DNA of 64,000 nucleotides, from assembly GCF_014673215.1 (NCBI RefSeq), contig NZ_JACWMS010000005.1:310001-374000 (forward strand). The letters are read 5' to 3'. This document shows, piece after piece, positions 1-64,000 of this stretch. Made by a program: the position numbers and the translations under genes. A model generated the notes under the pieces. That model did not search any database. It saw only the letters and a list, made by a program, of their open reading frames with translations, and had not been told where the DNA came from. This stretch comes from Gordonia hankookensis. GTDB lineage: Bacteria > Actinomycetota > Actinomycetes > Mycobacteriales > Mycobacteriaceae. Every line of letters starts with the position of its first letter. The first letter of the stretch is position 1.

Positions 1-916
1 AAACCGACGCAGCGGTGATCTCCTGCGCGGCGTCCGGGTTGGTGAGCGGCGAGATGTCCGAGGCATTCTCCGGCCACGCCACGAAGTCGGGTTGCTCGGC
101 GTTGCCGCTACGAACGGCATCGGCTAGTCGTTCGGTCTGCCGGACGTGGTTGTCGAGAACCGCGCGTCGCTGTGCGTTGAACTCCAGTCCGAGCCGCGGC
201 ACATTGCCCTGGACGGCCGACACCTGCGCCGACGACGACGCGACGTTGCGATCGACGGTGCCGGGGGTCAGTGCGATGGCACAGATCGGGCCGATCAGGG
301 CGAGGACGACGGCCAGTGCAGCTCCGCGGACCACCGCTCGACCATGGTGCTCGCCGTCGCGGACGGCCGTGACGACGATCTGACACAACCACGCGATCGA
401 CGCGCCCAGGAGTGCCACCGCGGCCGAGAGTCCCGGCGCCCCCAAGACCGATGCCATGGGCAGCAACGGTCCGTCGACCTGACTGAATGCTGCTCTCCCC
501 CAAGGGAATCCGCCGAACGGGAAGGCCGATCGCAAACCCTCGACCGCCACCCAGGACAGGGTGAACCAGACGGGCGGGACCGGCAGCCGCATGGTGAGCA
601 CGGCGATCACCCCGAAGAGCGCGAGAAACACCGACAGCACCGCGGCAAGCGCCAACCACGGCAGCGGGCCGACGTAGACGCCGATCCACGGGAGCAGCGG
701 CACGAAGAACGCCAGTCCGAAGACGAAGCCGAGCCAGGCCCCGGTGCGGACCCGTGGGCGACCGGCGCCCAGGAGGACCGCCATCAGGCCGAGGCCGACG
801 ACCGCGAGGAACCAGAGGTTGCGGGGCGGAAAGGCCGCCCACATGGCGATGCCCGCGACCACGGCGACGATCGTCTGGGCCGACAGCACGGTCCACGCGG
901 ACCGGGGTGATCTCAC
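1..916 (-). CDS. lnt: Apolipoprotein N-acyltransferase (5' part, truncated by window edge)
   Basis: Lnt N-acylates the amino-terminal cysteine of lipoproteins at the outer face of the cytoplasmic membrane. The visible 305 codons hold several hydrophobic segments (an early one reads AAFPPRNLWFLAVVGLGLMA) and then the start of the nitrilase-like domain. The motif PDFVAWPENASD lies near residues 277-288, and Glu283 of WPE matches the catalytic glutamate position of the family. I place the start at a GTG whose last bases overlap the TGA of the upstream amidohydrolase gene (GTGA), which indicates translational coupling. The 3' end, with the catalytic Lys and Cys, lies outside the window. In mycobacteria Lnt is often next to or fused with the polyprenol-phosphate-mannose synthase Ppm1; that cannot be judged here. 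Confidence 0.88.
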   Translation of the reverse strand, partial: MRSPRSAWTVLSAQTIVAVVAGIAMWAAFPPRNLWFLAVVGLGLMAVLLGAGRPRVRTGAWLGFVFGLAFFVPLLPWIGVYVGPLPWLALAAVLSVFLALFGVIAVLTMRLPVPPVWFTLSWVAVEGLRSAFPFGGFPWGRAAFSQVDGPLLPMASVLGAPGLSAAVALLGASIAWLCQIVVTAVRDGEHHGRAVVRGAALAVVLALIGPICAIALTPGTVDRNVASSSAQVSAVQGNVPRLGLEFNAQRRAVLDNHVRQTERLADAVRSGNAEQPDFVAWPENASDISPLTNPDAAQEITAASV

Positions 917-2553
917 GCGGGGCCGCCGTCGAGCGCCCCGCCGTCGAACACGACGGTGTCGCGGTGGACGGTGCGGACGCATCTCGGAAGTCGCGCCCCG
1001 GGGGCGATGTCCGGAAGGGCCGGCACCCGCGAGCGGGGGTCGGTCGACCAGCGCTGCACCCCGGCGTGGGATCCGGCGACCACGAGATCGTCGATATCCC
1101 AGACCGCGTAGCTCGCAGGAGCCCCGGGGACGAGCGTCCCGGTGAGCCCATCGTTGACGCCTGCGGCCCGCCAGCCACCTCGGGTCGACGCGGCGAACGC
1201 GCCGCGGGCGGAGATCGCGTTGCGGGGTTGGTGGTGGTGCACCGCCGCCCGGATGGACGACCACGGATCGATCGGTGTCACCGGCGCGTCGGACGAGAAG
1301 GCCAGGATCACCCCTTCGCGGGCGTGTCCGGCGAAGTTGTTCAGCCCGGCGGTGCGCGGAACTCCGAGACGTTGCTCATAGAGCTCGCCCGGCCCGCCCC
1401 ATTCCGCGTCGAACAGCGGCTGCATGCTCGCGACGACACCGCAACGTGCCAAGACCACGGCCTGCTCGGTCGACACCATCTCGGCATGTTCGAGTCGGTG
1501 GGCGCACCGGGCCAGTGCCGGTGTGCCGAGTTCGGCGGCGAGTTCCTGGAACGCTGCGACCACCGAAGCCGTTGCCGCGTCGCCGATCACATGGAACCCG
1601 GCCTGGATGCCGATCACGGTGCACGCCCGGATGTGGTCGCGGATGGTCTCGTAGTCGAGATAGCTGATGCCGGTGTGGCCGGGGTGGTCGGCGTACGGCT
1701 CGGTCAGCCAGGCGGTGTGCGAGCCGATCGCCCCGTCGATGAAGAGATCGCCCGCCAGGGCGTCGGCATGGCTGATCGCCAGGAGTTCGCGGGCATGCTC
1801 GGCGCTCTGGACGGCCTGACCCCAGTAGCGACGCACCTCGACCGGATGGTCGAGGTCGGCGAGTGCGAGGAAGTCGTCGAGACCGCTGATGTCGGGCCCG
1901 CCGTTCTCGTGGACGGCGACGACACCATGTGCGGCCGCGGTGTCGAGGGCGCGGCGCTGGGCGCGGGTGCGCTGTGCCGCGGTGACCAGTTGACGGGCCG
2001 CCCCGCGCACCAGGTGATGGGCCTCGGCGACCAGTGGTTCGTCGGGGTGGTAGCCGACGGCGGCCTCGAGGTCGGGCACCAGGCGACGTAACGCGGTCGA
2101 TGCGACGGCCGAATGTTCGTCGATACGGGCCAGGTAGACCGGAAGATTGCCGACCACCGCGTCGATCTCCGCGGTCGTCGGGAACCGGCGATCGTCGGGG
2201 TCGGCACCCTGCCAGCCGGAATCGTCCCAGCCGAGGCCCCAGATCAGCTCACCCTCATCGGTGACGGACGCGAATGCGGCCACCCGACGCAGACAATCCG
2301 TCCGGTCGGTTGCCTCGTTGAGGGTGAGGCCTGCGAGTGCCAGGCCCGTGGAGGTGAGATGGACATGCGAGTCGACGAATCCGGGTCCGACGAAGCGGCC
2401 CTGCAGGTCGGTGACCCGGGCATCAGGGTGCAGAGCCTTGCCGACGTCGTCACTGCCCACCCAGACGACGGTGCCGTCGGTCACGGCCATGGCGGTGGCA
2501 TCCGGGGCGGCCGGTGAATAGACGACGCCGCCGAGTAGCAGTTCCGTGGTCAC
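913..2553 (-). CDS. Amidohydrolase family protein (YtcJ-like)
   Basis: This 546-residue protein is a metal-dependent hydrolase of the YtcJ/exoenzyme-regulatory type. A short N-terminal beta segment is followed by the metal motif DSHVHL (His63, His65). Further conserved features are VHENGGPD, an HVIGDAA segment, AHRLEHAE and the late SSDAPVTPIDPW, as expected for a TIM-barrel amidohydrolase. The substrate is unknown; annotated relatives include N-substituted formamide deformylases, but the family is very mixed. The start is a GTG with CACACT eight bases upstream as a possible -10. Its stop overlaps the lnt start by four bases, so the two are probably co-transcribed. Confidence 0.85.
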   Translation of the reverse strand: MTTELLLGGVVYSPAAPDATAMAVTDGTVVWVGSDDVGKALHPDARVTDLQGRFVGPGFVDSHVHLTSTGLALAGLTLNEATDRTDCLRRVAAFASVTDEGELIWGLGWDDSGWQGADPDDRRFPTTAEIDAVVGNLPVYLARIDEHSAVASTALRRLVPDLEAAVGYHPDEPLVAEAHHLVRGAARQLVTAAQRTRAQRRALDTAAAHGVVAVHENGGPDISGLDDFLALADLDHPVEVRRYWGQAVQSAEHARELLAISHADALAGDLFIDGAIGSHTAWLTEPYADHPGHTGISYLDYETIRDHIRACTVIGIQAGFHVIGDAATASVVAAFQELAAELGTPALARCAHRLEHAEMVSTEQAVVLARCGVVASMQPLFDAEWGGPGELYEQRLGVPRTAGLNNFAGHAREGVILAFSSDAPVTPIDPWSSIRAAVHHHQPRNAISARGAFAASTRGGWRAAGVNDGLTGTLVPGAPASYAVWDIDDLVVAGSHAGVQRWSTDPRSRVPALPDIAPGARLPRCVRTVHRDTVVFDGGALDGGPA

Positions 2554-2589
2554 GGTGGTCCAGTGTGCCCTGACGAGCGGGCGCCCGGA

Positions 2590-3090
2590 CTATCGCCCCC
2601 GGGGCAGCCCGCGATCTGCAGGCCCTGGTGTCGGATCGACGACGGTGCCGTCCACATCGACCACCGTGCCGTCGACGACGGTGCCGCGGCCGACGTACAT
2701 CCCGCTGGCATAGATGCCCGCGCGGTCCATGGTCGCGGCGAACCGGCGGGCGCCGGCGGCGGCGACCACCGGGCGCATCATCCGACGCACCGGCGGCGCC
2801 AGCAGCACCAGACCGATGATCGTGGACACGATCCCGGGGATGACGAGCAGAAGACTCGACGCGGCGAGAAGTGCGGTATCGGTGAGCGGACCTCGCGGGT
2901 CGACCTCGTTGCGCGATGCACGTCGGAGCTCGCCGAAGACCTTGCGACCCTGTTGCTGGAGCAGCGCGAAGCCGGCCACGACCGCGGCCAGGGTGATCAA
3001 CACCGCCCATCCGAATCCGAGGAAGTGTGCCATCGCGACGAACGCACCGATCTCGACCGCAAAGTAGGCGATCACGTAGATCATCCGCAT
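2590..3090 (-). CDS. fxsA: FxsA family membrane protein
   Basis: A 166-residue cytoplasmic-membrane protein of the FxsA family, named for a suppressor of F exclusion of phage T7; its cellular role is poorly defined. There are hydrophobic segments at about residues 5-20, 24-45 and 73-100. The family-typical LLVIPGIVSTIIGLVLLAPP lies in the third segment. The C-terminal tail (about 45 residues) is polar and repeats TVVDGTVVDVDGTVVD. A GGAG ribosome-binding site precedes the ATG. The gene lies 36 bp upstream of the amidohydrolase gene on the same strand, an arrangement also seen around lnt in mycobacteria (recalled synteny). Confidence 0.9.
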   Translation of the reverse strand: MRMIYVIAYFAVEIGAFVAMAHFLGFGWAVLITLAAVVAGFALLQQQGRKVFGELRRASRNEVDPRGPLTDTALLAASSLLLVIPGIVSTIIGLVLLAPPVRRMMRPVVAAAGARRFAATMDRAGIYASGMYVGRGTVVDGTVVDVDGTVVDPTPGPADRGLPRGR

Positions 3091-3245
3091 GGGGATCTCC
3101 GCCTTTCCGAGACCTCGTCCACCGCCGAGATGGTCGGTGTCGCCCTGTCTCTGCCCAGTCCAACGATCGAGCGTGCCGGTTTTCTCCCGAATCCGCGGGA
3201 TTTCTTTCCGGCCGGGCCGTCGCTGTGGGCACAGCGGTGATCACA

Positions 3246-6200
3246 TCACTCGGCGCGACCCTCGATATCTCCTTCGGCCTGCAGATAGACCTGGCGCAGC
3301 CGATCGAGCATGTCGGCAGGCGGTTGCTCCCACAGGTCCCGATCGACCGCCTCGAGCAGTCGTTCGGCGATGCCGTGCAACGCCCAGGGGTTCGACTGCT
3401 GCATGAAGCGCTGGTTGTCCTCGTCGAGGACGTAGGACTCGGTGAGCTTCTCGTACATCCAGTCGGCCACCACGTTGGTCGTCGCGTCGTAGCCGAACAG
3501 ATAGTCGACCGTGGCCGCCATCTCGAATGCGCCCTTGTATCCGTGACGCTGCATGGCCGAGATCCAGCGGGGATTGACCACGCGCGCCCGGAAGACCCGG
3601 CTGGTCTCCTCCGACAGAGTGCGCGTGCGCACCGAGTCCGGGCGGGTGCTGTCACCGATGTATGCGTCCGGCGACGACCCCGTCAGTGCGCGCACGGTCG
3701 CCACCATGCCCCCGTGGTACTGGAAGTAGTCGTCCGAATCGGCGATGTCGTGCTCACGGGTGTCGGTGTTCTTCGCCGCGACGGCGATGCGTCGGTATGC
3801 GGTCCGCATGTCCTCGACCGCCGGGATGCCGCCGAGGTCCCGGCCGTACGCGTAGCCACCCCATTCGGTGTAGACCTGCGCCAGATCGGCGTCGCTGCGC
3901 CACTCGCGCGAGTCGATCAGCTGCAACAACCCGGCCCCGTACGTGCCCGGCCTGGAACCGAAGATCCGGGTGGACGCGCGTCGCCGATCGCCGTGCTCGG
4001 CCATGGCCGAACGCACGTGGGCGGCGACGTGATTCTGATCGTCGGGTTCGTCGGCCGCGGCGGCCAGCGCGACGGCATCGTCGAGCATCGTGACCACGTG
4101 CGGGAACGCATCGCGGAAGAACCCGGAGATGCGCACCGTGACGTCGATCCGGGGACGTCCGAGCTCGGCGAGGCCGATCAACTCCAGATCGACGACCCGT
4201 CGGGACGCCTCGTCCCACACCGGCATCACACCGAGAAGCGCGAGGACCTCGGCGATGTCGTCGCCGGAGGTGCGCATCGCACTGGTCCCCCACACCGACA
4301 AGCCGACCGACGCCGGATAATGGCCGTGCTCGCCGACATACCGCTCCACCAGCGAATCAGCGAGGGCGCGACCCGTTTCCCACGCGAGACGTGACGGGAC
4401 GGCCTTGGGATCCACCGAGTAGAAATTCCGTCCGGTCGGGAGCACGTTGATCAGGCCGCGCAGCGGCGACCCGCTGGGGCCTGCCTCGATGAATCCGCCG
4501 TCGAGGGCGTGCAGGATCTGGTCGATCTCGCGGCCGGTCTGCCGCAGGCGCGGCACCACTTCGCGGGCCGCGAATCCGAGGACATCGGCCACTGCAGGCG
4601 GATGCCCGGCAGCCGCCGCGTCGACGGCCGCGTGCGTCCAGCCCTCCTTCGCGCAGGCCGCGACGAGCTCTCGGGCGGTGGCCTCCACCTCGTCGACCGG
4701 GTTGCGGGCCGCGCTGCCGTCCTCGATGAGACCGAGGGCCTCGCGCAGGCCGGGGAGTGCCTGGGTGCCGCCCCACAGCTGACGCGCCCGCAGCATCGCC
4801 AGGACGAGGTCCACCTCGCTCTCGTCCTCAGGTGCCTGACCCAGAACGTGGAGACCGTCGCGGATCTGAACGTCCTTGATCTCACAGAGCCAGCCGTCGA
4901 CGTGCAGCAGCATGTCGTCGAAGACGTCCTCGTCTGGACGTTCGGACAGGCCGAGGTCGTGGTCCATCTTGGCGGCGGTCAGCAACGTCCAGATCTGCTG
5001 ACGGATCGCGGGCAGCTTGGCGGGGTCGAGCGCGGAGATGTTGGCGTGCTCGTCGAGCAGTTGCTCGAGCCGCGCGATGTCGCCATAGGACTCGGCGCGC
5101 GCCATCGGAGGGATCAGATGGTCGACGAGCACCGCGTGGGCCCGTCGTTTGGCCTGCGTGCCCTCCCCAGGATCGTTCACCAGGAAGGGGTAGATCAGTG
5201 GGACGTCGCCGAGGGCGGCGTCGGTGCCGCACGCGGCCGACATCCCGAGGGTCTTACCGGGCAGCCACTCGAGATTGCCGTGCTTGCCGACGTGCACGAT
5301 CGCGTCGGCGCCGAACCCGTCGATGTCGGCGACGCCGTCACCGCGACCTGTCAGCCAGCGGTAGGACGCCAGATAGTGGTGCGACGGAGGCAGATCGGGA
5401 TCGTGATAGATCGCGACCGGATTCTCGCCGAACCCGCGCGGCGGCTGCACCATGAGGGTGATGTTGCCGAAGCGCATGGCGGACACCACGATCTCGCCGT
5501 CGGGGTGCGACGACCGGTCCACGAACAGATCACCCGGCGCGGCTCCCCAGTGCTGTTCGACGGAGCTCCGCAGGTCGTCGGGCAGGGTTGCGAACCATCG
5601 GCGGTAGTCGTCGGCGGCGACGCGGATCGGGGCGGCCGCCAGTGTCTCCTCGGTCAGCCAGTCCGGGTCCTGCCCGCCTGCCTCGACGATGGCGTGGATG
5701 AGGGCATCGGAATCCTCGTCGGCCAGTCCGGGTATCGCGTCCGGACCGGCATCTGGCCCGATGTCGTAGCCGGCTGCCCGCAAGGCGACGAGGAGATGGA
5801 GCAGGCTTCGCGGGGTGTCGAGCCCGACGGCATTACCGATCCGGGCATGTTTGGTCGGGTACGCCGAAAGCATCAGTGCGACACGGCGATCCGACGGCGG
5901 CGTACGTCGCAACCGGGCGTGTGCCACCGCGATCCCGGCCACCCGGGCGCAGCGTTCCGGATCCGGCTGATACCAGGGCAGGCCGTTGTCGTCGAACTCC
6001 TTGAAGGAGAACGGCACCGTGATGATGCGCCCGTCGAACTCGGGTACGGCAACCTGCGTCGCCACGTCCAGGGGCGAGAGTCCGTCGTCGGTGGCGGCCC
6101 AGTCGGCGCGGGAACCGGTGAGACACAGGCCCTGCAGGATCGGGACGTCGAGCGCCGCGAGCCGCTCGATGTTCCACGCGTCGTCGTCACCCCCGGCCGA

Positions 6201-6872
6201 CGCCGTCGCCGGTGTGGCACCGCCTGCGGCAAGGACGGTGACCACCAGCGCGTCGGCGGTGCCCAGCAATTCGATGAGATCGTCGGGCGCGGTGCGCAGC
6301 GACGCGCAGTAGATCGGCAGGGCGCGCCCACCGCGCTGCTCGATCGCCGTGCAGAGCGCCTCGACGTAGCGGGTGTTGCCGGCGAGGTGCTGCGCGCGGT
6401 AATAGAGGACGGCAATGGTTGGCGCCGAGGTGACGGTGGCCTGCGCCGGGCGTTCGAGTACGCCCCACGCCGGTGTCTGCTGCGGCGGATCGAAGCCGAG
6501 ACCGGTCAGCAGGACGGTGTCGGACAGGAAATTGTGGAGGTTGACGAGGTTGGCCACGCCGCCGGCCGCGAGGTAGTTGTGCGCCTCGGCGACCACACCG
6601 GCCGGCACGGTCGAGTGCGCCATCAGGTCGGGGTCGGGCTGCTGTTCGCCGGAACAGACCACCAGCGGTTTACCGGTCGCCGCCACCGCGGCGAGCCCGT
6701 CCTCCCAGGCCCGCGTGCCCCCCAGGATGCGCACGACGACGATGTCGGCGTCCGCGGCGAGCGGGCCGATGTCATCGACCAGGATGCGCGACGGGTTCGC
6801 ACCGGAGAAGTCCCGGTCGCAGGCCGCTGCCGTGATGAGGTCGGTATCGGAGGTCGAGAGCAGCAGGATCAT
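3246..6872 (-). CDS. cobN: Cobaltochelatase subunit CobN
   Basis: CobN is the large subunit of the ATP-dependent cobaltochelatase, which inserts cobalt into hydrogenobyrinic acid a,c-diamide in the aerobic cobalamin pathway; it is cytoplasmic and works with CobS and CobT or ChlI/ChlD-like subunits. The 1208 residues match the usual family length. Characteristic stretches include VQPPRGFGENPVAIYHDPDLPPSHHY, HVGKHGNLEWLPGKTLG (about residues 525-545) and the C-terminal NPRWISAMQRHGYKGAFEMA. The start ATG follows a GAGGAG ribosome-binding site. A cobalamin riboswitch lies in the leader, so the gene is expected to be repressed when B12 is abundant. It is divergent from cobG. Confidence 0.97.
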   Translation of the reverse strand: MILLLSTSDTDLITAAACDRDFSGANPSRILVDDIGPLAADADIVVVRILGGTRAWEDGLAAVAATGKPLVVCSGEQQPDPDLMAHSTVPAGVVAEAHNYLAAGGVANLVNLHNFLSDTVLLTGLGFDPPQQTPAWGVLERPAQATVTSAPTIAVLYYRAQHLAGNTRYVEALCTAIEQRGGRALPIYCASLRTAPDDLIELLGTADALVVTVLAAGGATPATASAGGDDDAWNIERLAALDVPILQGLCLTGSRADWAATDDGLSPLDVATQVAVPEFDGRIITVPFSFKEFDDNGLPWYQPDPERCARVAGIAVAHARLRRTPPSDRRVALMLSAYPTKHARIGNAVGLDTPRSLLHLLVALRAAGYDIGPDAGPDAIPGLADEDSDALIHAIVEAGGQDPDWLTEETLAAAPIRVAADDYRRWFATLPDDLRSSVEQHWGAAPGDLFVDRSSHPDGEIVVSAMRFGNITLMVQPPRGFGENPVAIYHDPDLPPSHHYLASYRWLTGRGDGVADIDGFGADAIVHVGKHGNLEWLPGKTLGMSAACGTDAALGDVPLIYPFLVNDPGEGTQAKRRAHAVLVDHLIPPMARAESYGDIARLEQLLDEHANISALDPAKLPAIRQQIWTLLTAAKMDHDLGLSERPDEDVFDDMLLHVDGWLCEIKDVQIRDGLHVLGQAPEDESEVDLVLAMLRARQLWGGTQALPGLREALGLIEDGSAARNPVDEVEATARELVAACAKEGWTHAAVDAAAAGHPPAVADVLGFAAREVVPRLRQTGREIDQILHALDGGFIEAGPSGSPLRGLINVLPTGRNFYSVDPKAVPSRLAWETGRALADSLVERYVGEHGHYPASVGLSVWGTSAMRTSGDDIAEVLALLGVMPVWDEASRRVVDLELIGLAELGRPRIDVTVRISGFFRDAFPHVVTMLDDAVALAAAADEPDDQNHVAAHVRSAMAEHGDRRRASTRIFGSRPGTYGAGLLQLIDSREWRSDADLAQVYTEWGGYAYGRDLGGIPAVEDMRTAYRRIAVAAKNTDTREHDIADSDDYFQYHGGMVATVRALTGSSPDAYIGDSTRPDSVRTRTLSEETSRVFRARVVNPRWISAMQRHGYKGAFEMAATVDYLFGYDATTNVVADWMYEKLTESYVLDEDNQRFMQQSNPWALHGIAERLLEAVDRDLWEQPPADMLDRLRQVYLQAEGDIEGRAE

Positions 6873-6937
6873 GGTTCTCCTCGCCGGGATGGCGCGCCCG
6901 GTGTGTGGTCGGTGGTGCCGTCTGTCGTGCGTGTCGG

Positions 6938-7045
6938 GTTACCGGAGCGCAGGTCTGGCTTCGGTGTCCTCGGTCGTCGACCGGCGGACACCGTCACAGT
7001 GGCGCGACCGCGTCGGATTTGCACCGGCTTCTGCCGCTCCTCGGT
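6938..7045 (-). ncRNA. Cobalamin riboswitch in the cobN leader
   Basis: Read on the minus strand, this leader has the conserved B12-aptamer blocks in order. GCCGGTGCAAATCC is the minus-strand reading of 7015-7028 and GCCACTGTG that of 6995-7003. A strong hairpin (GGTGTCC...GGACACC) follows, then AAGCCAGACCTGC at 6949-6961, which is the B12-box region. The closing stem P1 forms between 7035-7040 (GGAGCG on the RNA) and 6944-6949 (CGCTCC). Downstream, a CCGGG/CCCGG hairpin lies directly before the cobN GAGGAG ribosome-binding site and could hide it, so translational control is the likely mode (inference). Exact boundaries are approximate. Confidence 0.93.
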
Positions 7046-7051
7046 GCGTTC

Positions 7052-7057
7052 AGCCTA
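7052..7057 (-). promoter_or_regulatory. cobN -10 element (TAGGCT)
   Basis: TAGGCT on the minus strand fits the actinobacterial TANNNT -10 consensus. It lies about seven bases before the expected first base of the cobalamin riboswitch. It sits only about 35 bp from the oppositely oriented cobG -10, so the two promoters are nearly face to face. No convincing -35 is visible. Confidence 0.6.
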
Positions 7058-7092
7058 GTCAGCGCGGGCTTCGCGGCGTTCCGGCGGGGGCC

Positions 7093-7098
7093 TACCCT
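7093..7098 (+). promoter_or_regulatory. cobG leaderless -10 element (TACCCT)
   Basis: TACCCT is followed by exactly seven bases and then the cobG GTG at 7106. This is the spacing of leaderless mycobacterial transcripts, in which transcription begins on the start codon. It supports 7106 over the longer upstream reading frame. Confidence 0.6.
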
Positions 7099-7105
7099 GG
7101 GAGAG

Positions 7106-8296
7106 GTGACCGAACCCGTCCGGCGCGATGCCACCGACCGCTGTCCCGGCGTGTTCAGCACCCATGCCGCCGCCGACGGCGCGGTTGCCCGGGTGCGGCT
7201 CCCGGGCGGGCGGATCCGACCCGATCAGCTCGAACTCCTCGCCCAGGCCGCGACCGAGCACGGTGACGGATATCTCGAGCTGACGGCACGGGCCAATCTC
7301 CAGCTGCGCGGCCTCACCGACGTCGATGCGGTGGCCGATGCGGTCGTCGAGGCAGGCCTCGCCCCGAGTTCGACGCACGACAAGGTGCGCAACATCGAGG
7401 TCAGTGCACTGACCGGTCGGATCGGTGGCATCGCCGACGTGCGCCCGCTCGCAGATCTGCTCGACGACCGGCTGCAGGCGGCCGACGTGTCGGTGTCGCT
7501 CTCCGGCCGCTTCCTCTTCGGCCTCGACGACGGCCGCGGCGACATCGCGCGCCGGGAACCCGATGTCTGCGCTATCGCGCGATCCGCCGATGTGTCCGGC
7601 GAGATCGTCGTCGATGTGCTGGTGGGCGGCACAGCCCTCGGTTCGGCACGCGGCGACGACGCGGTCACCGCGGAACTCCTGGCCGTCGCCACCGACATGA
7701 TCGACATCTGCCCCGGAGCGTGGCGGGTCACCGATCTCACCGACGCGCAGCGAACCGAACTCGACGGCCGGGTTCGCGCGCGGCTGGCGCCGGCCGTCGG
7801 AGGTCCCGACCCCCAGCCTGCCGACCCCCAGCCTGCCGACCCCCAGCCTGCCGACCCGATCGTCGGCTGGTTCGACCAGGACGACGGCCGTGTACTGCTC
7901 GGCGCCGTCGTCGAGCTCGGCCGGCTGCCCGCGCGGCTCGCCCAGTTCGTGGCCGCCGTGCAGGCACCGATCGTCGTGACCCCCGACCGCGAGATCCTCA
8001 TCTGCGATCTGGACGAAGGTGTGGCCGAGACGGTGGTGCGGGTCCTGGCTCCGATGGGCCTGATCTTCGACGCCGCCTCACCCTGGGCCGCGGTCAGCTG
8101 TTGTGTCGGAGCCCCGGGATGCGCGAAGTCGCTGGCGCCGGTCCGCGACGATCTGCTGGTACGGATCCGAGACGGCGAACCGGTGACCGAGCGCGAGCAC
8201 TGGGTGGGGTGCGGCCGCCGATGCGGCTCCCCCAGCGGCCCGCATCGCAGTGTCGAGGCGACTCCCGACGGCGGGTACGTGACACACCGTCGATAG
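7106..8296 (+). CDS. cobG: Precorrin-3B synthase CobG
   Basis: CobG is an oxygen-dependent monooxygenase that converts precorrin-3A to precorrin-3B, the committed step of the aerobic B12 route. The 396-residue protein has two nitrite/sulfite-reductase ferredoxin-like halves. The 4Fe-4S ligands are visible as C332-x5-C338 and C369-x3-C373, the C-x5-C/C-x3-C pattern of the family. The linker between the halves carries three perfect five-residue repeats (DPQPA) encoded by 15-bp DNA repeats. The reading frame stays open upstream to 6905, but the codons before 7106 encode nothing family-like and a leaderless -10 marks the GTG at 7106. The gene is followed by cobH after 12 bp. Confidence 0.94.
   Translation: MTEPVRRDATDRCPGVFSTHAAADGAVARVRLPGGRIRPDQLELLAQAATEHGDGYLELTARANLQLRGLTDVDAVADAVVEAGLAPSSTHDKVRNIEVSALTGRIGGIADVRPLADLLDDRLQAADVSVSLSGRFLFGLDDGRGDIARREPDVCAIARSADVSGEIVVDVLVGGTALGSARGDDAVTAELLAVATDMIDICPGAWRVTDLTDAQRTELDGRVRARLAPAVGGPDPQPADPQPADPQPADPIVGWFDQDDGRVLLGAVVELGRLPARLAQFVAAVQAPIVVTPDREILICDLDEGVAETVVRVLAPMGLIFDAASPWAAVSCCVGAPGCAKSLAPVRDDLLVRIRDGEPVTEREHWVGCGRRCGSPSGPHRSVEATPDGGYVTHRR
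7808..7852 (+). repeat. Three perfect 15-bp tandem repeats inside cobG
   Basis: The unit gacccccagcctgcc occurs three times without mismatch, followed by the first bases of a fourth copy. It is in frame and encodes (Asp-Pro-Gln-Pro-Ala)x3, a rigid proline-rich linker between the two halves of CobG. Copy number is likely to vary between strains by slippage without shifting the frame. Confidence 0.95.
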
Positions 8297-8308
8297 GCTG
8301 GCCGCACC

Positions 8309-8932
8309 ATGAGCGACTACCTGCGTGACGGCGCCGCGATCTATCGCCAGTCCTTTGCCACGATCCGTGCCGAGTCGGATCTGACGGCCTTCGCACCCGA
8401 CGTGGCGCAGGTGGTGGTGCGCATGATCCACGCTTGCGGGCAGACCGACCTCACCGAGGACGTGGTGGCCACCGAGGGTGTCGTGCAGGCCGCCCGTGCG
8501 GCGCTCGGAGCGGGTGCACCGATCCTCTGCGATGCCTCGATGGTGGCCGCGGGGGTGACCCGTAAGCGTCTGCCCGCCGACAATGACGTACGTTGTCACC
8601 TCGCCGAACCGTCGCTGCCCGCTCTCGCCGATCGCCTCGGCACCACCAGAACGGCTGCCGCGCTCGAGTTCTGGCGTCCACATCTCGACGGAGCAGTGGT
8701 GGCGATCGGCAACGCCCCGACCGCGCTGTTCGCGCTGCTGGACATGATCGACGACGGGGCACCGCATCCGGCGGCGATCGTCGGCGCACCCGTCGGCTTC
8801 GTCGGTGCCGCGGAATCCTGTGCGGCCCTGGCTCTCCGCAGTGATCTCGAGTTCATCACGGTGACCGGGCGGCGCGGTGGATCGGCGATCACCGCCGCCG
8901 CGATCAACGCATTGGCCAGTCCGGAGGAGTGA
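8309..8932 (+). CDS. cobH: Precorrin-8X methylmutase CobH
   Basis: CobH moves the methyl group from C-11 to C-12 of precorrin-8X to give hydrogenobyrinic acid. The 207 residues equal the family length, and the catalytic histidine is recognisable as His41 in VVVRMIHACG. Typical motifs GAPILCDASMVAAGVTR and the C-terminal GRRGGSAITAAAINAL are present. The ATG lies 12 bp after cobG; a TAGGCT at 8294-8299 might add a weak internal promoter. The stop overlaps the GTG of cobIJ by four bases, so cobG, cobH and cobIJ form one operon. Confidence 0.96.
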   Translation: MSDYLRDGAAIYRQSFATIRAESDLTAFAPDVAQVVVRMIHACGQTDLTEDVVATEGVVQAARAALGAGAPILCDASMVAAGVTRKRLPADNDVRCHLAEPSLPALADRLGTTRTAAALEFWRPHLDGAVVAIGNAPTALFALLDMIDDGAPHPAAIVGAPVGFVGAAESCAALALRSDLEFITVTGRRGGSAITAAAINALASPEE

Positions 8933-10428
8933 CGTCGGTGAGTGGAAAGCTCTGGGGGATCGGCCTCGGGCCCGGGGACAGCGACCTGGTCACGGTGAAG
9001 TCGGCCCGCATCATCGGGTCTGCCGATGTCATCGCATATCACTGTGCGAGACACGGGAACAGCATTGCGCGGTCGGTGGCGCAGCCGTACCTGCGCGAGG
9101 GACAGATCGAAGAACGCCTGATGTATCCGGTGACGACCGAGTCCACCGATCACCCGGGCGGGTACGCAGGCGCGTTGCAGGATTTCTACGCCGAGAGCGC
9201 CGCCCGCCTCGCCGGGCATCTGCGCGCGGGCCGCGACGTGGCACTGCTGGCCGAGGGTGATCCGTTGTTCTTCAGCTCGTACATGCACATGCACAAGAGG
9301 CTCGTCGGCGAGTTCGATGCCGAGATCGTGCCCGGCGTGACGTCGGTGAGTGCGTCGTCGGCCGCCCTCGGAATCCCGCTGGTGGAAGCCGACGAGACCC
9401 TGACCGTGGTACCCGGCACCCTGCCGGCGGCAGAGCTGGTCGCGCGCTTCCGCGCCGCGGACGCCATCGCCGTCCTGAAGCTCGGCCGCACCTTTGTCCG
9501 GGTGCGTGACGCCCTGGTGTCGGCGGGCCGCGCCGACGAGGCCTGGTACGTGGAACGCGCGTCCACTCCGGCCCAGCGAGTCATGCCGCTGCGCGACGTG
9601 AAACCCGATGAGGTGCCGTACTTCTCGATGATCGTGGTACCCGGGCCGCTGAACAATCCGAATCGCCCGGAGGTGGCCGCGGAGCGCGGCGAGGTGGTGG
9701 TGGTCGGATTGGGTCCCGGCGCAGACGATCAGACGACGCCGCAGGTCCAGGTCGAACTCGCCCGCGCCACCGATCTCGTCGGCTACACCACCTACCTGTC
9801 GCGGGTCACCGCGCGACCCGGCCAACGCGTCCACGCGAGCGACAACCGGGTGGAATCCGAGCGGGCGGAGTTCGCACTCGATCTCGCCGCCCGCGGCGCT
9901 CGGGTCGCCGTCGTGTCCTCCGGGGATCCCGGCGTCTTCGCGATGGCCGCTGCCGTCGCCGAGGTCGCTGCCGAACCCCGTTGGCACGACGTCGCGGTCC
10001 GGGTGGCCCCCGGGGTGACGGCTGCGAGCGCGGTGGCCGCCGCCGTGGGTGCGCCGCTCGGCCACGACTTCGCGATCATCTCGCTGTCCGATCGGCTCAA
10101 GCCGTGGGAGGTGATCGCGGACCGGATCCGGCACGCGGTGGCAGCCGATCTCGTGGTGGCGATCTACAACCCCGGTTCGTCCCACCGCACCTGGCAGGTC
10201 GGCCGGCTCAAGGAGATCCTGCTGGAGTCGGTCTCACCGGACCGGACGCTGGTCGTGGGTCGTGATGTGGGGGGACCGACCGAACGTCTGCGGACGATCT
10301 CGGTCGGCGAACTCGATCCTCAGACCGTCGACATGCGCACCCTGCTCATCATCGGGTCGTCGGCGACCACCGCGGTGACGCGTGCGGGCGGCGACCTCGT
10401 GTACACGCCGCGGCATCACCCGGGTTGA
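8929..10428 (+). CDS. cobIJ: Fused precorrin-2 C20- / precorrin-3B C17-methyltransferase CobIJ
   Basis: This bifunctional enzyme joins two SAM-dependent corrin methyltransferases. The N-terminal half (about residues 8-240) is CobI, opening with GIGLGPGDSDLVTVKSA and making precorrin-3A from precorrin-2. The C-terminal half (about 252-490) is CobJ, opening with VVVVGLGPGADDQTTPQ; it methylates C-17 and contracts the ring of precorrin-3B. CobG therefore acts between the two activities of this protein. The same fusion is known from mycobacteria. The GTG start overlaps the cobH stop (GTGA); a second in-frame GTG nine bases downstream is possible. The gene ends one base from the convergent cobK. 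Confidence 0.95.
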   Translation: MTSVSGKLWGIGLGPGDSDLVTVKSARIIGSADVIAYHCARHGNSIARSVAQPYLREGQIEERLMYPVTTESTDHPGGYAGALQDFYAESAARLAGHLRAGRDVALLAEGDPLFFSSYMHMHKRLVGEFDAEIVPGVTSVSASSAALGIPLVEADETLTVVPGTLPAAELVARFRAADAIAVLKLGRTFVRVRDALVSAGRADEAWYVERASTPAQRVMPLRDVKPDEVPYFSMIVVPGPLNNPNRPEVAAERGEVVVVGLGPGADDQTTPQVQVELARATDLVGYTTYLSRVTARPGQRVHASDNRVESERAEFALDLAARGARVAVVSSGDPGVFAMAAAVAEVAAEPRWHDVAVRVAPGVTAASAVAAAVGAPLGHDFAIISLSDRLKPWEVIADRIRHAVAADLVVAIYNPGSSHRTWQVGRLKEILLESVSPDRTLVVGRDVGGPTERLRTISVGELDPQTVDMRTLLIIGSSATTAVTRAGGDLVYTPRHHPG

Positions 10429-10440
10429 GTCAACCCCCGG
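10420..10440. terminator. Compact inverted repeat between convergent cobIJ and cobK stops
   Basis: The arms ccgggttga (10420-10428) and tcaacccccgg (10430-10440) pair with a two-base bulge, and the loop is essentially the single spacer base between the two stop codons. The hairpin thus includes both TGA codons. It may act as a bidirectional terminator, but there is no T-tract. Confidence 0.4.
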
Positions 10441-11218
10441 TCAGATGGTCGTGAACCCAATCGATCGCGGCGGCCACCGAATCGACGGAATCTCCCGACG
10501 CCGGTTCGGCCGGACGGTCAACCATCACCACGTCGACACCGAGCCCAGCGGCCGCGGTGAGCTTCGCCCGGGTGAGCTCTCCCCCGCTGTTCTTGGTGAC
10601 CAGCACGTCGATCTCGTTCGCACGCAGCAGTTCCCGCTCACTCGAGAGATCGTAGGGACCCCGTGAGCGCAGGATCCGGTGGTGCGCGGGCAGGTCTGAC
10701 GTCGGCGGATCGACCACCCGGATGAGAAACGTGGCGTCGGTGATGCCTGCGAACACCCCGACGTCCTGGCGACCGGTGGTCAGGAACACCCGCAGAGCCC
10801 GCTGTCGGGCGGCGCGCGACTCGATCTCGCGGGCCGCGGCACGTATATCTGGCACCGCCACCCAGCTGTCGTCAGCGGTGGGCGTCCACGCCGGACGCCG
10901 AACTCGTAAGAGCGGGAGGTCCATTCGGTCGGTCACGGTAGCGGCGTGATAGGTCATGGTGGTGGCGAAGGGATGCGTCGCATCGACCACGCCGACGACA
11001 TGATGGGTCCGAATCCAGTCGGCGAGGCCGTCGACTCCCCCGAAGCCGCCGATCCGGACATCCCCGACCGGTAGGCGCGGGTCGCGGACCCGGCCGGCCA
11101 GCGAACTGATCACCGCGATGTCGGCGGCGACCAGACGCTCGGCCAATGCGCGGGCCTCGCCGGTACCCCCGAGCAGCAGGATCGGCCCGTCGCTCATCGT
11201 GTCGGGATCATCCATCAC
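10430..11218 (-). CDS. cobK: Precorrin-6A reductase CobK
   Basis: CobK uses NADPH to reduce precorrin-6A to dihydro-precorrin-6 (precorrin-6B). The 262-residue protein has the family opening ILLLGGTGEARALAERLV and the conserved VVDATHPFATTMT segment near residue 95, followed by the C-terminal VTKNSGG motif that closes the active site. The start is ambiguous: GTG at 11218 overlaps the end of cobM, while ATG codons lie at 11215 and, as MSDGP, at 11197. It is the last gene of the SDR-cobL-cobM-cobK series, all joined by overlapping start and stop codons. Confidence 0.94.
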   Translation of the reverse strand: MMDDPDTMSDGPILLLGGTGEARALAERLVAADIAVISSLAGRVRDPRLPVGDVRIGGFGGVDGLADWIRTHHVVGVVDATHPFATTMTYHAATVTDRMDLPLLRVRRPAWTPTADDSWVAVPDIRAAAREIESRAARQRALRVFLTTGRQDVGVFAGITDATFLIRVVDPPTSDLPAHHRILRSRGPYDLSSERELLRANEIDVLVTKNSGGELTRAKLTAAAGLGVDVVMVDRPAEPASGDSVDSVAAAIDWVHDHLTGG

Positions 11219-11975
11219 GCCGGAGCTTTGTCATGCGGGCCTCGGAGTAGAGGTAGCTGTCGCTGACGGCGGGATGGGCGGACGGATCGAGAACTCGGCC
11301 GACGAAGATCACCGCGGTGCGCCGTATCCCCGCGTCGGCCAACGTCACCGGGAGGTCGGCGAGGCGGCAGCGCACGATCTGTTGATCCGGCCGGCTCGCG
11401 AACGCCACGGTGGCGGTGGGACATTGCGCCCCGTAATGCGGACTCAGGATTGCCGTGAGTTCGGTGGCACGATGTGCGGCCAGGTGAAGGGCCAGGGTCA
11501 CACCGCTGGCCGCGAGGCGATCGAGTTCCTCGCCCGGGGGCATGTCCGTCGACAGTGTCGAGACCCGCGTGATCAGGAGACTCTGTCCGACGCCCGGTGC
11601 GGTCAGCTCGCAGTCCAGAGCGGCCGCAGCGGCCGCGAACGCGGGGACGCCCGGCACGACCTCCACCGGAATCCCGCGGGCGGCCAACTCCCGGCGCTGC
11701 TCGGTCATCGCCGAGTACAACGACGGGTCGCCCGAATGCAATCTCGCCACGTGATGTCCGGCGGCATCCGCCGCCACGATGTGGGAGATGATCTCCGCGA
11801 GCGGCATCCGGGCGGTGTCGATGAGGACGGCGTCCGGCGGGCATCGGTCGAGGAGCTCGGCGGGAACCAACGATCCCGCGTACAGGCAGGTCTGGCAACG
11901 GCCGAGGATCTCGGCACCGCGCAGGGTGATCAGGTCCGGGGCGCCAGGGCCGGCGCCGATGACGTACACGGTCAT
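11208..11975 (-). CDS. cobM: Precorrin-4 C11-methyltransferase CobM
   Basis: CobM transfers a methyl group from SAM to C-11 of precorrin-4. The 255-residue protein starts MTVYVIGAGPGAPDLITLRG, the SAM-binding GxGxG loop of the tetrapyrrole methylase fold, and contains LHSGDPSLYSAMTEQ and VVPGVPAFAAAAAAL, typical of the family. The frame is open far upstream, but the ATG at 11975 overlaps the cobL stop (ATGA) and gives the expected N-terminus. The 3' end overlaps cobK by 11 bp. Confidence 0.95.
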   Translation of the reverse strand: MTVYVIGAGPGAPDLITLRGAEILGRCQTCLYAGSLVPAELLDRCPPDAVLIDTARMPLAEIISHIVAADAAGHHVARLHSGDPSLYSAMTEQRRELAARGIPVEVVPGVPAFAAAAAALDCELTAPGVGQSLLITRVSTLSTDMPPGEELDRLAASGVTLALHLAAHRATELTAILSPHYGAQCPTATVAFASRPDQQIVRCRLADLPVTLADAGIRRTAVIFVGRVLDPSAHPAVSDSYLYSEARMTKLRRDG

Positions 11976-13228
11976 GATCTGTCCACCACCCACTGAACGA
12001 TCGGCAAGGCCGGGCGCCACGTGGTCAACGTACCCAATGGGGCCGCTGTCTCCACGGACAGCCGACGCAGCGAACCCCCATGCCGGCCATACCATTCGGC
12101 GAGCAGATTCTGGTTCTCCAGGCTGACCGCGTTGGCGACGAGCCGGCCGCCTTCGCTCAGCGCGGCCCATACGGCCTCGAGAACGAGCGTGCTGAGCCCC
12201 CCTCCGATGAAGACGACATCGGGTTCGGGTGCCGTCGACAGGGACTCCGGCGCGGCGCCTGCCACCGTCAACCGGCCGCGAACACCGTGGCGGGTGGCAT
12301 TGGCGACGAGTTGCGCACTGCGTGCGTCGTCGCGCTCGAAGGCGATGACCCGTCCGGTGGGTTCTGACCGCAGCCATTCGATGGAGATGCTGCCGGACCC
12401 GGAGCCGATGTCCCACAGGAGTTGCCGGTGACTCGGCGCAAGCGCGGACACGGTCAGCGCGCGGATCGGCTGCTTGGTGATCTGGCCGTCGTTGGCGTAC
12501 TCGTCGTCGGGATGCCCGGGTGCCCGGCTGCGGTGAGGTCCGATGCAGCTGATGGCCACGACGTTGAGCGGATCGCCTGCCGGCTCGGACCACGTGCGCG
12601 CGATTCCGCGGACGATCCGTTCCGCAGGGCCGCCGAGCTGCTCGAGGACGGTGATCGACGACCAGCCGAAATCGTTGTCGGACAACAGCTGTGCGAGCTG
12701 TGCCGGTGTCGTCTCGTCGCGACTGAGGACGAGCAGGTTCCGGCCGTCGGTGAGGGCGTCTGCCACGGATTCCAGGTCGCGGGCGACCGCCGTCACGATC
12801 CCGACGTCGGTGAGATCCCATCCCAGTCGAGCACACGCGAGCGCCGCGCTGGACACGGTCGGGATCACGTCGACGCGGGCCGCGCCGACAGCGCGCACGA
12901 TCGTTGTGCCGATACCGTGGAACATCGGGTCACCGCTCGCCAGGATGTGGACAGTGCCGTCCCGCCCGGGGCCGTCCTGCCCGGTGTCACCGTGCCCGCT
13001 GTCATCACCGTCCGTGCCGCCGGACGGCGTGGTCGCGAGGACCTCGGCCAGATGTGTGCTCATCGGCGAATCCCACGGTCGGAGGTCCGCCTCGAGCGCA
13101 GGCAGCAGGTCGAGTTGCCGGGCCGACCCGTAGATCGTCGTTGCGCCGGCGAGCTCGTCACGGGCCCGGCGGCCGAGGCCGTCCCAGCCGGCGGCGCCGA
13201 TCCCGATCACCACGAACCGATCCGTCAT
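11972..13228 (-). CDS. cobL: Precorrin-6Y C5,15-methyltransferase (decarboxylating) CobL
   Basis: CobL methylates C-5 and C-15 of precorrin-6B and removes the C-12 acetate carboxyl to give precorrin-8X, the substrate of CobH. Its 418 residues comprise an N-terminal CbiE-type domain (opening FVVIGIGAAGWDGL) and a C-terminal CbiT-type Rossmann methyltransferase with LLWDIGSGSGSISIEWL near residue 270. A low-complexity Asp/Gly segment (about residues 80-95) separates parts of the first domain. I start at the ATG (MTDRFVV) that overlaps the SDR stop codon; the longer open frame upstream encodes no family sequence. Confidence 0.95.
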   Translation of the reverse strand: MTDRFVVIGIGAAGWDGLGRRARDELAGATTIYGSARQLDLLPALEADLRPWDSPMSTHLAEVLATTPSGGTDGDDSGHGDTGQDGPGRDGTVHILASGDPMFHGIGTTIVRAVGAARVDVIPTVSSAALACARLGWDLTDVGIVTAVARDLESVADALTDGRNLLVLSRDETTPAQLAQLLSDNDFGWSSITVLEQLGGPAERIVRGIARTWSEPAGDPLNVVAISCIGPHRSRAPGHPDDEYANDGQITKQPIRALTVSALAPSHRQLLWDIGSGSGSISIEWLRSEPTGRVIAFERDDARSAQLVANATRHGVRGRLTVAGAAPESLSTAPEPDVVFIGGGLSTLVLEAVWAALSEGGRLVANAVSLENQNLLAEWYGRHGGSLRRLSVETAAPLGTLTTWRPALPIVQWVVDRS

Positions 13229-13992
13229 CGAGACAGCCGTCGCCAGATCGGGCGAGGGATGAGCCGCATGCCGACGAACAATGGTCGCAGGGCCCACGGA
13301 ATCCATACTTCGCCCCTGCCCCGTCGGTACGCGCGCGCGACTGCATCTGCGACCTTTTCGGCGTCGACCGACAGTGGTGCGGGTTTGACGCCCGACTCCA
13401 TGAGGTCCTTGGTCATCGCGCCGATGACGAAACCCGGCCGGGCGAGCAAGAGATGAACTCCGCTGCCGTGGAGTGCATCTGCCAGTCCGCTGGCGAATCC
13501 GTCGAGGCCCGCCTTGGTGGACCCGTAGACGTAGTTGGCCTTACGGACCCGGATGCCTGCCACCGACGAGAAGACGATGATGGTCCCGGAGCCCTGCGCG
13601 CGCAGCGCGGTCGCGAGCGGGGTCAGCACGCTGATCTGGGCCAGGTAGTCGGTGTGCGCGATCTGGAGCGCATGTTCGACGTCGGTCTCCGCGCGGGCCT
13701 GATCGCCCAGGATGCCGAACGCGACGATGGCCGCCTCGATCGCACCGAATCGGGAGATCACCGACTCGATGAGCGCTCCGTGGGACGCGGTGTCGTCGGC
13801 GTCGAAGGCGACCGTGTGCACCTCGGAAGCGCCTGCGTCGATCAATCGGGACGCCTCGGCCCCGAGATCGTCGGGGCGTCGCGCGGCCAGGACCACGGTG
13901 CGCCCCTGAGCGAGCCGTCGTGTCAGCGCGACGCCGATCTCGCTTCGGCCGCCGAACAGCACGATGGTTCCGGTCGTCGGTGGCAGGGCCAT
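13225..13992 (-). CDS. Short-chain dehydrogenase/reductase next to cobL
   Basis: A 255-residue Rossmann-fold SDR. Visible features are the cofactor loop VLFGGRSEIGVAL, the FSSVAGIRVRKANYVYGSTKAG stretch with the YxxxK catalytic pair (Tyr and Lys in YGSTK), and the RPGFV motif after it. It resembles decaprenylphosphoryl-ribose reductase-like SDRs, but the substrate is unknown. The ATG lies seven bases after a GATACT sequence, so a leaderless start is likely. Its stop overlaps the cobL start (ATGA), tying it to the B12 operon. In M. tuberculosis an SDR (Rv2073c) has the same position, so the link is conserved (recalled synteny). Whether it acts in corrin metabolism is unproven. Confidence 0.88.
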   Translation of the reverse strand: MALPPTTGTIVLFGGRSEIGVALTRRLAQGRTVVLAARRPDDLGAEASRLIDAGASEVHTVAFDADDTASHGALIESVISRFGAIEAAIVAFGILGDQARAETDVEHALQIAHTDYLAQISVLTPLATALRAQGSGTIIVFSSVAGIRVRKANYVYGSTKAGLDGFASGLADALHGSGVHLLLARPGFVIGAMTKDLMESGVKPAPLSVDAEKVADAVARAYRRGRGEVWIPWALRPLFVGMRLIPRPIWRRLSR

Positions 13993-13999
13993 GGCTGTC

Positions 14000-14005
14000 A
14001 GTATC
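14000..14005 (-). promoter_or_regulatory. Probable leaderless -10 (GATACT) of the SDR-cobLMK operon
   Basis: GATACT on the minus strand keeps the conserved A at position 2 and T at position 6 and lies seven bases before the SDR ATG. It is back to back with the TAACGT element of the divergent gene, only 11 bp away. Confidence 0.45.
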
Positions 14006-14016
14006 GCATCGACCGC

Positions 14017-14022
14017 TAACGT
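14017..14022 (+). promoter_or_regulatory. Leaderless -10 (TAACGT) of the F420-dependent reductase gene
   Basis: TAACGT is followed by seven bases and the ATG at 14030, the leaderless arrangement. It supports 14030 rather than the longer open frame starting at 13964. Confidence 0.55.
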
Positions 14023-14029
14023 GACCGCC

Positions 14030-14431
14030 ATGACCCGTACCCCTGCCGATCTGGGCCCGGCCGCGGCCGAATTCCTCCGCGAACGCCATCTCGCCACGCT
14101 CGCGACCGCGCGCGCCGACGGAACACCTCACGTCGTCGCCGTCGGCTTCACGTGGGATGGCGAGCACGGGCTTGCCCGGGTGATCACCACCGACGGGAAA
14201 CAGAAGGTCCGCAACGTCGAGCGCGGTGGGTACGCATCGGTGACCAACGTCGACGGCCCACGGTGGCTGACTCTCGAGGGACCGGCCACGATTCGCCGCG
14301 AACCGGACGATGTCCGGGATGCGGAGGAGCGCTACGCCCTGCGCTACCGCGAGCCGAAACCCAATCCGCGACGTGTGGTCATCGAGATCGCCGTCCGGCG
14401 CGTCATGGGTTCGAAGACGCTCCTGGGCTGA
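14030..14431 (+). CDS. F420-dependent biliverdin reductase-like protein (PNPOx-like split-barrel)
   Basis: A 133-residue split beta-barrel flavin/deazaflavin oxidoreductase of the pyridoxamine-phosphate-oxidase-like superfamily. From memory, the sequence closely resembles mycobacterial Rv2074 over its whole length: LRERHLATLATARADGTPHVVAVGFTW, RVITTDGKQKVRNVERGG, VDGPRWLTLEGPA and PNPRRVVIEIAV. Rv2074 reduces biliverdin with coenzyme F420H2, so that is the best functional guess. It is divergent from the SDR-cobL operon, as Rv2074 is from Rv2073c. Another F420-linked tetrapyrrole reduction cannot be excluded. Confidence 0.85.
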   Translation: MTRTPADLGPAAAEFLRERHLATLATARADGTPHVVAVGFTWDGEHGLARVITTDGKQKVRNVERGGYASVTNVDGPRWLTLEGPATIRREPDDVRDAEERYALRYREPKPNPRRVVIEIAVRRVMGSKTLLG

Positions 14432-14470
14432 CTTCCGACCTTCGCTGGAATTCTGTGCCCAGGCGGCGGA

Positions 14471-15583
14471 TCAGAGGATCGCGAGTTCGTGCGGCCGGGT
14501 GTTCATCGCCTCGCAGCCGTCGTCGGTGACCACCACGATGTCCTCGATGCGTGCCCCCCACCGACCGTCGAAGTAGACACCCGGTTCGACGCTGAATGCC
14601 ATCCCTGGCCGCAACGTGATGCCGTTGCCGCCGACGATGTAGGGCTCCTCGTGCACCGACAACCCGATGCCGTGCCCGGTTCGATGGATGAAGTTGTCGG
14701 CGAGACCGAACTCGCGCAGGTGATCTCGCGCCGTCGCGTCGACCTGCTCGGCGGTGATCCCGGGGCGGATCACTGCGACGGCTGCTCGCTGCGCATCGTG
14801 CAGTGCGGCATAGGCGTCGGCGACGTCGGAAGCAGGTTCGGCGAAGCAGTAGGTACGCGTGGAGTCCGAGTTGTATCCCGGATCGACGGGACCGCCGATG
14901 TCGATGACGACGATGTCGTCGGCCTCGATGACGCGGTCGGAATACTCATGATGCGGGTCCGCGCCGTGCGGGCCGGACCCGACGATGATGAACGCGGCCT
15001 CGGTGTGGCCCTCGGCGAGGATCGCGGCGCGGATGTCGTCGGCGACGTCGCGCTCGGTGCGGCCGGGCCGCAGCCATTCCCCCATCCTCGCGTGCACCCT
15101 GTCGATCGCCGCTCCGGCCTCCCGCAGCGAGTCGATCTCGCTGTCGTCCTTGATCATCCGGAGCTCACGCAAGACATCGGTGGCCAGCGCGGGGGTGGCG
15201 CCGGTGTGCGAGGCGATCGGGACCACATGCAGTGCGGGCATCGTGTCGCACACCGCGAGCTTCGACGACGGCGGCAATCCGGCGAGGGCGAGCCCGTAGG
15301 GATCCTGCCCGTCCACCCAGTCCGCGACGTCGATCCCGAGGTCGGCGATGGCCGAGTCGCGGACCGACGCCAGTTCCAGGCGGGCGACGACAAGTCGTGG
15401 ATCGGCGTCGGCCGGCACGACCAGTGCGGTCAGGCGTTCGAAGGTGTCGGCGCGTGAGCCGGTGAGGTATCGCAGGTCCGGGCCGGTCGACACCAGGAGC
15501 GCGTCGAGGCCCGCATCCGCAGTGAGTTGTCGGGCCTTCTCGAGGCGATTGCGGTAAACGTCGGAGGAGAACCGGTAGGCCAT
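14471..15583 (-). CDS. pepE: M24 family Xaa-Pro peptidase
   Basis: A 370-residue cytoplasmic metallopeptidase of the Xaa-Pro dipeptidase/aminopeptidase P family (pita-bread fold). The N-terminal creatinase-like domain spans about residues 10-140. The dinuclear metal ligands are visible in order: Asp in VVIDIGGP, Asp in NSDSTRTYCF, His in HRTGHGIGLSVHEEP, Glu in FSVEPGVYF, and Glu in GARIEDIVVV. The ATG at 15583 is preceded by TAGGCT with a six-base spacer. The gene is convergent with the F420 reductase gene, without a clear terminator in the 39-bp gap. The symbol follows the mycobacterial orthologue at the same place. Confidence 0.93.
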   Translation of the reverse strand: MAYRFSSDVYRNRLEKARQLTADAGLDALLVSTGPDLRYLTGSRADTFERLTALVVPADADPRLVVARLELASVRDSAIADLGIDVADWVDGQDPYGLALAGLPPSSKLAVCDTMPALHVVPIASHTGATPALATDVLRELRMIKDDSEIDSLREAGAAIDRVHARMGEWLRPGRTERDVADDIRAAILAEGHTEAAFIIVGSGPHGADPHHEYSDRVIEADDIVVIDIGGPVDPGYNSDSTRTYCFAEPASDVADAYAALHDAQRAAVAVIRPGITAEQVDATARDHLREFGLADNFIHRTGHGIGLSVHEEPYIVGGNGITLRPGMAFSVEPGVYFDGRWGARIEDIVVVTDDGCEAMNTRPHELAIL

Positions 15584-15589
15584 GAGCGC

Positions 15590-15595
15590 AGCCTA
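15590..15595 (-). promoter_or_regulatory. Leaderless -10 (TAGGCT) of the Xaa-Pro peptidase gene
   Basis: TAGGCT on the minus strand lies six bases before the ATG at 15583, the leaderless spacing. Confidence 0.55.
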
Positions 15596-15620
15596 CGCCG
15601 GACAATGACAGAGTTGGGGC

Positions 15621-16619
15621 ATGGCTGGTTCGCTGATGCTCCTCGACGGGGCGAGTCTGTGGTTCCGCTCTTTCTACGCCCTGCCGGAGAAGATGACCTC
15701 GCCAGATGGCCGTCCGGTCAACGCGGTCCGGGGTTTCGTCGACACCATCGCGGCTCTGGTCACCAGGGAACGGCCGACCCGCCTCGTCGTCTGCCTGGAC
15801 CTCGACTGGCGGCCTGCGTTCCGCACCGACCTCATCCCGTCGTACAAGGCGCACCGGGTGGCCGAAGAGGTTCCACACACCCCGGGCGGCGCCGCGGACT
15901 CCGACGGCGGACCTCTCACCGACGTCGAGGAGGTCCCGGACACGTTGACGCCGCAGGTCGACATGATCCTCGACGTGCTGCGGTGCGCGGGGATCGCGAC
16001 CTCGGGCGCGGTCGGCTGTGAGGCCGACGACGTGATCGGCACCCTGGCCTACGACGAGTCGACGGACCCGGTCGTCGTGGTCAGCGGCGATCGAGACCTT
16101 CTGCAGGTCGTCTCCGACGATCCGGTCGAGGTCCGGGTGCTCTACGTGGGCCGGGGCCTGTCGAAGGCGGAGATGATGGGTCCGGTCGAACTCGCCGAGA
16201 AGTACGCGGTTCCCGAGGACCGGGCCGGTGTCGCGTACGCCGAGATGGCGATGCTGCGCGGCGATCCGTCGGACGGGCTGCCGGGCGTTCCCGGCATCGG
16301 CGAGAAGACCGCGGCGAAACTGATCCGCGAGTTCGGGAGTCTCGACGCACTGGAGGCCGCCGCGGCCGACAGCGCATCGTCGCTCGCCACCCGAGCGCGG
16401 AAGTCGTTGCTGGCCTCCGCGGACTATCTGACGGCCGCTCGCACGGTGGTGTTGGTTCGCACCGATGCCGAAACCATCGACAGTACCGACGACGATCGGC
16501 TGCCCGACGCCCCCGCCGACCCCGGCGGACTGGCCGATCTGATCGACGAACTCGGTATCGGGGCGTCGGTGGCACGCTTGGCCAAAGCCCTCGACTGGCC
16601 GGCCCGATCAGACCGATGA
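15621..16619 (+). CDS. 5'-3' exonuclease (Pol I N-domain-like flap nuclease)
   Basis: A 332-residue stand-alone relative of the 5'-nuclease domain of DNA polymerase I, expected to remove flaps or RNA primers. Metal-binding acidic clusters are visible: [14 protein letters not shown] at the N-terminus, [34 protein letters not shown] and [12 protein letters not shown]. The helix-3-turn-helix DNA-binding element is [16 protein letters not shown] (about residues 217-232). An insertion rich in Pro, Gly and Asp (about residues 82-112) follows the Arg-Lys motif. The stop overlaps the ATG of the next gene by four bases. An exonuclease sits in the same place in mycobacteria (Rv2090, recalled). Confidence 0.92.
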
Positions 16620-16915
16620 ATCCACGACGAGGGGCCGAAATCCGCCTCACCGGCTGGATTCTCGTCCCTGCCGAAGAACGCGAACGCGTGGACACACTGC
16701 TCGAGCAGCACTGCCGCCTGACCCTGGCCGAGGCCGGGTGTGTCGCCTTCTCGGTCACTCCGAGCCCCGATCACCCGGATCGGTTGACGGTCGAGGAATG
16801 CTTCACGGATCGGGCGGCGTTCGACGCCCATCAACGTCGAACCGCGACGTCGGAATGGGGCGTTGCCACTGGCCATCTCCACCGCGAGTACACGATCGCC
16901 ACCGGTCCGGCCTGA
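16616..16915 (+). CDS. Putative quinol monooxygenase (ABM domain)
   Basis: A 99-residue dimeric alpha/beta-barrel protein of the antibiotic-biosynthesis-monooxygenase family. It shows [19 protein letters not shown], the [33 protein letters not shown] core and a C-terminal strand, as in YgiN-type quinol monooxygenases. The substrate is unknown. It is translationally coupled to the exonuclease gene through an ATGA overlap. It is convergent with the DUF4333 gene; a weak GTGCG/CGCAC hairpin lies in the short gap between them. Confidence 0.8.
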
Positions 16916-16939
16916 CTACGCCGTGTGCGAGAGCGCACT

Positions 16940-17899
16940 TCAGCTGGTCGGGCGAGACACCTCGTACTTGCCGTCGTCGTCGAGGAAGGTCACCGTGACG
17001 GTCTGCTGCTGACCGCCGACAGTGGCCTTGCAGGTGAAGGACGCCCCTTGCTCGACGCGTTGGCCGGACGGGCACTCGACGTCGGAGACCTCGCTGGCCT
17101 GATAGTCCTCGGTGAGCACCTTCTTGACGCCGTCTTGCACGGCGTCCTGTGAGATCGTCTTCGGCGCCCAGCCCGGCACGACGAATGCGGTGATCAGGAC
17201 GATCGCCAGGATCAGGATCGCGGCCCCGCCGCCGAACAGCAGCAGTCGGCGCCGACTCGACTTGCCCTGAGGTGTGGCCATCGACGAGAACTGGTCGCCC
17301 CCGAACTGGCCGTACTGCGGCGGACCCGCGTATTGCTGCTGGGTGTGATCGCCGGGCGGCGGACCGTACCCTCCCCCCGGTTGGGACGGATCACCATACT
17401 GACCCGACCCGGCATACTGCCCGGGAGCGTACTGCCCCGGTGCACCGTAGTGGCCGGGCTGCCCGGGTGCGTATCCCTGGGCAGGCGGAAAGGCGCCGGC
17501 GGCCGGCTGTTGGGCGCCGTAGGCAGGCGGCTGGCCGTAGATTTGTTGGCCGTGGTTCTGTTGGCCATAGCTTTGCTGCCCATAGCCTTGCGGACCCGGA
17601 ACCTGCTCTCCCTGTGCGGGCTGTCCGGGCTGGCCGTACATCGGTTGGCCATACGCCGGTTGGCCATACGCCGGCTGCCCGTAGGCGGGTTGACCTTGCG
17701 GCTGTGCCGGACCGGTCGGTCCGGGGCCGTGATCACCATGGCCGGTCTGGGAGAATCCCGGTTGCGGGTATTCGGGTTGCTGCATGTGCGGCGCGGGTGC
17801 CGCGTCGGGCGTCGAGGCATCCTGTGCCGTCCCCGGCTCCGATCCATCCGAGTCCGGCTGCTGTCCGCTCGGACCGCTCGGATCGTTCGGCTCGCTCAT
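16940..17899 (-). CDS. DUF4333 domain membrane protein with low-complexity Gly/Gln/Tyr N-terminus
   Basis: A 319-residue single-pass membrane protein. Residues 1-60 are Asp/Ser/Pro-rich, and residues about 60-210 are a Gln/Gly/Pro/Tyr-rich region with repeated GQPAY, GQQ and APGQY units. A transmembrane helix ([23 protein letters not shown]) lies at about 218-242, and an extracytoplasmic DUF4333 domain follows with the paired cysteines of [18 protein letters not shown]. The frame is open upstream to 18013, but the ATG at 17899 has a GGGAGAG ribosome-binding site and gives a natural N-terminus. A DUF4333 protein (Rv2091c) occupies the same place upstream of helY in mycobacteria (recalled). The function is unknown; an envelope or septum-associated role is only a guess. 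Confidence 0.85.
17642..17686 (-). repeat. 15-bp tandem repeats encoding GQPAY units
   Basis: Three consecutive 15-bp units (cggttggccatacgc twice, then a diverged copy) encode repeats of Gly-Gln-Pro-Ala-Tyr in the disordered N-terminal part of the DUF4333 protein. Further diverged units flank them. Confidence 0.8.
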
Positions 17900-18040
17900 G
17901 CGTCTCTCCCGCTCTGCCCGGTGTCTGGGCACCGTTACGCCTGGACATGGTGGTCGTCGAGGGAGGAACGTGCCCCGCCGCGGGTCCCGCGACGGGTGGT
18001 CGAACCGGCCCACCCCGTACTCCCGACCGCGTGGAGAACG

Positions 18041-18089
18041 TTACCTCACACGTCGGGAGCCCAGCGTGCTCCTGACGCGTGTGTGGTAA
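18041..18089 (-). terminator. Hairpin downstream of helY
   Basis: Imperfect inverted repeat with arms 18041-18060 and 18068-18089 and a seven-base loop. It includes TTACC/GGTAA, CACACG/CGTGTG and GGGAGC/GCTCCT pairings, with one mismatch and a two-base bulge. It begins 18 bp beyond the helY stop codon, a likely terminator for the tatA-tatC-helY transcript. There is no T-tract, as is common in actinobacteria. Confidence 0.55.
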
Positions 18090-18106
18090 GGCCGTCCAGG
18101 TCGCCC

Positions 18107-20926
18107 TCAGCGCAGCTCCGCGGCCACCACGCCACGCCGGATCGCGCCGACGGCCGCGCGTGCCGCGCCTGCGAGCCGCGTATCGGCCCCCACTCCGAGC
18201 CGGATCTGTTCCAGGAGGTCGATGACCTGACGATTCCACCGGACGAAATCTCCCGGCGACAGCAACTGACCGCGCTCACCCGCCGCGGCGAGGGATTCGG
18301 TGAGCGAACGCCCAGATGCCCACAGCGACACCGCAACCGAGAATCCAGTGTCCGGTTCCCGGGTGGGGTCGACACGATGCCTGGACTCGACGTCGGTCAC
18401 CTCGCGCCAGATCTCGACTGTGCGGGCGAGGGCATCGCGCTGCGCGGCGTTGCCGGGCATCGCGTCGATGCCCGAGTAGCTCTCCCGGCGGGCCTCGAAG
18501 ACCATCGCGGCGACCACTGCGGCCAGTTCGTGCGGAGCCAACGCGTCCCAGATCCCGGCTCTGATGCACTCGGTCACCAGCAGGTCGCTCTCGCTGTAGA
18601 TTCGGCTGAGTAGATGACCCGCAGCGGTCACCGACGTCTCCCGGCCGCCGGGTCCATCGGAGGCATCGAGATACCCCAGTTCGGCGAGGACGCCGACGAT
18701 CCGGCCGAACTGCACCCCCAGCGTCGAGGTACGTTCTCCGATCGCGCGGTCGGCGGACGCGATCTCGCGGACCACCCGATTGCGTCGCTCCGCGAGTCGG
18801 AACAGTTCGTCGTTGCCGTCGAGACCGTGTGCGGGGTGATTGCGCAAGGTCGAACGCAGGCGGCCGAGTTCACGATCGTCGGCGGCGACCGCACGCTGCT
18901 TCTTGGACCGACCGCGCGGCATCTCGATACCCGTCGATCGCAGTGCGGACGCGAGATCCCGACGCCCCTTCCCGGTGCGCCGGTCGACATGTTTGGGCAA
19001 CCGCATGTTGCCGAGGACCTGCGGCGGATTGACGAAGTCGCGGGTGCCCACCCGGCCACACCAGGCATCCTCGCTCAACACCAGCGGCTTGGGGTCCACC
19101 GCTTGCGCGGCGGGTTCGAGGACCACCGCGAGCCCTCGGTGGCGACCGCCGTGGAGGCCGATGACATGTCCTCGTTTCAGAGCGGCCAGATCCGCAACCG
19201 TCGACTGCGTGTTGGCCGTGCGGCGCTCGAACTTGAGTTCTCGTTCACGGCGCCGGATGTCCTCCCGGAGCTGCACATAGCCCAGGAATCCCGGATAGGT
19301 CTCATGGCTGTCGGGATCGTCGTCGTCGGTGTCGAGGACGCCCGGCTCCAGCCCACGGTTCTCGGCAGCCCCGGCCAGTTCGACGTCGAGCTTGCGCAAC
19401 CGCCGACGGGCCTCGTCGGCCTTGCGTGCCTGACCGACCACCGACCGATCGGCCTGGAACTGGGCGAAGGACCGGTTCAGGAGTTCGCGCGAACCGGCGA
19501 GGCCGAGGCGGCCGATCAGGTTGACCGCCATGTTGTATTCGGGCTGGAACGAGCTGCGCAGCGGAAAGGTTCGCGCGCCGGCCAGACCCGCGACCTCCTC
19601 GGGCACGAGGTCGGGGGTCCACACGACCACCGCGTGCCCTTCGACATCGATCCCGCGCCGACCTGCCCTACCGGTCAACTGGGTGAACTCACCGGGCGTC
19701 AGGTCGACGTGGGCTTCACCGTTGAACTTGATCAGCCGTTCGAGGGCGACGGTGCGGGCGGGCATGTTGATACCGAGCGCGAGGGTCTCCGTGGCGAAGA
19801 CCATTCTGACCAGACCGAGCGTGAAGAGTTCCTCCACGGTGTGCCGGAAGGTCGGCAGCAGGCCGGCGTGGTGGGCGGCGAAGCCCCGACGCAGACCAGC
19901 CCTCCACTCTGCGACGCCGAGGATCTCTTCGTCCGCCGGTGACAGTTCGGTCAGGTGCCGGTCCACCACCTCGTCGACCGCCTGGGACTCCCGTGGGGTC
20001 AGCAGATGCAGCCCCGACCGCAGGCACTGTGCGAGGGCGCCATCGCAACCTGCGCGGGAGAAGATGAAGCCGATCGCCGGCAGCAGACCTTCTCGATCGA
20101 GGCGCGCGACCAGATCGGGCCGCGAGGGCGGACGGGCACCGCCGCCTCGTCGTCCGCCCCGTGGCGGTGGCCCACGGCGCCCTCGGCCCCGACCGCGGTC
20201 GTCCCGGTCGTCGGCCATCAGGACCCGGTGTCGGATGTAGCGCTTGAGTTCCGGGTTCACCTGCGGACGTACCGTTTTCGACGGGCTCGGGGCGTCGGCC
20301 GTCGGGTCGAAGAGGTCGAACATCCGGGTACCCACCAGCATGTGCTGACTCAGCGGAACCGGGCGGTGTTCGTCGACGACGACGGTGGTGTCGCCGCGAA
20401 CGGTCTGGATCCAGTCGCCGAACTCCTCGGCATTGCTGACCGTCGCAGACAGACTCACGACCCTCACCGCCGGTTCGAGGTGCAGGATCACCTCTTCCCA
20501 CACCGCACCGCGGAACCGGTCCGCGAGGAAATGCACCTCATCCATCACCACATGGGAAAGGCCTTGCAGCGCACGCGAGTTCGCATAGATCATGTTGCGC
20601 ACGACCTCGGTGGTCATCACCACCACCGGTGCGTCGGAGTTGATCGACTGGTCCCCCGTCAGCAGACCGACCGAGTCCGCACCGTGGATGGCGACCAGGT
20701 CGGCGTACTTCTGGTTGCTCAGCGCTTTGATCGGCGTCGTATAGAAACATTTCGTCCCACCCGCGAGCGCGAGGTGGACGGCGAACTCACCGACGATCGT
20801 CTTCCCCGCGCCGGTCGGCGCGCAGACCAGGACGCCGTGCCCGGCCTCCAGGGCGACACAGGCCCGGCGCTGGAAGTCGTCGAGCCGAAAGGCGAGCCGG
20901 TCGGTGAAGTCGTCGAGTCGGGTCAC
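18107..20926 (-). CDS. helY: Ski2/Mtr4-like DEAD/DEAH-box helicase HelY
   Basis: A 939-residue superfamily 2 RNA helicase. Motif I is APTGAGKT (about residues 37-44), followed by [12 protein letters not shown], the DEVH box [15 protein letters not shown], motif [11 protein letters not shown], and in the second RecA-like domain [14 protein letters not shown] and [13 protein letters not shown] basic Arg/Gly-rich stretch (about 238-262) is inserted between the two domains. The C-terminal region matches the DSHCT domain of Ski2-type helicases, so RNA turnover or processing is likely. The GTG start overlaps the tatC stop (GTGA), as the same gene follows tatC in mycobacteria. Confidence 0.94.
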
Positions 20927-21912
20927 AGGATGTCGTCGAAGGTGTCGCGGTCGCGTACCGAGGTACCGGCTGCGGAAGCGCCGTGGCCGTGAGGATCCGA
21001 CTGCGACGATGCGATCCGCGACGCCGTGGGTGCGGGCCCCGTTGCCGGGAGCGGGCTCGCCTGGTCGTCGGGTATCGAGGACCAGTCCGTTGCCGCCTGC
21101 CGCTTGCGCCGCTTGTCGTTGATCCGCGCGAACTGGATCGCGAACTCAAGGAGCACCGTCAGGGCCACCGACAATGCGAGCATGCTGAAGGGATCCTGCC
21201 CGGGGGTTGCGATCGCGGCGAAGACGAACAACGCGAAGACCAACCCACGACGCCACGACTTGAGACGCGCATATGTCAGGACGCCGATGACGTTCAGCGC
21301 GACGATCAGGAGCGGCAACTCGAAGCTCACGCCGAAGATGATCAGCAGGTGGAGCATGAACCCGAAGTACTGGTCGCCTGCCAATGCGGTCACCTGCACA
21401 TCGTTGCCGACCGTCAACAGGAAGTGGAAGGCCTTCGAGACGACGAGGTAGGCAAGGATCGCACCGGTCACGAACAGGGCCGCGGCGGCAGACACGAAAC
21501 TGACCGCGTAGCGGCGTTCGTTCGAGTGCAGGCCGGGGGTGATGAACTCCCAGATCTGATAGAGCCAGATCGGGCAGGCGAGCACCACGCCCGCGGTCAG
21601 TGCGACCTTCAGCCGCAGCATGAACTGATCGAATGGACCGGTCGCCAGGAGACGGCACGAGCCGTCATCGGTGAGTGTCGCCCGTGAAGACGAGGGCAGG
21701 TCGCAGTACGGCCCGCGCAGCAACTCGCCCAGTGACGGGGTGCCGAACAAGCCGTGTGTGTACCAGATGAAGCCGATGATCGTCGTCACGACGATCGCGA
21801 GCATGGAGATGACGACTCTGGTCCGGAGTTCGTAGAGATGCTCGACCAACGGCATGGTGCCGTCAGGGTTGAGCTTGCGTTTACGGCGTCTCGGGTCGAG
21901 AGAAATTCGCAC
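20923..21912 (-). CDS. tatC: Sec-independent translocase subunit TatC
   Basis: TatC is the twin-arginine signal-peptide receptor in the cytoplasmic membrane. The 329-residue protein opens with the family signature [15 protein letters not shown] and has six hydrophobic segments, including [11 protein letters not shown]-like [17 protein letters not shown] between segments 2 and 3 and [18 protein letters not shown]. The C-terminal 70 residues are polar and Ser/Pro-rich, longer than in enterobacteria but usual for actinobacteria. The GTG start has no clear ribosome-binding site; it lies 32 bp after tatA. Confidence 0.96.
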
Positions 21913-21944
21913 GCGGGTGCCCTGGCCTCGGTTCCGCCGAGCGC

Positions 21945-22217
21945 CTACGCGGACTTCTTCACGTCATCGGGCGACTTCGGCGCGGAGTTCGTAGGCGCGG
22001 AATTCGTGGGAGCCTCGCCGGGGGGAAGCTCGCGTGTGGTCGGCGCGGCAGGCTCGCCGGGGTCCTTGCCGTCGTTCTGCATCTCCTTGACCTCGCTCTT
22101 GAAGATCCGCAACGACTGGCCCAGTCCGCGCGCGGCGTCGGGCAGCTTCTTGGAGCCGAACAAGATCACCACCACGAGCAAGACGATCACCCAGTGCCAC
22201 CAGGACAAAGCGCCCAT
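21945..22217 (-). CDS. tatA: Sec-independent translocase subunit TatA
   Basis: A 90-residue pore-forming Tat subunit. It has the short N-terminal membrane helix ([16 protein letters not shown], residues 6-21), the [21 protein letters not shown] amphipathic helix with the invariant Phe-Gly hinge, and an acidic C-terminal tail with the duplicated NSAPTNSAP. The ATG at 22217 has a strong GGAGGT ribosome-binding site six bases upstream; the longer open frame to 22283 is unlikely. It lies downstream of pafC on the same strand. Confidence 0.96.
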
Positions 22218-22298
22218 GTTTCTACCTCCGAATCGCGACATTGCCAATGCTACCCGAGGGAAGTCGGGCAGCCGAGTGCACAACCGGTCGCCGCGACC

Positions 22299-23270
22299 TC
22301 ACTGATACCGTCCTCGAGCTGCCGCAGCCGTCGAGGCGACCATATCAGCGATACCGGGGTCCGAGACAGGTCTGACGCGACCCCCGAAACCCAGCAGGAA
22401 TCGCGACAGCCAGTCCGCCGAACCGTAGACGAGGCGTGCGCGCAGCGGCGCGTCCGGGTCGGTGCGGTTCTCGACCGGCTCGAGTGGCTCGACGAGGTAG
22501 TAATCGAGGATCCAGAGCTCGTCCGGGTCGATCTCGATCTCGGCCGACGGCAGATCCGGATTGTCGGAGAGGATCGCCGACTGCGGATGTGCGAGCGCTT
22601 CGGCCGGCGGGGTTGCCGGTTCGTCCAGCATTGTCGCGGTCTCGACCCGATCGAAGCGGAACAACCGGACCCCGTCGCTGCTCCGGCACCACGCCTCGAG
22701 ATAGGTGTTGCCGTCCATGGTCTGCAGCCGGATCGGATCGACGACTCGTTCGGTCACGCTGTCGCGAGTGGCGGAGTAATAGCGGATCTCGAGGGCACGC
22801 TCGGCCCGTACCGCGTCGCGGATGGTCGCGTAGGTGGGGTTGTCGGAGTCGCCACCCTCGTCACCGCCGCCGGTGGGGACGGGCAGGCGCTTCTCCGAAG
22901 CCCCGACAGCCTGCTCGATCTTGGCGATGGCACGGCGCGCGGCCGCGCGGTCGACCGCGCCGGGCATGTCGAGCAGGGCACGTAGGGCGACGAGCATGGT
23001 GCTCGCCTCGGTGCTGGTCAGACTCAGCGGGCGATTCATCCCGGCGGTGAACCCGACCTCCACATAACCCTGTTCGAACTGCAGATCGATGAGGTCGTCG
23101 GGAAAGTGCCCGGGCAGGCCACAGACAAAGAGGAGTTCGAGATCCTTGGTCAGTTGCCTTGGGGTGATGCCGAGGTCGCGGGCGGCCTGCTCCAGCGCGA
23201 TACCGCGTCGCGCGGCGAAGTACGGGACCAGCGCGAGCAGGCGACTGAACCGATCGGGACGCGGCGCCAT
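22299..23270 (-). CDS. pafC: WYL-domain transcriptional regulator PafC
   Basis: PafC forms a heterodimer with PafB; the complex activates the RecA/LexA-independent DNA damage response in mycobacteria. The 323-residue protein has an N-terminal winged helix (RLLALVPYFAARRGIALEQAARDLGITPRQLTKDLELLFVCGLPG), a central WYL domain with IRYYSATRDSVTERVVDPIRL and YLEAWCRSSDGVRLFRFDRV, and a C-terminal WCX domain. Its ATG overlaps the pafB stop by one base (TGATG). Confidence 0.94.
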   Translation of the reverse strand: MAPRPDRFSRLLALVPYFAARRGIALEQAARDLGITPRQLTKDLELLFVCGLPGHFPDDLIDLQFEQGYVEVGFTAGMNRPLSLTSTEASTMLVALRALLDMPGAVDRAAARRAIAKIEQAVGASEKRLPVPTGGGDEGGDSDNPTYATIRDAVRAERALEIRYYSATRDSVTERVVDPIRLQTMDGNTYLEAWCRSSDGVRLFRFDRVETATMLDEPATPPAEALAHPQSAILSDNPDLPSAEIEIDPDELWILDYYLVEPLEPVENRTDPDAPLRARLVYGSADWLSRFLLGFGGRVRPVSDPGIADMVASTAAAARGRYQ

Positions 23271-24262
23271 CAGGCGCTCACCCCGGTGAGTCGGTCCAGC
23301 GATGCGATCACCATGTCCCGCAGTTCGGGAGGCGACAGCACCACGGCGTCGGCGCCGGCGCCCAGCGCCATCCGGGCCAGGGTGGACATCGACCGGATCT
23401 CGATCTCCAGGACATCACCTGCCTCGCCGTCGTGGTCGTGGGCGGCCGCCTGGGTGGCGAGACGTCGAAGTCCGGCGGCCCGGTCAGCCGCCACCCAGAT
23501 GCGGGCGGTCCGGCCGTCCGAACCGGCCGCGGACTCGACGGCGGTCGTGACGATGCTCTGGAGGTCGGTGTCGTCCGGGACGGTCACGGTGCCCGCGGCG
23601 CCGACCGCGGTGACATCCGAGATCCGCGAGAGTCGGAAGGTGCGGGTGGCCGCGCGATCGCGGTCGTGCCCGACGACGTACCAGCGCCCTCGATGGGTCA
23701 CCACTCCCCAGGGCTCCAGGGTCCGGGTCGCCGCTGTCGAGGCCGCGCCCGACCGGTAGGTGAAGGTCACCGCCTGCGACGCCCCGATCGCCGACAACAG
23801 CGTCGCCAGAGCCGATTCCGAGCCGACCGACCGAGCGGACAGGGCGGCGGAGAAGCCGATCTCGTCGTCGGTGCGGACGTCGATCCCGGCGGCCTGGAGC
23901 TTGAGTACGGCCGTCTGTGAGATCGCGGCGATCTCCGGGGCATCCCACAGCGCCGCCGCCATCGCGACCACGGCGGCCTCCGAACGGTCGAGCTCGATGT
24001 CGGGCAGTTCGTAGCTGTCCCGGTTGATCCGGTACCCGTCGGCACCACCCGACAGCCGCTCCCGGCCGGTCACCAGCGGGATGCCGAGGTCGCGCAGCTC
24101 CGTCTTGTCGCGTTCGAACATCCTGTTGAAGGCCTCGACGGACTGCCCGTCGTCGTTGTAGCCCTTGACGTTGCGGCGGATGTACTCCGCGGTCACGAAC
24201 TGACTGGTCGACAGCAGGCAGATCACGAGGTTCAGCAGGCGTTCGACTTTCGGGGTTGACAC
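23270..24262 (-). CDS. pafB: WYL-domain transcriptional regulator PafB
   Basis: Partner of PafC. The 330-residue protein has an N-terminal winged helix (RLLNLVICLLSTSQFVTAEYIRRNVKGY) followed by FNRMFERDKTELRDLGIPLVTG. The WYL domain contains VTFTYRSGAASTAATRTLEPWGVVTHRGRWYVVGHDRDR, and a WCX domain ends the protein. The GTG start lies 16 bp after pafA, so pafA, pafB and pafC are probably co-transcribed, as in mycobacteria. Confidence 0.94.
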   Translation of the reverse strand: MSTPKVERLLNLVICLLSTSQFVTAEYIRRNVKGYNDDGQSVEAFNRMFERDKTELRDLGIPLVTGRERLSGGADGYRINRDSYELPDIELDRSEAAVVAMAAALWDAPEIAAISQTAVLKLQAAGIDVRTDDEIGFSAALSARSVGSESALATLLSAIGASQAVTFTYRSGAASTAATRTLEPWGVVTHRGRWYVVGHDRDRAATRTFRLSRISDVTAVGAAGTVTVPDDTDLQSIVTTAVESAAGSDGRTARIWVAADRAAGLRRLATQAAAHDHDGEAGDVLEIEIRSMSTLARMALGAGADAVVLSPPELRDMVIASLDRLTGVSA

Positions 24263-24278
24263 CGGAACAGCTTACGCA

Positions 24279-25637
24279 TCACATCGACGCGATGAGTCGA
24301 TCGACGCGCTCGTCGACACTGCGGAACGGGTCCTTGCACAACACCGTCCGCTGCGCCTGATCGTTGAGCTTCAGATGCACCCAGTCGACGGTGAAATCCC
24401 GACCCGCCTTCTGCGCGGCGGAGATGAAGTCGCCGCGGAGTTTCGCACGGGTGGTCTGCGGCGGTTCGTTCACCGCGTTCGCGATCGCCTCGTCGGTGGT
24501 GGCCCGCGTGACCAGCCCCTTGCGCGTCAGCACGTCGAACACCCCGCGACCGCGCTTGATGTCGTGGAATGCGAGATCGAGCTGCGCGATCTTCGGGTCC
24601 GAGAGATCCATCGAGTACCGGTCCTGGTACCGGTCGAACAGCTTGCGCTTGATCACCCAGTCGACCTCGGTGTCGACCTTGGAGAAGTCGTCGGCCTCGA
24701 CGGCGTCGAGCATCCGCCCCCACAGGTCGACCACCTGGTCCATCTCCGGATCCGGGCGGCGGTTGACCATGTGCTCGACGGCCCGCGCGTGGTACTCACG
24801 CTGGATGTCCAGGGCACTCGCCTGCCTGCCGCCTGCCAGGCGCACCGGTCGTCGACCGGTGGGGTCGTGGCTGACCTCGCGGATCGCGCGGATCGGGTTG
24901 TCGAGGGCGAAATCGCGGAACGCGACACCGGCCTCGATCATCTCCAGCACGAGCGCAGCCGAGCCCACCTTGAGCATCGTGGTCATCTCGGCCATGTTCG
25001 AGTCCCCGACGATGACGTGCAGCCGTCGGTACTTCTCCGCATCCGCATGCGGCTCGTCGCGGGTGTTGATGATCGGTCGTGACCGGGTGGTCGCCGACGA
25101 CACGCCCTCCCAGATGTGTTCCGCTCGTTGCGAGAGGCAGAAGGTGGCGGCCTTCGGGGTCTGCAGGACCTTGCCCGCACCGCAGATCAGCTGCCGGGTG
25201 ACCAGGAAGGGCAGCAGCACGTCGGAGATCCGGGAGAACTCTCCTGCCCGCACCACCAGGTAGTTCTCGTGGCACCCGTAGGAGTTGCCCGCCGAGTCGG
25301 TGTTGTTCTTGAACAGGTAGATGTCGCCGCCGATCCCCTCGTCGGCCAATCGCTGCTCGGCATCGATCAGGAGATCCTCCAGGACGAGCTCACCGGCCCG
25401 GTCATGGTTGATCAACTGGATCAGGCTGTCGCACTCGGCGGTCGCATATTCGGGGTGCGATCCCACGTCGAGATAGAGGCGCGCCCCGTTCTGCAGGAAG
25501 ACGTTGGACGAACGTCCCCAGGAGACAACCCGCCGGAAGAGGTAGCGGGCCACCTCGTCCGGACTCAATCGACGATGACCGTGAAAGGTACATGTGACAC
25601 CGAATTCGGTCTCGATACCCATGATTCGACGCTGCAC
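24279..25637 (-). CDS. pafA: Pup--protein ligase PafA
   Basis: PafA joins the C-terminal glutamate of Pup to lysines of target proteins in an ATP-dependent reaction of the glutamine-synthetase/gamma-glutamyl-cysteine ligase fold. The 452-residue protein opens [13 protein letters not shown], carrying the metal-binding glutamates. It contains [19 protein letters not shown] with the catalytic aspartate, [10 protein letters not shown]-like [20 protein letters not shown], and [26 protein letters not shown]. The GTG at 25637 is preceded by TAGGGT with a seven-base spacer; an internal ATG (MGIETEF) 15 bases downstream is the alternative start. Confidence 0.97.
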
Positions 25638-25644
25638 ATCGTCA

Positions 25645-25650
25645 ACCCTA
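25645..25650 (-). promoter_or_regulatory. Leaderless -10 (TAGGGT) of pafA
   Basis: TAGGGT on the minus strand, seven bases before the GTG at 25637. It gives pafA-pafB-pafC a promoter of their own, separate from pup-prcB-prcA. Confidence 0.55.
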
Positions 25651-25732
25651 CTCGCGGAACACCCCGTGGACCCGGCGACGCGACGGCGGTGGCCCGACCG
25701 GATGGTCCGGTCCGGTCACCGCCCGGGCGCAG

Positions 25733-26557
25733 TCAGGATTCCGTGTCCCCCGAGGAGGAGGCCGCGTCGTTCCCGTCCCCGTCGCCGGCCTGCGAGTCGG
25801 GCCCGGGGGCGACACTGGGCAGCAGATCCGTCAACGCGGTGTTGTTCAGTCGCTTGAACGCCCTGCGCGGACGATTCCGATCGAGGATCGCCACCTCGAG
25901 ATCGTTGGCGGTCAACTCCCGTGGCGGCGCCGACGTCGCGGTGGCCGTCGACGACGCGCCGGATCCGTTGCCGCTCGCCTCGGGTGGGGTCGCCAAGGCC
26001 GCCACGGCGACCGCCAGGGCCGCCGAGAGCTCGAGATCGGGCTCGTAGCTGGTGCGCAACGCCGCGGTGATCGCGTCGTTGGCGCCACCCATCACCAGGA
26101 ACCGGGTCTCGTCCGAGATGGAACCGTCGTAGCTGATGCGATAGAGCTGCGACGGGCCCGGCTTGCCCGGCTTGGCCACCTCGGCCACACACAGCTCGAC
26201 CTCATAGGGCTTGGCCTGCTCGGTGAACACGGCGCCCAGGGTGTTGGCGTAGGCGTTGGCCAACGAGAGACCTGCGACGTCGGCACGGTCGTAGCTGTAA
26301 CCGCGCATGTCCGCGAGCTGGATGCCCGCCTTTCGGAGGCTCTCGAACTCGTTGTACTTGCCGACCGCCGCGAAGCCGATGCGGTCGTAGATCTCGCTGA
26401 CCTTGCGCAAGGTGTTCGACGGGTTCTCCGCGACGAAGAGCACCCCGTCGGCATATGTCAGGGCCACCACACTGCGGCCACGCGCAATCCCCTTGCGCGC
26501 CAGGTCCGAGCGGTCGCGCATGATCTGTTCGGCACTGGCGTAATACGGGAACGTCAT
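25733..26557 (-). CDS. prcA: Proteasome subunit alpha PrcA
   Basis: Outer-ring, non-catalytic subunit of the 20S proteasome that gates entry. The 274-residue protein shows the N-terminal [31 protein letters not shown] typical of actinobacterial alpha subunits, then [25 protein letters not shown] and [17 protein letters not shown]. The C-terminal 30-35 residues are acidic and disordered. Its ATG overlaps the prcB stop (ATGA). It is followed by a 95-bp gap before pafA. Confidence 0.97.
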
Positions 26558-27441
26558 CGTGGATCCCCCTCGTGCTCGGCGGCCCGTCGGTCCAAGATGA
26601 CCCGTGCCGCCTCCTCGATCTCCGACGGTGCGACCTCGCGCGCCCCGTCGGCCGCCACGATCACCGCGGTCGGGAAGATCTTGCGAATGAGGTCGGGGCC
26701 GCCGGTCGCCGAGTCGTCGTCGGCGGCGTCGTAGAGCGATTCGATCGCTATCGACAACGCCGATACGCCATCCAGGTCGTTGCGGTACAGCTTCTTGAGC
26801 GACGACTTGGCGAAGACCGATCCCGATCCGATCGCCTGGTAGCCGCCGAGTTCCTCGTGCCGGTCGCCTGCGACGTCGAAGGAGAAGATCCGGCCGCGTT
26901 CGGACGGATCGTCATGATCGATGTCGTAACCGACGAGCAGCGGGATGGCCGCCAGTCCCTGCATGGCAGCGCCGAGGTTGCCGCGCACCATGGAGGCGAG
27001 ACGGCTCACCTTGCCGTCCAGGGTGAGCGAGACGCCCTCGATCTTCTCGTAATGCTCGAGCTCCACCGCGAACAGCCGGACCATCTCGATCGCGATCCCG
27101 GCTGTACCGGCGATGCCGGCGGCCGAGTACTCGTCGGTGATGTAGACCTTCTGCACGTCACGATTGGCGATGAGATTCCCCGCGGTGGAACGCCGGTCGC
27201 CGGCAAGAACCACGCCACCCGGATAGGACACCGCGACGATCGTGGTGCCGTGCGGGATCTCGTCCGCGGTACCCGCGCCACTGATGCTCATGCGCTCAGC
27301 CCGGTGCTGCGGAAGCTGCTCGGGCGCGTGCGCCCGGACGTACTCGGTGAACGACGAGATGTCCGCCCCCATCAACGACGAGGATGCAGATGTGGGCCGC
27401 GCGGATTGGTAGGGGTGCAGTGATCCGAACCGATCGCTCAC
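26554..27441 (-). CDS. prcB: Proteasome subunit beta PrcB
   Basis: Catalytic subunit of the 20S proteasome. A 65-residue propeptide ends EIPHG and is followed by the catalytic Thr66 in [21 protein letters not shown]; autocleavage would expose it. The catalytic Asp/Lys-type residues lie in LAGDRRST and [20 protein letters not shown]. The total length of 295 residues is usual. The start overlaps the pup stop and the stop overlaps the prcA start, so the three genes are tightly coupled and give the alpha and beta rings in balanced amounts. Confidence 0.97.
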
Positions 27442-27629
27442 TGGCCGCCCTTCTGCACGTAGGCGCGCACGAAGTCTTCGGCGTTCTCCTCGAGCACGTC
27501 GTCGATCTCGTCGAGCAGGTCGTCGGTGTCCTCGGCAAGCTTCTCGCGGCGTTCCTGGCCGGCACCGCCGTCCGAACCGATGTCGTCATCGTCGTCGCCG
27601 CCACCGCGCTTGGTCTGTTCCTGCGCCAT
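27438..27629 (-). CDS. pup: Prokaryotic ubiquitin-like protein Pup
   Basis: A 63-residue disordered protein that tags proteasome substrates. It is acidic (DDDDD at 12-16), with the helix-forming middle [31 protein letters not shown] that binds the Arc coiled coil. It ends KGGQ: the C-terminal Gln63 must be deamidated to Glu by Dop before ligation by PafA. A strong AAGGAGG ribosome-binding site lies seven bases before the ATG. It is the first gene of the pup-prcB-prcA operon. Confidence 0.97.
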
Positions 27630-27710
27630 CTGCTGCCTCCTTCAACCGATTCGGCCCGCTCGGCCGAGATCCGGCAGATCGTTGCCGGACTCCACATCGT
27701 GTAACTCCAC

Positions 27711-27716
27711 ACCCTA
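27711..27716 (-). promoter_or_regulatory. Probable -10 (TAGGGT) of the pup-prcBA operon
   Basis: TAGGGT on the minus strand about 80 bases before the pup ATG. Unlike most genes here, pup would have a leader of roughly 75 nt and it also has a strong ribosome-binding site, which fits a highly translated mRNA. The -35 is not clear. Confidence 0.4.
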
Positions 27717-27769
27717 CCGGTGCGGACGCCCGCAGGGGCGGAAGCGAACACGCCCGCCGCGCGGCTGCG

Positions 27770-29275
27770 TCAGGAGGTCGTCGTCAGCTGGTCGACGAGC
27801 TCCGCGGCGGAATTCACCGAATCCAGGAGCTCCCCGACGTGGGCACGACTCCCCCGCAGCGGCTCGAGCGTCGGTATCCGGACCAGCGAATCGCCGCCGA
27901 GGTCGAAGATCACCGAATCCCAGCTGGCGGCCGCGATCTCCGCGCCGAACCGCCGCAAGCACTCGCCCCGGAAGTACGCCCGGGTGTTGTCCGGGGGCTG
28001 GTTGATCGCCCGCATCACGTCGTTCTCGTCGACGAGACGCTTCATCGATCCACGCGCCACGAGCCGGTTGTAGAGACCCTTGTCGAGCCGGACGTCGGAG
28101 TACTGCAGATCGATCAGCTGCAGTCGCGGCGCCGACCATCCCAGACCCTCGCGCTGGCGGAATCCTTCGAGGATGCGCAGCTTGGCGGGCCAGTCGAGGA
28201 TGTCGGCGCACTCCATCGGATCCCGCTCGAGCCGGTCGAGGACGTCGGCCCAGGTCTCCAGGACGTGCGCGGCGCGGGTGTCGTCGCTGCGTTCGGTCTC
28301 GTGGAACTTCATGCACCGCTCGAGGTACTCCCGCTGCAACGCGAGCGCGGTCAGTTCCCGGCCGTCGGTGAGCGCGACAGTGGTGGTCAGACCGGGGTCA
28401 TGGCTGATCGTGTGCACAGCCTGCACCGGTCGCGCCAGCTCGATGTCGGAGAAGTCGACGCCCGCCTCGATGAGGTCCAGGACCAGGGCGGTGGTGCCGA
28501 CCTTGAGGTAGGTCGCGGTCTCGGCCAGGTTCGCGTCGCCGATGATGACGTGCAGTCGGCGATAGCGTTCCGGATCGGCGTGGGGCTCGTCGCGGGTGTT
28601 GATGATGCCCCGCTTGAGGGTGGTCTCGAGGCCGACCTCGACCTCGATGTAGTCCGAGCGCTGCGACAGCTGGTAGCCCGCCTCGTCGCCGGACTGGCCG
28701 ATGCCGACCCGGCCCGACCCGGTGATCACCTGACGCGAGGCGAAGAACGTGGTGAGACCGGCGATGACCGCGGTGAACGGGGTCTCGCGGTTCATCAGAT
28801 AGTTCTCATGGGTGCCGTAGGACGCACCCTTGCCGTCGATGTTGTTCTTGTAGAGCTGCAGGCGAGGTGCGCCCGGGACACTGGCCACATGCCGGGCGGC
28901 CGCCTCCATGACCCGCTCCCCCGCCTTGTCCCAGATGACCGCGTCCATCGGGTCGGTGACCTCGGGAGCCGAGTACTCCGGGTGCGCATGGTCGACGTAG
29001 AGGCGGGCGCCGTTGGTCAGGATCATGTTCGCCGCGCCGATCTCGTCGGCGTCGATGATGGGTGCCGGACCCGACCCCCGCCCGAGATCGAATCCGCGGG
29101 CATCACGCAGGGGGGATTCCACCTCATAGTCCCAGCGTGTGCGCTTCGCGCGCGGCACACCCGCGGCCGCGGCGTACGCCAGCACGGCCTGGGTGGAGGT
29201 CATGATCGGGTTCGCGGTCGGGTCGCCGGGAGCTGAGATCCCGTACTCGACCTCGGTGCCGATGATTCGCTGCAT
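27770..29275 (-). CDS. dop: Pup deamidase/depupylase Dop
   Basis: Dop deamidates the C-terminal glutamine of Pup and also removes Pup from tagged proteins. The 501-residue protein is a PafA paralogue: [14 protein letters not shown] at the N-terminus carries the metal-binding glutamates, [18 protein letters not shown] the catalytic region, and [28 protein letters not shown] the conserved core. The insertion around residues 40-80 ([26 protein letters not shown]) is the Dop loop, absent from PafA. I use the ATG at 29275, six bases after a TACGCT -10; the longer open frame has no family similarity. It is divergent from glgP. Confidence 0.96.
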
Positions 29276-29281
29276 GCTACG

Positions 29282-29287
29282 AGCGTA
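29282..29287 (-). promoter_or_regulatory. Leaderless -10 (TACGCT) of dop
   Basis: TACGCT on the minus strand, six bases before the dop ATG at 29275. The divergent glgP -10 lies about 45 bp away. Confidence 0.55.
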
Positions 29288-29329
29288 GATGTTCATCGTG
29301 CTGCGGTCGCACCCTCGCCCCCGTCTCGG

Positions 29330-29335
29330 TAGCGT
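29330..29335 (+). promoter_or_regulatory. Leaderless -10 (TAGCGT) of glgP
   Basis: TAGCGT, then seven bases, then the GTG at 29343. It supports that start over the ATG at 29289. Confidence 0.55.
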
Positions 29336-29342
29336 CGACGCG

Positions 29343-32003
29343 GTGAAAGCCTTCCGCCGGTTCACCGTTCGGGTGCCGTTACCAGCCGAGCTCACCGACC
29401 TCGCCGACCTCGCCCACAACCTGCGCTGGGCGTGGCACGCCCCGACCCAGGAGCTATTCGCCGCGATCGATCCGGCGCTCTGGCACGACACGACCGATCC
29501 GCTACGACTGCTCGCGGAGGTGGACCCGGACCGCATCGCCGAGCTGGCCCGGGATCATGCCTTCCTCGACCGACTCGCGATCGTGCGTGAGGATCTCGAA
29601 CGCTATACGAGCCGACCCCGGTGGTTCGGTGACTATGCCGACCACCTGGGACCGGAAGCCGTTGCACCGCAAGCCATCGCCTATTTCTCGATGGAGTTCG
29701 GCATCTCGGAGGTGCTACCCATCTATTCCGGTGGACTCGGCATCCTCGCAGGCGACCACCTGAAAGCCGCCTCCGACCTCGGTCTGCCCCTCGTCGGCGT
29801 CGGCCTCTTCTACCGCTCGGGCTACTTCCACCAGAGTCTGTCCCATGACGGCTGGCAGGTCGAGCGTTATCCGGTCAACGACCCGACGTCACTGCCGCTG
29901 AGCATCCTCGCCGACGACGACGGTCCGGTCGTCGTGACGATGTCGATGCCGGGCGGCCGGACCCTCGACGCCCAGGTGTGGGTGGCGACAGTCGGCCGGA
30001 TCCCGCTCCTGCTGCTCGACTCCGATCTGCCGACCAACGACGAGGAACTCCGCAACGTCACCGACCGGCTCTACGGCGGCGACCAGGACCACCGCATCAA
30101 GCAGGAGATCCTGCTCGGCATCGGGGGCGTACGCGCGGTACGGGAGTACGTCCGGATCAGTGGGCACGCCGTCCCGACGGTGTTCCACATGAACGAGGGA
30201 CACGCGGGGTTCCTCGGCGTCGAGCGGATCCGGGAACTGTGCAGCGATCCGGCGCCGGGAGCGACCGACTCCCTCGACTTCGACACGGCGGAGGCCGTCG
30301 TGCGGGCGTCGAACATCTTCACCACCCACACCCCGGTACCCGCCGGCATCGACAGATTCCCGCTCGACATGGTGCGCTACTACCTCGACGCCGACGACGC
30401 CGGGAACTCGCGGTTGGTGCCGGGGCTGTCGGTGGCCACTGTCCTCGACCTGGGCGACGAGGCAGATCCCGGCGTGTTCAACATGGCGCACATGGGCTTC
30501 CGGCTCGGGCAGCGGAGCAACGGCGTCTCGCAGTTGCACGGTGCGGTCAGTCGTGAGATGTTCGCCGACCTGTGGCCGGGTTTCGACGCAGGTGAGGTCC
30601 CGATCGGAGCCGTCACCAACGGGGTCCACGGACCCACCTGGACCGCCAGGCGCTGGCAGGAACTGGCTGTGGACGACGGGGACGGCGCCGCCGGGGTCGT
30701 CGCGGGGCTTCCGGCCGACGATATCTGGGAGATCCGCTCGACCCTGCGGGCCCGGCTGGTCGACGAGGTGCGTCGACGCGCTCACGCCAGCGGCCGTGAC
30801 CGGGGGTTCACCGACGCCGAACTGGGGTGGACGGGCGACATCTTCGATCCGACCGCACTGACGATCGGCTTCGCCCGGCGAGCGGCGACCTACAAACGAC
30901 TCACCCTGATGCTGCGCGATCCCGAGCGGATGCGACGTATCCTCACCGATCCGGATCGCCCGGTACAGCTGGTCATCGCTGGTAAGGCACATCCAGCCGA
31001 CGACGGCGGCAAGGCACTCATCCAGCAGGTGGTCCGGTTCACCGACGACCCCGGACTCCGGGACCGGATCGTCTTCCTCCCCGACTACGACATCTCGATG
31101 GCGCGCGAGATCTACGCCGGCTGTGACGTCTGGCTCAACAACCCGGTTCGCCCGATGGAGGCCTGCGGCACATCCGGCATGAAGTCCGCCATGAACGGCG
31201 GCCTCAACCTGTCCATCCTCGACGGTTGGTGGGACGAGATGGCCGACGGCGAGAACGGCTGGGCGATCCCGTCCGCGGAGGGTGTCGCCGATGAGCACCG
31301 ACGCGACGATCTCGAGGCGGAGGCGCTCTATTCGCTGCTCGAGGAGACCGTGATCCCGATGTTCTACAACCGGTCGGTCGCGGGTGTGCCCGAACGCTGG
31401 GTGGAGATGGTCCGGCACACGCTGAGCAGGCTCGGGCCGAAGGTCCAGGCGTCGCGGATGGTGCGGGACTACACGACCGCCCTCTACGGCCCTGCTGCCA
31501 CACAGTTCGCCTCCATCTGCGCGGACGGCTTCGCACCGGCGCACGATCTCGCCGACTACCGGCACCTGCTCGATCGGAGCTGGCCCGCGGTGCAGATCGC
31601 CGGCATCGACGAGTCGGGATCCGGTGGCTCCCTCGTCGAGGGCAGCCCGCAGCGGGTGAGCCTGACGCTCACCGCCCACGTGGCGCTCGGCGAGCTGACG
31701 GCCGACCGGGTGCGCGTCCAGGCGCTGGTGGGCCGGGTGACCGACGACGGCGAGATCATCGATCCGGTGATCGCCGAGATGACCCCGACGGCCGGTACCG
31801 ACCCGTCCGGGCGCACGCTGTTCGTGGCGACCGTGTCCCCCGCCCGATCCGGCCGCCACGGATACACCGCACGGGTGCTGCCCCGGCATCGACAACTCTC
31901 CGACGACGCCGAGCTCGGTCTGGTGCGCTATCCCGTCGGGACGGCCGCCGATGCCGGACCGGCGTTGGCCGGAACCGTCCCGGTCTCCGGCGCACACTCC
32001 TGA
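29343..32003 (+). CDS. glgP: Alpha-glucan (glycogen) phosphorylase
   Basis: A PLP-dependent phosphorylase (GT35) that releases glucose-1-phosphate from glycogen or maltodextrin in the cytoplasm. The 886-residue protein starts [31 protein letters not shown], the DUF3417 region of actinobacterial GlgP. It then shows [37 protein letters not shown] and the PLP-lysine region [23 protein letters not shown] (Lys near residue 614). A C-terminal beta-rich extension of about 150 residues is usual for this subfamily. The gene sits alone on the plus strand between dop and arc, splitting the proteasome locus. Confidence 0.94.
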
Positions 32004-32007
32004 CGAC

Positions 32008-32058
32008 TCCGACGGCGAGGGCCCCACGCGTCAGATGCGTGGGGCCCTCGCCGTCGGA
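32008..32058. terminator. Strong bidirectional terminator between convergent glgP and arc
   Basis: Perfect inverted repeat: 22-base arms at 32008-32029 and 32037-32058 with the seven-base loop gtcagat. It begins five bases after the glgP stop and ends 21 bp before the arc stop, so it can terminate both genes. There is no T-tract on either strand. Confidence 0.85.
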
Positions 32059-32079
32059 ACCGATCGGCCGCGAACCGGC

Positions 32080-33903
32080 CTACAGGTACTGGCCCGTGTT
32101 GGTCTCGGTGTCGATCGCACGGCTCGCGCCTGCGCTCTTGCCGGTGACCAGCGTGCGGATATAGACGATCCGCTCGCCCTTCTTGCCCGAGATCCGGGCC
32201 CAGTCGTCGGGATTGGTGGTGTTCGGCAGGTCCTCGTTCTCGGCGAACTCGTCGAGGATCGAGTCGAACAGGTGCTGCACCCGAAGACCTGGTTGGCCGG
32301 TGTCGAGCTGCGACTTGATCGCGTACTTCTTGGACCGGTCGACGACGTTCTGGATCATCGCGCCGGAGTTGAAGTCCTTGAAGTACATGATCTCCTTGTC
32401 GCCGTTGGCGTAGGTGACCTCCAGGAACCGGTTGTCGTCGCTCTCGGCGTACATCCGCTCCACGACCCGTTCGATCATCGCGTTGACGCACGCGGTGCGG
32501 TCTCCGCCGAACTCGTTGAGGTCGTCGGCGTGCACCGGCAGCTGCTCGGTCAGGTACTTGGAGAAGATGTCCATCGCAGATTCGGCGTCGGGGCGCTCGA
32601 TCTTGATCTTCACGTCGAGCCGGCCCGGTCGCAGGATCGCCGGATCGATCATGTCCTCGCGGTTCGATGCGCCGATCACGATGACGTTCTCGAGGCCCTC
32701 GACGCCGTCGATCTCACTGAGCAGCTGCGGCACGACGGTGGTCTCCACGTCCGACGAGACGCCGGACCCACGGGTCCGGAAGATCGAATCCATCTCGTCG
32801 AAGAAGACGATCACCGGGGTGCCCTCGGACGCCTTCTCCCGGGCCCGCTGGAAGATCAGTCGGATGTGACGCTCCGTCTCACCAACGAACTTGTTGAGCA
32901 GCTCGGGGCCCTTGATGTTGAGGAAGTACGACTTCGCCTCTTTCGCGTCGTCGCCACGCACCTGAGCGATCTTCTTGGCCAGCGAGTTGGCGACCGCCTT
33001 GGCGATGAGGGTCTTGCCGCACCCCGGCGGGCCGTAGAGCAGCACACCCTTGGGCGGGCGCAGTGCGTAGTCGCGGAACAGGTCCTTGTGCAGGAACGGG
33101 AGCTCGACGGCGTCGCGGATCTGCTCGATCTGGCGACCGAGTCCGCCGATGTCCTCGTAGCCGACGTCGGGGACCTCTTCGAGGACCAGGTCCTCCACCT
33201 CGGCCTTGGGCACCCGCTCGAAGGCGAAGCCGGCCTTGGTGTCGATGAGCAGCGAATCGCCGGGGCGGAGTTTGCGGCGCTTGCCGTCTTCACCGTCGAC
33301 CTCGCCCATCAGCGGTTCGGCCAGCCAGACGACACGTTCTTCGTCGGCATGGCCGACGACGAGCGCGCGACTACCGTCGCCGAGGATCTCCCGCAGCGTG
33401 CTGATCTCGCCGACGGAGTCGAACTCACACGCCTCGACGATGGTCAGCGCCTCGTTCAGCCGCAGGGTCTGCCCCTTGCTGAGCGACTCGACGTCGATGT
33501 TCGGCGAGCACGTGAGCCGCATCTTCCGGCCGGAGGTGAACACGTCCACGGTGCTGTCGGGGTGGATGTCGAGGAGCACGCCGTAGCCACTCGGCGGCTG
33601 CCCGAGTCGGTCGACCTCCTCACGGAGTGCCACGAGCTGCTGGCGGGCCTCTTTGAGGGTGTCGAGCAGCTTCGCATTGCGCGCGGTCAGGTTGTCGACC
33701 CGTTCCTGCAGGTCCTTGGGGTCGGCCGGCCTTGCGAATGACGAGCGTTGCGAGTCCGGACGCGCGACGGGCGACGCATACGCGGGGATGAAACTCTCTT
33801 CGGGCATCTGTGCGGACTCATCGCGATCGGATCCGTCGTCGTGCGCACCCGAGGACCCGAGGCGGTCGGCGCCGCTGGCGCCCTGGCGGTCAGATTCGGT
33901 CAT
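32080..33903 (-). CDS. arc: Proteasome-associated AAA ATPase Arc/Mpa
   Basis: The hexameric ATPase that binds Pup, unfolds pupylated proteins and feeds them to the 20S core. Of its 607 residues, about 60-100 form the N-terminal coiled coil ([36 protein letters not shown]) that grips Pup. Two OB folds follow, then the AAA module with Walker A GPPGCGKT (about residue 290) and Walker [12 protein letters not shown] (about residue 371). The last residues GQYL are the gate-opening motif that docks into the proteasome alpha ring. A GGAG-type ribosome-binding site precedes the ATG. It lies downstream of trmI, separated by a 195-bp leader with repeats and a hairpin. Confidence 0.97.
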
Positions 33904-33921
33904 TGCTGACTCCTCTCCCCG

Positions 33922-33949
33922 GCAAACACTTCTCTCATGGAGTGTTTGC
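33922..33949. repeat. Hairpin in the arc leader
   Basis: Perfect nine-base arms gcaaacact (33922-33930) and agtgtttgc (33941-33949) around a ten-base loop. On the arc mRNA it ends just before the GGGGAGAGGAG ribosome-binding site, so it could tune arc translation or stability, or act as a protein-binding site. Function is inferred from position only. Confidence 0.6.
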
Positions 33950-34024
33950 GCCGTAACACCACGCTACCGGTGTGGACCGGAAAACGCCGTGCACCGCGCG
34001 ATTCACGGTGTTGACGGTCTGTTA

Positions 34025-34030
34025 AATGTA
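34025..34030 (-). promoter_or_regulatory. Possible -10 (TACATT) of arc
   Basis: TACATT on the minus strand in the most AT-rich part of the trmI-arc gap, about 120 bp before the arc ATG. It directly abuts the phased repeats at 34030-34060, which fall where the -35 region would be; no standard -35 is seen. Confidence 0.4.
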
Positions 34031-34060
34031 CGTATTCGCAACGTATTCGCGACGTTTCGC
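34030..34060. repeat. Three helically phased direct repeats upstream of arc
   Basis: acgtattcgc at 34030-34039 and 34041-34050, then the shortened acgtttcgc at 34052-34060. The period is 11 bp, one DNA turn, so all copies face the same side of the helix. They lie immediately upstream of a possible arc -10, the usual place for an activator bound cooperatively. Confidence 0.75.
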
Positions 34061-34098
34061 GCGGTAAACCCCTTACGCCCGCGACGAACGCAACACGC

Positions 34099-35004
<906 letters not shown>

Positions 35005-35005
35005 C

Positions 35006-35011
35006 TACCCT
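35006..35011 (+). promoter_or_regulatory. Leaderless -10 (TACCCT) of the RecB-like nuclease gene
   Basis: TACCCT, seven bases, then the GTG at 35019. Confidence 0.55.
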
Positions 35012-35018
35012 GCCAGTT

Positions 35019-35909
35019 GTGAGTACGACAACCGAAGCCGGGCCCGTTCCCGGGCCCTCGGAAGCCGCGGGCCCCGGCGAGAGCGGACCGTCGCCGAGAG
35101 GACTGGTCGGGCGCCCGTTGGCCCTGTCCCCCTCGCGCGCAGCGGACTTCAAACAGTGTCCGCTGCTCTACCGCTACCGGGCGATCGACCGGTTCCCGGA
35201 GACCCCGACCCAGGCCCAGACGCGAGGGACGGTGGTGCATTCCGCACTGGAGAATCTCTTCGACATGCCGGCGGAGCTGCGTACCCAGGAGTCCGCAGAC
35301 CTGCTCGTCGAGGGCGCATGGGCGGCGATGTGCGAGGCCGATCCGCAGCTGTCCGATGTGGTCGACGAGAGCCAGAGCGGGCGGTTCGTGGCGGAGGCCC
35401 AGAAACTCATCGCGACGTATTACACGATGGAGAACCCGACCGCCTTCGAGGCCGAATCCTGCGAAGAGCACGTCGAGATCGATGTCGATGACGTGTTGAT
35501 GCGTGGATTCATCGATCGGATCGACATCGCACCGACCGGAGAGATCCGGGTCGTCGACTACAAGACGGGGAGATCACCCAGCGAGGCCTACGAGGCCAAG
35601 GCCCTCTTCCAGATGAAGTTCTATGCGCTCGCGATCCTGCGCACCCGTGGCGTGGTGCCCAAGCGGCTCCAGTTGATGTATCTGTCCGACGGTCAGCAGC
35701 TCGTCTACGAACCCGACCGGGCCGAACTCGAACGATTCTCGCGCACCCTGAAAGCGATCTGGTCGGCGATCCGGTCGGCGGTCGCCAGTGGCGATTTCCG
35801 TCCGCGCCGGTCGCGGCTGTGCAACATGTGCGAGCACAAGGCACGTTGTCCTGAGTTCGGCGGCCAGGTGCCGCCCTACCCGGGGCCGCCGCCGGGATTC
35901 ACCCCCTGA
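35019..35909 (+). CDS. RecB family PD-(D/E)XK nuclease with Fe-S cluster motif
   Basis: A 296-residue stand-alone nuclease domain. The nuclease core is visible as GTVVHSALENL, then GFIDRIDIAPTGEIRVVDYKTG, which holds the D-(x)n-(D/E)xK active site (VVDYKTG). Four cysteines, one in ADFKQCPLLYRYR and three in LCNMCEHKARCPEF, match the AddB/Cas4-type 4Fe-4S clamp that locks the ends of the domain together. The first 40 residues are Pro/Gly-rich and disordered. It probably acts on DNA ends in repair. It is divergent from trmI. There are no other Cas-type genes near it. Confidence 0.9.
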   Translation: MSTTTEAGPVPGPSEAAGPGESGPSPRGLVGRPLALSPSRAADFKQCPLLYRYRAIDRFPETPTQAQTRGTVVHSALENLFDMPAELRTQESADLLVEGAWAAMCEADPQLSDVVDESQSGRFVAEAQKLIATYYTMENPTAFEAESCEEHVEIDVDDVLMRGFIDRIDIAPTGEIRVVDYKTGRSPSEAYEAKALFQMKFYALAILRTRGVVPKRLQLMYLSDGQQLVYEPDRAELERFSRTLKAIWSAIRSAVASGDFRPRRSRLCNMCEHKARCPEFGGQVPPYPGPPPGFTP

Positions 35910-35953
35910 TCGCCGACCACCGACCCTTCTGCTGACCACTATGACGGTTGGCA

Positions 35954-35959
35954 TACGGT
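35954..35959 (+). promoter_or_regulatory. Leaderless -10 (TACGGT) of the thioesterase gene
   Basis: TACGGT, six bases, then the GTG at 35966. Confidence 0.55.
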
Positions 35960-35965
35960 GGCTTT

Positions 35966-36811
35966 GTGGAGAGCTGTTACTACGTACCGATCGACCGCCC
36001 GGAGACGCAGACGCCAGACGCCGGGGCAGGTGTCGAGTACTTCCAGCCCACCGAGGCGACGCAGAGTGTGTGGGCGGCGACGATGCAGCATGGCGGTCCG
36101 CCGTCGGGACTGATGATGCGGTCACTGTTGCGGTGTGACCCGGACCCGGGTCAGCGGTTCACGCGGGTGACCACCGAGATCCTCGGTCCGATCGGGCTCG
36201 GGGTGAATCGAATCAGCGCCCAGGTGATCCGGCCGGGACGGCAGATCAGCCTGGTGGGCACCGATCTCGAGGTGCAGCAGCCCGACGGTTCGTTCCGGCT
36301 GGCCGCGCGGTCGGTCGGCTGGCGGTTGCGCACCGCCGACACCTCGGCGATCGCCGAGGAGCCAGCCCCGCTGACCCCGCTCCCCGCCGAGCTGACCCCC
36401 GTCGCAGGCGTCACCGGCAACGAGGACCTCGGAGTGGATTGGGGCACAACGGGTTTCATTGGTTCGATCGAATCGGCGACGATCGCGGGCCGCACCGGCG
36501 ACACCCCGGCGGTGTGGATCCGGCCCGCGATCCCACTCGTCGGTGGTGAGGAGATCTCCGATCTGGAGTCGGTCTTCAGCGTCATCGACATCGCGAACGG
36601 TATGGGCACGCGTCTGCGTACCGACGAGTGGACGTGGATGAACACCGACACCACCGTGCACCTCACCCGGACGCCCAGCGGACCGTGGGTGGGCATCGAC
36701 GCCGACATGGTGCAGGGGCCGGACGGGTACGGCGCGACCTTCGCAGACCTCTTCGACACCGACGGGTTCATCGGCCGGTCGGCGCAGACGGTGCTCCTGT
36801 CCGCCCTCTGA
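35966..36811 (+). CDS. Acyl-CoA thioesterase-like double hot-dog protein
   Basis: A 281-residue protein of the TesB-like thioesterase superfamily with two hot-dog halves. The first (about residues 15-115) has WAATMQHGGPPSGLMMRSLLRC and FTRVTTEILGPIGLGVNRISAQVIRPGRQISLVGTDL. The second (about 165-280) has SVIDIANGMGTRLRTDEWTWMNTDTTVHLTRTPSGPWVGIDADM and GYGATFADLFDTDGFIGRSAQTVLL. It should hydrolyse acyl-CoA; chain-length preference is unknown. The leaderless GTG at 35966 is preferred over the start at 35948. It is convergent with hisG. Confidence 0.85.
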   Translation: MESCYYVPIDRPETQTPDAGAGVEYFQPTEATQSVWAATMQHGGPPSGLMMRSLLRCDPDPGQRFTRVTTEILGPIGLGVNRISAQVIRPGRQISLVGTDLEVQQPDGSFRLAARSVGWRLRTADTSAIAEEPAPLTPLPAELTPVAGVTGNEDLGVDWGTTGFIGSIESATIAGRTGDTPAVWIRPAIPLVGGEEISDLESVFSVIDIANGMGTRLRTDEWTWMNTDTTVHLTRTPSGPWVGIDADMVQGPDGYGATFADLFDTDGFIGRSAQTVLLSAL

Positions 36812-36831
36812 CGGATCGTCGGGGATCCGGG

Positions 36832-37677
36832 TCAGAAACGGCAGGAGCGGATGTCGGTCGCGAGAATCGCTTTCGCCCCGAGCTCGGACAGCTCGTCCAT
36901 GAGACCCTGGTGCTCCTTGCGCGGCACCATCGCGCGCACCGCCACCCAGGCCGGATCCGCCATGGGTGCCACAGTCGGCGATTCCAGTCCCGGCGTCAGC
37001 GCGGACGCCTGTTCGAGGAGGGTGCGCGGGCAGTCGTAGTCGATCATCACGTACTGCTGCCCGAAGACGACACCCTGGACGCGGGCGATGAACTGTTTGG
37101 CGGCCTTGGTCCGCTCCGCGCCACCCTGCGAGATCAGCACAGCCTCCGAGTCGCACAGCGAGTCGCCGAACGCGGCCAGTCCGTGCTGGCGCAGCGTGCG
37201 GCCCGATCCCACGACGTCGGCGATCGCGTCCGCCACGCCGAGCTGGATCGAGATCTCGACGGCTCCGTCGAGCCGGATGATCTCGGCGTCGAGCCCGCGC
37301 CTGCCGAGGTCGGCACGCACCAGATTCGGGTACGACGTCGCGATCCGCTTGCCCGCCAGTTCCTCGACGGTCCAGCCCTTCCCGGCGGGAGCGGCGTACC
37401 GGAAGGTCGAGGAACCGAAGCCCATCGAGATCTGTTCGTCCACGGTGGCGCCCGAGTCGAGTGCCAGGTCACGTCCGGTGATCCCGAGGTCGAGAGTGCC
37501 GGACCCCACGTAGATGGCGATGTCCTTGGGCCGCAGGAAGAAGAACTCGACGTCGTTGGCGTTGTCGAGGACGGTGAGATCCTTGGGGTCCGAACGCTTG
37601 CGATATCCGGCTTCGGCCAACACGGCCCCCGCCGATTCGGAGAGTGATCCCTTGTTGGGCACGGCTACGCGCAACAT
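36832..37677 (-). CDS. hisG: ATP phosphoribosyltransferase HisG (long form)
   Basis: First enzyme of histidine synthesis: it joins ATP and PRPP. The 281-residue protein is the long form with a C-terminal ACT-like regulatory domain (about 210-281) that senses histidine, so no HisZ is needed. The N-terminus [25 protein letters not shown], the catalytic [23 protein letters not shown] and the PRPP-loop region are typical. It follows hisE after a 77-bp gap, and the two are probably one transcript. Confidence 0.97.
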
Positions 37678-37754
37678 GTTGTGGTGTCCTAACTGATTGC
37701 CGGGTGATCTGTGGAGGCGATCCGGGGCCGGTACGTGACATCCGATGCCGACCC

Positions 37755-38018
37755 CTACAGATGGCGGTACACGTCCTCCAGCGAGAGTCCACGCTTGATC
37801 ATCATCACCTGCAGCCAGTAGACCAGTTGGGAGATCTCCTCACCCAGCGACTCGTCGGACTCGTACTCGGCGGCCAGCCACACCTCGCCGGCCTCTTCGA
37901 TGATCTTCTTGCCGAGGGTGTGCACCCCGGAGTCGAGGGCCGCGACGGTCCCGCTCCCGGCGGGTCGATGCTGCGCCTTGTCGCTCAGTTCGGCGAACAG
38001 CTCCTCGAATGTCTTCAC
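37755..38018 (-). CDS. hisE: Phosphoribosyl-ATP pyrophosphatase HisE
   Basis: Second step of histidine synthesis, an 87-residue all-alpha MazG-like pyrophosphohydrolase. The metal-binding motif [33 protein letters not shown] and the N-terminal [15 protein letters not shown] match the family. Start GTG at 38018; an AGGGG purine tract lies just upstream. It is six bases downstream of the HAD phosphatase gene. Confidence 0.96.
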
Positions 38019-38024
38019 GATCCC

Positions 38025-38768
38025 CTATCTTGGCATGTCACGGTGGTCGGAACGATGGCCGGGGTGCTGCCCGGTCCAGGCATCGGTGAGGTCGTCGAGG
38101 GTGAGACCCACCAACGATTCCCTGAAGGTACGCAGATTCCCGGACGGAACCGGCGCCGCCGACGGGAGCACCAGCGTCGGACACCCGGCCGCGGTCGCCG
38201 CGACGGTCCCGGTCGGCGAGTCCTCGACGGCCAGGCATTCATCGGGTGTCAGGCCGAGTAGTGCCGCCCCGCGCAGGTAGAGGTCCGGCGCAGGCTTCCC
38301 GACCGGGACCTCGTCGCCGCAGACCGTCGCGGTGAACCGGTCGCGCCCCAGCGTCTCCAGAGCGGTGTCGGTCAGTTCGCGCACCGTGTTCGTGACCAGC
38401 ACCATCGGCAGTCCTGCCCCGGCCACCAGGTCCAACGCCGCCGCTGCGCCCGGTCTCCACGGCAGCCCGGCAGCGAAGAGTCCGGCGACGTGGTCGAGCA
38501 GCCACCGATAGTCGCCGTCCCGGTCCCGGTCCGGTTCGGCGATGGCGGCGGCGTCGTAGACCTTCGTCATCGCATCGGGAAGGGAGTTGCCCAGCGTCGA
38601 CTCCCGAAGGGCGGGCGACATCATGATGCCGTGCCGCAGTGCCAGATCGGCCATCGCGATATCCCACAACGGCTCGGAGTCGAGCAGCGTGCCGTCCATG
38701 TCCCAGAGCACGGCTGCCGGACCCGAACGGGCGGCACGGGACGATGGGACGCTCGGAGTGCTGTTCAC
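38025..38768 (-). CDS. HAD family hydrolase (beta-phosphoglucomutase-like)
   Basis: A 247-residue HAD phosphatase with motif [16 protein letters not shown] (nucleophile Asp23, acid/base Asp25), a helical cap domain, motif II VLVTNT and motif [37 protein letters not shown]. The substrate is unknown; the class covers beta-phosphoglucomutases and small sugar phosphatases. It lies between an XRE regulator gene (four-base overlap) and hisE. Because actinobacteria often lack a classical histidinol-phosphatase next to hisE, a link to histidine or PRPP metabolism is possible but unproven. Confidence 0.88.
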
Positions 38769-39562
38769 CCCTGCATTCTCGCAACCACATCCTCGGTCGC
38801 CTCGTCCGCCGGGTAGAACAGCTCGATGGTCAGTTCCTCGAGCGTGATGTCGCGGGGCGTCCCGAAGGTGGTGAGCGTGGTGAAGAACGACAACACGTCA
38901 TCGCCCAGGCGGAGTACGAAGGGCACCAGCAAGGCCGGCTCACCACTGCGTTCCGCTGATCGCGTTGCGCGTCGGTCGAGGTCGGCAACCGTCGAGTACT
39001 CCCCCACCTCACGTTCGATGGCGGTGAGGCGCGGATCCGCCGTGATCCGGACCAGCCGACGAAGAGTGTCCACCAGGTACGCCGCCCAGACGTCGAGGTT
39101 CTCCGTCATGCGGGCGAAACCATCGGGGTGCAGGGACGCACGGAAGACGTTGAACGGCGGCCCCTGCAGGTGTGCCGGAAGCAGCGCGGCGAGCGATGCC
39201 GCCGAGTCGTTGGCCAACACGACGTTCCAGCTCCGATCGAGGGCAAGGCCCGGGTTGGGATCGTGCGCGTCGAGAATTCGCTGCACGGAGGCCCGAATCC
39301 GTTGCATCGCCGCCGCATCGAGTGACTCCTCGGAGTATCGCGGCGCATGCCCGGCTGCGAGCAGGAGCGCGTTGCGTTCCCGCAGAGGGATGTCGAGGCG
39401 GGTGGACAGCGCCTCGAGCAAGGCCGGGCTCGGTCGCGACTTCCCCGTTTCGACGAAGCTCAGATGTCGCGGTGAGACACCGACGTCGTAGGCCAGGTCG
39501 AGCTGACTGATCGACCGCTGCGAACGCCACTGCCGCAACATCGTTCCCGCATCGGCCGCCAT
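38765..39562 (-). CDS. XRE family regulator with MmyB-like ligand-binding domain
   Basis: A 265-residue transcription regulator. The N-terminal Cro/CI-type helix-turn-helix is RSISQLDLAYDVGVSPRHLSFVETGKSRPSPALLEALS (about residues 14-51). The rest matches the MmyB-like PAS-type domain (LDAHDPNPGLALDRSWNVVLANDSAASLAALLP, then the VDTLRRLVRITADPR and VPFVLRLGDDVLSFFTTLTTFGTPRDITLEELTIELFYPAD segments), which binds fatty-acid-like ligands in a few studied members. A TAGGAT -10 lies six bases before the ATG. It is divergent from an alpha/beta hydrolase and shares a palindromic operator with it. Confidence 0.9.
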   Translation of the reverse strand: MAADAGTMLRQWRSQRSISQLDLAYDVGVSPRHLSFVETGKSRPSPALLEALSTRLDIPLRERNALLLAAGHAPRYSEESLDAAAMQRIRASVQRILDAHDPNPGLALDRSWNVVLANDSAASLAALLPAHLQGPPFNVFRASLHPDGFARMTENLDVWAAYLVDTLRRLVRITADPRLTAIEREVGEYSTVADLDRRATRSAERSGEPALLVPFVLRLGDDVLSFFTTLTTFGTPRDITLEELTIELFYPADEATEDVVARMQG

Positions 39563-39568
39563 CTGGCC

Positions 39569-39574
39569 ATCCTA
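39569..39574 (-). promoter_or_regulatory. Leaderless -10 (TAGGAT) of the XRE regulator gene
   Basis: TAGGAT on the minus strand, six bases before the ATG at 39562. The palindrome at 39597-39613 covers the position of its -35. Confidence 0.55.
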
Positions 39575-39596
39575 GAGCGGGCGGTGATCGGATCCG

Positions 39597-39613
39597 ACTA
39601 CCTCGGAGGTAGT
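39597..39613. promoter_or_regulatory. Palindromic operator candidate between the XRE regulator and hydrolase genes
   Basis: ACTACCTC-G-GAGGTAGT is a perfect 8+8 palindrome about a single G. It lies in the only intergenic region shared by the divergent XRE regulator and alpha/beta hydrolase genes, at the -35 region of the regulator promoter and just before the hydrolase gene. This is the expected arrangement for an autoregulated MmyB-like repressor and its target (inference). Confidence 0.7.
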
Positions 39614-39647
39614 GGATTCGCTGCACGACGACGAGCAGGCTGCACTC

Positions 39648-40496
39648 ATGACCCACCACACCTCACCGACCGTGCTGATCTCCCCGGCGATGGCGGTGCC
39701 GTCGCGCTATTACCGACCGGTCGTGGACGCCTTCGCGCGGCGTGAGTGGTTCGCGGCGACGATTCCGCGACGTGGGCTCGACCCCGGCACCGATGCGCCC
39801 TCGCGGTCCGAGGACTGGTCCTACGCCGACGAGGCGGACGATCTCTCCGCGGCCGTTCGCCGTGTGCGTGCGCAGACGCCCGGCGCGCCGGTCATGATCC
39901 TCGGGCACAGTCTCGGTGCCCAGTTGTGCGCGGTCATCGGACAGCGCGGCGGCGAGGGCGCCCCGGACGCCATCGCCACGGTCGCGGCCTCGGTGCCCTA
40001 CTTCCGTCACTACGCGCGTGGGGGTGTGGTGGAGTGGTGCACCGCAGCCGCCGTCCCGATCGTCACCGCGGCGGTCGGCCACTGGCCCACCCCGGGTTTC
40101 GGCGCCCCCGCACCTCGAACGCTGATGCGCGAGTGGGCTCGCATGGTTCGCACCGGAGTCACCCCGTTCGACGGTGGCGATCCGATCGAGATCCCCACGC
40201 TCGCGGTCCGTCTCGCCGACGACCGCCTGGTGCCCGCGCGAGCGGCCGAGCGCTTCGAGCGCGCCTTTCATCCGGCCGCCCGCACCACCTGGACATACTC
40301 GGCGGACGACTGCCCGCCGGGCGGGTCGGTGGGCCACGTCCGGTGGGCCCGCACGCCGGACGCGGTGGTCGACCGGATCGTCGACTGGTGGACGTCTCAG
40401 CTCGGGGAGGACGTCACCCGTAGGCGCCCCCGCCGGAACGTGTCGATCACGGCGACGACGACACCGAGCACGGCCAAGCCCATCATCGACGCGTAG
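39648..40496 (+). CDS. Alpha/beta hydrolase divergent from the XRE regulator
   Basis: A 282-residue serine hydrolase. It shows VLISPAMAVPSRYYRPVVDAFARR (strand 1 and oxyanion region) and the nucleophile elbow GHSLGAQL. The late Asp and His lie in LAVRLADDRLVP and GHVRWAR. The substrate is unknown; such regulator-hydrolase pairs are widespread in actinobacteria. I start at ATG 39648; an in-frame GTG at 39612 is possible but falls on the last bases of the operator. The last 100 bp overlap the 3' end of the convergent glycosyltransferase gene, so the basic tail after WWTSQLGE is probably non-conserved. Confidence 0.85.
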   Translation: MTHHTSPTVLISPAMAVPSRYYRPVVDAFARREWFAATIPRRGLDPGTDAPSRSEDWSYADEADDLSAAVRRVRAQTPGAPVMILGHSLGAQLCAVIGQRGGEGAPDAIATVAASVPYFRHYARGGVVEWCTAAAVPIVTAAVGHWPTPGFGAPAPRTLMREWARMVRTGVTPFDGGDPIEIPTLAVRLADDRLVPARAAERFERAFHPAARTTWTYSADDCPPGGSVGHVRWARTPDAVVDRIVDWWTSQLGEDVTRRRPRRNVSITATTTPSTAKPIIDA

Positions 40497-41860
40497 ATCG
40501 ACAGTGCGGTATCGCCACGGCCCGAGCTGTAGCCACCACCCCCATTCGGTCCGCCGCGCGCTGCGCCACCGTGGGCGCCGTGGGCGGATCCCGGATCGCC
40601 GCCGGTGCCGCCGCCTGGGCTGCCGGGTGGGCCGCCCTGGCCGCCGCCCGGCGCGCCCGCATGTCCCCCGCCACCGGGACCACCGCCACCGGGACCACCG
40701 CCACGATGCCCACCGCCACCGGGACCACCCATCCCCTGTCCTTGGTCGCCGGTCAGCGAGGAGTGGTACACACCGATCGCGGCCGCCTGGATGAGGATCG
40801 GGATCACGATGAAGCGAAGCGGCAGGTAGAACGCCATGACCACACTCAGGATCTCCGCCGTGAAGAAGTAGCGATCGTGCATTGCCGGGAGCAGGAACGG
40901 CACGATCACCGAGGAAGCGGTCGCGACCACCAGGATCGAGGTCGGGGTCACCTCGGGCTTCTTCCAGACCGACCAGGCCAGGAACACCACGATGACGCCG
41001 GCGGCAGCAGCGATCCCGAGATGAGCGAGCCAGGTCGCATCACCGGAGATAGGGATGAGTTGATACAGATTCGCGGCACCCAGGGTCAGTTGCTGATAAC
41101 TGTCGGTCTGATCCAGGTACACCGACAGTGCGGTCTGGAAGGGGGCGCCCGCGACGAGCGCCGGGACGTCGAGCAGCAGGTACACCACCGGGATGGCCGT
41201 CAATGCGTACCACGGCACGCGGCGCCGGAGCAGCATCCAGGCCAGCACCGGCAGCACGAAGACGGCCTGCAACTTGAACGAGATGGCCAGGCCGAACAGG
41301 CCGCATGCCCAGAGCGAGTTCCAGCGGTACGACTCGTGCCGGGCTCTCATCAGGAAGTACACGCCGCCGAGCGCGAACGCCGAGTAGATCGCGTCGGCCT
41401 GACCCCAATAGGCGCTGTTGGCGATCACCGACGGCAAGAACACCATCGTCGCGAACGCCAAGGCGCGCAATGCGAATCGGTCGGTCCGGAGGCCGACGAT
41501 GCGATAAGCGAAGAAGCCCAGCACGAAATCGAAGAGGATCGAGATCGCCTTGATGCCCACCAGCGCGGGGATGTTGAGGACGGTGAGGATCCAGATCAGA
41601 TACAGATAGGGGTAGTTGTAGTCGGCGAACTTCTCACGGAATGCCCCGAAGCCCTGCGTGTCGAGGGTGTCGTACCACCGGCTGAGAAACGCTCGGTAAT
41701 CGAGGGTCTCGACGTCGAGGAACCAGCAGCGGATTCCGATGGCGACTGCGATGATGACGCCGAGCACGAGCCACCGCATCCAGCGCGGTGTCCCGGTGAC
41801 GGCGTGCGACTCGGATGTGCCGTCGAGTGCAGGCGTGAGGGCAGGGGCAGCCAAGGTCAT
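40397..41860 (-). CDS. GT-C family membrane glycosyltransferase with Gly-rich insert
   Basis: A 487-residue polytopic membrane protein resembling polyprenol-phosphate-dependent mannosyltransferases (GT-C fold). The first loop after helix 1 carries the acidic motif WFLDVETLDYRAFLSRWYDTL, followed by YNYPYLYLIWILTVLNIP and about ten further helices. AFLPSVIANSAYWGQADAIYSAFAL-like and MHDRYFF segments are typical. Residues about 375-446 form a Gly/Pro/His-rich stretch with little else, placed between the penultimate and final helices. The ATG at 41860 lies seven bases after CACAGT; a GTG at 41869 is possible. The acceptor is unknown; an envelope glycan or lipoglycan is likely. Confidence 0.82.
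   Translation of the reverse strand: MTLAAPALTPALDGTSESHAVTGTPRWMRWLVLGVIIAVAIGIRCWFLDVETLDYRAFLSRWYDTLDTQGFGAFREKFADYNYPYLYLIWILTVLNIPALVGIKAISILFDFVLGFFAYRIVGLRTDRFALRALAFATMVFLPSVIANSAYWGQADAIYSAFALGGVYFLMRARHESYRWNSLWACGLFGLAISFKLQAVFVLPVLAWMLLRRRVPWYALTAIPVVYLLLDVPALVAGAPFQTALSVYLDQTDSYQQLTLGAANLYQLIPISGDATWLAHLGIAAAAGVIVVFLAWSVWKKPEVTPTSILVVATASSVIVPFLLPAMHDRYFFTAEILSVVMAFYLPLRFIVIPILIQAAAIGVYHSSLTGDQGQGMGGPGGGGHRGGGPGGGGPGGGGHAGAPGGGQGGPPGSPGGGTGGDPGSAHGAHGGAARGGPNGGGGYSSGRGDTALSIYASMMGLAVLGVVVAVIDTFRRGRLRVTSSPS
40520..40738 (-). repeat. GC-rich repetitive DNA coding for a Gly-rich loop
   Basis: A run of degenerate 9-15 bp units such as ccaccgggaccaccgcca encodes GGPGGGGHRGGGPGGGG-type sequence inside the glycosyltransferase. 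The frame is kept through the whole stretch. The repeat is likely to vary in length between strains. Confidence 0.85.
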
Positions 41861-41867
41861 GCTCACC

Positions 41868-41873
41868 ACTGTG
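41868..41873 (-). promoter_or_regulatory. Possible leaderless -10 (CACAGT) of the glycosyltransferase gene
   Basis: CACAGT on the minus strand, seven bases before the ATG at 41860. It keeps the conserved A2 and T6 of the consensus but not T1. Confidence 0.35.
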
Positions 41874-41970
41874 GGTGGCGAAGCTGTGGACCCGGTGTCA
41901 GCCCGCTGGGAGGTTCACGCGGACCCGCCCGCAGTGGACGGTCCGTCCCGGATCGGTGACACCGGATCGT

Positions 41971-43434
41971 TCACGGACCGGTTGTCGCGACGATCTGCTC
42001 CCGCGTGCGCTCGGCGGTCCGGGCGGCCCGGCGACCCGTCGACACGATGCCGACGATGATGATCCCGACACCGCACGACGCCATGAGGATCCATGCCGGA
42101 TGCGACGCCGCCGCCAATCCATCGGAGACCGGGCCGTCGAGGCCGGCGAACGCGACGGCCCCGAAGATCGCGACGCCCAACGAGATCCCGACCTGTCGGC
42201 TGGTCGAGGCGATCGCGGACGCAACGCCTGCCTGCGATCGTGGCATACCCGAGACGGCCGCATTGGTGATCGGGGCGTTGACCAAACCCATGCCCACCCC
42301 GAGGAACAGGTACGCGACCCCGAGGTACCACATGCTGGTGTCGTGACCGGCCTGCGTCAGCATCACGCCGCTCGCCAGAACCATCACACCGGCACCGACC
42401 ATGGGCACACGTGCGCCCCGATCGCCCACCAGTCGGCCGGACAGCGGCGAGAACACGGCATTCGCGACCGCCATCGGCAACGTCATCAACCCGGCCTGAA
42501 GTGGGCTCAACCCGCGCACCTGCTGAAGGTAGAGGGTGTTGAGGAACAGGAAGCCGCCCATCGCACTGAACGCCAGGATTGCACCGATCACCGAGCTGCT
42601 GAACGGGATGCTGTGGAAGAAGCGAAGATCCAAGAGCGGCTCATGCCTGCGTGATTCGACGAGCAGGAACAGAAGGAGCGCCACGATCGCGGCGGTGAAC
42701 GCACCGACGACCAGACCGGAGTCCCATCCGAGACCTCGGCCCTCGATGATGCCGTACGTGAGAGTGGCGAGAAAGACCAGGATCAGGAACTGACCGGCGG
42801 GATCGGGCCGGCGTGCACGGGCCGCCTTCGACTCCGGCACCAGGATCGCGGTGAGGATGCATGCGGCCAGGCAGACCGGGACGTTCAGCCAGAAGATCGC
42901 CTCCCAGCCGATGCCGTCGACCAGTGCACCGCCGACGAGCGGACCGAGTGCCATGCTCACCCCGATCGCCGTGCCCCACATGCCGATCGCCCGTGCCCTC
43001 TCCTTCGGTTCGGTGAAGGTGTTGGTGATGATCGACATCGCGACGGGGTTCATCATCGCCCCACCGACAGCCTGCAGCATGCGCGCACCGATGAGCATCT
43101 CCGGCGACACCGCCAAGGAGCAGAAGATGGAACCGAGCCCGAAGACGGTGAGTCCCACCTGGAAGACTCGTTTGCGGCCCAGTCGGTCGCCCAATGATCC
43201 ACCCAGCATCAGCAGGCTGGCGAGCACCAAGGTGTAGGCGTCGATCACCCATTGCAGCTGGGATGCCGTCGCGCCGAGTTCGGAGCCGATCGCCGGTAGG
43301 GCGACGTTCACGCCGGAAGTGTCGATCCCCACGATGAAGAGACTCAGACAGCACGTCGCCAGGATCGCCATGCGGCGACGCGTACCGAGCTCGGAGATGT
43401 CCGTCACGGGTCCGGACATGGTCGGAAGGTTCAT
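41971..43434 (-). CDS. MFS drug transporter (DHA2, 14 TM)
   Basis: A 487-residue proton-coupled exporter of the EmrB/QacA type with about 14 membrane segments. Motif A is LGGSLGDRLGRKRVFQVGL, motif B/C features are WGTAIGVSMALGPLVGGALVDGIGWEAIFWLNVPV, and the first helix carries GVNVALPAIGSELG. Substrates are likely hydrophobic toxic compounds, but are not known. The start overlaps the MarR stop by four bases, so regulator and pump are made from one mRNA controlled by the MarR operator. Confidence 0.92.
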   Translation of the reverse strand: MNLPTMSGPVTDISELGTRRRMAILATCCLSLFIVGIDTSGVNVALPAIGSELGATASQLQWVIDAYTLVLASLLMLGGSLGDRLGRKRVFQVGLTVFGLGSIFCSLAVSPEMLIGARMLQAVGGAMMNPVAMSIITNTFTEPKERARAIGMWGTAIGVSMALGPLVGGALVDGIGWEAIFWLNVPVCLAACILTAILVPESKAARARRPDPAGQFLILVFLATLTYGIIEGRGLGWDSGLVVGAFTAAIVALLLFLLVESRRHEPLLDLRFFHSIPFSSSVIGAILAFSAMGGFLFLNTLYLQQVRGLSPLQAGLMTLPMAVANAVFSPLSGRLVGDRGARVPMVGAGVMVLASGVMLTQAGHDTSMWYLGVAYLFLGVGMGLVNAPITNAAVSGMPRSQAGVASAIASTSRQVGISLGVAIFGAVAFAGLDGPVSDGLAAASHPAWILMASCGVGIIIVGIVSTGRRAARTAERTREQIVATTGP

Positions 43435-43895
43435 GATTCGGCTGCCTCTCGGAGGGCGTCGAGCAGTGAGCCCAGGTCGCGCAGTTGCTCGTCGTCGAGC
43501 GCGGCGAACATCGTGGGGGCGATGGCCGGATCGGCGATCACCGAATCGACGATCCGGCGACCCTCATCGGTGATGGTGACCACCTTGTATCGGCGGTCGG
43601 TGGGATGGGGCTCGCGCGTGACCAGCCCCCGGTCGACGAGGTCGTTGACGATTCCACTGGTCGCAGGTGCGTCGACGCCGAGACGCCTGGCCAGGTCGCT
43701 CTGGGTCATGTCGCGCACGGCGATCCGGCGCAGCGCACGGAATCGGCTGAACGGCATCTCGACGCGCGCGTCGATCCGGGCGCGCGACTCCACGGCGTGG
43801 TCGCGGACGAGGCTGTTCATCGCGAACCAGAGTTCGGTGGCAGTCGGCACAGCTGCCACCGAGGACGCGCGTTTCCCCGAATCAGTTGTACGCAT
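43431..43895 (-). CDS. MarR family transcriptional regulator
   Basis: A 154-residue winged-helix regulator. The recognition region is MTQSDLARRLGVDAPATSGIVNDLVDRGLVTREPHPTDRRYKVVTITDEGRRIV (about residues 67-120), and flanking helices form the dimer interface. It is co-transcribed with the downstream MFS pump gene, so it probably represses its own operon until a ligand binds. I start at ATG 43895 (MRTTDSG); the frame stays open to a TTG at 43916, but that region is the operator palindrome. Confidence 0.9.
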   Translation of the reverse strand: MRTTDSGKRASSVAAVPTATELWFAMNSLVRDHAVESRARIDARVEMPFSRFRALRRIAVRDMTQSDLARRLGVDAPATSGIVNDLVDRGLVTREPHPTDRRYKVVTITDEGRRIVDSVIADPAIAPTMFAALDDEQLRDLGSLLDALREAAES

Positions 43896-43917
43896 ACAAT
43901 GATTGTATACATACAAC
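43885..43917. promoter_or_regulatory. 33-bp palindromic operator at the MarR-MFS operon start
   Basis: Centred on base 43901. The inner arms atacaat (43894-43900) and attgtat (43902-43908) are perfect, and the outer arms gttgta (43885-43890) and tacaac (43912-43917) are perfect at the same symmetry axis. The size and AT-rich core fit MarR-family operators. It contains the regulator ATG (43895), so binding would block the promoter and the start of the gene: autorepression. Confidence 0.8.
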
Positions 43918-43936
43918 CGTTTCCGTGCGACTCAGG

Positions 43937-46900
43937 TCAGGTGTTGAAGTACTTGGCCTCCGGGTGATGCAGCACGAACGCGTCCGTCGACTGCTCGGGA
44001 TGCAGCTGCAGTTCCTCCGACAGCACCACACCGATCCGCTCGGGCTCGAGCAGCTCCATCATCTTCGCGCGGTCGTCGAGGTCGGGGCAGGCCCCGTAGC
44101 CGAACGAGAAGCGGGCGCCCCGGTACTCGAGGTCGAAGAAGCCCTGTGCGTTCTCCGGATCCTCCCCCGCCAGCGATGTTCCCGCGACGGTCAACTCACT
44201 GCGCACCCGCTGATGCCAGTACTCCGCCAACGCCTCGGTCAACTGCACACCGATGCCGTGCACCTCGAGGTAGTCACGGTAGGCGTCCTCGGCGAACAGC
44301 TTGTTCGCGAAGTCCGCGATCGGCTGGCCCATGGTGACGAGCTGGAACGGGAGCACATCGACCTGGCCTGCGGCCTTCGCCTGTTCGCGCGAGGAGATGA
44401 AGTCTGCGACGCAGAGGAACCTCGAACGCTGTTGCCGCGGGAATTCAAAACTGTGGCGCACCTCGGCGTCGGGTCGCGGCTCGGCCAGCACGTGGACCGT
44501 GTCGCCCTCGCTCACCGCCGGGAAATAGCCGTAGACGACGGCGGCATGCTGGAGGATGCCCTCGGTGGCGAGTCGGTCGATCCAGTAGCGCAGCCGTGGA
44601 CGACCCTCGGACTCGACGAGCTCCTCGTACGACGGCCCCTCTCCCCCGCGTGCGCCGCGAAGTCCCCACTGTCCGAGGAACAACGCGCGCTCGTCTAGCA
44701 GTTGGAGATAGTCCGCCACCGGCACGCCCTTCACGATCCGGGTGCCCCAGAACGGAGGCGTCGGGATCGCGTTGTCGGCGGCCACATCCGAGCGGGCCGG
44801 AACCTCGACGGGCGTCTCCGCGGCCTTGCGCTTCTCGGCAATCCGCCGCGAACGTTCGTGCCGAGCCTTGCGCTCCTCCACCTTCTGCCTGGCGGCGATC
44901 GCCTCCGGGCTGTTCGGATCCGGACCTTCACCGCGCTTGGTCGCCATGATCTCGTCCATGAGCCGCAGACCCTCGAAGGCGTCGCGTGCGTAGTGGACAT
45001 CGCCGTCGTAGGTCTCGGACAGATCGTTCTCGACGTAGGTACGGGTGAGCGCGGCCCCGCCGAGCAGGACCGGGAAGCTCGTGGCGACCCCGCGCGAGTT
45101 GATCTCCTCGAGGTTCTCCTTCATCACCACGGTCGATTTGACGAGCAGCCCGGACATGCCGATGACGTCGGCCCGCTTGTCCTCGGCAGCCTCGAGGATG
45201 GTGTTGATCGGTTGCTTGATACCGAGGTTGACCACCTCATACCCGTTGTTGGACAGGATGATGTCGACGAGGTTCTTGCCGATGTCGTGGACATCGCCCT
45301 TGACGGTGGCGAGCACGATGCGTCCCTTGCCGTCCTCGCCGGTCGCTTCCATGTGCGGTTCCAGGTGCGCGACAGCGGTTTTCATCACCTCGGCGGACTG
45401 CAGCACGAACGGGAGCTGCATCTGGCCCGACCCGAACAGCTCTCCGACGGTCTTCATGCCCGAGAGCAATGTCTCGTTGATGATCTCCAGCGGCGGCTTC
45501 TCGGTCATCGCCTCGTCGAGGTCGTCCTCGAGGCCGTTGCGCTCACCGTCGACGATGCGGCGTTCCAGACGATCGAACAGCGGCAGTTTCGCCAATTCGG
45601 CCGCGCGGGATTCGCGTGCGGACGCCGCCGACACCCCTTCGAACAGCTCCATGAGCTTCTGCAGCGGGTCGTAGCCCTCACGACGCCGGTCATAGACGAG
45701 ATCGAGCGCGACCTCGCGGTGTTCTTCGGGAATCCGGGCGATCGGCAGGATCTTCGACGCGTGCACGATCGCGGTGTCGAGCCCGGCCTGCACACATTCG
45801 TGCAGGAACACCGAGTTCAGCACCTGCCGGGCGGCCGGGTTGAGGCCGAACGAGATGTTGGAGATACCCAGTGTGAAGTGCACGTCCGGGTGCGCCTCGT
45901 GGAGGCGGCGGATGGCCTCGATGGTCTCGATGCCGTCGCGTCGGACCTCTTCCTGCCCGGTCGAGATCGGGAACGTGAGGGCATCGATGATGATGTCTTC
46001 CTCGGCCAGACCCCAGTTCTCGGTGATGTCGGTGATCAGCCGCTCGGCGATCCGGATCTTCCAGTCCGCGGTCCGCGCCTGTCCCTCTTCGTCGATGGTC
46101 AGCGCCACCACGGCGGCGCCGTGTTCCACGACCAGCTCCATGATGCGGGTGAACCGCGAATCGGGACCGTCGCCGTCTTCGTAGTTGACCGAGTTGACCG
46201 CACAGCGGCCGCCGAGCGCTTCCAGACCGGCCTTGATGACCGCGGGTTCGGTGGAGTCGAGCATGATCGGCAGGGTCGACGATGTCGCGAACCGACTGGC
46301 CAGCGCCGTCATGTCGACCGCGCCGTCGCGGCCCACATAGTCGACGTTGAGGTCCAGCATGTGCGCGCCGTCGCGGGTCTGGTCCTTGGCGATGTCGAGG
46401 CACTTCTGATAGTCCTCGGCGATCATCGCCTCACGGAACGCCTTGGAGCCGTTGGTGTTCGTCCGCTCGCCGATCACCAGGAAGCTCGCGTCCTGATCGA
46501 ACGGGACCGCGCTGTAGAGCGACGACGTCTCGGCGATGTGCTCGGGCTTCCGCTGTGCCGCGGTCACCTCGGCCACGCGGTCGGCGACCTGACGGATGTG
46601 TTCGGGGGTTGTTCCGCAGCAGCCGCCCACGAATGCCAGTCCGAAGTCGGAGACGAAATCACCCAGGGCGCTCGCCAGTTCGTCGGGCTGCAAGGGATAT
46701 TCGGCGCCGTTGGCGCCCAGCACGGGCAGACCGGCATTCGGCATGACCGACACCGGAATCCGCGCGTGCTTGGAGAGATACCGGAGGTGTTCGCTCATCT
46801 CGGCGGGCCCGGTCGCGCAGTTCAACCCGATCATGTCGACGCCGAGCGGTTCGATGGCGGTCAATGCGGCACCGATCTCCGAGCCCAGCAACATGGTGCC

Positions 46901-47521
46901 GGTGGTCTCCACGGTGACATGACTGATGATGGGGATCGATCGCCCGAGATCGTTCATGGCGCGACGTGCCGCCACGATCGCCGCTTTGACCTGCAGCAAG
47001 TCTTGCGACGTCTCGACCAGGATCGCGTCGGCGCCGCCGTCGAGCATCCCGGCCACACACTCGTAGTACGCATCGCGGATCACCGCGAAGGTCGTGTGGC
47101 CGAGGCTGGGCAGTTTGGTACCGGGCCCGATCGAGCCGAGCACGAAGCGCGCGGTCCCATCGGCCGACGGACCCATCTCGTCGGCCACGCCACGCGCGAT
47201 GCCGGTGCCCTTGTACGACAGCTCGCGGATCCGATCGGCGATGTCGTAGTCGCCGAGATTCGAGAGGTTGCAGCCGAATGTGTTGGTCTCGACCGCGTCC
47301 GCGCCTGCCTCGAAATAGGCACGGTGGATGTCGGCGAGCACATCGGGGCGGGTGTCGTTGAGGATCTCGTTACAGCCTTCGAGACCGTTGAAGTCGTCGA
47401 GGGTGAGATCGGCGGCCTGCAGCATGGTGCCCATGGCCCCATCGCCGATCAGCACACGGCGCGACATCGCGGTGAGGAATGTCGTGTCGTAGGCGGCCGG
47501 GTCGGTGGTGCGGGTCGACAT
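43937..47521 (-). CDS. metH: Cobalamin-dependent methionine synthase MetH
   Basis: Transfers a methyl group from 5-methyltetrahydrofolate to homocysteine through methylcobalamin. The 1194 residues hold four modules. The homocysteine domain (about 15-320) has zinc ligands in VGGCCGTTPEH (Cys pair near 301). The pterin domain (about 340-610) includes GERTNTNGSKAFREAM. The B12 domain has GDVHDIGKNLVDIIL with the cobalt-ligating His near 745. The AdoMet-reactivation domain (about 880-1194) has GYGACPDLDDRAKMMELL. A Lys/Arg/Glu-rich linker (about 855-880) precedes the last domain. No riboswitch is seen in the 51-bp divergent gap; the ATG is leaderless. It uses the cofactor made by the cob genes in this window. 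Confidence 0.97.
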   Translation of the reverse strand: MSTRTTDPAAYDTTFLTAMSRRVLIGDGAMGTMLQAADLTLDDFNGLEGCNEILNDTRPDVLADIHRAYFEAGADAVETNTFGCNLSNLGDYDIADRIRELSYKGTGIARGVADEMGPSADGTARFVLGSIGPGTKLPSLGHTTFAVIRDAYYECVAGMLDGGADAILVETSQDLLQVKAAIVAARRAMNDLGRSIPIISHVTVETTGTMLLGSEIGAALTAIEPLGVDMIGLNCATGPAEMSEHLRYLSKHARIPVSVMPNAGLPVLGANGAEYPLQPDELASALGDFVSDFGLAFVGGCCGTTPEHIRQVADRVAEVTAAQRKPEHIAETSSLYSAVPFDQDASFLVIGERTNTNGSKAFREAMIAEDYQKCLDIAKDQTRDGAHMLDLNVDYVGRDGAVDMTALASRFATSSTLPIMLDSTEPAVIKAGLEALGGRCAVNSVNYEDGDGPDSRFTRIMELVVEHGAAVVALTIDEEGQARTADWKIRIAERLITDITENWGLAEEDIIIDALTFPISTGQEEVRRDGIETIEAIRRLHEAHPDVHFTLGISNISFGLNPAARQVLNSVFLHECVQAGLDTAIVHASKILPIARIPEEHREVALDLVYDRRREGYDPLQKLMELFEGVSAASARESRAAELAKLPLFDRLERRIVDGERNGLEDDLDEAMTEKPPLEIINETLLSGMKTVGELFGSGQMQLPFVLQSAEVMKTAVAHLEPHMEATGEDGKGRIVLATVKGDVHDIGKNLVDIILSNNGYEVVNLGIKQPINTILEAAEDKRADVIGMSGLLVKSTVVMKENLEEINSRGVATSFPVLLGGAALTRTYVENDLSETYDGDVHYARDAFEGLRLMDEIMATKRGEGPDPNSPEAIAARQKVEERKARHERSRRIAEKRKAAETPVEVPARSDVAADNAIPTPPFWGTRIVKGVPVADYLQLLDERALFLGQWGLRGARGGEGPSYEELVESEGRPRLRYWIDRLATEGILQHAAVVYGYFPAVSEGDTVHVLAEPRPDAEVRHSFEFPRQQRSRFLCVADFISSREQAKAAGQVDVLPFQLVTMGQPIADFANKLFAEDAYRDYLEVHGIGVQLTEALAEYWHQRVRSELTVAGTSLAGEDPENAQGFFDLEYRGARFSFGYGACPDLDDRAKMMELLEPERIGVVLSEELQLHPEQSTDAFVLHHPEAKYFNT

Positions 47522-47528
47522 GGTTGTC

Positions 47529-47534
47529 AGCGTA
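47529..47534 (-). promoter_or_regulatory. Leaderless -10 (TACGCT) of metH
   Basis: TACGCT on the minus strand, seven bases before the ATG at 47521. There is no room for a riboswitch leader. Confidence 0.55.
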
Positions 47535-47560
47535 GTTCGCCCTCTCTCGGGGTTCGGTCG

Positions 47561-47566
47561 TAGGCT
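47561..47566 (+). promoter_or_regulatory. Leaderless -10 (TAGGCT) of the PAC2 gene
   Basis: TAGGCT, six bases, then the GTG at 47573. With the metH element it forms a compact divergent promoter pair. Confidence 0.55.
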
Positions 47567-47572
47567 GGTTCA

Positions 47573-48472
47573 GTGAACGCTGAGCAGAGGTCGAACCTTC
47601 CCCAGCTGCGCAAGCCCATCCTGTTGGCCGCCTTCGAGGGGTGGAATGACGCGGGGGACGCTGCCAGCAGCGCGATCGAGCATCTGGCGCTCACCTGGGA
47701 TGCCGTTCCACTCGCCGACATCGACTCCGAGGACTATTACGACTTCCAAGTGAACCGACCCACGGTCAAGCAGATCGACGGGGTCACCCGACGGATCGAC
47801 TGGCCCACCACGTCCATTTCCTATTGCACCCCCCAAGGTGCGGACCGTGACATCGTACTCGTTCGCGGCATCGAGCCGAACATGCGCTGGCGGGCGTTCT
47901 GTGCGGAGATCGTGGATCTCGCCCGGCAGCTGGATGTGGAGACGACGGTCATGCTCGGCGCGCTCCTCGCCGACACGCCCCACACGCGTCCCGTTCCGGT
48001 GACCGGCACGGCCTACAGCAGTGAGTCGGCTGCACAGTTCAACCTCGCGGAGAGCCGCTACGAGGGGCCAACCGGGATCACCGGAGTGCTCCAGGATCTG
48101 TTCGTCCAGGCGGGGTTGCCTGCGGTGTCGTTCTGGGCCGCAGTGCCCCATTACGTCTCCACTCCCCCGAATCCGAAGGCGACGGTGGCCCTGCTGAACC
48201 GGGTCGAGGAGGTCCTCGACGTGGAGGTACCCCTGGCGACGCTGCCCGAACAGGCCGAGGAGTGGGAGCGCGCGGTCACCGAGATGACCGAGGACGACGA
48301 GGAGATCGCCGACTACGTGCGAGGGCTCGAAGAGCGCGGCGATGCCGAGATCGACGCCGACGACGTGATGGCCAAGATCGACGGGGACGCCCTGGCAGCC
48401 GAGTTCGAGCGCTACCTCAAGCGACGCGGACCGGGCGGGACGGGCCGCGGCCAGGGGTCGTTCGGGAGCTGA
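47573..48472 (+). CDS. PAC2 family protein
   Basis: A 299-residue protein with the PAC2 (proteasome assembly chaperone 2-like) domain: PILLAAFEGWNDAGDAASSAIEHLALTWDA, then DIVLVRGIEPNMRWRAFCAEIVDLA and VMLGALLADTPHTRPVPVTGTAYS. The C-terminal 60 residues are acidic (EMTEDDEEIADYVRGLEERGDAEIDADDVMAKIDGD) and end in a Gly-rich tail. The bacterial family is widespread in actinobacteria; despite the eukaryotic name, a role in proteasome assembly has not been shown for it as far as I know. The gene is divergent from metH, as in M. tuberculosis (Rv2125, recalled). Confidence 0.88.
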   Translation: MNAEQRSNLPQLRKPILLAAFEGWNDAGDAASSAIEHLALTWDAVPLADIDSEDYYDFQVNRPTVKQIDGVTRRIDWPTTSISYCTPQGADRDIVLVRGIEPNMRWRAFCAEIVDLARQLDVETTVMLGALLADTPHTRPVPVTGTAYSSESAAQFNLAESRYEGPTGITGVLQDLFVQAGLPAVSFWAAVPHYVSTPPNPKATVALLNRVEEVLDVEVPLATLPEQAEEWERAVTEMTEDDEEIADYVRGLEERGDAEIDADDVMAKIDGDALAAEFERYLKRRGPGGTGRGQGSFGS

Positions 48473-48480
48473 GGAGACCC

Positions 48481-48501
48481 GGATCGGCCGTCAGCCGATC
48501 C
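48481..48501. terminator. Bidirectional hairpin between PAC2 and the small unknown gene
   Basis: Perfect eight-base arms ggatcggc (48481-48488) and gccgatcc (48494-48501) with loop cgtca. It starts nine bases after the PAC2 stop and covers the stop codon of the convergent small gene. No T-tract. Confidence 0.6.
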
Positions 48502-48799
48502 TCTCGATCGACACGACCGGCGTTGTGATCCGCCAGGTGCGCACGTCCGGATCGTCGGCTGCCCGAACCCAGAATTGGGCGGATTCACCGACCCGGCAGG
48601 ACTTGACGCCCAGGAGTGGGATGTCCTCGGAATCACGACGCAGCCGGCTGACGGCCCACTCGTCACTCTCGGTGCCACCCACCCCCGGCGCCCTGAGCAA
48701 GGTCATGTCGTCGAAGTCCAGCAGGTAGGTCGATGTGCGGGTCACCACCGTCCACACCCCGGCAGTGGTGTCGGGATCGATTTCCTGAGCGCGTGCCAC
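48491..48799 (-). CDS. Hypothetical protein (102 aa)
   Basis: I do not recognise a named family. The protein starts VARAQEIDPDTTAGVWTVVTRTSTYLLDFDDMTLLRAPGVGG and ends WRITTPVVSIERIG; it is predicted to be soluble and mostly beta-strand, with alternating hydrophobic residues and one cysteine. It is supported as a real gene by a leaderless TACAGT -10 six bases before the GTG, by normal codon usage and by a terminator at its end. The longer open frame upstream runs antisense through part of mshC's neighbourhood and is not coding. It lies between the PAC2 and mshC genes. Confidence 0.65.
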   Translation of the reverse strand: MARAQEIDPDTTAGVWTVVTRTSTYLLDFDDMTLLRAPGVGGTESDEWAVSRLRRDSEDIPLLGVKSCRVGESAQFWVRAADDPDVRTWRITTPVVSIERIG

Positions 48800-48805
48800 G
48801 GGAGA

Positions 48806-48811
48806 ACTGTA
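48806..48811 (-). promoter_or_regulatory. Leaderless -10 (TACAGT) of the 102-aa hypothetical gene
   Basis: TACAGT on the minus strand with a six-base spacer to the GTG at 48799. It is identical to the mshC -10. Confidence 0.5.
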
Positions 48812-48866
48812 CCGATCCCGATTCCGACCTTCGCGACGACGTCGGCTCGTTCTGCCCGGTCGCGGG

Positions 48867-50111
48867 TCAGGAGGACAGGGCGACGCCGAGCAACGCGTCG
48901 ACAGCCTGCTCGATCTCTCCGGGGGCCGCGGCGGATCCGCCGATCCCCTCGGCCACGTCGCGGCACCACGCGTCGATCGCGGCCAGTGCCTTCGGGGTGT
49001 CGAGATCGTCGGCGAGGTGCTGGCGCACCCGCGCGATGACCGGTGCCGCATCCGGACCGGCGGGCGCCGACGTCGCGGTGCGCCACCGCTGCAGACGCTC
49101 GCGCGCCTCGTCGAGAACCGCATCGGTCCACATCCGATCGGCCCGATAGTGATCGGCGAGCAGGGCGATCCGGATCGCGGCCGGGTCCACACCGTCACGG
49201 CGCAGGCCCGAGACGAACACCAGATTCCCGCGACTCTTCGACATCTTCTCGCCGTCGAGGCCGACCATCCCGGTGTGGACGTAGTGCCGGGCGAAACGGC
49301 GCGAATCGGTCAGGGCCTCACCGTGGGCGGCGGAGAACTCGTGATGCGGGAAGATCAGGTCGTTCCCACCGCCCTGGATGTCGAATTCGACGCCGAGGCG
49401 GTTCAACGCGATCGCCGAGCACTCGATGTGCCAGCCCGGGCGTCCCGGCCCCTGGGGCGAGTCCCAGGACGGCTCCCCGGGGCGCGTCGCGCGCCACAAC
49501 AGTGCGTCGAGGGGGTCTCGTTTGCCTGCCCGGTCGGGGTCGCCGCCCCGCTCGGCGAAGAACTTCTCCATCGTGGCGCGGTCGTAGCCGGACTCGTAGC
49601 CGAACTGTTCGGTCGCATCCGTGCGGAAGTACACGTCGGGATACTCGGCATCGTCGACGACATAGGCCGCCCCGGACGCCAGCAGCTTGCCGACCACTTC
49701 GACGACCTCGCCGACCGATTCGATGGCGCCGATGTAGTCGCGTGGTGGGAGCACCCGCAGCGCCGTCATGTCGTCGCGGAACAGCTGGGTCTCGCGTGCA
49801 CCCAGGTCCTGCCAGTCGATGCCGTCACGTTCGGCCCGCTCGAAGAGCGGATCGTCGACGTCGGTCACGTTCTGCACGTAGTGCACGTCATGTCCGAGGT
49901 CACGCAGCACGCGGTTCACCAGGTCGAAGGTCACGTAGGTCGCGGCATGCCCCAGGTGGGTCGCGTCGTAGGGGGTGATCCCGCAGACGTACATGGTCGC
50001 GGTCTCGCCCGGACTGACCGGACGAACCTGTGCGTCGGAGGTGTCATAGAGGCGGAGTGCCGGCCCGGTGCCCGGCAGGGCCGGAAGGGCGGGGTCAGGC
50101 CATGACTGCAT
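48867..50111 (-). CDS. mshC: Cysteine--glucosaminyl-inositol ligase MshC (mycothiol synthesis)
   Basis: MshC ligates cysteine, via cysteinyl-AMP, to the amine of GlcN-Ins in mycothiol synthesis. It is a 414-residue paralogue of cysteinyl-tRNA synthetase without the C-terminal tRNA-binding domain. Visible motifs are [24 protein letters not shown] (zinc Cys and the HIGH-like THLGHA), [18 protein letters not shown] and [14 protein letters not shown] (further zinc ligands), and [15 protein letters not shown] (KMSKS). I start at ATG 50111 (MQSWPDP), six bases after TACAGT. Its presence marks the organism as an actinobacterium using mycothiol. Confidence 0.96.
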
Positions 50112-50117
50112 GGGTCC

Positions 50118-50123
50118 ACTGTA
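50118..50123 (-). promoter_or_regulatory. Leaderless -10 (TACAGT) of mshC
   Basis: TACAGT on the minus strand, six bases before the ATG at 50111. Confidence 0.55.
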
Positions 50124-50187
50124 TGGCCCGGCTCGCAACGCGCCCCGCCGGGATCGGCCGCTCCACCGCGCGAGCCCTCCCCAACGG

Positions 50188-51096
50188 TCAGAAAGGCGGC
50201 CACGGAATCGGCCGATGACCCGGTGGGAGCGGCATCGTCTCGTGCTCGACGAGCTCGCCGGCCCGTACGGCCATCGCGAGGATCTCGTCGTCGGTGATGT
50301 GCCCGGCCAGCTCTGCGGTGAGAGGGTGGTCGGCCGAGGTCAGGTGGTCGACGAGACCGGCGAGATCGGCCAGCAGATGTGCCGGGATCGGCTCACCCGC
50401 CCATCCCCACAAGACGGTCCGCAGCTTGTCATCGGTGTGCAGGCAGATCCCGTGATCGACGCCGTACACCCCACCGTCGAGGCCTTCGAGGACATGGCCA
50501 CCCTTGCGGTCGGCGTTGTTCAGCACGATGTCGAGCACAGCCATCCGCTGGAGCCGCGGGTCGTCGGCGTGCACGAGGACCACCGGCTCCCCGAGCCCGT
50601 CGAGCGCGCGCAGGATCGCCCGGTAACCGGTCGGCACGGTGTCGGCGGGACACAGGTCGACCAGATCGACCCGCGGAGCCGGGAGGTCGCCTGCCGCTCC
50701 CACCCTCGACGGCGGCTCGTCGTTGTCTGCGGTCACCACCCACCGCTGCACCATCCCCGGTCCCAGGGGCCCGTCACGATGGATGGTCGTCGGGATGACC
50801 GACCAGCCGAGGGCCTCCGACACCAGGTATGACGACACCTCACGCCCGGCCAGCGTGCCGTCCGGGAAATCCCACAGCGGCACCTCGCCCCGGACGGGCT
50901 TGTAGACACAGCGCACCTCGGTGTCCCCGAGCACGGCGTCGCAGACCAGCGTCGCATTGCTCGCCGACGGGATGCGTCCGACGATGACCAGCTCGCCGGT
51001 GCGGAGCGCATCGACCTCGGCGACACCCCGCTCGTCTCGACGGTCGCGCGTACCCGACGTCTCGGGCCCGGGCGCGGACGGTTCTCCGACGGTCAC
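50188..51096 (-). CDS. SCO1664 family protein (PI3/4-kinase-like fold)
   Basis: A 302-residue conserved actinobacterial protein. Stretches such as [57 protein letters not shown] and [46 protein letters not shown] recall the nucleotide-binding and catalytic ([13 protein letters not shown]) parts of phosphatidylinositol 3/4-kinase-like enzymes. The biochemical activity is unknown. The first 30 residues are disordered. It begins one base after the DUF3090 gene and is part of the phosphatase-DUF3090-SCO1664 operon that is conserved upstream of mshC. Confidence 0.88.
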
Positions 51097-51097
51097 A

Positions 51098-51790
51098 TCA
51101 GTCCTGCGGGTTCGGACCGGGATCGGTGTCGTCGTCGGGGTCGGTCGGGTCGACGTCCAGGTAGCCGCCCTCGTCCTGGATCGTCAGGTTCCGGAACACC
51201 TCGGGATCGACGAAGTCGAGCGATTTGCTGAGTTCGGCGTCGCGCTTGTACCCGTTGGTCCGCACGCACAGGTGACCGTCGGGATCGAGTGGTTCGTGGC
51301 AGAGCGGGCAGGGCTGCCGTCCGGCCGAGATCACGCGCGACGATCGGGCGGCGAATTCGCGGGCCGCCTCGGTGGTGAGGAACACCCGAACGGCATCAGG
51401 CCCTTCGTCGGTGTCGTCGAGGACGACGCTCTCGTCGAACTCGCCCTCGGTGATCGCGAGCAGCTCCACCACGACGGCCTCGGACTCGGCATCCCAGCCC
51501 AGACCCATCGTGCCGACACGGAATTCCGCGTCCACCGGCATCACCAGCGGGCTGAGGTCACCGACGTGGTCGCTCTCCGGTGGGATGGCCGTCCCGAATC
51601 GCCGGTGGATCTCGTCGAGCAACGCACCGATACGGTCGGCCAGGATGGCCACCTGCTGCTTCTCCAGCATGACGCTGACGATTCTCGTCTCGTGCACGGC
51701 CTGGAGGTAGAACGTTCGGTCGCCCGGCTGGCCGACCGTACCGGCAACGAACCGGTCCGGGGTTCGGAACACGTGTATCGCGCGAGACAT
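51098..51790 (-). CDS. DUF3090 family protein
   Basis: A 230-residue conserved actinobacterial protein of unknown function. The N-terminus MSRAIHVFRTPDRFVAGTVGQPGDRTFYLQA is diagnostic. The C-terminal part has a probable zinc knuckle, CPLCHEPLDPDGHLC, followed by NGYKR and an Asp/Pro-rich tail. The ATG at 51790 has a strong AAGGAGG ribosome-binding site; the reading frame upstream to 52012 is non-coding. It lies between the phosphatase and SCO1664 genes. Confidence 0.92.
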   Translation of the reverse strand: MSRAIHVFRTPDRFVAGTVGQPGDRTFYLQAVHETRIVSVMLEKQQVAILADRIGALLDEIHRRFGTAIPPESDHVGDLSPLVMPVDAEFRVGTMGLGWDAESEAVVVELLAITEGEFDESVVLDDTDEGPDAVRVFLTTEAAREFAARSSRVISAGRQPCPLCHEPLDPDGHLCVRTNGYKRDAELSKSLDFVDPEVFRNLTIQDEGGYLDVDPTDPDDDTDPGPNPQD

Positions 51791-51815
51791 CACACCTCCT
51801 TGGCTTGTTCGTCCA

Positions 51816-52610
51816 TTATCCGCGTGCGAGGGGGGTGGCCGCAGCCTTGTCGCCACGATCGCGGCCGTCGACGCCGGAGGCGCCTCCGACGACTGCGTCC
51901 TCACCGGCGTCCGCACCTGCGGTGTCCTCGGCGGATCCGTCACTCGACGCAGGCTTGTCGCGGTGTGGTGGTGGGACCGAGAGGACCGCCGTGTTGTTGA
52001 CCGTGTGTACATACGGGCGGGTGGGACCGTATCGGATGACGCTGATCGATGCGGGTTCGACGACGATGCGCTGGAACGAATCGAGATGCATGCCCATTGC
52101 GTCCGCGATCACCGCCTTGATCACGTCGCCGTGTGAGCAGGCGACCCAGACGCCGCTGCCGTCCGCACCCCCGTGCACCCGGTCGAGGTCGCGGATCGCG
52201 GCGACGGCCCGCGCCTGGACGGCTGCGAGGCCCTCGCCACCGGGGAACACCGCGGCCGACGGATGCTGCTGCACCGTCTTCCAGAGCGGCTCCGAGAGCA
52301 ATTCCTTGATGGGCCTGTTCGTCCAGTCCCCGTAGTCGACCTCCGCAAGGGCCTCCACCACGAGTTCGGGCACGTCACGATCGGCGGCGGCGTCGAGCAC
52401 CGACATCAGCGGCGCCACGGTCTGCGCACAGCGATCCAACGGGGATCTCGCGACCGCGGCGATCTCGCCCATGCACACACCGAGCCGGTCGATCAGGGCA
52501 GCGGCCTGTTCTCGCCCCTTGTCGTCGAGGCAGACCCCGGGCGTCCGTCCGGCGAGCACCCCCGAGGTGTTGGCCGTGGAACGTCCGTGTCGCACCAGAA
52601 TCACGGTCAT
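51816..52610 (-). CDS. Histidine phosphatase family protein (MSMEG_4193-type)
   Basis: A 264-residue phosphoglycerate-mutase-like phosphatase. The catalytic motif is ILVRHGRSTANTSGVLAGRTPGVCLDDKG (His of RHG at about residue 8), and the second histidine lies in VWVACSHGDVIKAVI. The C-terminal 50 residues are Asp/Gly-rich and disordered. The substrate is unknown. A TATGGT -10 lies six bases before the ATG. It heads the operon with the DUF3090 and SCO1664 genes. A phosphatase occupies the same place in M. tuberculosis (Rv2135c, recalled). Confidence 0.88.
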   Translation of the reverse strand: MTVILVRHGRSTANTSGVLAGRTPGVCLDDKGREQAAALIDRLGVCMGEIAAVARSPLDRCAQTVAPLMSVLDAAADRDVPELVVEALAEVDYGDWTNRPIKELLSEPLWKTVQQHPSAAVFPGGEGLAAVQARAVAAIRDLDRVHGGADGSGVWVACSHGDVIKAVIADAMGMHLDSFQRIVVEPASISVIRYGPTRPYVHTVNNTAVLSVPPPHRDKPASSDGSAEDTAGADAGEDAVVGGASGVDGRDRGDKAAATPLARG

Positions 52611-52616
52611 GTCTCA

Positions 52617-52622
52617 ACCATA
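52617..52622 (-). promoter_or_regulatory. Leaderless -10 (TATGGT) of the phosphatase-DUF3090-SCO1664 operon
   Basis: TATGGT on the minus strand, six bases before the ATG at 52610. Confidence 0.5.
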
Positions 52623-52681
52623 GGCGTAGCCGCCCGCACTGATCGCGACGCGACGGTCCGCCGACGTCATGCCGGGTCGGA

Positions 52682-53524
52682 TCACGTGGCGCTGATCACG
52701 CCACCGGCGAGCAGTCCCATCACGGTGAGCCCGAGGATCACGCGGTACGCGCCGAACCAGTTCATCGAATGGGCGCTGACAAAGCGCAGCAGCCAGGCGA
52801 TCGACGCATACCCGATGACGAAGGCGATGAGTGTGGCGACCAGCAGCTGCGGTCCGGATGCCTCCATCCCCTCGCCGCTGGGGTCGAACGCGTCGGGGAG
52901 ACTGAACAGTCCGGATGCGGTCACCGCCGGGATGGCGAGCAGGAACGAGAACCGAAATGCCGCTTCTCTCTCGAGCCCGAGGAACAGTCCGGCACTGGCG
53001 GTCGCCCCCGATCGCGAGACCCCGGGCACCAGGGCCAGGCACTGGGCCAGTCCCATCACGACGCCGTCGCGCAGCGTCAACTGTTCCATCGACCGTTCCT
53101 TGCGCCCATAGCGTTCGGCGAGCCAGATGACGCCTGCGAACACGATCAACACGGTCGCGACCAGCCAGAGGTTGCGACCGGTGGTCCGGATCTGGTCCTT
53201 GAACAGGAATCCGAGCACACCGATCGGGATGGTCGCGAAGATCACATACCAACCGATGCGGTAGTCGAGGCCGCGCTCCTCCTGATTCGTCAGGCCGCGG
53301 AACCATGCCGCCACGATCCGCACGATGTCGCGTGCGAAGTAGACGAGCACGGCGGCTTCGGTCCCGAGCTGGGTGACCGCGGTGAAGGAAGCGCCGGCAT
53401 CCCCTCCGAACATGATCTCGGAGGCGATCCGCAGGTGGCCCGAGGACGAGATCGGCAGGAACTCGGTGAGACCCTGCAGCGCGCCGAGCACGATCGCCTG
53501 GATCCACGTCATGGTGTCTGTCAC
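52682..53524 (-). CDS. uppP: Undecaprenyl-diphosphate phosphatase UppP
   Basis: Recycles the peptidoglycan carrier lipid by removing a phosphate from undecaprenyl diphosphate; also linked to bacitracin resistance. The 280-residue integral membrane protein has the two family motifs [17 protein letters not shown] (about residues 14-30) and [20 protein letters not shown] (about 165-185), and about eight membrane segments. The start may be GTG 53524, eight bases after TAGCAT, or ATG 53512 (MTWIQAIV), the usual N-terminus of the family. Confidence 0.95.
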
Positions 53525-53532
53525 GGCGGCTG

Positions 53533-53538
53533 ATGCTA
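53533..53538 (-). promoter_or_regulatory. Possible -10 (TAGCAT) of uppP
   Basis: TAGCAT on the minus strand, eight bases before the GTG at 53524 and twenty before the ATG at 53512. Confidence 0.4.
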
Positions 53539-53664
53539 CGTGGAAACCCGATGCGGCACCGCATCGCCCACACCGGCGTTTCCCGGCATCCGCCACGGAT
53601 CCGACATGTGTCGTCGCCGCGACCCCGCGCGTCCCGGATCGGTGTCGTGACGCAAGATGGTGAG

Positions 53665-54777
53665 ATGCACGCGCCGAAATCACCGCGCCCGGGACCCCTG
53701 TTCACCGCGGTGCGCAGGCCTGCGCCGATCGCCGCGGGGATCGCCGCGATCGCTGCGGTCGTGGTCGTGTCGGGCTGTGGATCCTCCGGTGACACGTCGT
53801 CGACCCCGAACGTGCCGACCGTCACACCGGCGACCGCCGAGCAGGCGCCGCCCGGCCCGGCCGCCGCGCCGGCAGGGACCGTGGTCCCGACTCCCGCGAA
53901 CAGCCGTGGACTGGCGATCGACTCCGGCACCGTCGCGGTGCTCGATCCGGCCGGGACCGCCGTCCTGCGTTATGCCACCGACCGGATCTCCGACGTTCCG
54001 CAACGATCGACGACACCGCCCCTGACCCGCATCGTCGGCGGTGGCGATGGTTCGTTCCTCGGTGTCGGACCGGAGGTCATCGTGCGCATCGCCGCCGACG
54101 GCACGGTGTCCACCACCCCGATCTCGGCCGCCGACCCGACCGCGTTGGCGCACACCGCATCCGGGCAGGTGCTGGTCGGTACCGCCGACGGGCGACTGAT
54201 GGTCTTCGATCGCGACCTGAAGCCTGGTCGGGTCGTCGACAAGTTCATCCGGGTCGATGACATCACCGTGTCGCCGCCGGGCGCCGACCTCTCCGACGAA
54301 CAGGTCGTCGTGCTCGATCGTGCACAGTCCTCGGTCACCCCCGTCACCATCTCCGACGGCGACCTCGGCCCCGCGCTGCGGGCGGGCAACGGGGCCACCA
54401 ACTCCACCGTCGACCGGTACGGGCGTGTGCTGGTCGCCAACACACGCGACGACGAGATCATCGGATTCTTCGGATCTCCGCTGGTCATGCGATTCCGGTA
54501 TCCCGTGTCCGCAGGACCGTACGCCGTAGACTACGACGACACCCGCAACCTGATGTGGGTGTCGACGACGGCGAACAACGAGGTGGTGGCCTATGACCTG
54601 TCCGCTGGCGAACCCGTGGCGAAGCAACGATTCCCGGCGGTCGCCCAACCGGACGACATCGCCGTCGACGACACGTCCGGCACCGTGTACGTCTTGTCCG
54701 ACCGGGGTGGCCTGCAGGTCGTTCCGCCCGCCTACCGGCCGCCGGGCGTCGCGGGCGTCGGGCCGTCGGGTCGGTGA
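53665..54777 (+). CDS. lppL: LppL-like lipoprotein with beta-propeller repeats
   Basis: A 370-residue predicted lipoprotein exported through the membrane. A basic N-terminus (RRPAP) precedes a hydrophobic helix and the lipobox VVVSGC, with lipid attachment at Cys38. A Pro/Ala/Thr-rich linker (about 45-80) leads to repeated four-stranded units with sequences such as [76 protein letters not shown] and [16 protein letters not shown], as in YVTN/NHL-type propellers. Mtb lppL (Rv2138) has the same neighbours (recalled). The function is unknown. The frame is open to 53533, and GTG 53647 is an alternative start. The stop overlaps the next GTG. Confidence 0.85.
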
Positions 54778-55112
54778 TCATGTCCGTTAGCCAGAGCACC
54801 GGCAGCCTCTCCCCCCGCCGCGGTCGCGCGTCGTCCCGGTTCGGTTCGCGTCACCCTCGCGGTTGGGAAGTGAGCTCGGATACCCACGAGTGCGTGCTGT
54901 TGACACTGCCGCCCGACGTGACCAGGATCACCGCATCCATGCGGCTGTCGATCGAGGCCGAGTTCGGCGGCTGGGAACTGAAGAGGGTCCGACTCTACTC
55001 CGACGGGACGCGAAAAGTGTTGCTGCGCCGCAAGAAACCGCCAGGTCCCCGCCGCGCCGATGCCGGCATCGACCATACGGGCTACCCCGACGAAGGTGCC
55101 ACCGCGTGCTGA
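54774..55112 (+). CDS. DUF5703 family protein
   Basis: A 112-residue small basic protein conserved in actinobacteria between lppL and pyrD (Rv2137c-like, recalled). The core is [57 protein letters not shown], with predicted alternating strands and one amphipathic helix. The function is unknown. The GTG at 54774 overlaps the lppL stop (GTGA); an ATG at 54780 is a close alternative. Its end overlaps the pyrD start by seven bases. Confidence 0.85.
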
Positions 55113-56221
55113 AGCGGATCAACGGCGTGATCTATCCGATCCTGTTGCGGTTGATGTTCCGACTCTCCCCGGAGCGCATCCACGCGATCGCCTTCCGCGC
55201 CATCGGTCTCGTCGGTCGGGCCCCGATCCTGCGCGGGCTCGTCGCGCAGGTCCTGGCCACCCACGATCCCGTGCTACGTCAGCGCGTGTTCGGCATCGAC
55301 TTCCCGGCTCCTCTCGGGCTGGCGGCCGGATTCGACAAGAGCGCCTCGGCCGTCAACGCCTGGGGCCAGTTCGGATTCGGCTATGCGGAGATCGGGACGA
55401 TCACCGGACAGGCGCAACCAGGCAACCCCACCCCGCGACTGTTCCGCCTGCCCGCCGACCGCGCGCTCGTCAACCGGATGGGGTTCAACAACCCCGGATC
55501 CGGCGAGGCCGCCCGGCATCTCGCAGCACTGCGACCGGGTCCGGTGAGCATCCCGATCGGGGCCAACATCGGCAAGACCAAGGTCGTCCCGGTCGAGGAC
55601 GCGGTCGACGACTACCGGGTCAGCGCGCGCGCACTCGGCCCGCTCGCCGACTTCGTCGTGGTCAACGTGAGCTCGCCCAACACACCGGGACTCCGGGACC
55701 TCCAGGCGGTCGACTCGTTGCGGCCGATCCTGGCGGCGGTGCAGGAGGAGGTCACCGTACCGGTCCTGGTGAAGATCGCCCCCGACCTCGCCGACACGGA
55801 CATCGACGCCGTGGCCGATCTCGCCGTCGAACTCGGGCTCGCCGGGATCGTGGCAACCAACACGACAATCGAACGCAGCGGTCTGCAGACCCCCGCAACC
55901 GACGTCGCCGCCCTCGGTGCGGGCGGCCTGTCCGGGGCCCCTCTCGCCAGCCGATCGCTGGCTGTGCTGCGCCGACTCCATGCACGGGTCGGCGGACAGG
56001 TCGCGCTCGTCAGCGTCGGCGGTATCGAGACCGTCGACCAGGCCTGGGAGCGCATCCTCGCCGGCGCCGATCTCCTGCAGGGCTACACCGGATTCATCTA
56101 CGGCGGACCGTTGTGGGTCAAGGAGATCCACGACGGTATCGCCGAACGGGTGCGTGCCGGCGGCTTCGCGAGTCTGGCCGACGCGGTCGGCAGCGCGGTT
56201 CGTGGCCAGGACACGCGCTAG
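55106..56221 (+). CDS. pyrD: Dihydroorotate dehydrogenase (quinone), class 2
   Basis: Oxidises dihydroorotate to orotate in pyrimidine synthesis and passes electrons to membrane quinones. The 371-residue protein has the N-terminal amphipathic membrane-binding helices of class 2 enzymes ([29 protein letters not shown]). FMN- and substrate-binding motifs follow: [61 protein letters not shown] (catalytic base probably Ser190) and [29 protein letters not shown]. The GTG at 55106 overlaps the end of the DUF5703 gene. The last codons form one arm of a terminator. Confidence 0.96.
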
Positions 56222-56239
56222 TCGCGTGTCCTGGCCACG
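56201..56239. terminator. Bidirectional terminator overlapping the pyrD stop
   Basis: Perfect 17-base arms 56201-56217 and 56223-56239 with the loop ctagt. The first arm is coding sequence for the last pyrD residues (RGQDTR), and the loop contains the TAG stop. It serves pyrD and the convergent PEBP gene. No T-tract. Confidence 0.8.
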
Positions 56240-56266
56240 ATGCCGGCGACTCAGGATGTCGGCGAC

Positions 56267-56809
56267 TCAGATGTCCTCGGAGGCCTGTTCGTAGGTGCCG
56301 ACGATGGTGGCCCGCGCGATCGCATGCGAGAACAGGTTGAAGCCGAGGTACGCAGGGGTGGCGCCGTCGGGCAGACCGAGCGATTCGACATCGACGGCGT
56401 GCACCACCACGAAGTAGCGGTGGGGCCCGTGTCCGGGCGGCGGGGCGGCGCCGATGAACCGCTTCTGTGCCGCGTCGTTGGCGAGCGTCACCGCACCCGC
56501 GGGCAACCCACTCCCGGTGTCGTCACCGGCGCCCGCAGGCAGCGTGGTCGCCGAGACCGGGATGTCGGCGACCGCCCAATGCCAGAAACCGGACGCCGTC
56601 GGGGCGTCGGGGTCGTACACCGTGACCGCGAAACTCTTGGTCTCCGAGGGGAATCCGGACCACGTCAGTTGCGGCGACAGATCTTCGCCGCCTGCCCCCA
56701 TGATCCCGCTCACCTGCTCGTTGCGCAGCGGACCGCCGTCGGCGATGCTCTCCGACGTCAGGGTGAAGCCGGGCAGTGTCGGTAGCGGGTCGTACGGGTT
56801 GAACGACAT
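56267..56809 (-). CDS. PEBP family protein (YbhB/YbcL, Raf-kinase-inhibitor-like)
   Basis: A 180-residue phosphatidylethanolamine-binding-like protein. The ligand-pocket signature is clear: [47 protein letters not shown], with the DPDAP and H-x-W motifs, and later [25 protein letters not shown]. No signal peptide, so cytoplasmic. Its role is unknown; the mycobacterial relative (Rv2140c) binds small anions and lipids. An AAAGGTG ribosome-binding site precedes the ATG. Confidence 0.92.
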
Positions 56810-56868
56810 CAGAACACCTTTCTCGGGTCAGCGCGGAAGAGGTCGAACGCGCAACGGACTCCAGTACA

Positions 56869-58215
56869 TCAACTGTGTAGCAGAAAGTGCTCGAACACCT
56901 TGGTCCCGAACACCACCGCCTCGACGGGTACACGCTCGTCCACACCGTGGAACAGTGCGGCGAAATCCAGCTCCGGCGGGAGTTGCAGTGGGGCGAAGCC
57001 GAAGCAACGGACGCCGAGCTTGGCGAACGCCTTCGCGTCGGTGCCGCCGGAGAGCATGTAAGGGACCGTCATACCCTGTGGATCATGCGCGAGGATCGCG
57101 TCGTTCATCGCGTCGACGAGATGGCCGTCGAAGGTCGTCTCATACGAATCGAGATGGGTGATCCACTCGCGGGTCACGTTGGGCCCGATGAGCTCGTCGA
57201 CCTCCTTCTCGAACGCCTCCTGGCGTCCGGGAAGTACGCGGCAGTCGACAACCGCCTCGGCCTTCTGCGGGATCACGTTGGCCTTGTAGCCGGCCTTGAG
57301 CATCGTCGGGTTCGCGGTGTCGCGCAGCGTTGCGCCGATGATGCGGGCCAGATTGCCGAGCTTGAACAAGGTCGTGTCGAGGTCGGGGGCGTCGGGGCTC
57401 AGATCCAGGCCGGTCTCGTCGGAGACCGTGGCCAGGAACTGGCTCACCGATTCGGTCATCACCAACGGAAAGGTGTGCCTGCCAAGGCGGGCAACCGCTT
57501 CCGCGACTTCGGTGACCGCGTTGTCGGAGTGCAGGAAGGACCCGTGTCCGGCCGTGGCATCGGCCGCCAGTCGCATCCACGACAGACCCTTCTCGGCGGT
57601 CTCCACGAGATAGAGGCGCCGCTGCGTGCCGTCGGGTCGATCAACGGTGAGAGAGAATCCGCCGACCTCGCCGACCGCCTCGGTGACACCCTCGAAGAGA
57701 TCGGGCCGGTTCTCGACCAGCCAGTGGGAACCCCAGGTGCCACCTGCCTCCTCGTCGGCGAGGAAGGCGAAGACGATCTCCCGCGGCGGCACGGTGCCGT
57801 CACGTTTGAACTGACGCGCGAGCGCCAGCGCCATGCCGACCATGTCCTTCATGTCGACAGCGCCGCGACCCCAGATGTACCCGTCCGAGACGGTCCCGGA
57901 GAAAGGGTGCACGCTCCAGTCTGCGGGTTCCGCGGGGACCACGTCGAGATGACCGTGCACGAGTAGTGCCCCGCGGTCGGAGTCGACCGGCCCCGGGAGT
58001 CGAGCGAAGATGTTGCCCCTGCCCGGTCGTCCGGACTCGACGTACTGGGTGGTGTACCCGACTTCCTCGAGGAGTTGCGCCACCCATTTGGCGCATTCCT
58101 CTTCGCCTTTGGTGGTGTCGGCCTCGCCGGTGTTGGTCGTGTCGAACCGGATGAGACGGCTCACGATGTCGACCACTTCGTCGACCGCACGATCGGCCAC
58201 AGGCTGGGAAGTCAC
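56869..58215 (-). CDS. M20 family metallopeptidase
   Basis: A 448-residue zinc-dependent peptidase or amidohydrolase of the M20/M25/M40 family. Metal ligands and catalytic residues are visible in LLVHGHLDVVPAEP (His, Asp), YIWGRGAVDMKDMVG (Asp), AFLADEEAGGTWGSHW (Glu-Glu) and the late YMLSGGTDAKAF; a dimerisation domain lies in between. The substrate (a dipeptide or acylated amino acid) is unknown. The GTG has a GGAG ribosome-binding site. It is next to the PEBP gene, as in mycobacteria (Rv2141c, recalled). Confidence 0.92.
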   Translation of the reverse strand: MTSQPVADRAVDEVVDIVSRLIRFDTTNTGEADTTKGEEECAKWVAQLLEEVGYTTQYVESGRPGRGNIFARLPGPVDSDRGALLVHGHLDVVPAEPADWSVHPFSGTVSDGYIWGRGAVDMKDMVGMALALARQFKRDGTVPPREIVFAFLADEEAGGTWGSHWLVENRPDLFEGVTEAVGEVGGFSLTVDRPDGTQRRLYLVETAEKGLSWMRLAADATAGHGSFLHSDNAVTEVAEAVARLGRHTFPLVMTESVSQFLATVSDETGLDLSPDAPDLDTTLFKLGNLARIIGATLRDTANPTMLKAGYKANVIPQKAEAVVDCRVLPGRQEAFEKEVDELIGPNVTREWITHLDSYETTFDGHLVDAMNDAILAHDPQGMTVPYMLSGGTDAKAFAKLGVRCFGFAPLQLPPELDFAALFHGVDERVPVEAVVFGTKVFEHFLLHS

Positions 58216-58233
58216 CCCTCACTCCTACGGGAT

Positions 58234-58263
58234 TTGGGATACACGGGCAACCTCGGTTAGGGT
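58234..58263 (+). promoter_or_regulatory. tRNA-Leu promoter
   Basis: TTGGGA (58234-58239) and TAGGGT (58258-58263) are separated by 18 bp and lie 20 bp before the mature tRNA, a near-standard sigma-A type promoter with a recognisable -35. Confidence 0.6.
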
Positions 58264-58282
58264 TATGCCCGCGCTACGAGAG

Positions 58283-58371
58283 GTCCGAGTGGCGGAATGG
58301 CAGACGCGCTAGCTTGAGGTGCTAGTGCCCTATTAACGGGCGTGGGGGTTCAAGTCCCCCCTCGGACACCA
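58283..58371 (+). tRNA. leuT: tRNA-Leu (anticodon GAG)
   Basis: A class II tRNA. The acceptor stem pairs gtccgag (58283-58289) with ctcggac (58361-58367), followed by A and an encoded CCA. The anticodon stem ctagc/gctag encloses the loop ttgaggt, giving anticodon GAG, which reads CUC and CUU leucine codons. The T-arm ggggttcaagtcccc is standard, and there is a long variable arm around tgccctattaacgggcg. The gene symbol is provisional. Confidence 0.95.
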
Positions 58372-58408
58372 CCTTCGGGATGATCACGGTCATCCTATTC
58401 GCGATTCA

Positions 58409-58436
58409 CCCCGGCCACGGCCGGGGTTTTCTTTTT
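58409..58436 (+). terminator. Rho-independent terminator after tRNA-Leu
   Basis: Stem ccccggc/gccgggg with loop cacg, followed at once by ttttcttttt. It is the only classical hairpin-plus-T-tract terminator I found in the window, and lies about 38 bp after the tRNA. Confidence 0.9.
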
Positions 58437-58554
58437 CCCGTCGACCGCAACCGGAGATCGGTCGCGCCCACTGATGAGAATGCCATTTTCATATTCGGAA
58501 ACGTCGAGTACGATCACGAAGAATCCATTGTCCGACGATGCCGGAGGAAAGACC

Positions 58555-58968
58555 ATGCCCAAGGCGCTGGCGCCAGAGATCTCCACCTGGCCCGACAAGG
58601 ACGCGCAGCTGATCGGCACGAGGTGCGCCGTGTGCGAGTTCACCACCTTCCCCGCCCAGGACAACTGTCCCAAATGCAGTTCGGGTGACACCTCGGATGT
58701 CCTCCTCCCCCGGACCGGCACCCTGGTCGCCTGGACCGTCCAGGGATTTCCTCCCGGCGCTCCCTACATCGGTGCCACCGGCGACGACTTCGTCCCGTTC
58801 GGCGTCGGTCTGGTGCAGCTCGACGACGTGGTGCGCGTGGAGGGTCGGCTCACCGAGAACGACCCGGCCAAGTTGCAGTTCGGACAGGCCGTGGAACTCA
58901 CGATGATCCCGCTCGCCACCGACGCCGACGGCGACGAGATCTACACCTTCGCCTTCGCCCCGGCCTGA
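58555..58968 (+). CDS. DUF35 OB-fold / zinc-ribbon acyl-CoA-associated protein
   Basis: A 137-residue protein of the DUF35 family. The N-terminal rubredoxin-like zinc ribbon has CAVC and CPKC knuckles (about residues 25-43). The C-terminal OB fold contains GTLVAWTVQGFPPGAPYIG, VPFGVGLVQLDDVVRVEGRL and a strand-rich end. DUF35 proteins partner with thiolase-like enzymes and bind the CoA moiety, as in the steroid side-chain enzymes ChsH2-Ltp2. The partner is surely the next gene, 19 bp downstream. The ATG at 58555 has a GGAGGA ribosome-binding site; the frame open from 58474 is an alternative. Confidence 0.9.
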   Translation: MPKALAPEISTWPDKDAQLIGTRCAVCEFTTFPAQDNCPKCSSGDTSDVLLPRTGTLVAWTVQGFPPGAPYIGATGDDFVPFGVGLVQLDDVVRVEGRLTENDPAKLQFGQAVELTMIPLATDADGDEIYTFAFAPA

Positions 58969-58987
58969 CTCCACGAGAGGAACCCCC

Positions 58988-60133
58988 ATGACCAACGACG
59001 TAGCCATCATCGGCGTCGGCCTTCATCCCTTCGGTCGCTTCGACAAGACCGCCATGCAGATGGGCGCCGAGGCCATCCAGCTCGCTCTCGGCGATGCCGG
59101 TGTCGAGTGGAAGGACATCCAATTCGGCTTCGGCGGAAGCTATGAGATCTCGAATCCGGATGCCGTCACCCGCCTGGTCGGTCTGACCGGGATCACCTTC
59201 ACCAACGTGTTCAACGCGTGCGCAACGTCGGCCAGTGCCATCCAGCAGACCGCCGACACCATCCGCCTCGGCACCTACGACATCGGGATCGCGGTCGGCA
59301 TGGACAAGCATCCGCGCGGGGCGTTCACCGACAACCCGGCCAAGCTGGCCCTGCCCCAGTGGTACGCGCAGAACGGGCAGTTCCTGACCACCAAGTTCTT
59401 CGGGATGAAGGCCAACCGCTACATCCACGATCACAACATCTCCCAGGCCACCCTCGCCGAGGTCGCGGCCAAGAACTTCCGCAACGGCGAGCGGAATCCG
59501 AACGCGTTCCGACGCACCCCGATCCCCGCCGACCAGATCCTGAATTCGGCGATGGTCAACTACCCGCTGACGCAGTACATGTTCTGCTCGCCCGACGAGG
59601 GCGCGGCGGCGGTGATCATGTGTCGCGGGGACATCGCGCACAAGTTCACCGACAAACCGGTGTTCTTGCGTGCCAGTGAGATCCGTACACGTCGGTACGG
59701 CGCCTATGAGGTGCACGCCACCTCCGCACCGATCGAGGAGGACGTGTCGCCGACCGTCTACGCCGCACGCGCGGCCTACGAGCGGGCCGGTATCGGGCCC
59801 GAGGACGTCGACATCGCCCAGTTGCAGGACACCGACGCAGGTGCCGAGATCATCCACATGGCCGAGACCGGTCTGTGCAAAGACGGGGAACAGGAGCAGT
59901 TGCTCGCCGACGGAGCCACCGAGATCACCGGCTCGATCCCGGTCAACACCGACGGCGGGCTGATCGCCAACGGTGAGCCGATCGGCGCGTCCGGGCTCCG
60001 CCAGATGCACGAACTCGTGCGTCAGCTGCGCGGCGAAGCCGGTGACCGACAGGTGCCCGGGTCACCCAGGGTCGGGCTGGCACAGGTCTATGGCGCCCCG
60101 GGCACCGCCTCGGCCACGATCGTCTCGCTCTGA
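58988..60133 (+). CDS. Thiolase-like lipid-transfer protein (SCP-x/Ltp type)
   Basis: A 381-residue thiolase-fold enzyme of the SCP-x thiolase-like/Ltp group. The N-terminal FNACATSASAIQQTADTIRLGTYDIGIAVGMDK carries the nucleophile-position Cys (about residue 77). Later landmarks are MVNYPLTQYMFCSPDEGAAAVIMC, ADVDIAQLQDTDAGAEIIHMAETGLC-like sequence, VNTDGGLIANGEPIGASGLRQMHELVRQLRGEAG and GLAQVYGAPGTASATIV. Members cleave or condense acyl-CoA or aldol-type steroid side chains; the actual substrate here is unknown. It forms a two-gene operon with the DUF35 protein. Confidence 0.9.
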   Translation: MTNDVAIIGVGLHPFGRFDKTAMQMGAEAIQLALGDAGVEWKDIQFGFGGSYEISNPDAVTRLVGLTGITFTNVFNACATSASAIQQTADTIRLGTYDIGIAVGMDKHPRGAFTDNPAKLALPQWYAQNGQFLTTKFFGMKANRYIHDHNISQATLAEVAAKNFRNGERNPNAFRRTPIPADQILNSAMVNYPLTQYMFCSPDEGAAAVIMCRGDIAHKFTDKPVFLRASEIRTRRYGAYEVHATSAPIEEDVSPTVYAARAAYERAGIGPEDVDIAQLQDTDAGAEIIHMAETGLCKDGEQEQLLADGATEITGSIPVNTDGGLIANGEPIGASGLRQMHELVRQLRGEAGDRQVPGSPRVGLAQVYGAPGTASATIVSL

Positions 60134-60155
60134 GGTCTCTGGCGCGGACAGTCCT

Positions 60156-61091
60156 TCATCGACCTGCCGTCATCGCAGCCATCCCGTTGCGATACGGCAG
60201 GTCGATGTCGTTCGCGTCGTAGGCGCGCAAGATCGCGCGGCGGATACGGCGCTGCAGAGACCACTGTGCGTTCGGCTTCGTCTTCAGCGTCATCCGCAGA
60301 ACGACCATGTCGGGTGCGACCTCCTGGATGCCGAGCATCTCGGGGGCGCCCAGCACATCGGCGGCCGCCGACTCGTCGGCCAGTACCTCGTTGGCCGCCT
60401 CGAGCGCGACCTCCTGGGCACGATCGAGATCGGCGGTCAGGGCGACCGGCACCTCGACCCGAGCCACCGCGTACTCCTGGCTCATGTTGCCGACCCGGGC
60501 GATCTCACCGTTGCGGACGTACCAGAGCGTGCCGTCGAGGTCGCGCACCGTGGTGATGCGCAGACCCACCGACTCGACCTCGCCGATGGCCTCGCCGAGG
60601 TCGACGATGTCGCCGACCCCGTATTGATCCTCGAGCAGCATGAACACACCGGACACGAAGTCCTTGACCAGGTTCTGCGCACCGAAACCGATGGCCAGGC
60701 CGACGACACCGGCCGACGCGATGAACGGCGCGATGTTGACCCCGAGGACGCTCAGGATCGACAGCACGACCCACACCAGCAGAATGATCGACACCGTCGA
60801 CTTGAGGACGGATCCGATCGTCTTCGCCCGCTGGGCCCTGCGCTCGGCAACCGCGGGGTTACGCGCGGCGGCGGGAGTCTTTTCCCGCAGGTGACGCAGC
60901 AATGCGGGCTTCCGCTGATCCGGGTTTCCGGAATCGGTCTTGGGTCGCCTGGTGGCCCGATCGATCGCACGGTGCAGCAAGTACCGCACGATCAGCGCGA
61001 CCACGATGTATGTCACGATGCGGATCGGGGTCTCGATGATCCACTCGCGGTTTGTCTCCGTCCATTCGAAGGCGAGGGTTTGAGCTGTCAT
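60156..61091 (-). CDS. Mechanosensitive ion channel family protein (MscS)
   Basis: A 311-residue small-conductance mechanosensitive channel that releases solutes on hypo-osmotic shock. Membrane segments lie at about residues 25-42, 88-108 and 112-132. The pore helix is GVNIAPFIASAGVVGLAIGFGAQNLVKDFVSGVFMLLEDQYGVGDIVDLGEAIGEVESVGLRITTVRDLDGTLWYVRNGEI, followed by the cytoplasmic beta and alpha/beta domains. I choose ATG 61091 because TACGGT lies seven bases before it; an ATG at 61121 is in frame. It is convergent with the thiolase gene. Confidence 0.92.
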   Translation of the reverse strand: MTAQTLAFEWTETNREWIIETPIRIVTYIVVALIVRYLLHRAIDRATRRPKTDSGNPDQRKPALLRHLREKTPAAARNPAVAERRAQRAKTIGSVLKSTVSIILLVWVVLSILSVLGVNIAPFIASAGVVGLAIGFGAQNLVKDFVSGVFMLLEDQYGVGDIVDLGEAIGEVESVGLRITTVRDLDGTLWYVRNGEIARVGNMSQEYAVARVEVPVALTADLDRAQEVALEAANEVLADESAAADVLGAPEMLGIQEVAPDMVVLRMTLKTKPNAQWSLQRRIRRAILRAYDANDIDLPYRNGMAAMTAGR

Positions 61092-61098
61092 GGTGACG

Positions 61099-61104
61099 AC
61101 CGTA
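61099..61104 (-). promoter_or_regulatory. Leaderless -10 (TACGGT) of the MscS gene
   Basis: TACGGT on the minus strand with seven bases to the ATG at 61091. Confidence 0.5.
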
Positions 61105-61162
61105 CGGATGTGATCGGTCATGTCCAGTCGGGACCGCGGTCAACTGGAGCGTCGGGCGGACA

Positions 61163-61229
61163 GTGCGTCGAATCTCACGGTGCGTCGATCTCGTGGTGCG
61201 TCTGATCTCATGGTGCGTCTGATCTCATG
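61163..61229. repeat. Four tandem 17-bp repeats upstream of the nucleoside hydrolase gene
   Basis: Units at 61163-61179, 61180-61195 (one base short), 61196-61212 and 61213-61229. The last two are identical (gtgcgtctgatctcatg); the first two differ by a few substitutions. The array ends 20 bp before the GTG at 61250, so it occupies the promoter region. It lies between divergent MscS and nucleoside hydrolase genes and matches no coding frame that continues. Confidence 0.85.
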
Positions 61230-61249
61230 GTCCGGTCCACAATGGAACG

Positions 61250-62308
61250 GTGACCCGCCTCATCCTCGACTGTGACACCGGCATAGACGACTCGCTCGCT
61301 CTCCTCTATCTCCTCGGCCGACGCGATGTAGACCTGGTCGGCATCGTGTCGACGGCGGGCAATGTGCCCGTCGACGTCGTGACCGCCAACAACCTGGCGT
61401 GGCTCGAGTTGTGCGGACGCACCGACATCCCGGTGCACACCGGCTCGCCGGTACCACTCGTGGCCGAATTGATGACCACCGAGGACACCCACGGTCCGCT
61501 CGGCATCGGGTACGCCGAGCTCCCACCTGCCACCCAACCGGCCAGTCGGGTCGACGCCGCCGATGCCTGGATCGAGGCGGCGACGGCACACCCCGGGGAA
61601 CTGATCGGACTGGTGACCGGGCCGTTGACGTCCCTGGCGACCGCGCTCCGGCGTGATCCCGCACTCCCCACCCGCCTGGCCCGACTCGTGATCATGGGCG
61701 GTGCGTTCCACGTGCACGGGAACACCACGCCGACCTCGGAGTGGAACGTCGCAGTGGATCCCGAAGCCGCCGCCGAGGTGTTCGCCGCGTTCGGGCGCGA
61801 CGGTACGGAACCACCCATCGTCTGCCCCCTCGACCTCACCGAGTCGGTGGCGATGACGCCCGATCACCTCGTGCGGCTCGCCGCGACGGCAGGCAGCAGC
61901 CCCGTCGAGTGCCCCGATCCCAGCGACGAGGCAGGGCTGCGGTCGGTGTCCGACAATGCGCTGATCCGGCATCTGATGGACGCGCTGCGTTTCTACCTCG
62001 AGTTCCATCACACCCACGACGAGGGCTACATCGCCCATCTCCACGACCCGTTCGCGGCCATGGTCGCACTGGCGCCCGACATCGTGACGACGATCCCCGC
62101 GCGTGTCGACGTCGAGCTGATCGGGCATCACACGCGCGGGATGACCATCGCAGACGAACGATCGATGACCGGGGAACCCAATGCGCGGATCGCCACCGCG
62201 ACCGATGTCGACGCAGTGTTCGACGACCTGATCGACACCGTCGGATCCTATGCGAGATCATATGCACCATCGGACAATTCGGGCAGCGGGATCGACGCGC
62301 GAACGTGA
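61250..62308 (+). CDS. Nucleoside hydrolase (inosine-uridine preferring type)
   Basis: A 352-residue N-ribohydrolase that splits nucleosides into base and ribose. The calcium-binding motif is RLILDCDTGIDDSLALLYLL (Asp at about residues 7, 9, 14 and 15). Other conserved parts are GNVPVDVVTANNLAWLE, MGGAFHVHGNTTPTSEWNVAVDPEAAAEVF and a late HDPFAAMVALAPDIV. Length is slightly above the usual 310-330. The GTG lies six bases after CACAAT, a possible weak -10. A set of 17-bp tandem repeats precedes it. Confidence 0.93.
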   Translation: MTRLILDCDTGIDDSLALLYLLGRRDVDLVGIVSTAGNVPVDVVTANNLAWLELCGRTDIPVHTGSPVPLVAELMTTEDTHGPLGIGYAELPPATQPASRVDAADAWIEAATAHPGELIGLVTGPLTSLATALRRDPALPTRLARLVIMGGAFHVHGNTTPTSEWNVAVDPEAAAEVFAAFGRDGTEPPIVCPLDLTESVAMTPDHLVRLAATAGSSPVECPDPSDEAGLRSVSDNALIRHLMDALRFYLEFHHTHDEGYIAHLHDPFAAMVALAPDIVTTIPARVDVELIGHHTRGMTIADERSMTGEPNARIATATDVDAVFDDLIDTVGSYARSYAPSDNSGSGIDART

Positions 62309-62335
62309 ACGCCTGCGTGCCGGGAACCACAGGCG

Positions 62336-62341
62336 TAGCGT
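62336..62341 (+). promoter_or_regulatory. Leaderless -10 (TAGCGT) of the LLM oxidoreductase gene
   Basis: TAGCGT, six bases, then the GTG at 62348. Confidence 0.55.
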
Positions 62342-62347
62342 CGTGAT

Positions 62348-63301
62348 GTGACCAGACTCGGCTACCAGATCCCCAACTTCACCTATCCCGACGTCACCGC
62401 AGATCGCCTCTTCCCCACCGTCGTCGCCCAAGCCGTCGAGGCCGAGGACTCCGGATTCGACACCGTGCTGGTGATGGATCACTTCTACCAGCTTCCCATC
62501 CTCGGCACTCCCGACGAACCGATGATCGAGTGCTACACCCTGCTCTCGGCCCTCGCCCAGCACACGTCGAGGGTCAGGCTGTCGGCACTCGTGACGGGCA
62601 ACACGTATCGCCACCCGACACTCCTCGCCAAGACGGTCACGGCACTCGACGTGGTCTCGGGTGGGCGCGCCCAGTTGGGTATCGGCGCCGGCTGGTTCGA
62701 ACTCGAGCACGACTCACTGGGCTACGAGTTCGGCACCTTCACCGATCGATTCGAGAAACTCGAGGAATCGCTGCAGATCGTCCTCGGCATGCTCGAAGGG
62801 AACACACCGAGCCTTGACGGCACCTGGTATCAGGTCCGTGAGGCGCTCAATGTGCCTGCGCCACTGTCGAAGATCCCGGTCATGATCGGCGGCGGCGGCG
62901 AGCGCAAGACACTACGCATGGTTGCCCAGTACGCCGACGAATCGAATCTCATCTGCGCGTTCGAGGACATCGGCCGCAAGCTGGATGCCCTGTCCGGGCA
63001 CTGTGACCGCCTGGGCCGCAACCGCTCCGAGATCACCGTCAGCCTGCAGACGTCGGCATGTATCGCGCCGACGCACGACGAGGCCGTCGCCGAATTCGAG
63101 TCGTATCTCGAGCGGAATCCTGCTGCCGAAGTGCGCAGGGCGAACACCATCGTGGGCGACCCGGACGAGGTGGGTGCCCGGTTCTCGGAGCTCCTCGCGA
63201 CCGGCGTGGACGGCATCACCGTCAACGCTCCTGCCAATGGCCATGTGCCGGGGCGGGTGTCGCTGTTGGGCTCGACCCTCGCCCCGCTGATCAGCGGCTA
63301 G
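62348..63301 (+). CDS. LLM class F420-dependent oxidoreductase
   Basis: A 317-residue TIM-barrel enzyme of the luciferase-like monooxygenase superfamily, F420-dependent subclass. Characteristic stretches are [104 protein letters not shown] and [27 protein letters not shown]. It likely uses F420 as cofactor (family knowledge); the substrate is unknown. Its stop codon shares the CTAG tetramer with the stop of a small minus-strand frame. Confidence 0.9.
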
Positions 63302-63417
63302 TTCAGCTCGGGCGTCGTCTCGTGCACGGTGCCGCGGGTCGGCCGGCCGGGCTTCGCCCCGACCAGCCCGTGGTCGTCGACGATCACCCGAAGGATCTCA
63401 CCGGACCAGATGGCCAC
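63298..63417 (-). CDS. Possible small ORF downstream of the aryl carrier gene
   Basis: 39 codons starting at GTG, with sequence [39 protein letters not shown]. It has good actinobacterial codon usage and follows the aryl carrier gene after 10 bp, but no ribosome-binding site is visible and I recognise no family. It could be a small peptide of the siderophore operon, a decayed gene end, or chance. The frame is open upstream, but only as antisense/other-frame sequence of the carrier gene. Confidence 0.25.
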
Positions 63418-63427
63418 AGTGGAGGGG

Positions 63428-63721
63428 TCATCTGTGCACCTCCTCGGTGGCGCCGGCCGCCGAAGCCGCGTTCGGCGCCGGGTCCGCCGCGAGCTCACGA
63501 ACCCATGTGCCGACGATCGGATCCGATGCCAATGCCACCAGATCGGCCTTGACTGCTCCGGCAGCCCGCCAGCGTTCGACCAGTGACATGAGCCGGATCG
63601 AATCGAGACCGATGTCGAGGACATTGGTGTCGTCGCCGATCTCCTCGACAGGTATCTGCAGGATCTCAGCGATGTCCCCGATGATCCCTTCCCTGCTGAG
63701 TGTCGAACGATTGGTCGCCAT
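63428..63721 (-). CDS. Aryl carrier protein (stand-alone, siderophore type)
   Basis: A 97-residue carrier domain of the aryl carrier type. The phosphopantetheine site is [18 protein letters not shown], whose Ser (about residue 41) should carry the cofactor arm. The GLDSIRLM motif resembles the aryl carrier domain of EntB/DhbB and MbtB, which hold 2,3-dihydroxybenzoate or salicylate. The gene lies just downstream of an aryl-AMP ligase gene, which would load it. The C-terminal 20 residues are Ala/Pro-rich. An AGGAG ribosome-binding site precedes the ATG. Confidence 0.85.
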
Positions 63722-63871
63722 AGGCTGATCTCCTCATCTCCGCCATCGCCGGGATGGCCTCTGTTCCGGGTCATCGCAGATCTCGCACGGCGGGTGCCGA
63801 ACGCTGCCGAAGACGTCGACAATGCTTGGGCCGACCTCTTTTCGGGTGCGGTCGGCGTGCGCCGGGAACCC

Positions 63872-64000
63872 CTATCCGGCGAGAATGGCACGCAGCTTCT
63901 TGCGGCTCACCTTGCCCACCCCGGTCTCCGGGAACTCCTCCACCACCTTGACCGAGTCCGGCAGTTTCCATTCGGCGAGGCCCGCGTCGCGGACAAATCG
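63872..64000 (-). CDS. 3' end of an aryl-AMP ligase (DhbE/EntE/MbtA-like)
   Basis: The last 42 codons of a larger gene that enters from beyond the window. The sequence FVRDAGLAEWKLPDSVKVVEEFPETGVGKVSRKKLRAILAG is the C-terminal subdomain of an adenylate-forming enzyme, with the catalytic lysine in GKVSRKKLR. Its next neighbour is a stand-alone aryl carrier gene, so a 2,3-dihydroxybenzoate or salicylate adenylating enzyme of a siderophore pathway is the best reading. Another acyl-AMP ligase cannot be excluded from this fragment alone. A 150-bp gap without a gene separates it from the carrier gene. Confidence 0.75.
   Translation of the reverse strand, partial: RFVRDAGLAEWKLPDSVKVVEEFPETGVGKVSRKKLRAILAG

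Follow-up and report, generated by a model that had tools for sequence, protein, structure and literature searches.

A conserved array of five pentamers upstream of the proteasome ATPase gene arc in Gordonia and its candidate regulator GlnR

The region between trmI and arc in this Gordonia genome holds a genuine and conserved regulatory array, which is larger than the three-copy repeat that a first-pass annotation had described at this place. Judged from the sequence, its five units are probably half-sites for an OmpR-type response regulator at arc, most likely GlnR. The best reading is thus that arc may be a new target for a known kind of regulator.

An array of five AC-ending pentamers between trmI and arc

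The arc gene (mpa; 32080-33903, minus strand) codes for the proteasome ATPase, with Pfam proteasomal ATPase OB domains and an AAA domain, and is presumably the regulated gene. The upstream gene trmI (34099-34995, minus strand; Pfam TrmI-like_N and GCD14) is read in the same direction, and the gap between the two is 195 bp. Two Pup-ligase-family genes, two proteasome subunit genes and WYL-domain pafBC genes are located downstream of arc. A convergent glycogen-phosphorylase gene (29289-32003, plus strand) intervenes between arc and the dop/proteasome subunit/pafA/pafBC genes, so that arc belongs to a separate operon.

The tandem repeat in the gap is real (34030-34060, near-perfect). On the plus strand its three copies read ACGTATTCGCA (34030-34040), ACGTATTCGCG (34041-34051) and ACGTTTCGC (34052-34060); the first two differ at one of 11 positions, the third lacks one A, and the period is exactly 11 bp. 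Adjacent 11-mers matching at 10 or more of the 11 positions were found at this single place in the 64 kb window (the whole stretch of DNA analysed), and such a match is reached in 0.2% of dinucleotide shuffles of the gap. A search for the repeat elsewhere in the genome, as the first-pass annotation had proposed, gave no additional copies of the tandem genome-wide with up to 2 mismatches allowed, so that it is not a dispersed repeat. Near-identical 10-mer copies are limited to this species and those closely related to it, and most other Gordonia have AAGAC as the third unit. A palindrome-like sequence, GTTTCGCGCGGTAAAC (34054-34069), overlaps the first pentamer here and is not kept in most relatives.

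The tandem is part of a larger element on the arc strand (34010-34058), which consists of five AC-ending pentamers at an exact spacing of 11 bp and reads, in the direction of arc, GAAAC-gtcgcg-AATAC-gttgcg-AATAC-gtacat-TTAAC-agaccg-TCAAC-A. With both strands of the window considered, five AC dinucleotides in an 11-bp register occur once, namely in this array, and a run of this kind with any period from 8 to 14 is seen in 0.16% of gap shuffles. To follow the element in relatives, 36 Gordonia genomes were aligned across the gap. All five pentamers lie on the minus strand. The AC is present in 31 of the 36 genomes in pentamer 1 (GAAAC, 34054-34058), in 33 in pentamer 2 (AATAC, 34043-34047) and in 30 in pentamer 3 (AATAC, or AAGAC in most relatives; 34032-34036). 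Pentamer 4 (TTAAC, 34021-34025), the first half of the core box, is identical in 36/36 and kept in two more genera; for pentamer 5 (TCAAC, 34010-34014), the second half, the AC is found in 32/36, and the two further genera have TCAAC or ACAAC. One step outside the array an AC occurs in only 2/36 and 0/36 genomes, compared with 30-36/36 inside. The mean information content, in bits per base, is 1.52 for the array, 0.44 from trmI to the array, 0.99 from the array to the -10 element and 1.79 in the -10 element itself.

The best conserved part is the pair TTAAC and TCAAC, which lies at or beyond the edge of the interval considered by the first-pass annotation. In one Gordonia subclade the upstream pentamers have decayed and TTAAC-n6-TCAAC is intact, from which we conclude that this pair is the core and that the tandem repeats are auxiliary. 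The array is absent from 14 small-genome Gordonia.

The arc promoter and the position of the array in other genera

According to the first-pass annotation the repeats abut the -10 element of arc, which does not agree with the conserved promoter. The predicted -10, TAGCGT (33961-33966, minus strand), is located within CCGGTAGCGT and 43 bp beyond the last pentamer (CCGGTAGCGT itself about 45 bp downstream). It is invariant in the 36 aligned Gordonia and the same element occurs in several other genera; CGGTAGCGT precedes arc in many Mycobacterium, Rhodococcus, Nocardia and Skermania loci. In several compact Gordonia, which lack the array, the trmI stop codon TAG forms the first three bases of TAGCGT. 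The wide conservation of CCGGTAGCGT/CGGTAGCGT together with this overlap led us to place the -10 at 33961-33966 and the predicted transcription start at or near 33954 (an A, minus strand), which would give a leader of 51 nt. With this start the AC dinucleotides lie approximately 101, 90, 79, 68 and 57 bp upstream and the core box is centred near -63, so that the array does not abut the -10. The position of CCGGTAGCGT thus makes it most likely that arc transcription begins about 75-105 bp downstream of the repeats. The absence of a standard -35, also pointed out before, is supported by a consensus scan of 33850-34200, which found no sigma-70 promoter with -35 and -10 hexamers 16-18 bp apart.

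The ribosome-binding site GGGGAGAGGAG (33910-33920, minus strand) is nearly invariant in the Gordonia alignment. In the leader, GCAAACACT and AGTGTTTGC (33922-33949, minus strand) can pair as a 9-bp hairpin that directly follows the predicted start and borders on the ribosome-binding site. For most Gordonia a leader hairpin can be drawn, with differing sequence and length, and single folds do not clearly outperform shuffled sequences (z -2.0 to +0.7).

The first-pass annotation would have given up the repeats if they were not conserved even in close relatives; the array is kept in Gordonia and its core pair in two more genera. This pair, TTAAC-n6-WCAAC, recurs in the trmI-arc gap of nine genomes from a second genus, the sequences of which match two named Williamsia loci, and of one genome from a third; the reversed control pattern gave no match in 351 genomes. 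In Gordonia, and in those sequences of the second and third genus in which it was counted, 43 bp separate the last pentamer from the -10. The proposal of a helically phased activator arrangement is thereby supported, since relatives retain the 11-bp register at the arc promoter. In another genus, three genomes carry CACAATTAACCCTTCGTCAACA, which is very like the arc core box, away from arc, near the 3' end of an apparent acyl-CoA ligase gene on the other strand.

A second search used a GlnR-type box, GNNAC/T-n6-GMAAC, at any spacing of 12-42 bp to CCGGTAGCGT; the consensus was our own choice, the single preferred spacing was not. At spacing 28 the box was found in most sampled genomes of one genus, with sequences as in named Nocardia loci, and also in Skermania, Antrihabitans and two further genera; one genome had it at spacing 29 and scattered others at different spacings. 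The gene arc lies directly downstream in 28/28 checked loci at spacing 28 or 29, compared with 0/2 checked at other spacings. Spacing 28 to CCGG places the box 32 bp from the -10, which is shorter than the 43 bp of Gordonia by exactly 11 bp. Thus, the register to the polymerase is kept, and the position of the box differs by one helical turn. The boxes of Nocardia, Skermania and Antrihabitans share with the Gordonia array the gene arc, the CCGGTAGCGT promoter and the helical phase; they differ in being single boxes 32 instead of 43 bp from the -10, with no upstream array seen. Weak evidence comes from counting AC by phase in 52 arc promoters of genera other than Gordonia and Williamsia: the highest count is that of the 32/43 register (42, with a mean of about 25 per phase), another phase reaches 37, and the rows are related. 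In many mycobacteria a block like TTAACAGTG...GTGTGTCGAAT is present upstream of mpa. It sometimes contains a TTAAC at exactly the Gordonia distance from the -10, 54 bp, and the AC of the second half-site is missing.

GlnR and other candidate regulators

Binding of M. smegmatis GlnR requires AC/T-n9-AC, and altered A residues or spacing abolish or diminish it (PMC3662644). The arc array agrees with the AC-n9-AC rule, with five AC in register, and resembles actinobacterial GlnR arrays in having several AC-ending pentamers in an exact 11-bp register upstream of a promoter; the S. coelicolor a-b-a-b box, for comparison, is gTnAc-n6-GaAAc-n6-GtnAC-n6-GAAAc. For M. smegmatis, t/gTAAC-n6-Gc/aAAC is given as the consensus (PMC10704036); the arc core pair fits it, save that the second half-site begins with T instead of G. 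Relaxed at this one base, the consensus becomes KTAAC-n6-KMAAC; the core fits it and the upstream AATAC units do not. This pattern has 10 exact matches in the 5.2 Mb genome, compared with 7 for the reversed control, and they include glnA1, glnT beside amtB, an aminohydrolase gene and arc; some of the others are inside genes. In the window no exact GlnR-type box other than that of arc was found, the dop-pup-prcBA part included.

The genome encodes GlnR: the best PDB matches of the protein are solved GlnR-type regulators (8hih, 9e-114; the GlnR structure 4o1h is also matched). GlnR-type sites are likewise present at genes that are members of the GlnR regulon in M. smegmatis, glnA1 and glnA2 (PMC4950008). 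Gordonia glnA1 has a conserved array of four pentamers, GTAAC-n6-GAAAC-n6-TTGAC-n6-GCAAC, in the 11-bp register. At glnA2, GTAAC-n6-TTAAC is found in every genome sampled (GTAAC in two compact genomes); the box GTAAC-acggat-TTAAC is almost invariant there and adjoins a predicted -10. The glnA1 array is like the arc array in genome, strand logic, 11-bp register and conservation across Gordonia, and unlike it in having four half-sites, a first pair that is a perfect GlnR consensus, and a much higher score with a position weight matrix. This matrix was trained on the glnA1, glnA2, glnT and aminohydrolase promoters with arc left out. Among 127,958 positions scored with it, the arc core pair comes fifth, with 11.9 bits compared with 24.0 for glnA1, and the three upstream arc pairs score near or below zero. 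Thus, the tandem repeats are not canonical GlnR half-sites, and the low scores suggest that affinity at arc may be moderate and the auxiliary units unusual.

The arc array also departs from known GlnR arrays in other respects. Its target is a proteasome ATPase gene and not one for nitrogen assimilation, it has five half-sites, the upstream three lack the leading G/T or the usual spacer, and it lies further from the -10. The core half-sites (about -68 and -57) are further upstream than the GlnR sites of M. tuberculosis glnA1 and glnA2, at -37 and -30 (PMC4950008). The main texts of the M. tuberculosis and M. smegmatis GlnR studies do not mention mpa as a target. We found no report of GlnR at arc or mpa in the open-licence literature, supplements aside, and one may exist elsewhere.

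The near-twin of GlnR, the OmpR-family regulator MtrA, is a serious rival because its motif is almost the same; it was described as nearly identical to that of GlnR (PMC6277429), and MtrA binds GlnR boxes in Streptomyces (reviewed in PMC10704036). The genome encodes an MtrA-like protein, its identity assigned by eye from the sequence. The motif of MtrA consists of direct repeats of G-T/A-n-A-C/T in the same 11-bp register (PMC6265350), and shares with the arc array the direct repeats, the register and the NNNAC core. MtrA binding would tie arc to cell-envelope and division signals, or the two regulators might compete for the site. We consider this unlikely. Most arc pentamers lack the G at position 1 and the T/A at position 2 that are preferred by MtrA: one of the five begins with G, and only GAAAC fits the letters of MtrA, although all are in its register. 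TCAAC, for which Skermania and two other genera have GCAAC, carries a C at position 2 that fits Gc/aAAC of GlnR and not G-T/A-n of MtrA, and a motif shared with glutamine synthetase promoters fits a nitrogen regulator. The MtrA consensus GTNAC-n6-GTNAC was too degenerate genome-wide, being nearly self-complementary, to be informative. GlnR is therefore favoured over MtrA as the activator of arc in the best reading of these data.

The misfit of the upstream units could also be due to another direct-repeat activator, a different OmpR-type, a SARP-type or a so far unrecognized protein, with the likeness to GlnR sites being convergent. The genome encodes 14 proteins with a Trans_reg_C-type domain, and AATAC/AAGAC, together with the conserved sequences beside them (TCGCG, GTTGCG), are not matched by the Gordonia GlnR matrix. 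Nevertheless, the most conserved part of the array is the core pair, which does fit GlnR, and canonical GlnR-type boxes are present in the equivalent place in other genera, so that such an activator appears improbable. The dedicated arc regulator suggested by the first-pass annotation is likewise not supported; the array is more likely to be bound by a global regulator, GlnR.

NnaR as the regulator was rejected, as its palindrome CTCAC-n16-GTGAG (PMC6277429, PMC11162112) is absent from the trmI-arc gap by reading of the sequence.

It is very improbable that the repeat has no regulatory role and arose by local slippage duplication or belongs to a trmI terminator or an RNA structure, which would suit the narrow distribution of the near-identical copies but not AC positions kept over three genera at a fixed phase to the -10. 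An explanation at the RNA level was rejected, because RNAalifold gave no consensus structure for 34 distinct rows on both strands and an Rfam search returned nothing credible; no terminator-like site was found in the array.

A possible link between nitrogen shortage and the proteasome

With one half-site every 11 bp, consecutive GlnR monomers would all be bound to one side of the helix. Under nitrogen shortage, when it is active, GlnR might occupy the core TTAAC/TCAAC first and spread cooperatively to the upstream AATAC and GAAAC units as weaker auxiliary sites. There it could help RNA polymerase at a promoter with the -10 TAGCGT and a poor -35, acting as an activator and not as a repressor. 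We regard the chances as about even that GlnR directly activates arc in this way in Gordonia, Williamsia, Nocardia and related genera, via boxes phased 32 or 43 bp from the -10. Scarce nitrogen would then result in more proteasome ATPase and in recycling of pupylated proteins.

Mycobacteria need the proteasome under nitrogen limitation (reviewed in PMC8223512). In the open-licence literature, reviews and GlnR papers describe no direct transcriptional link from nitrogen sensing to the proteasome genes (PMC8223512, PMC4950008). If the proposal is correct, the array would connect nitrogen starvation, by a direct transcriptional route, with the recycling of proteins by the proteasome; this connection would be absent from the small-genome Gordonia and is unreported in mycobacteria. 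The boxes before arc are also a case of a regulatory box shifted by exactly one helical turn between genera. The position of the array points to control of the ATPase, through which substrates enter, in addition to control of tagging, and the presence of GlnR-type arrays before arc in several genera makes the link between nitrogen and the proteasome testable in soil strains.
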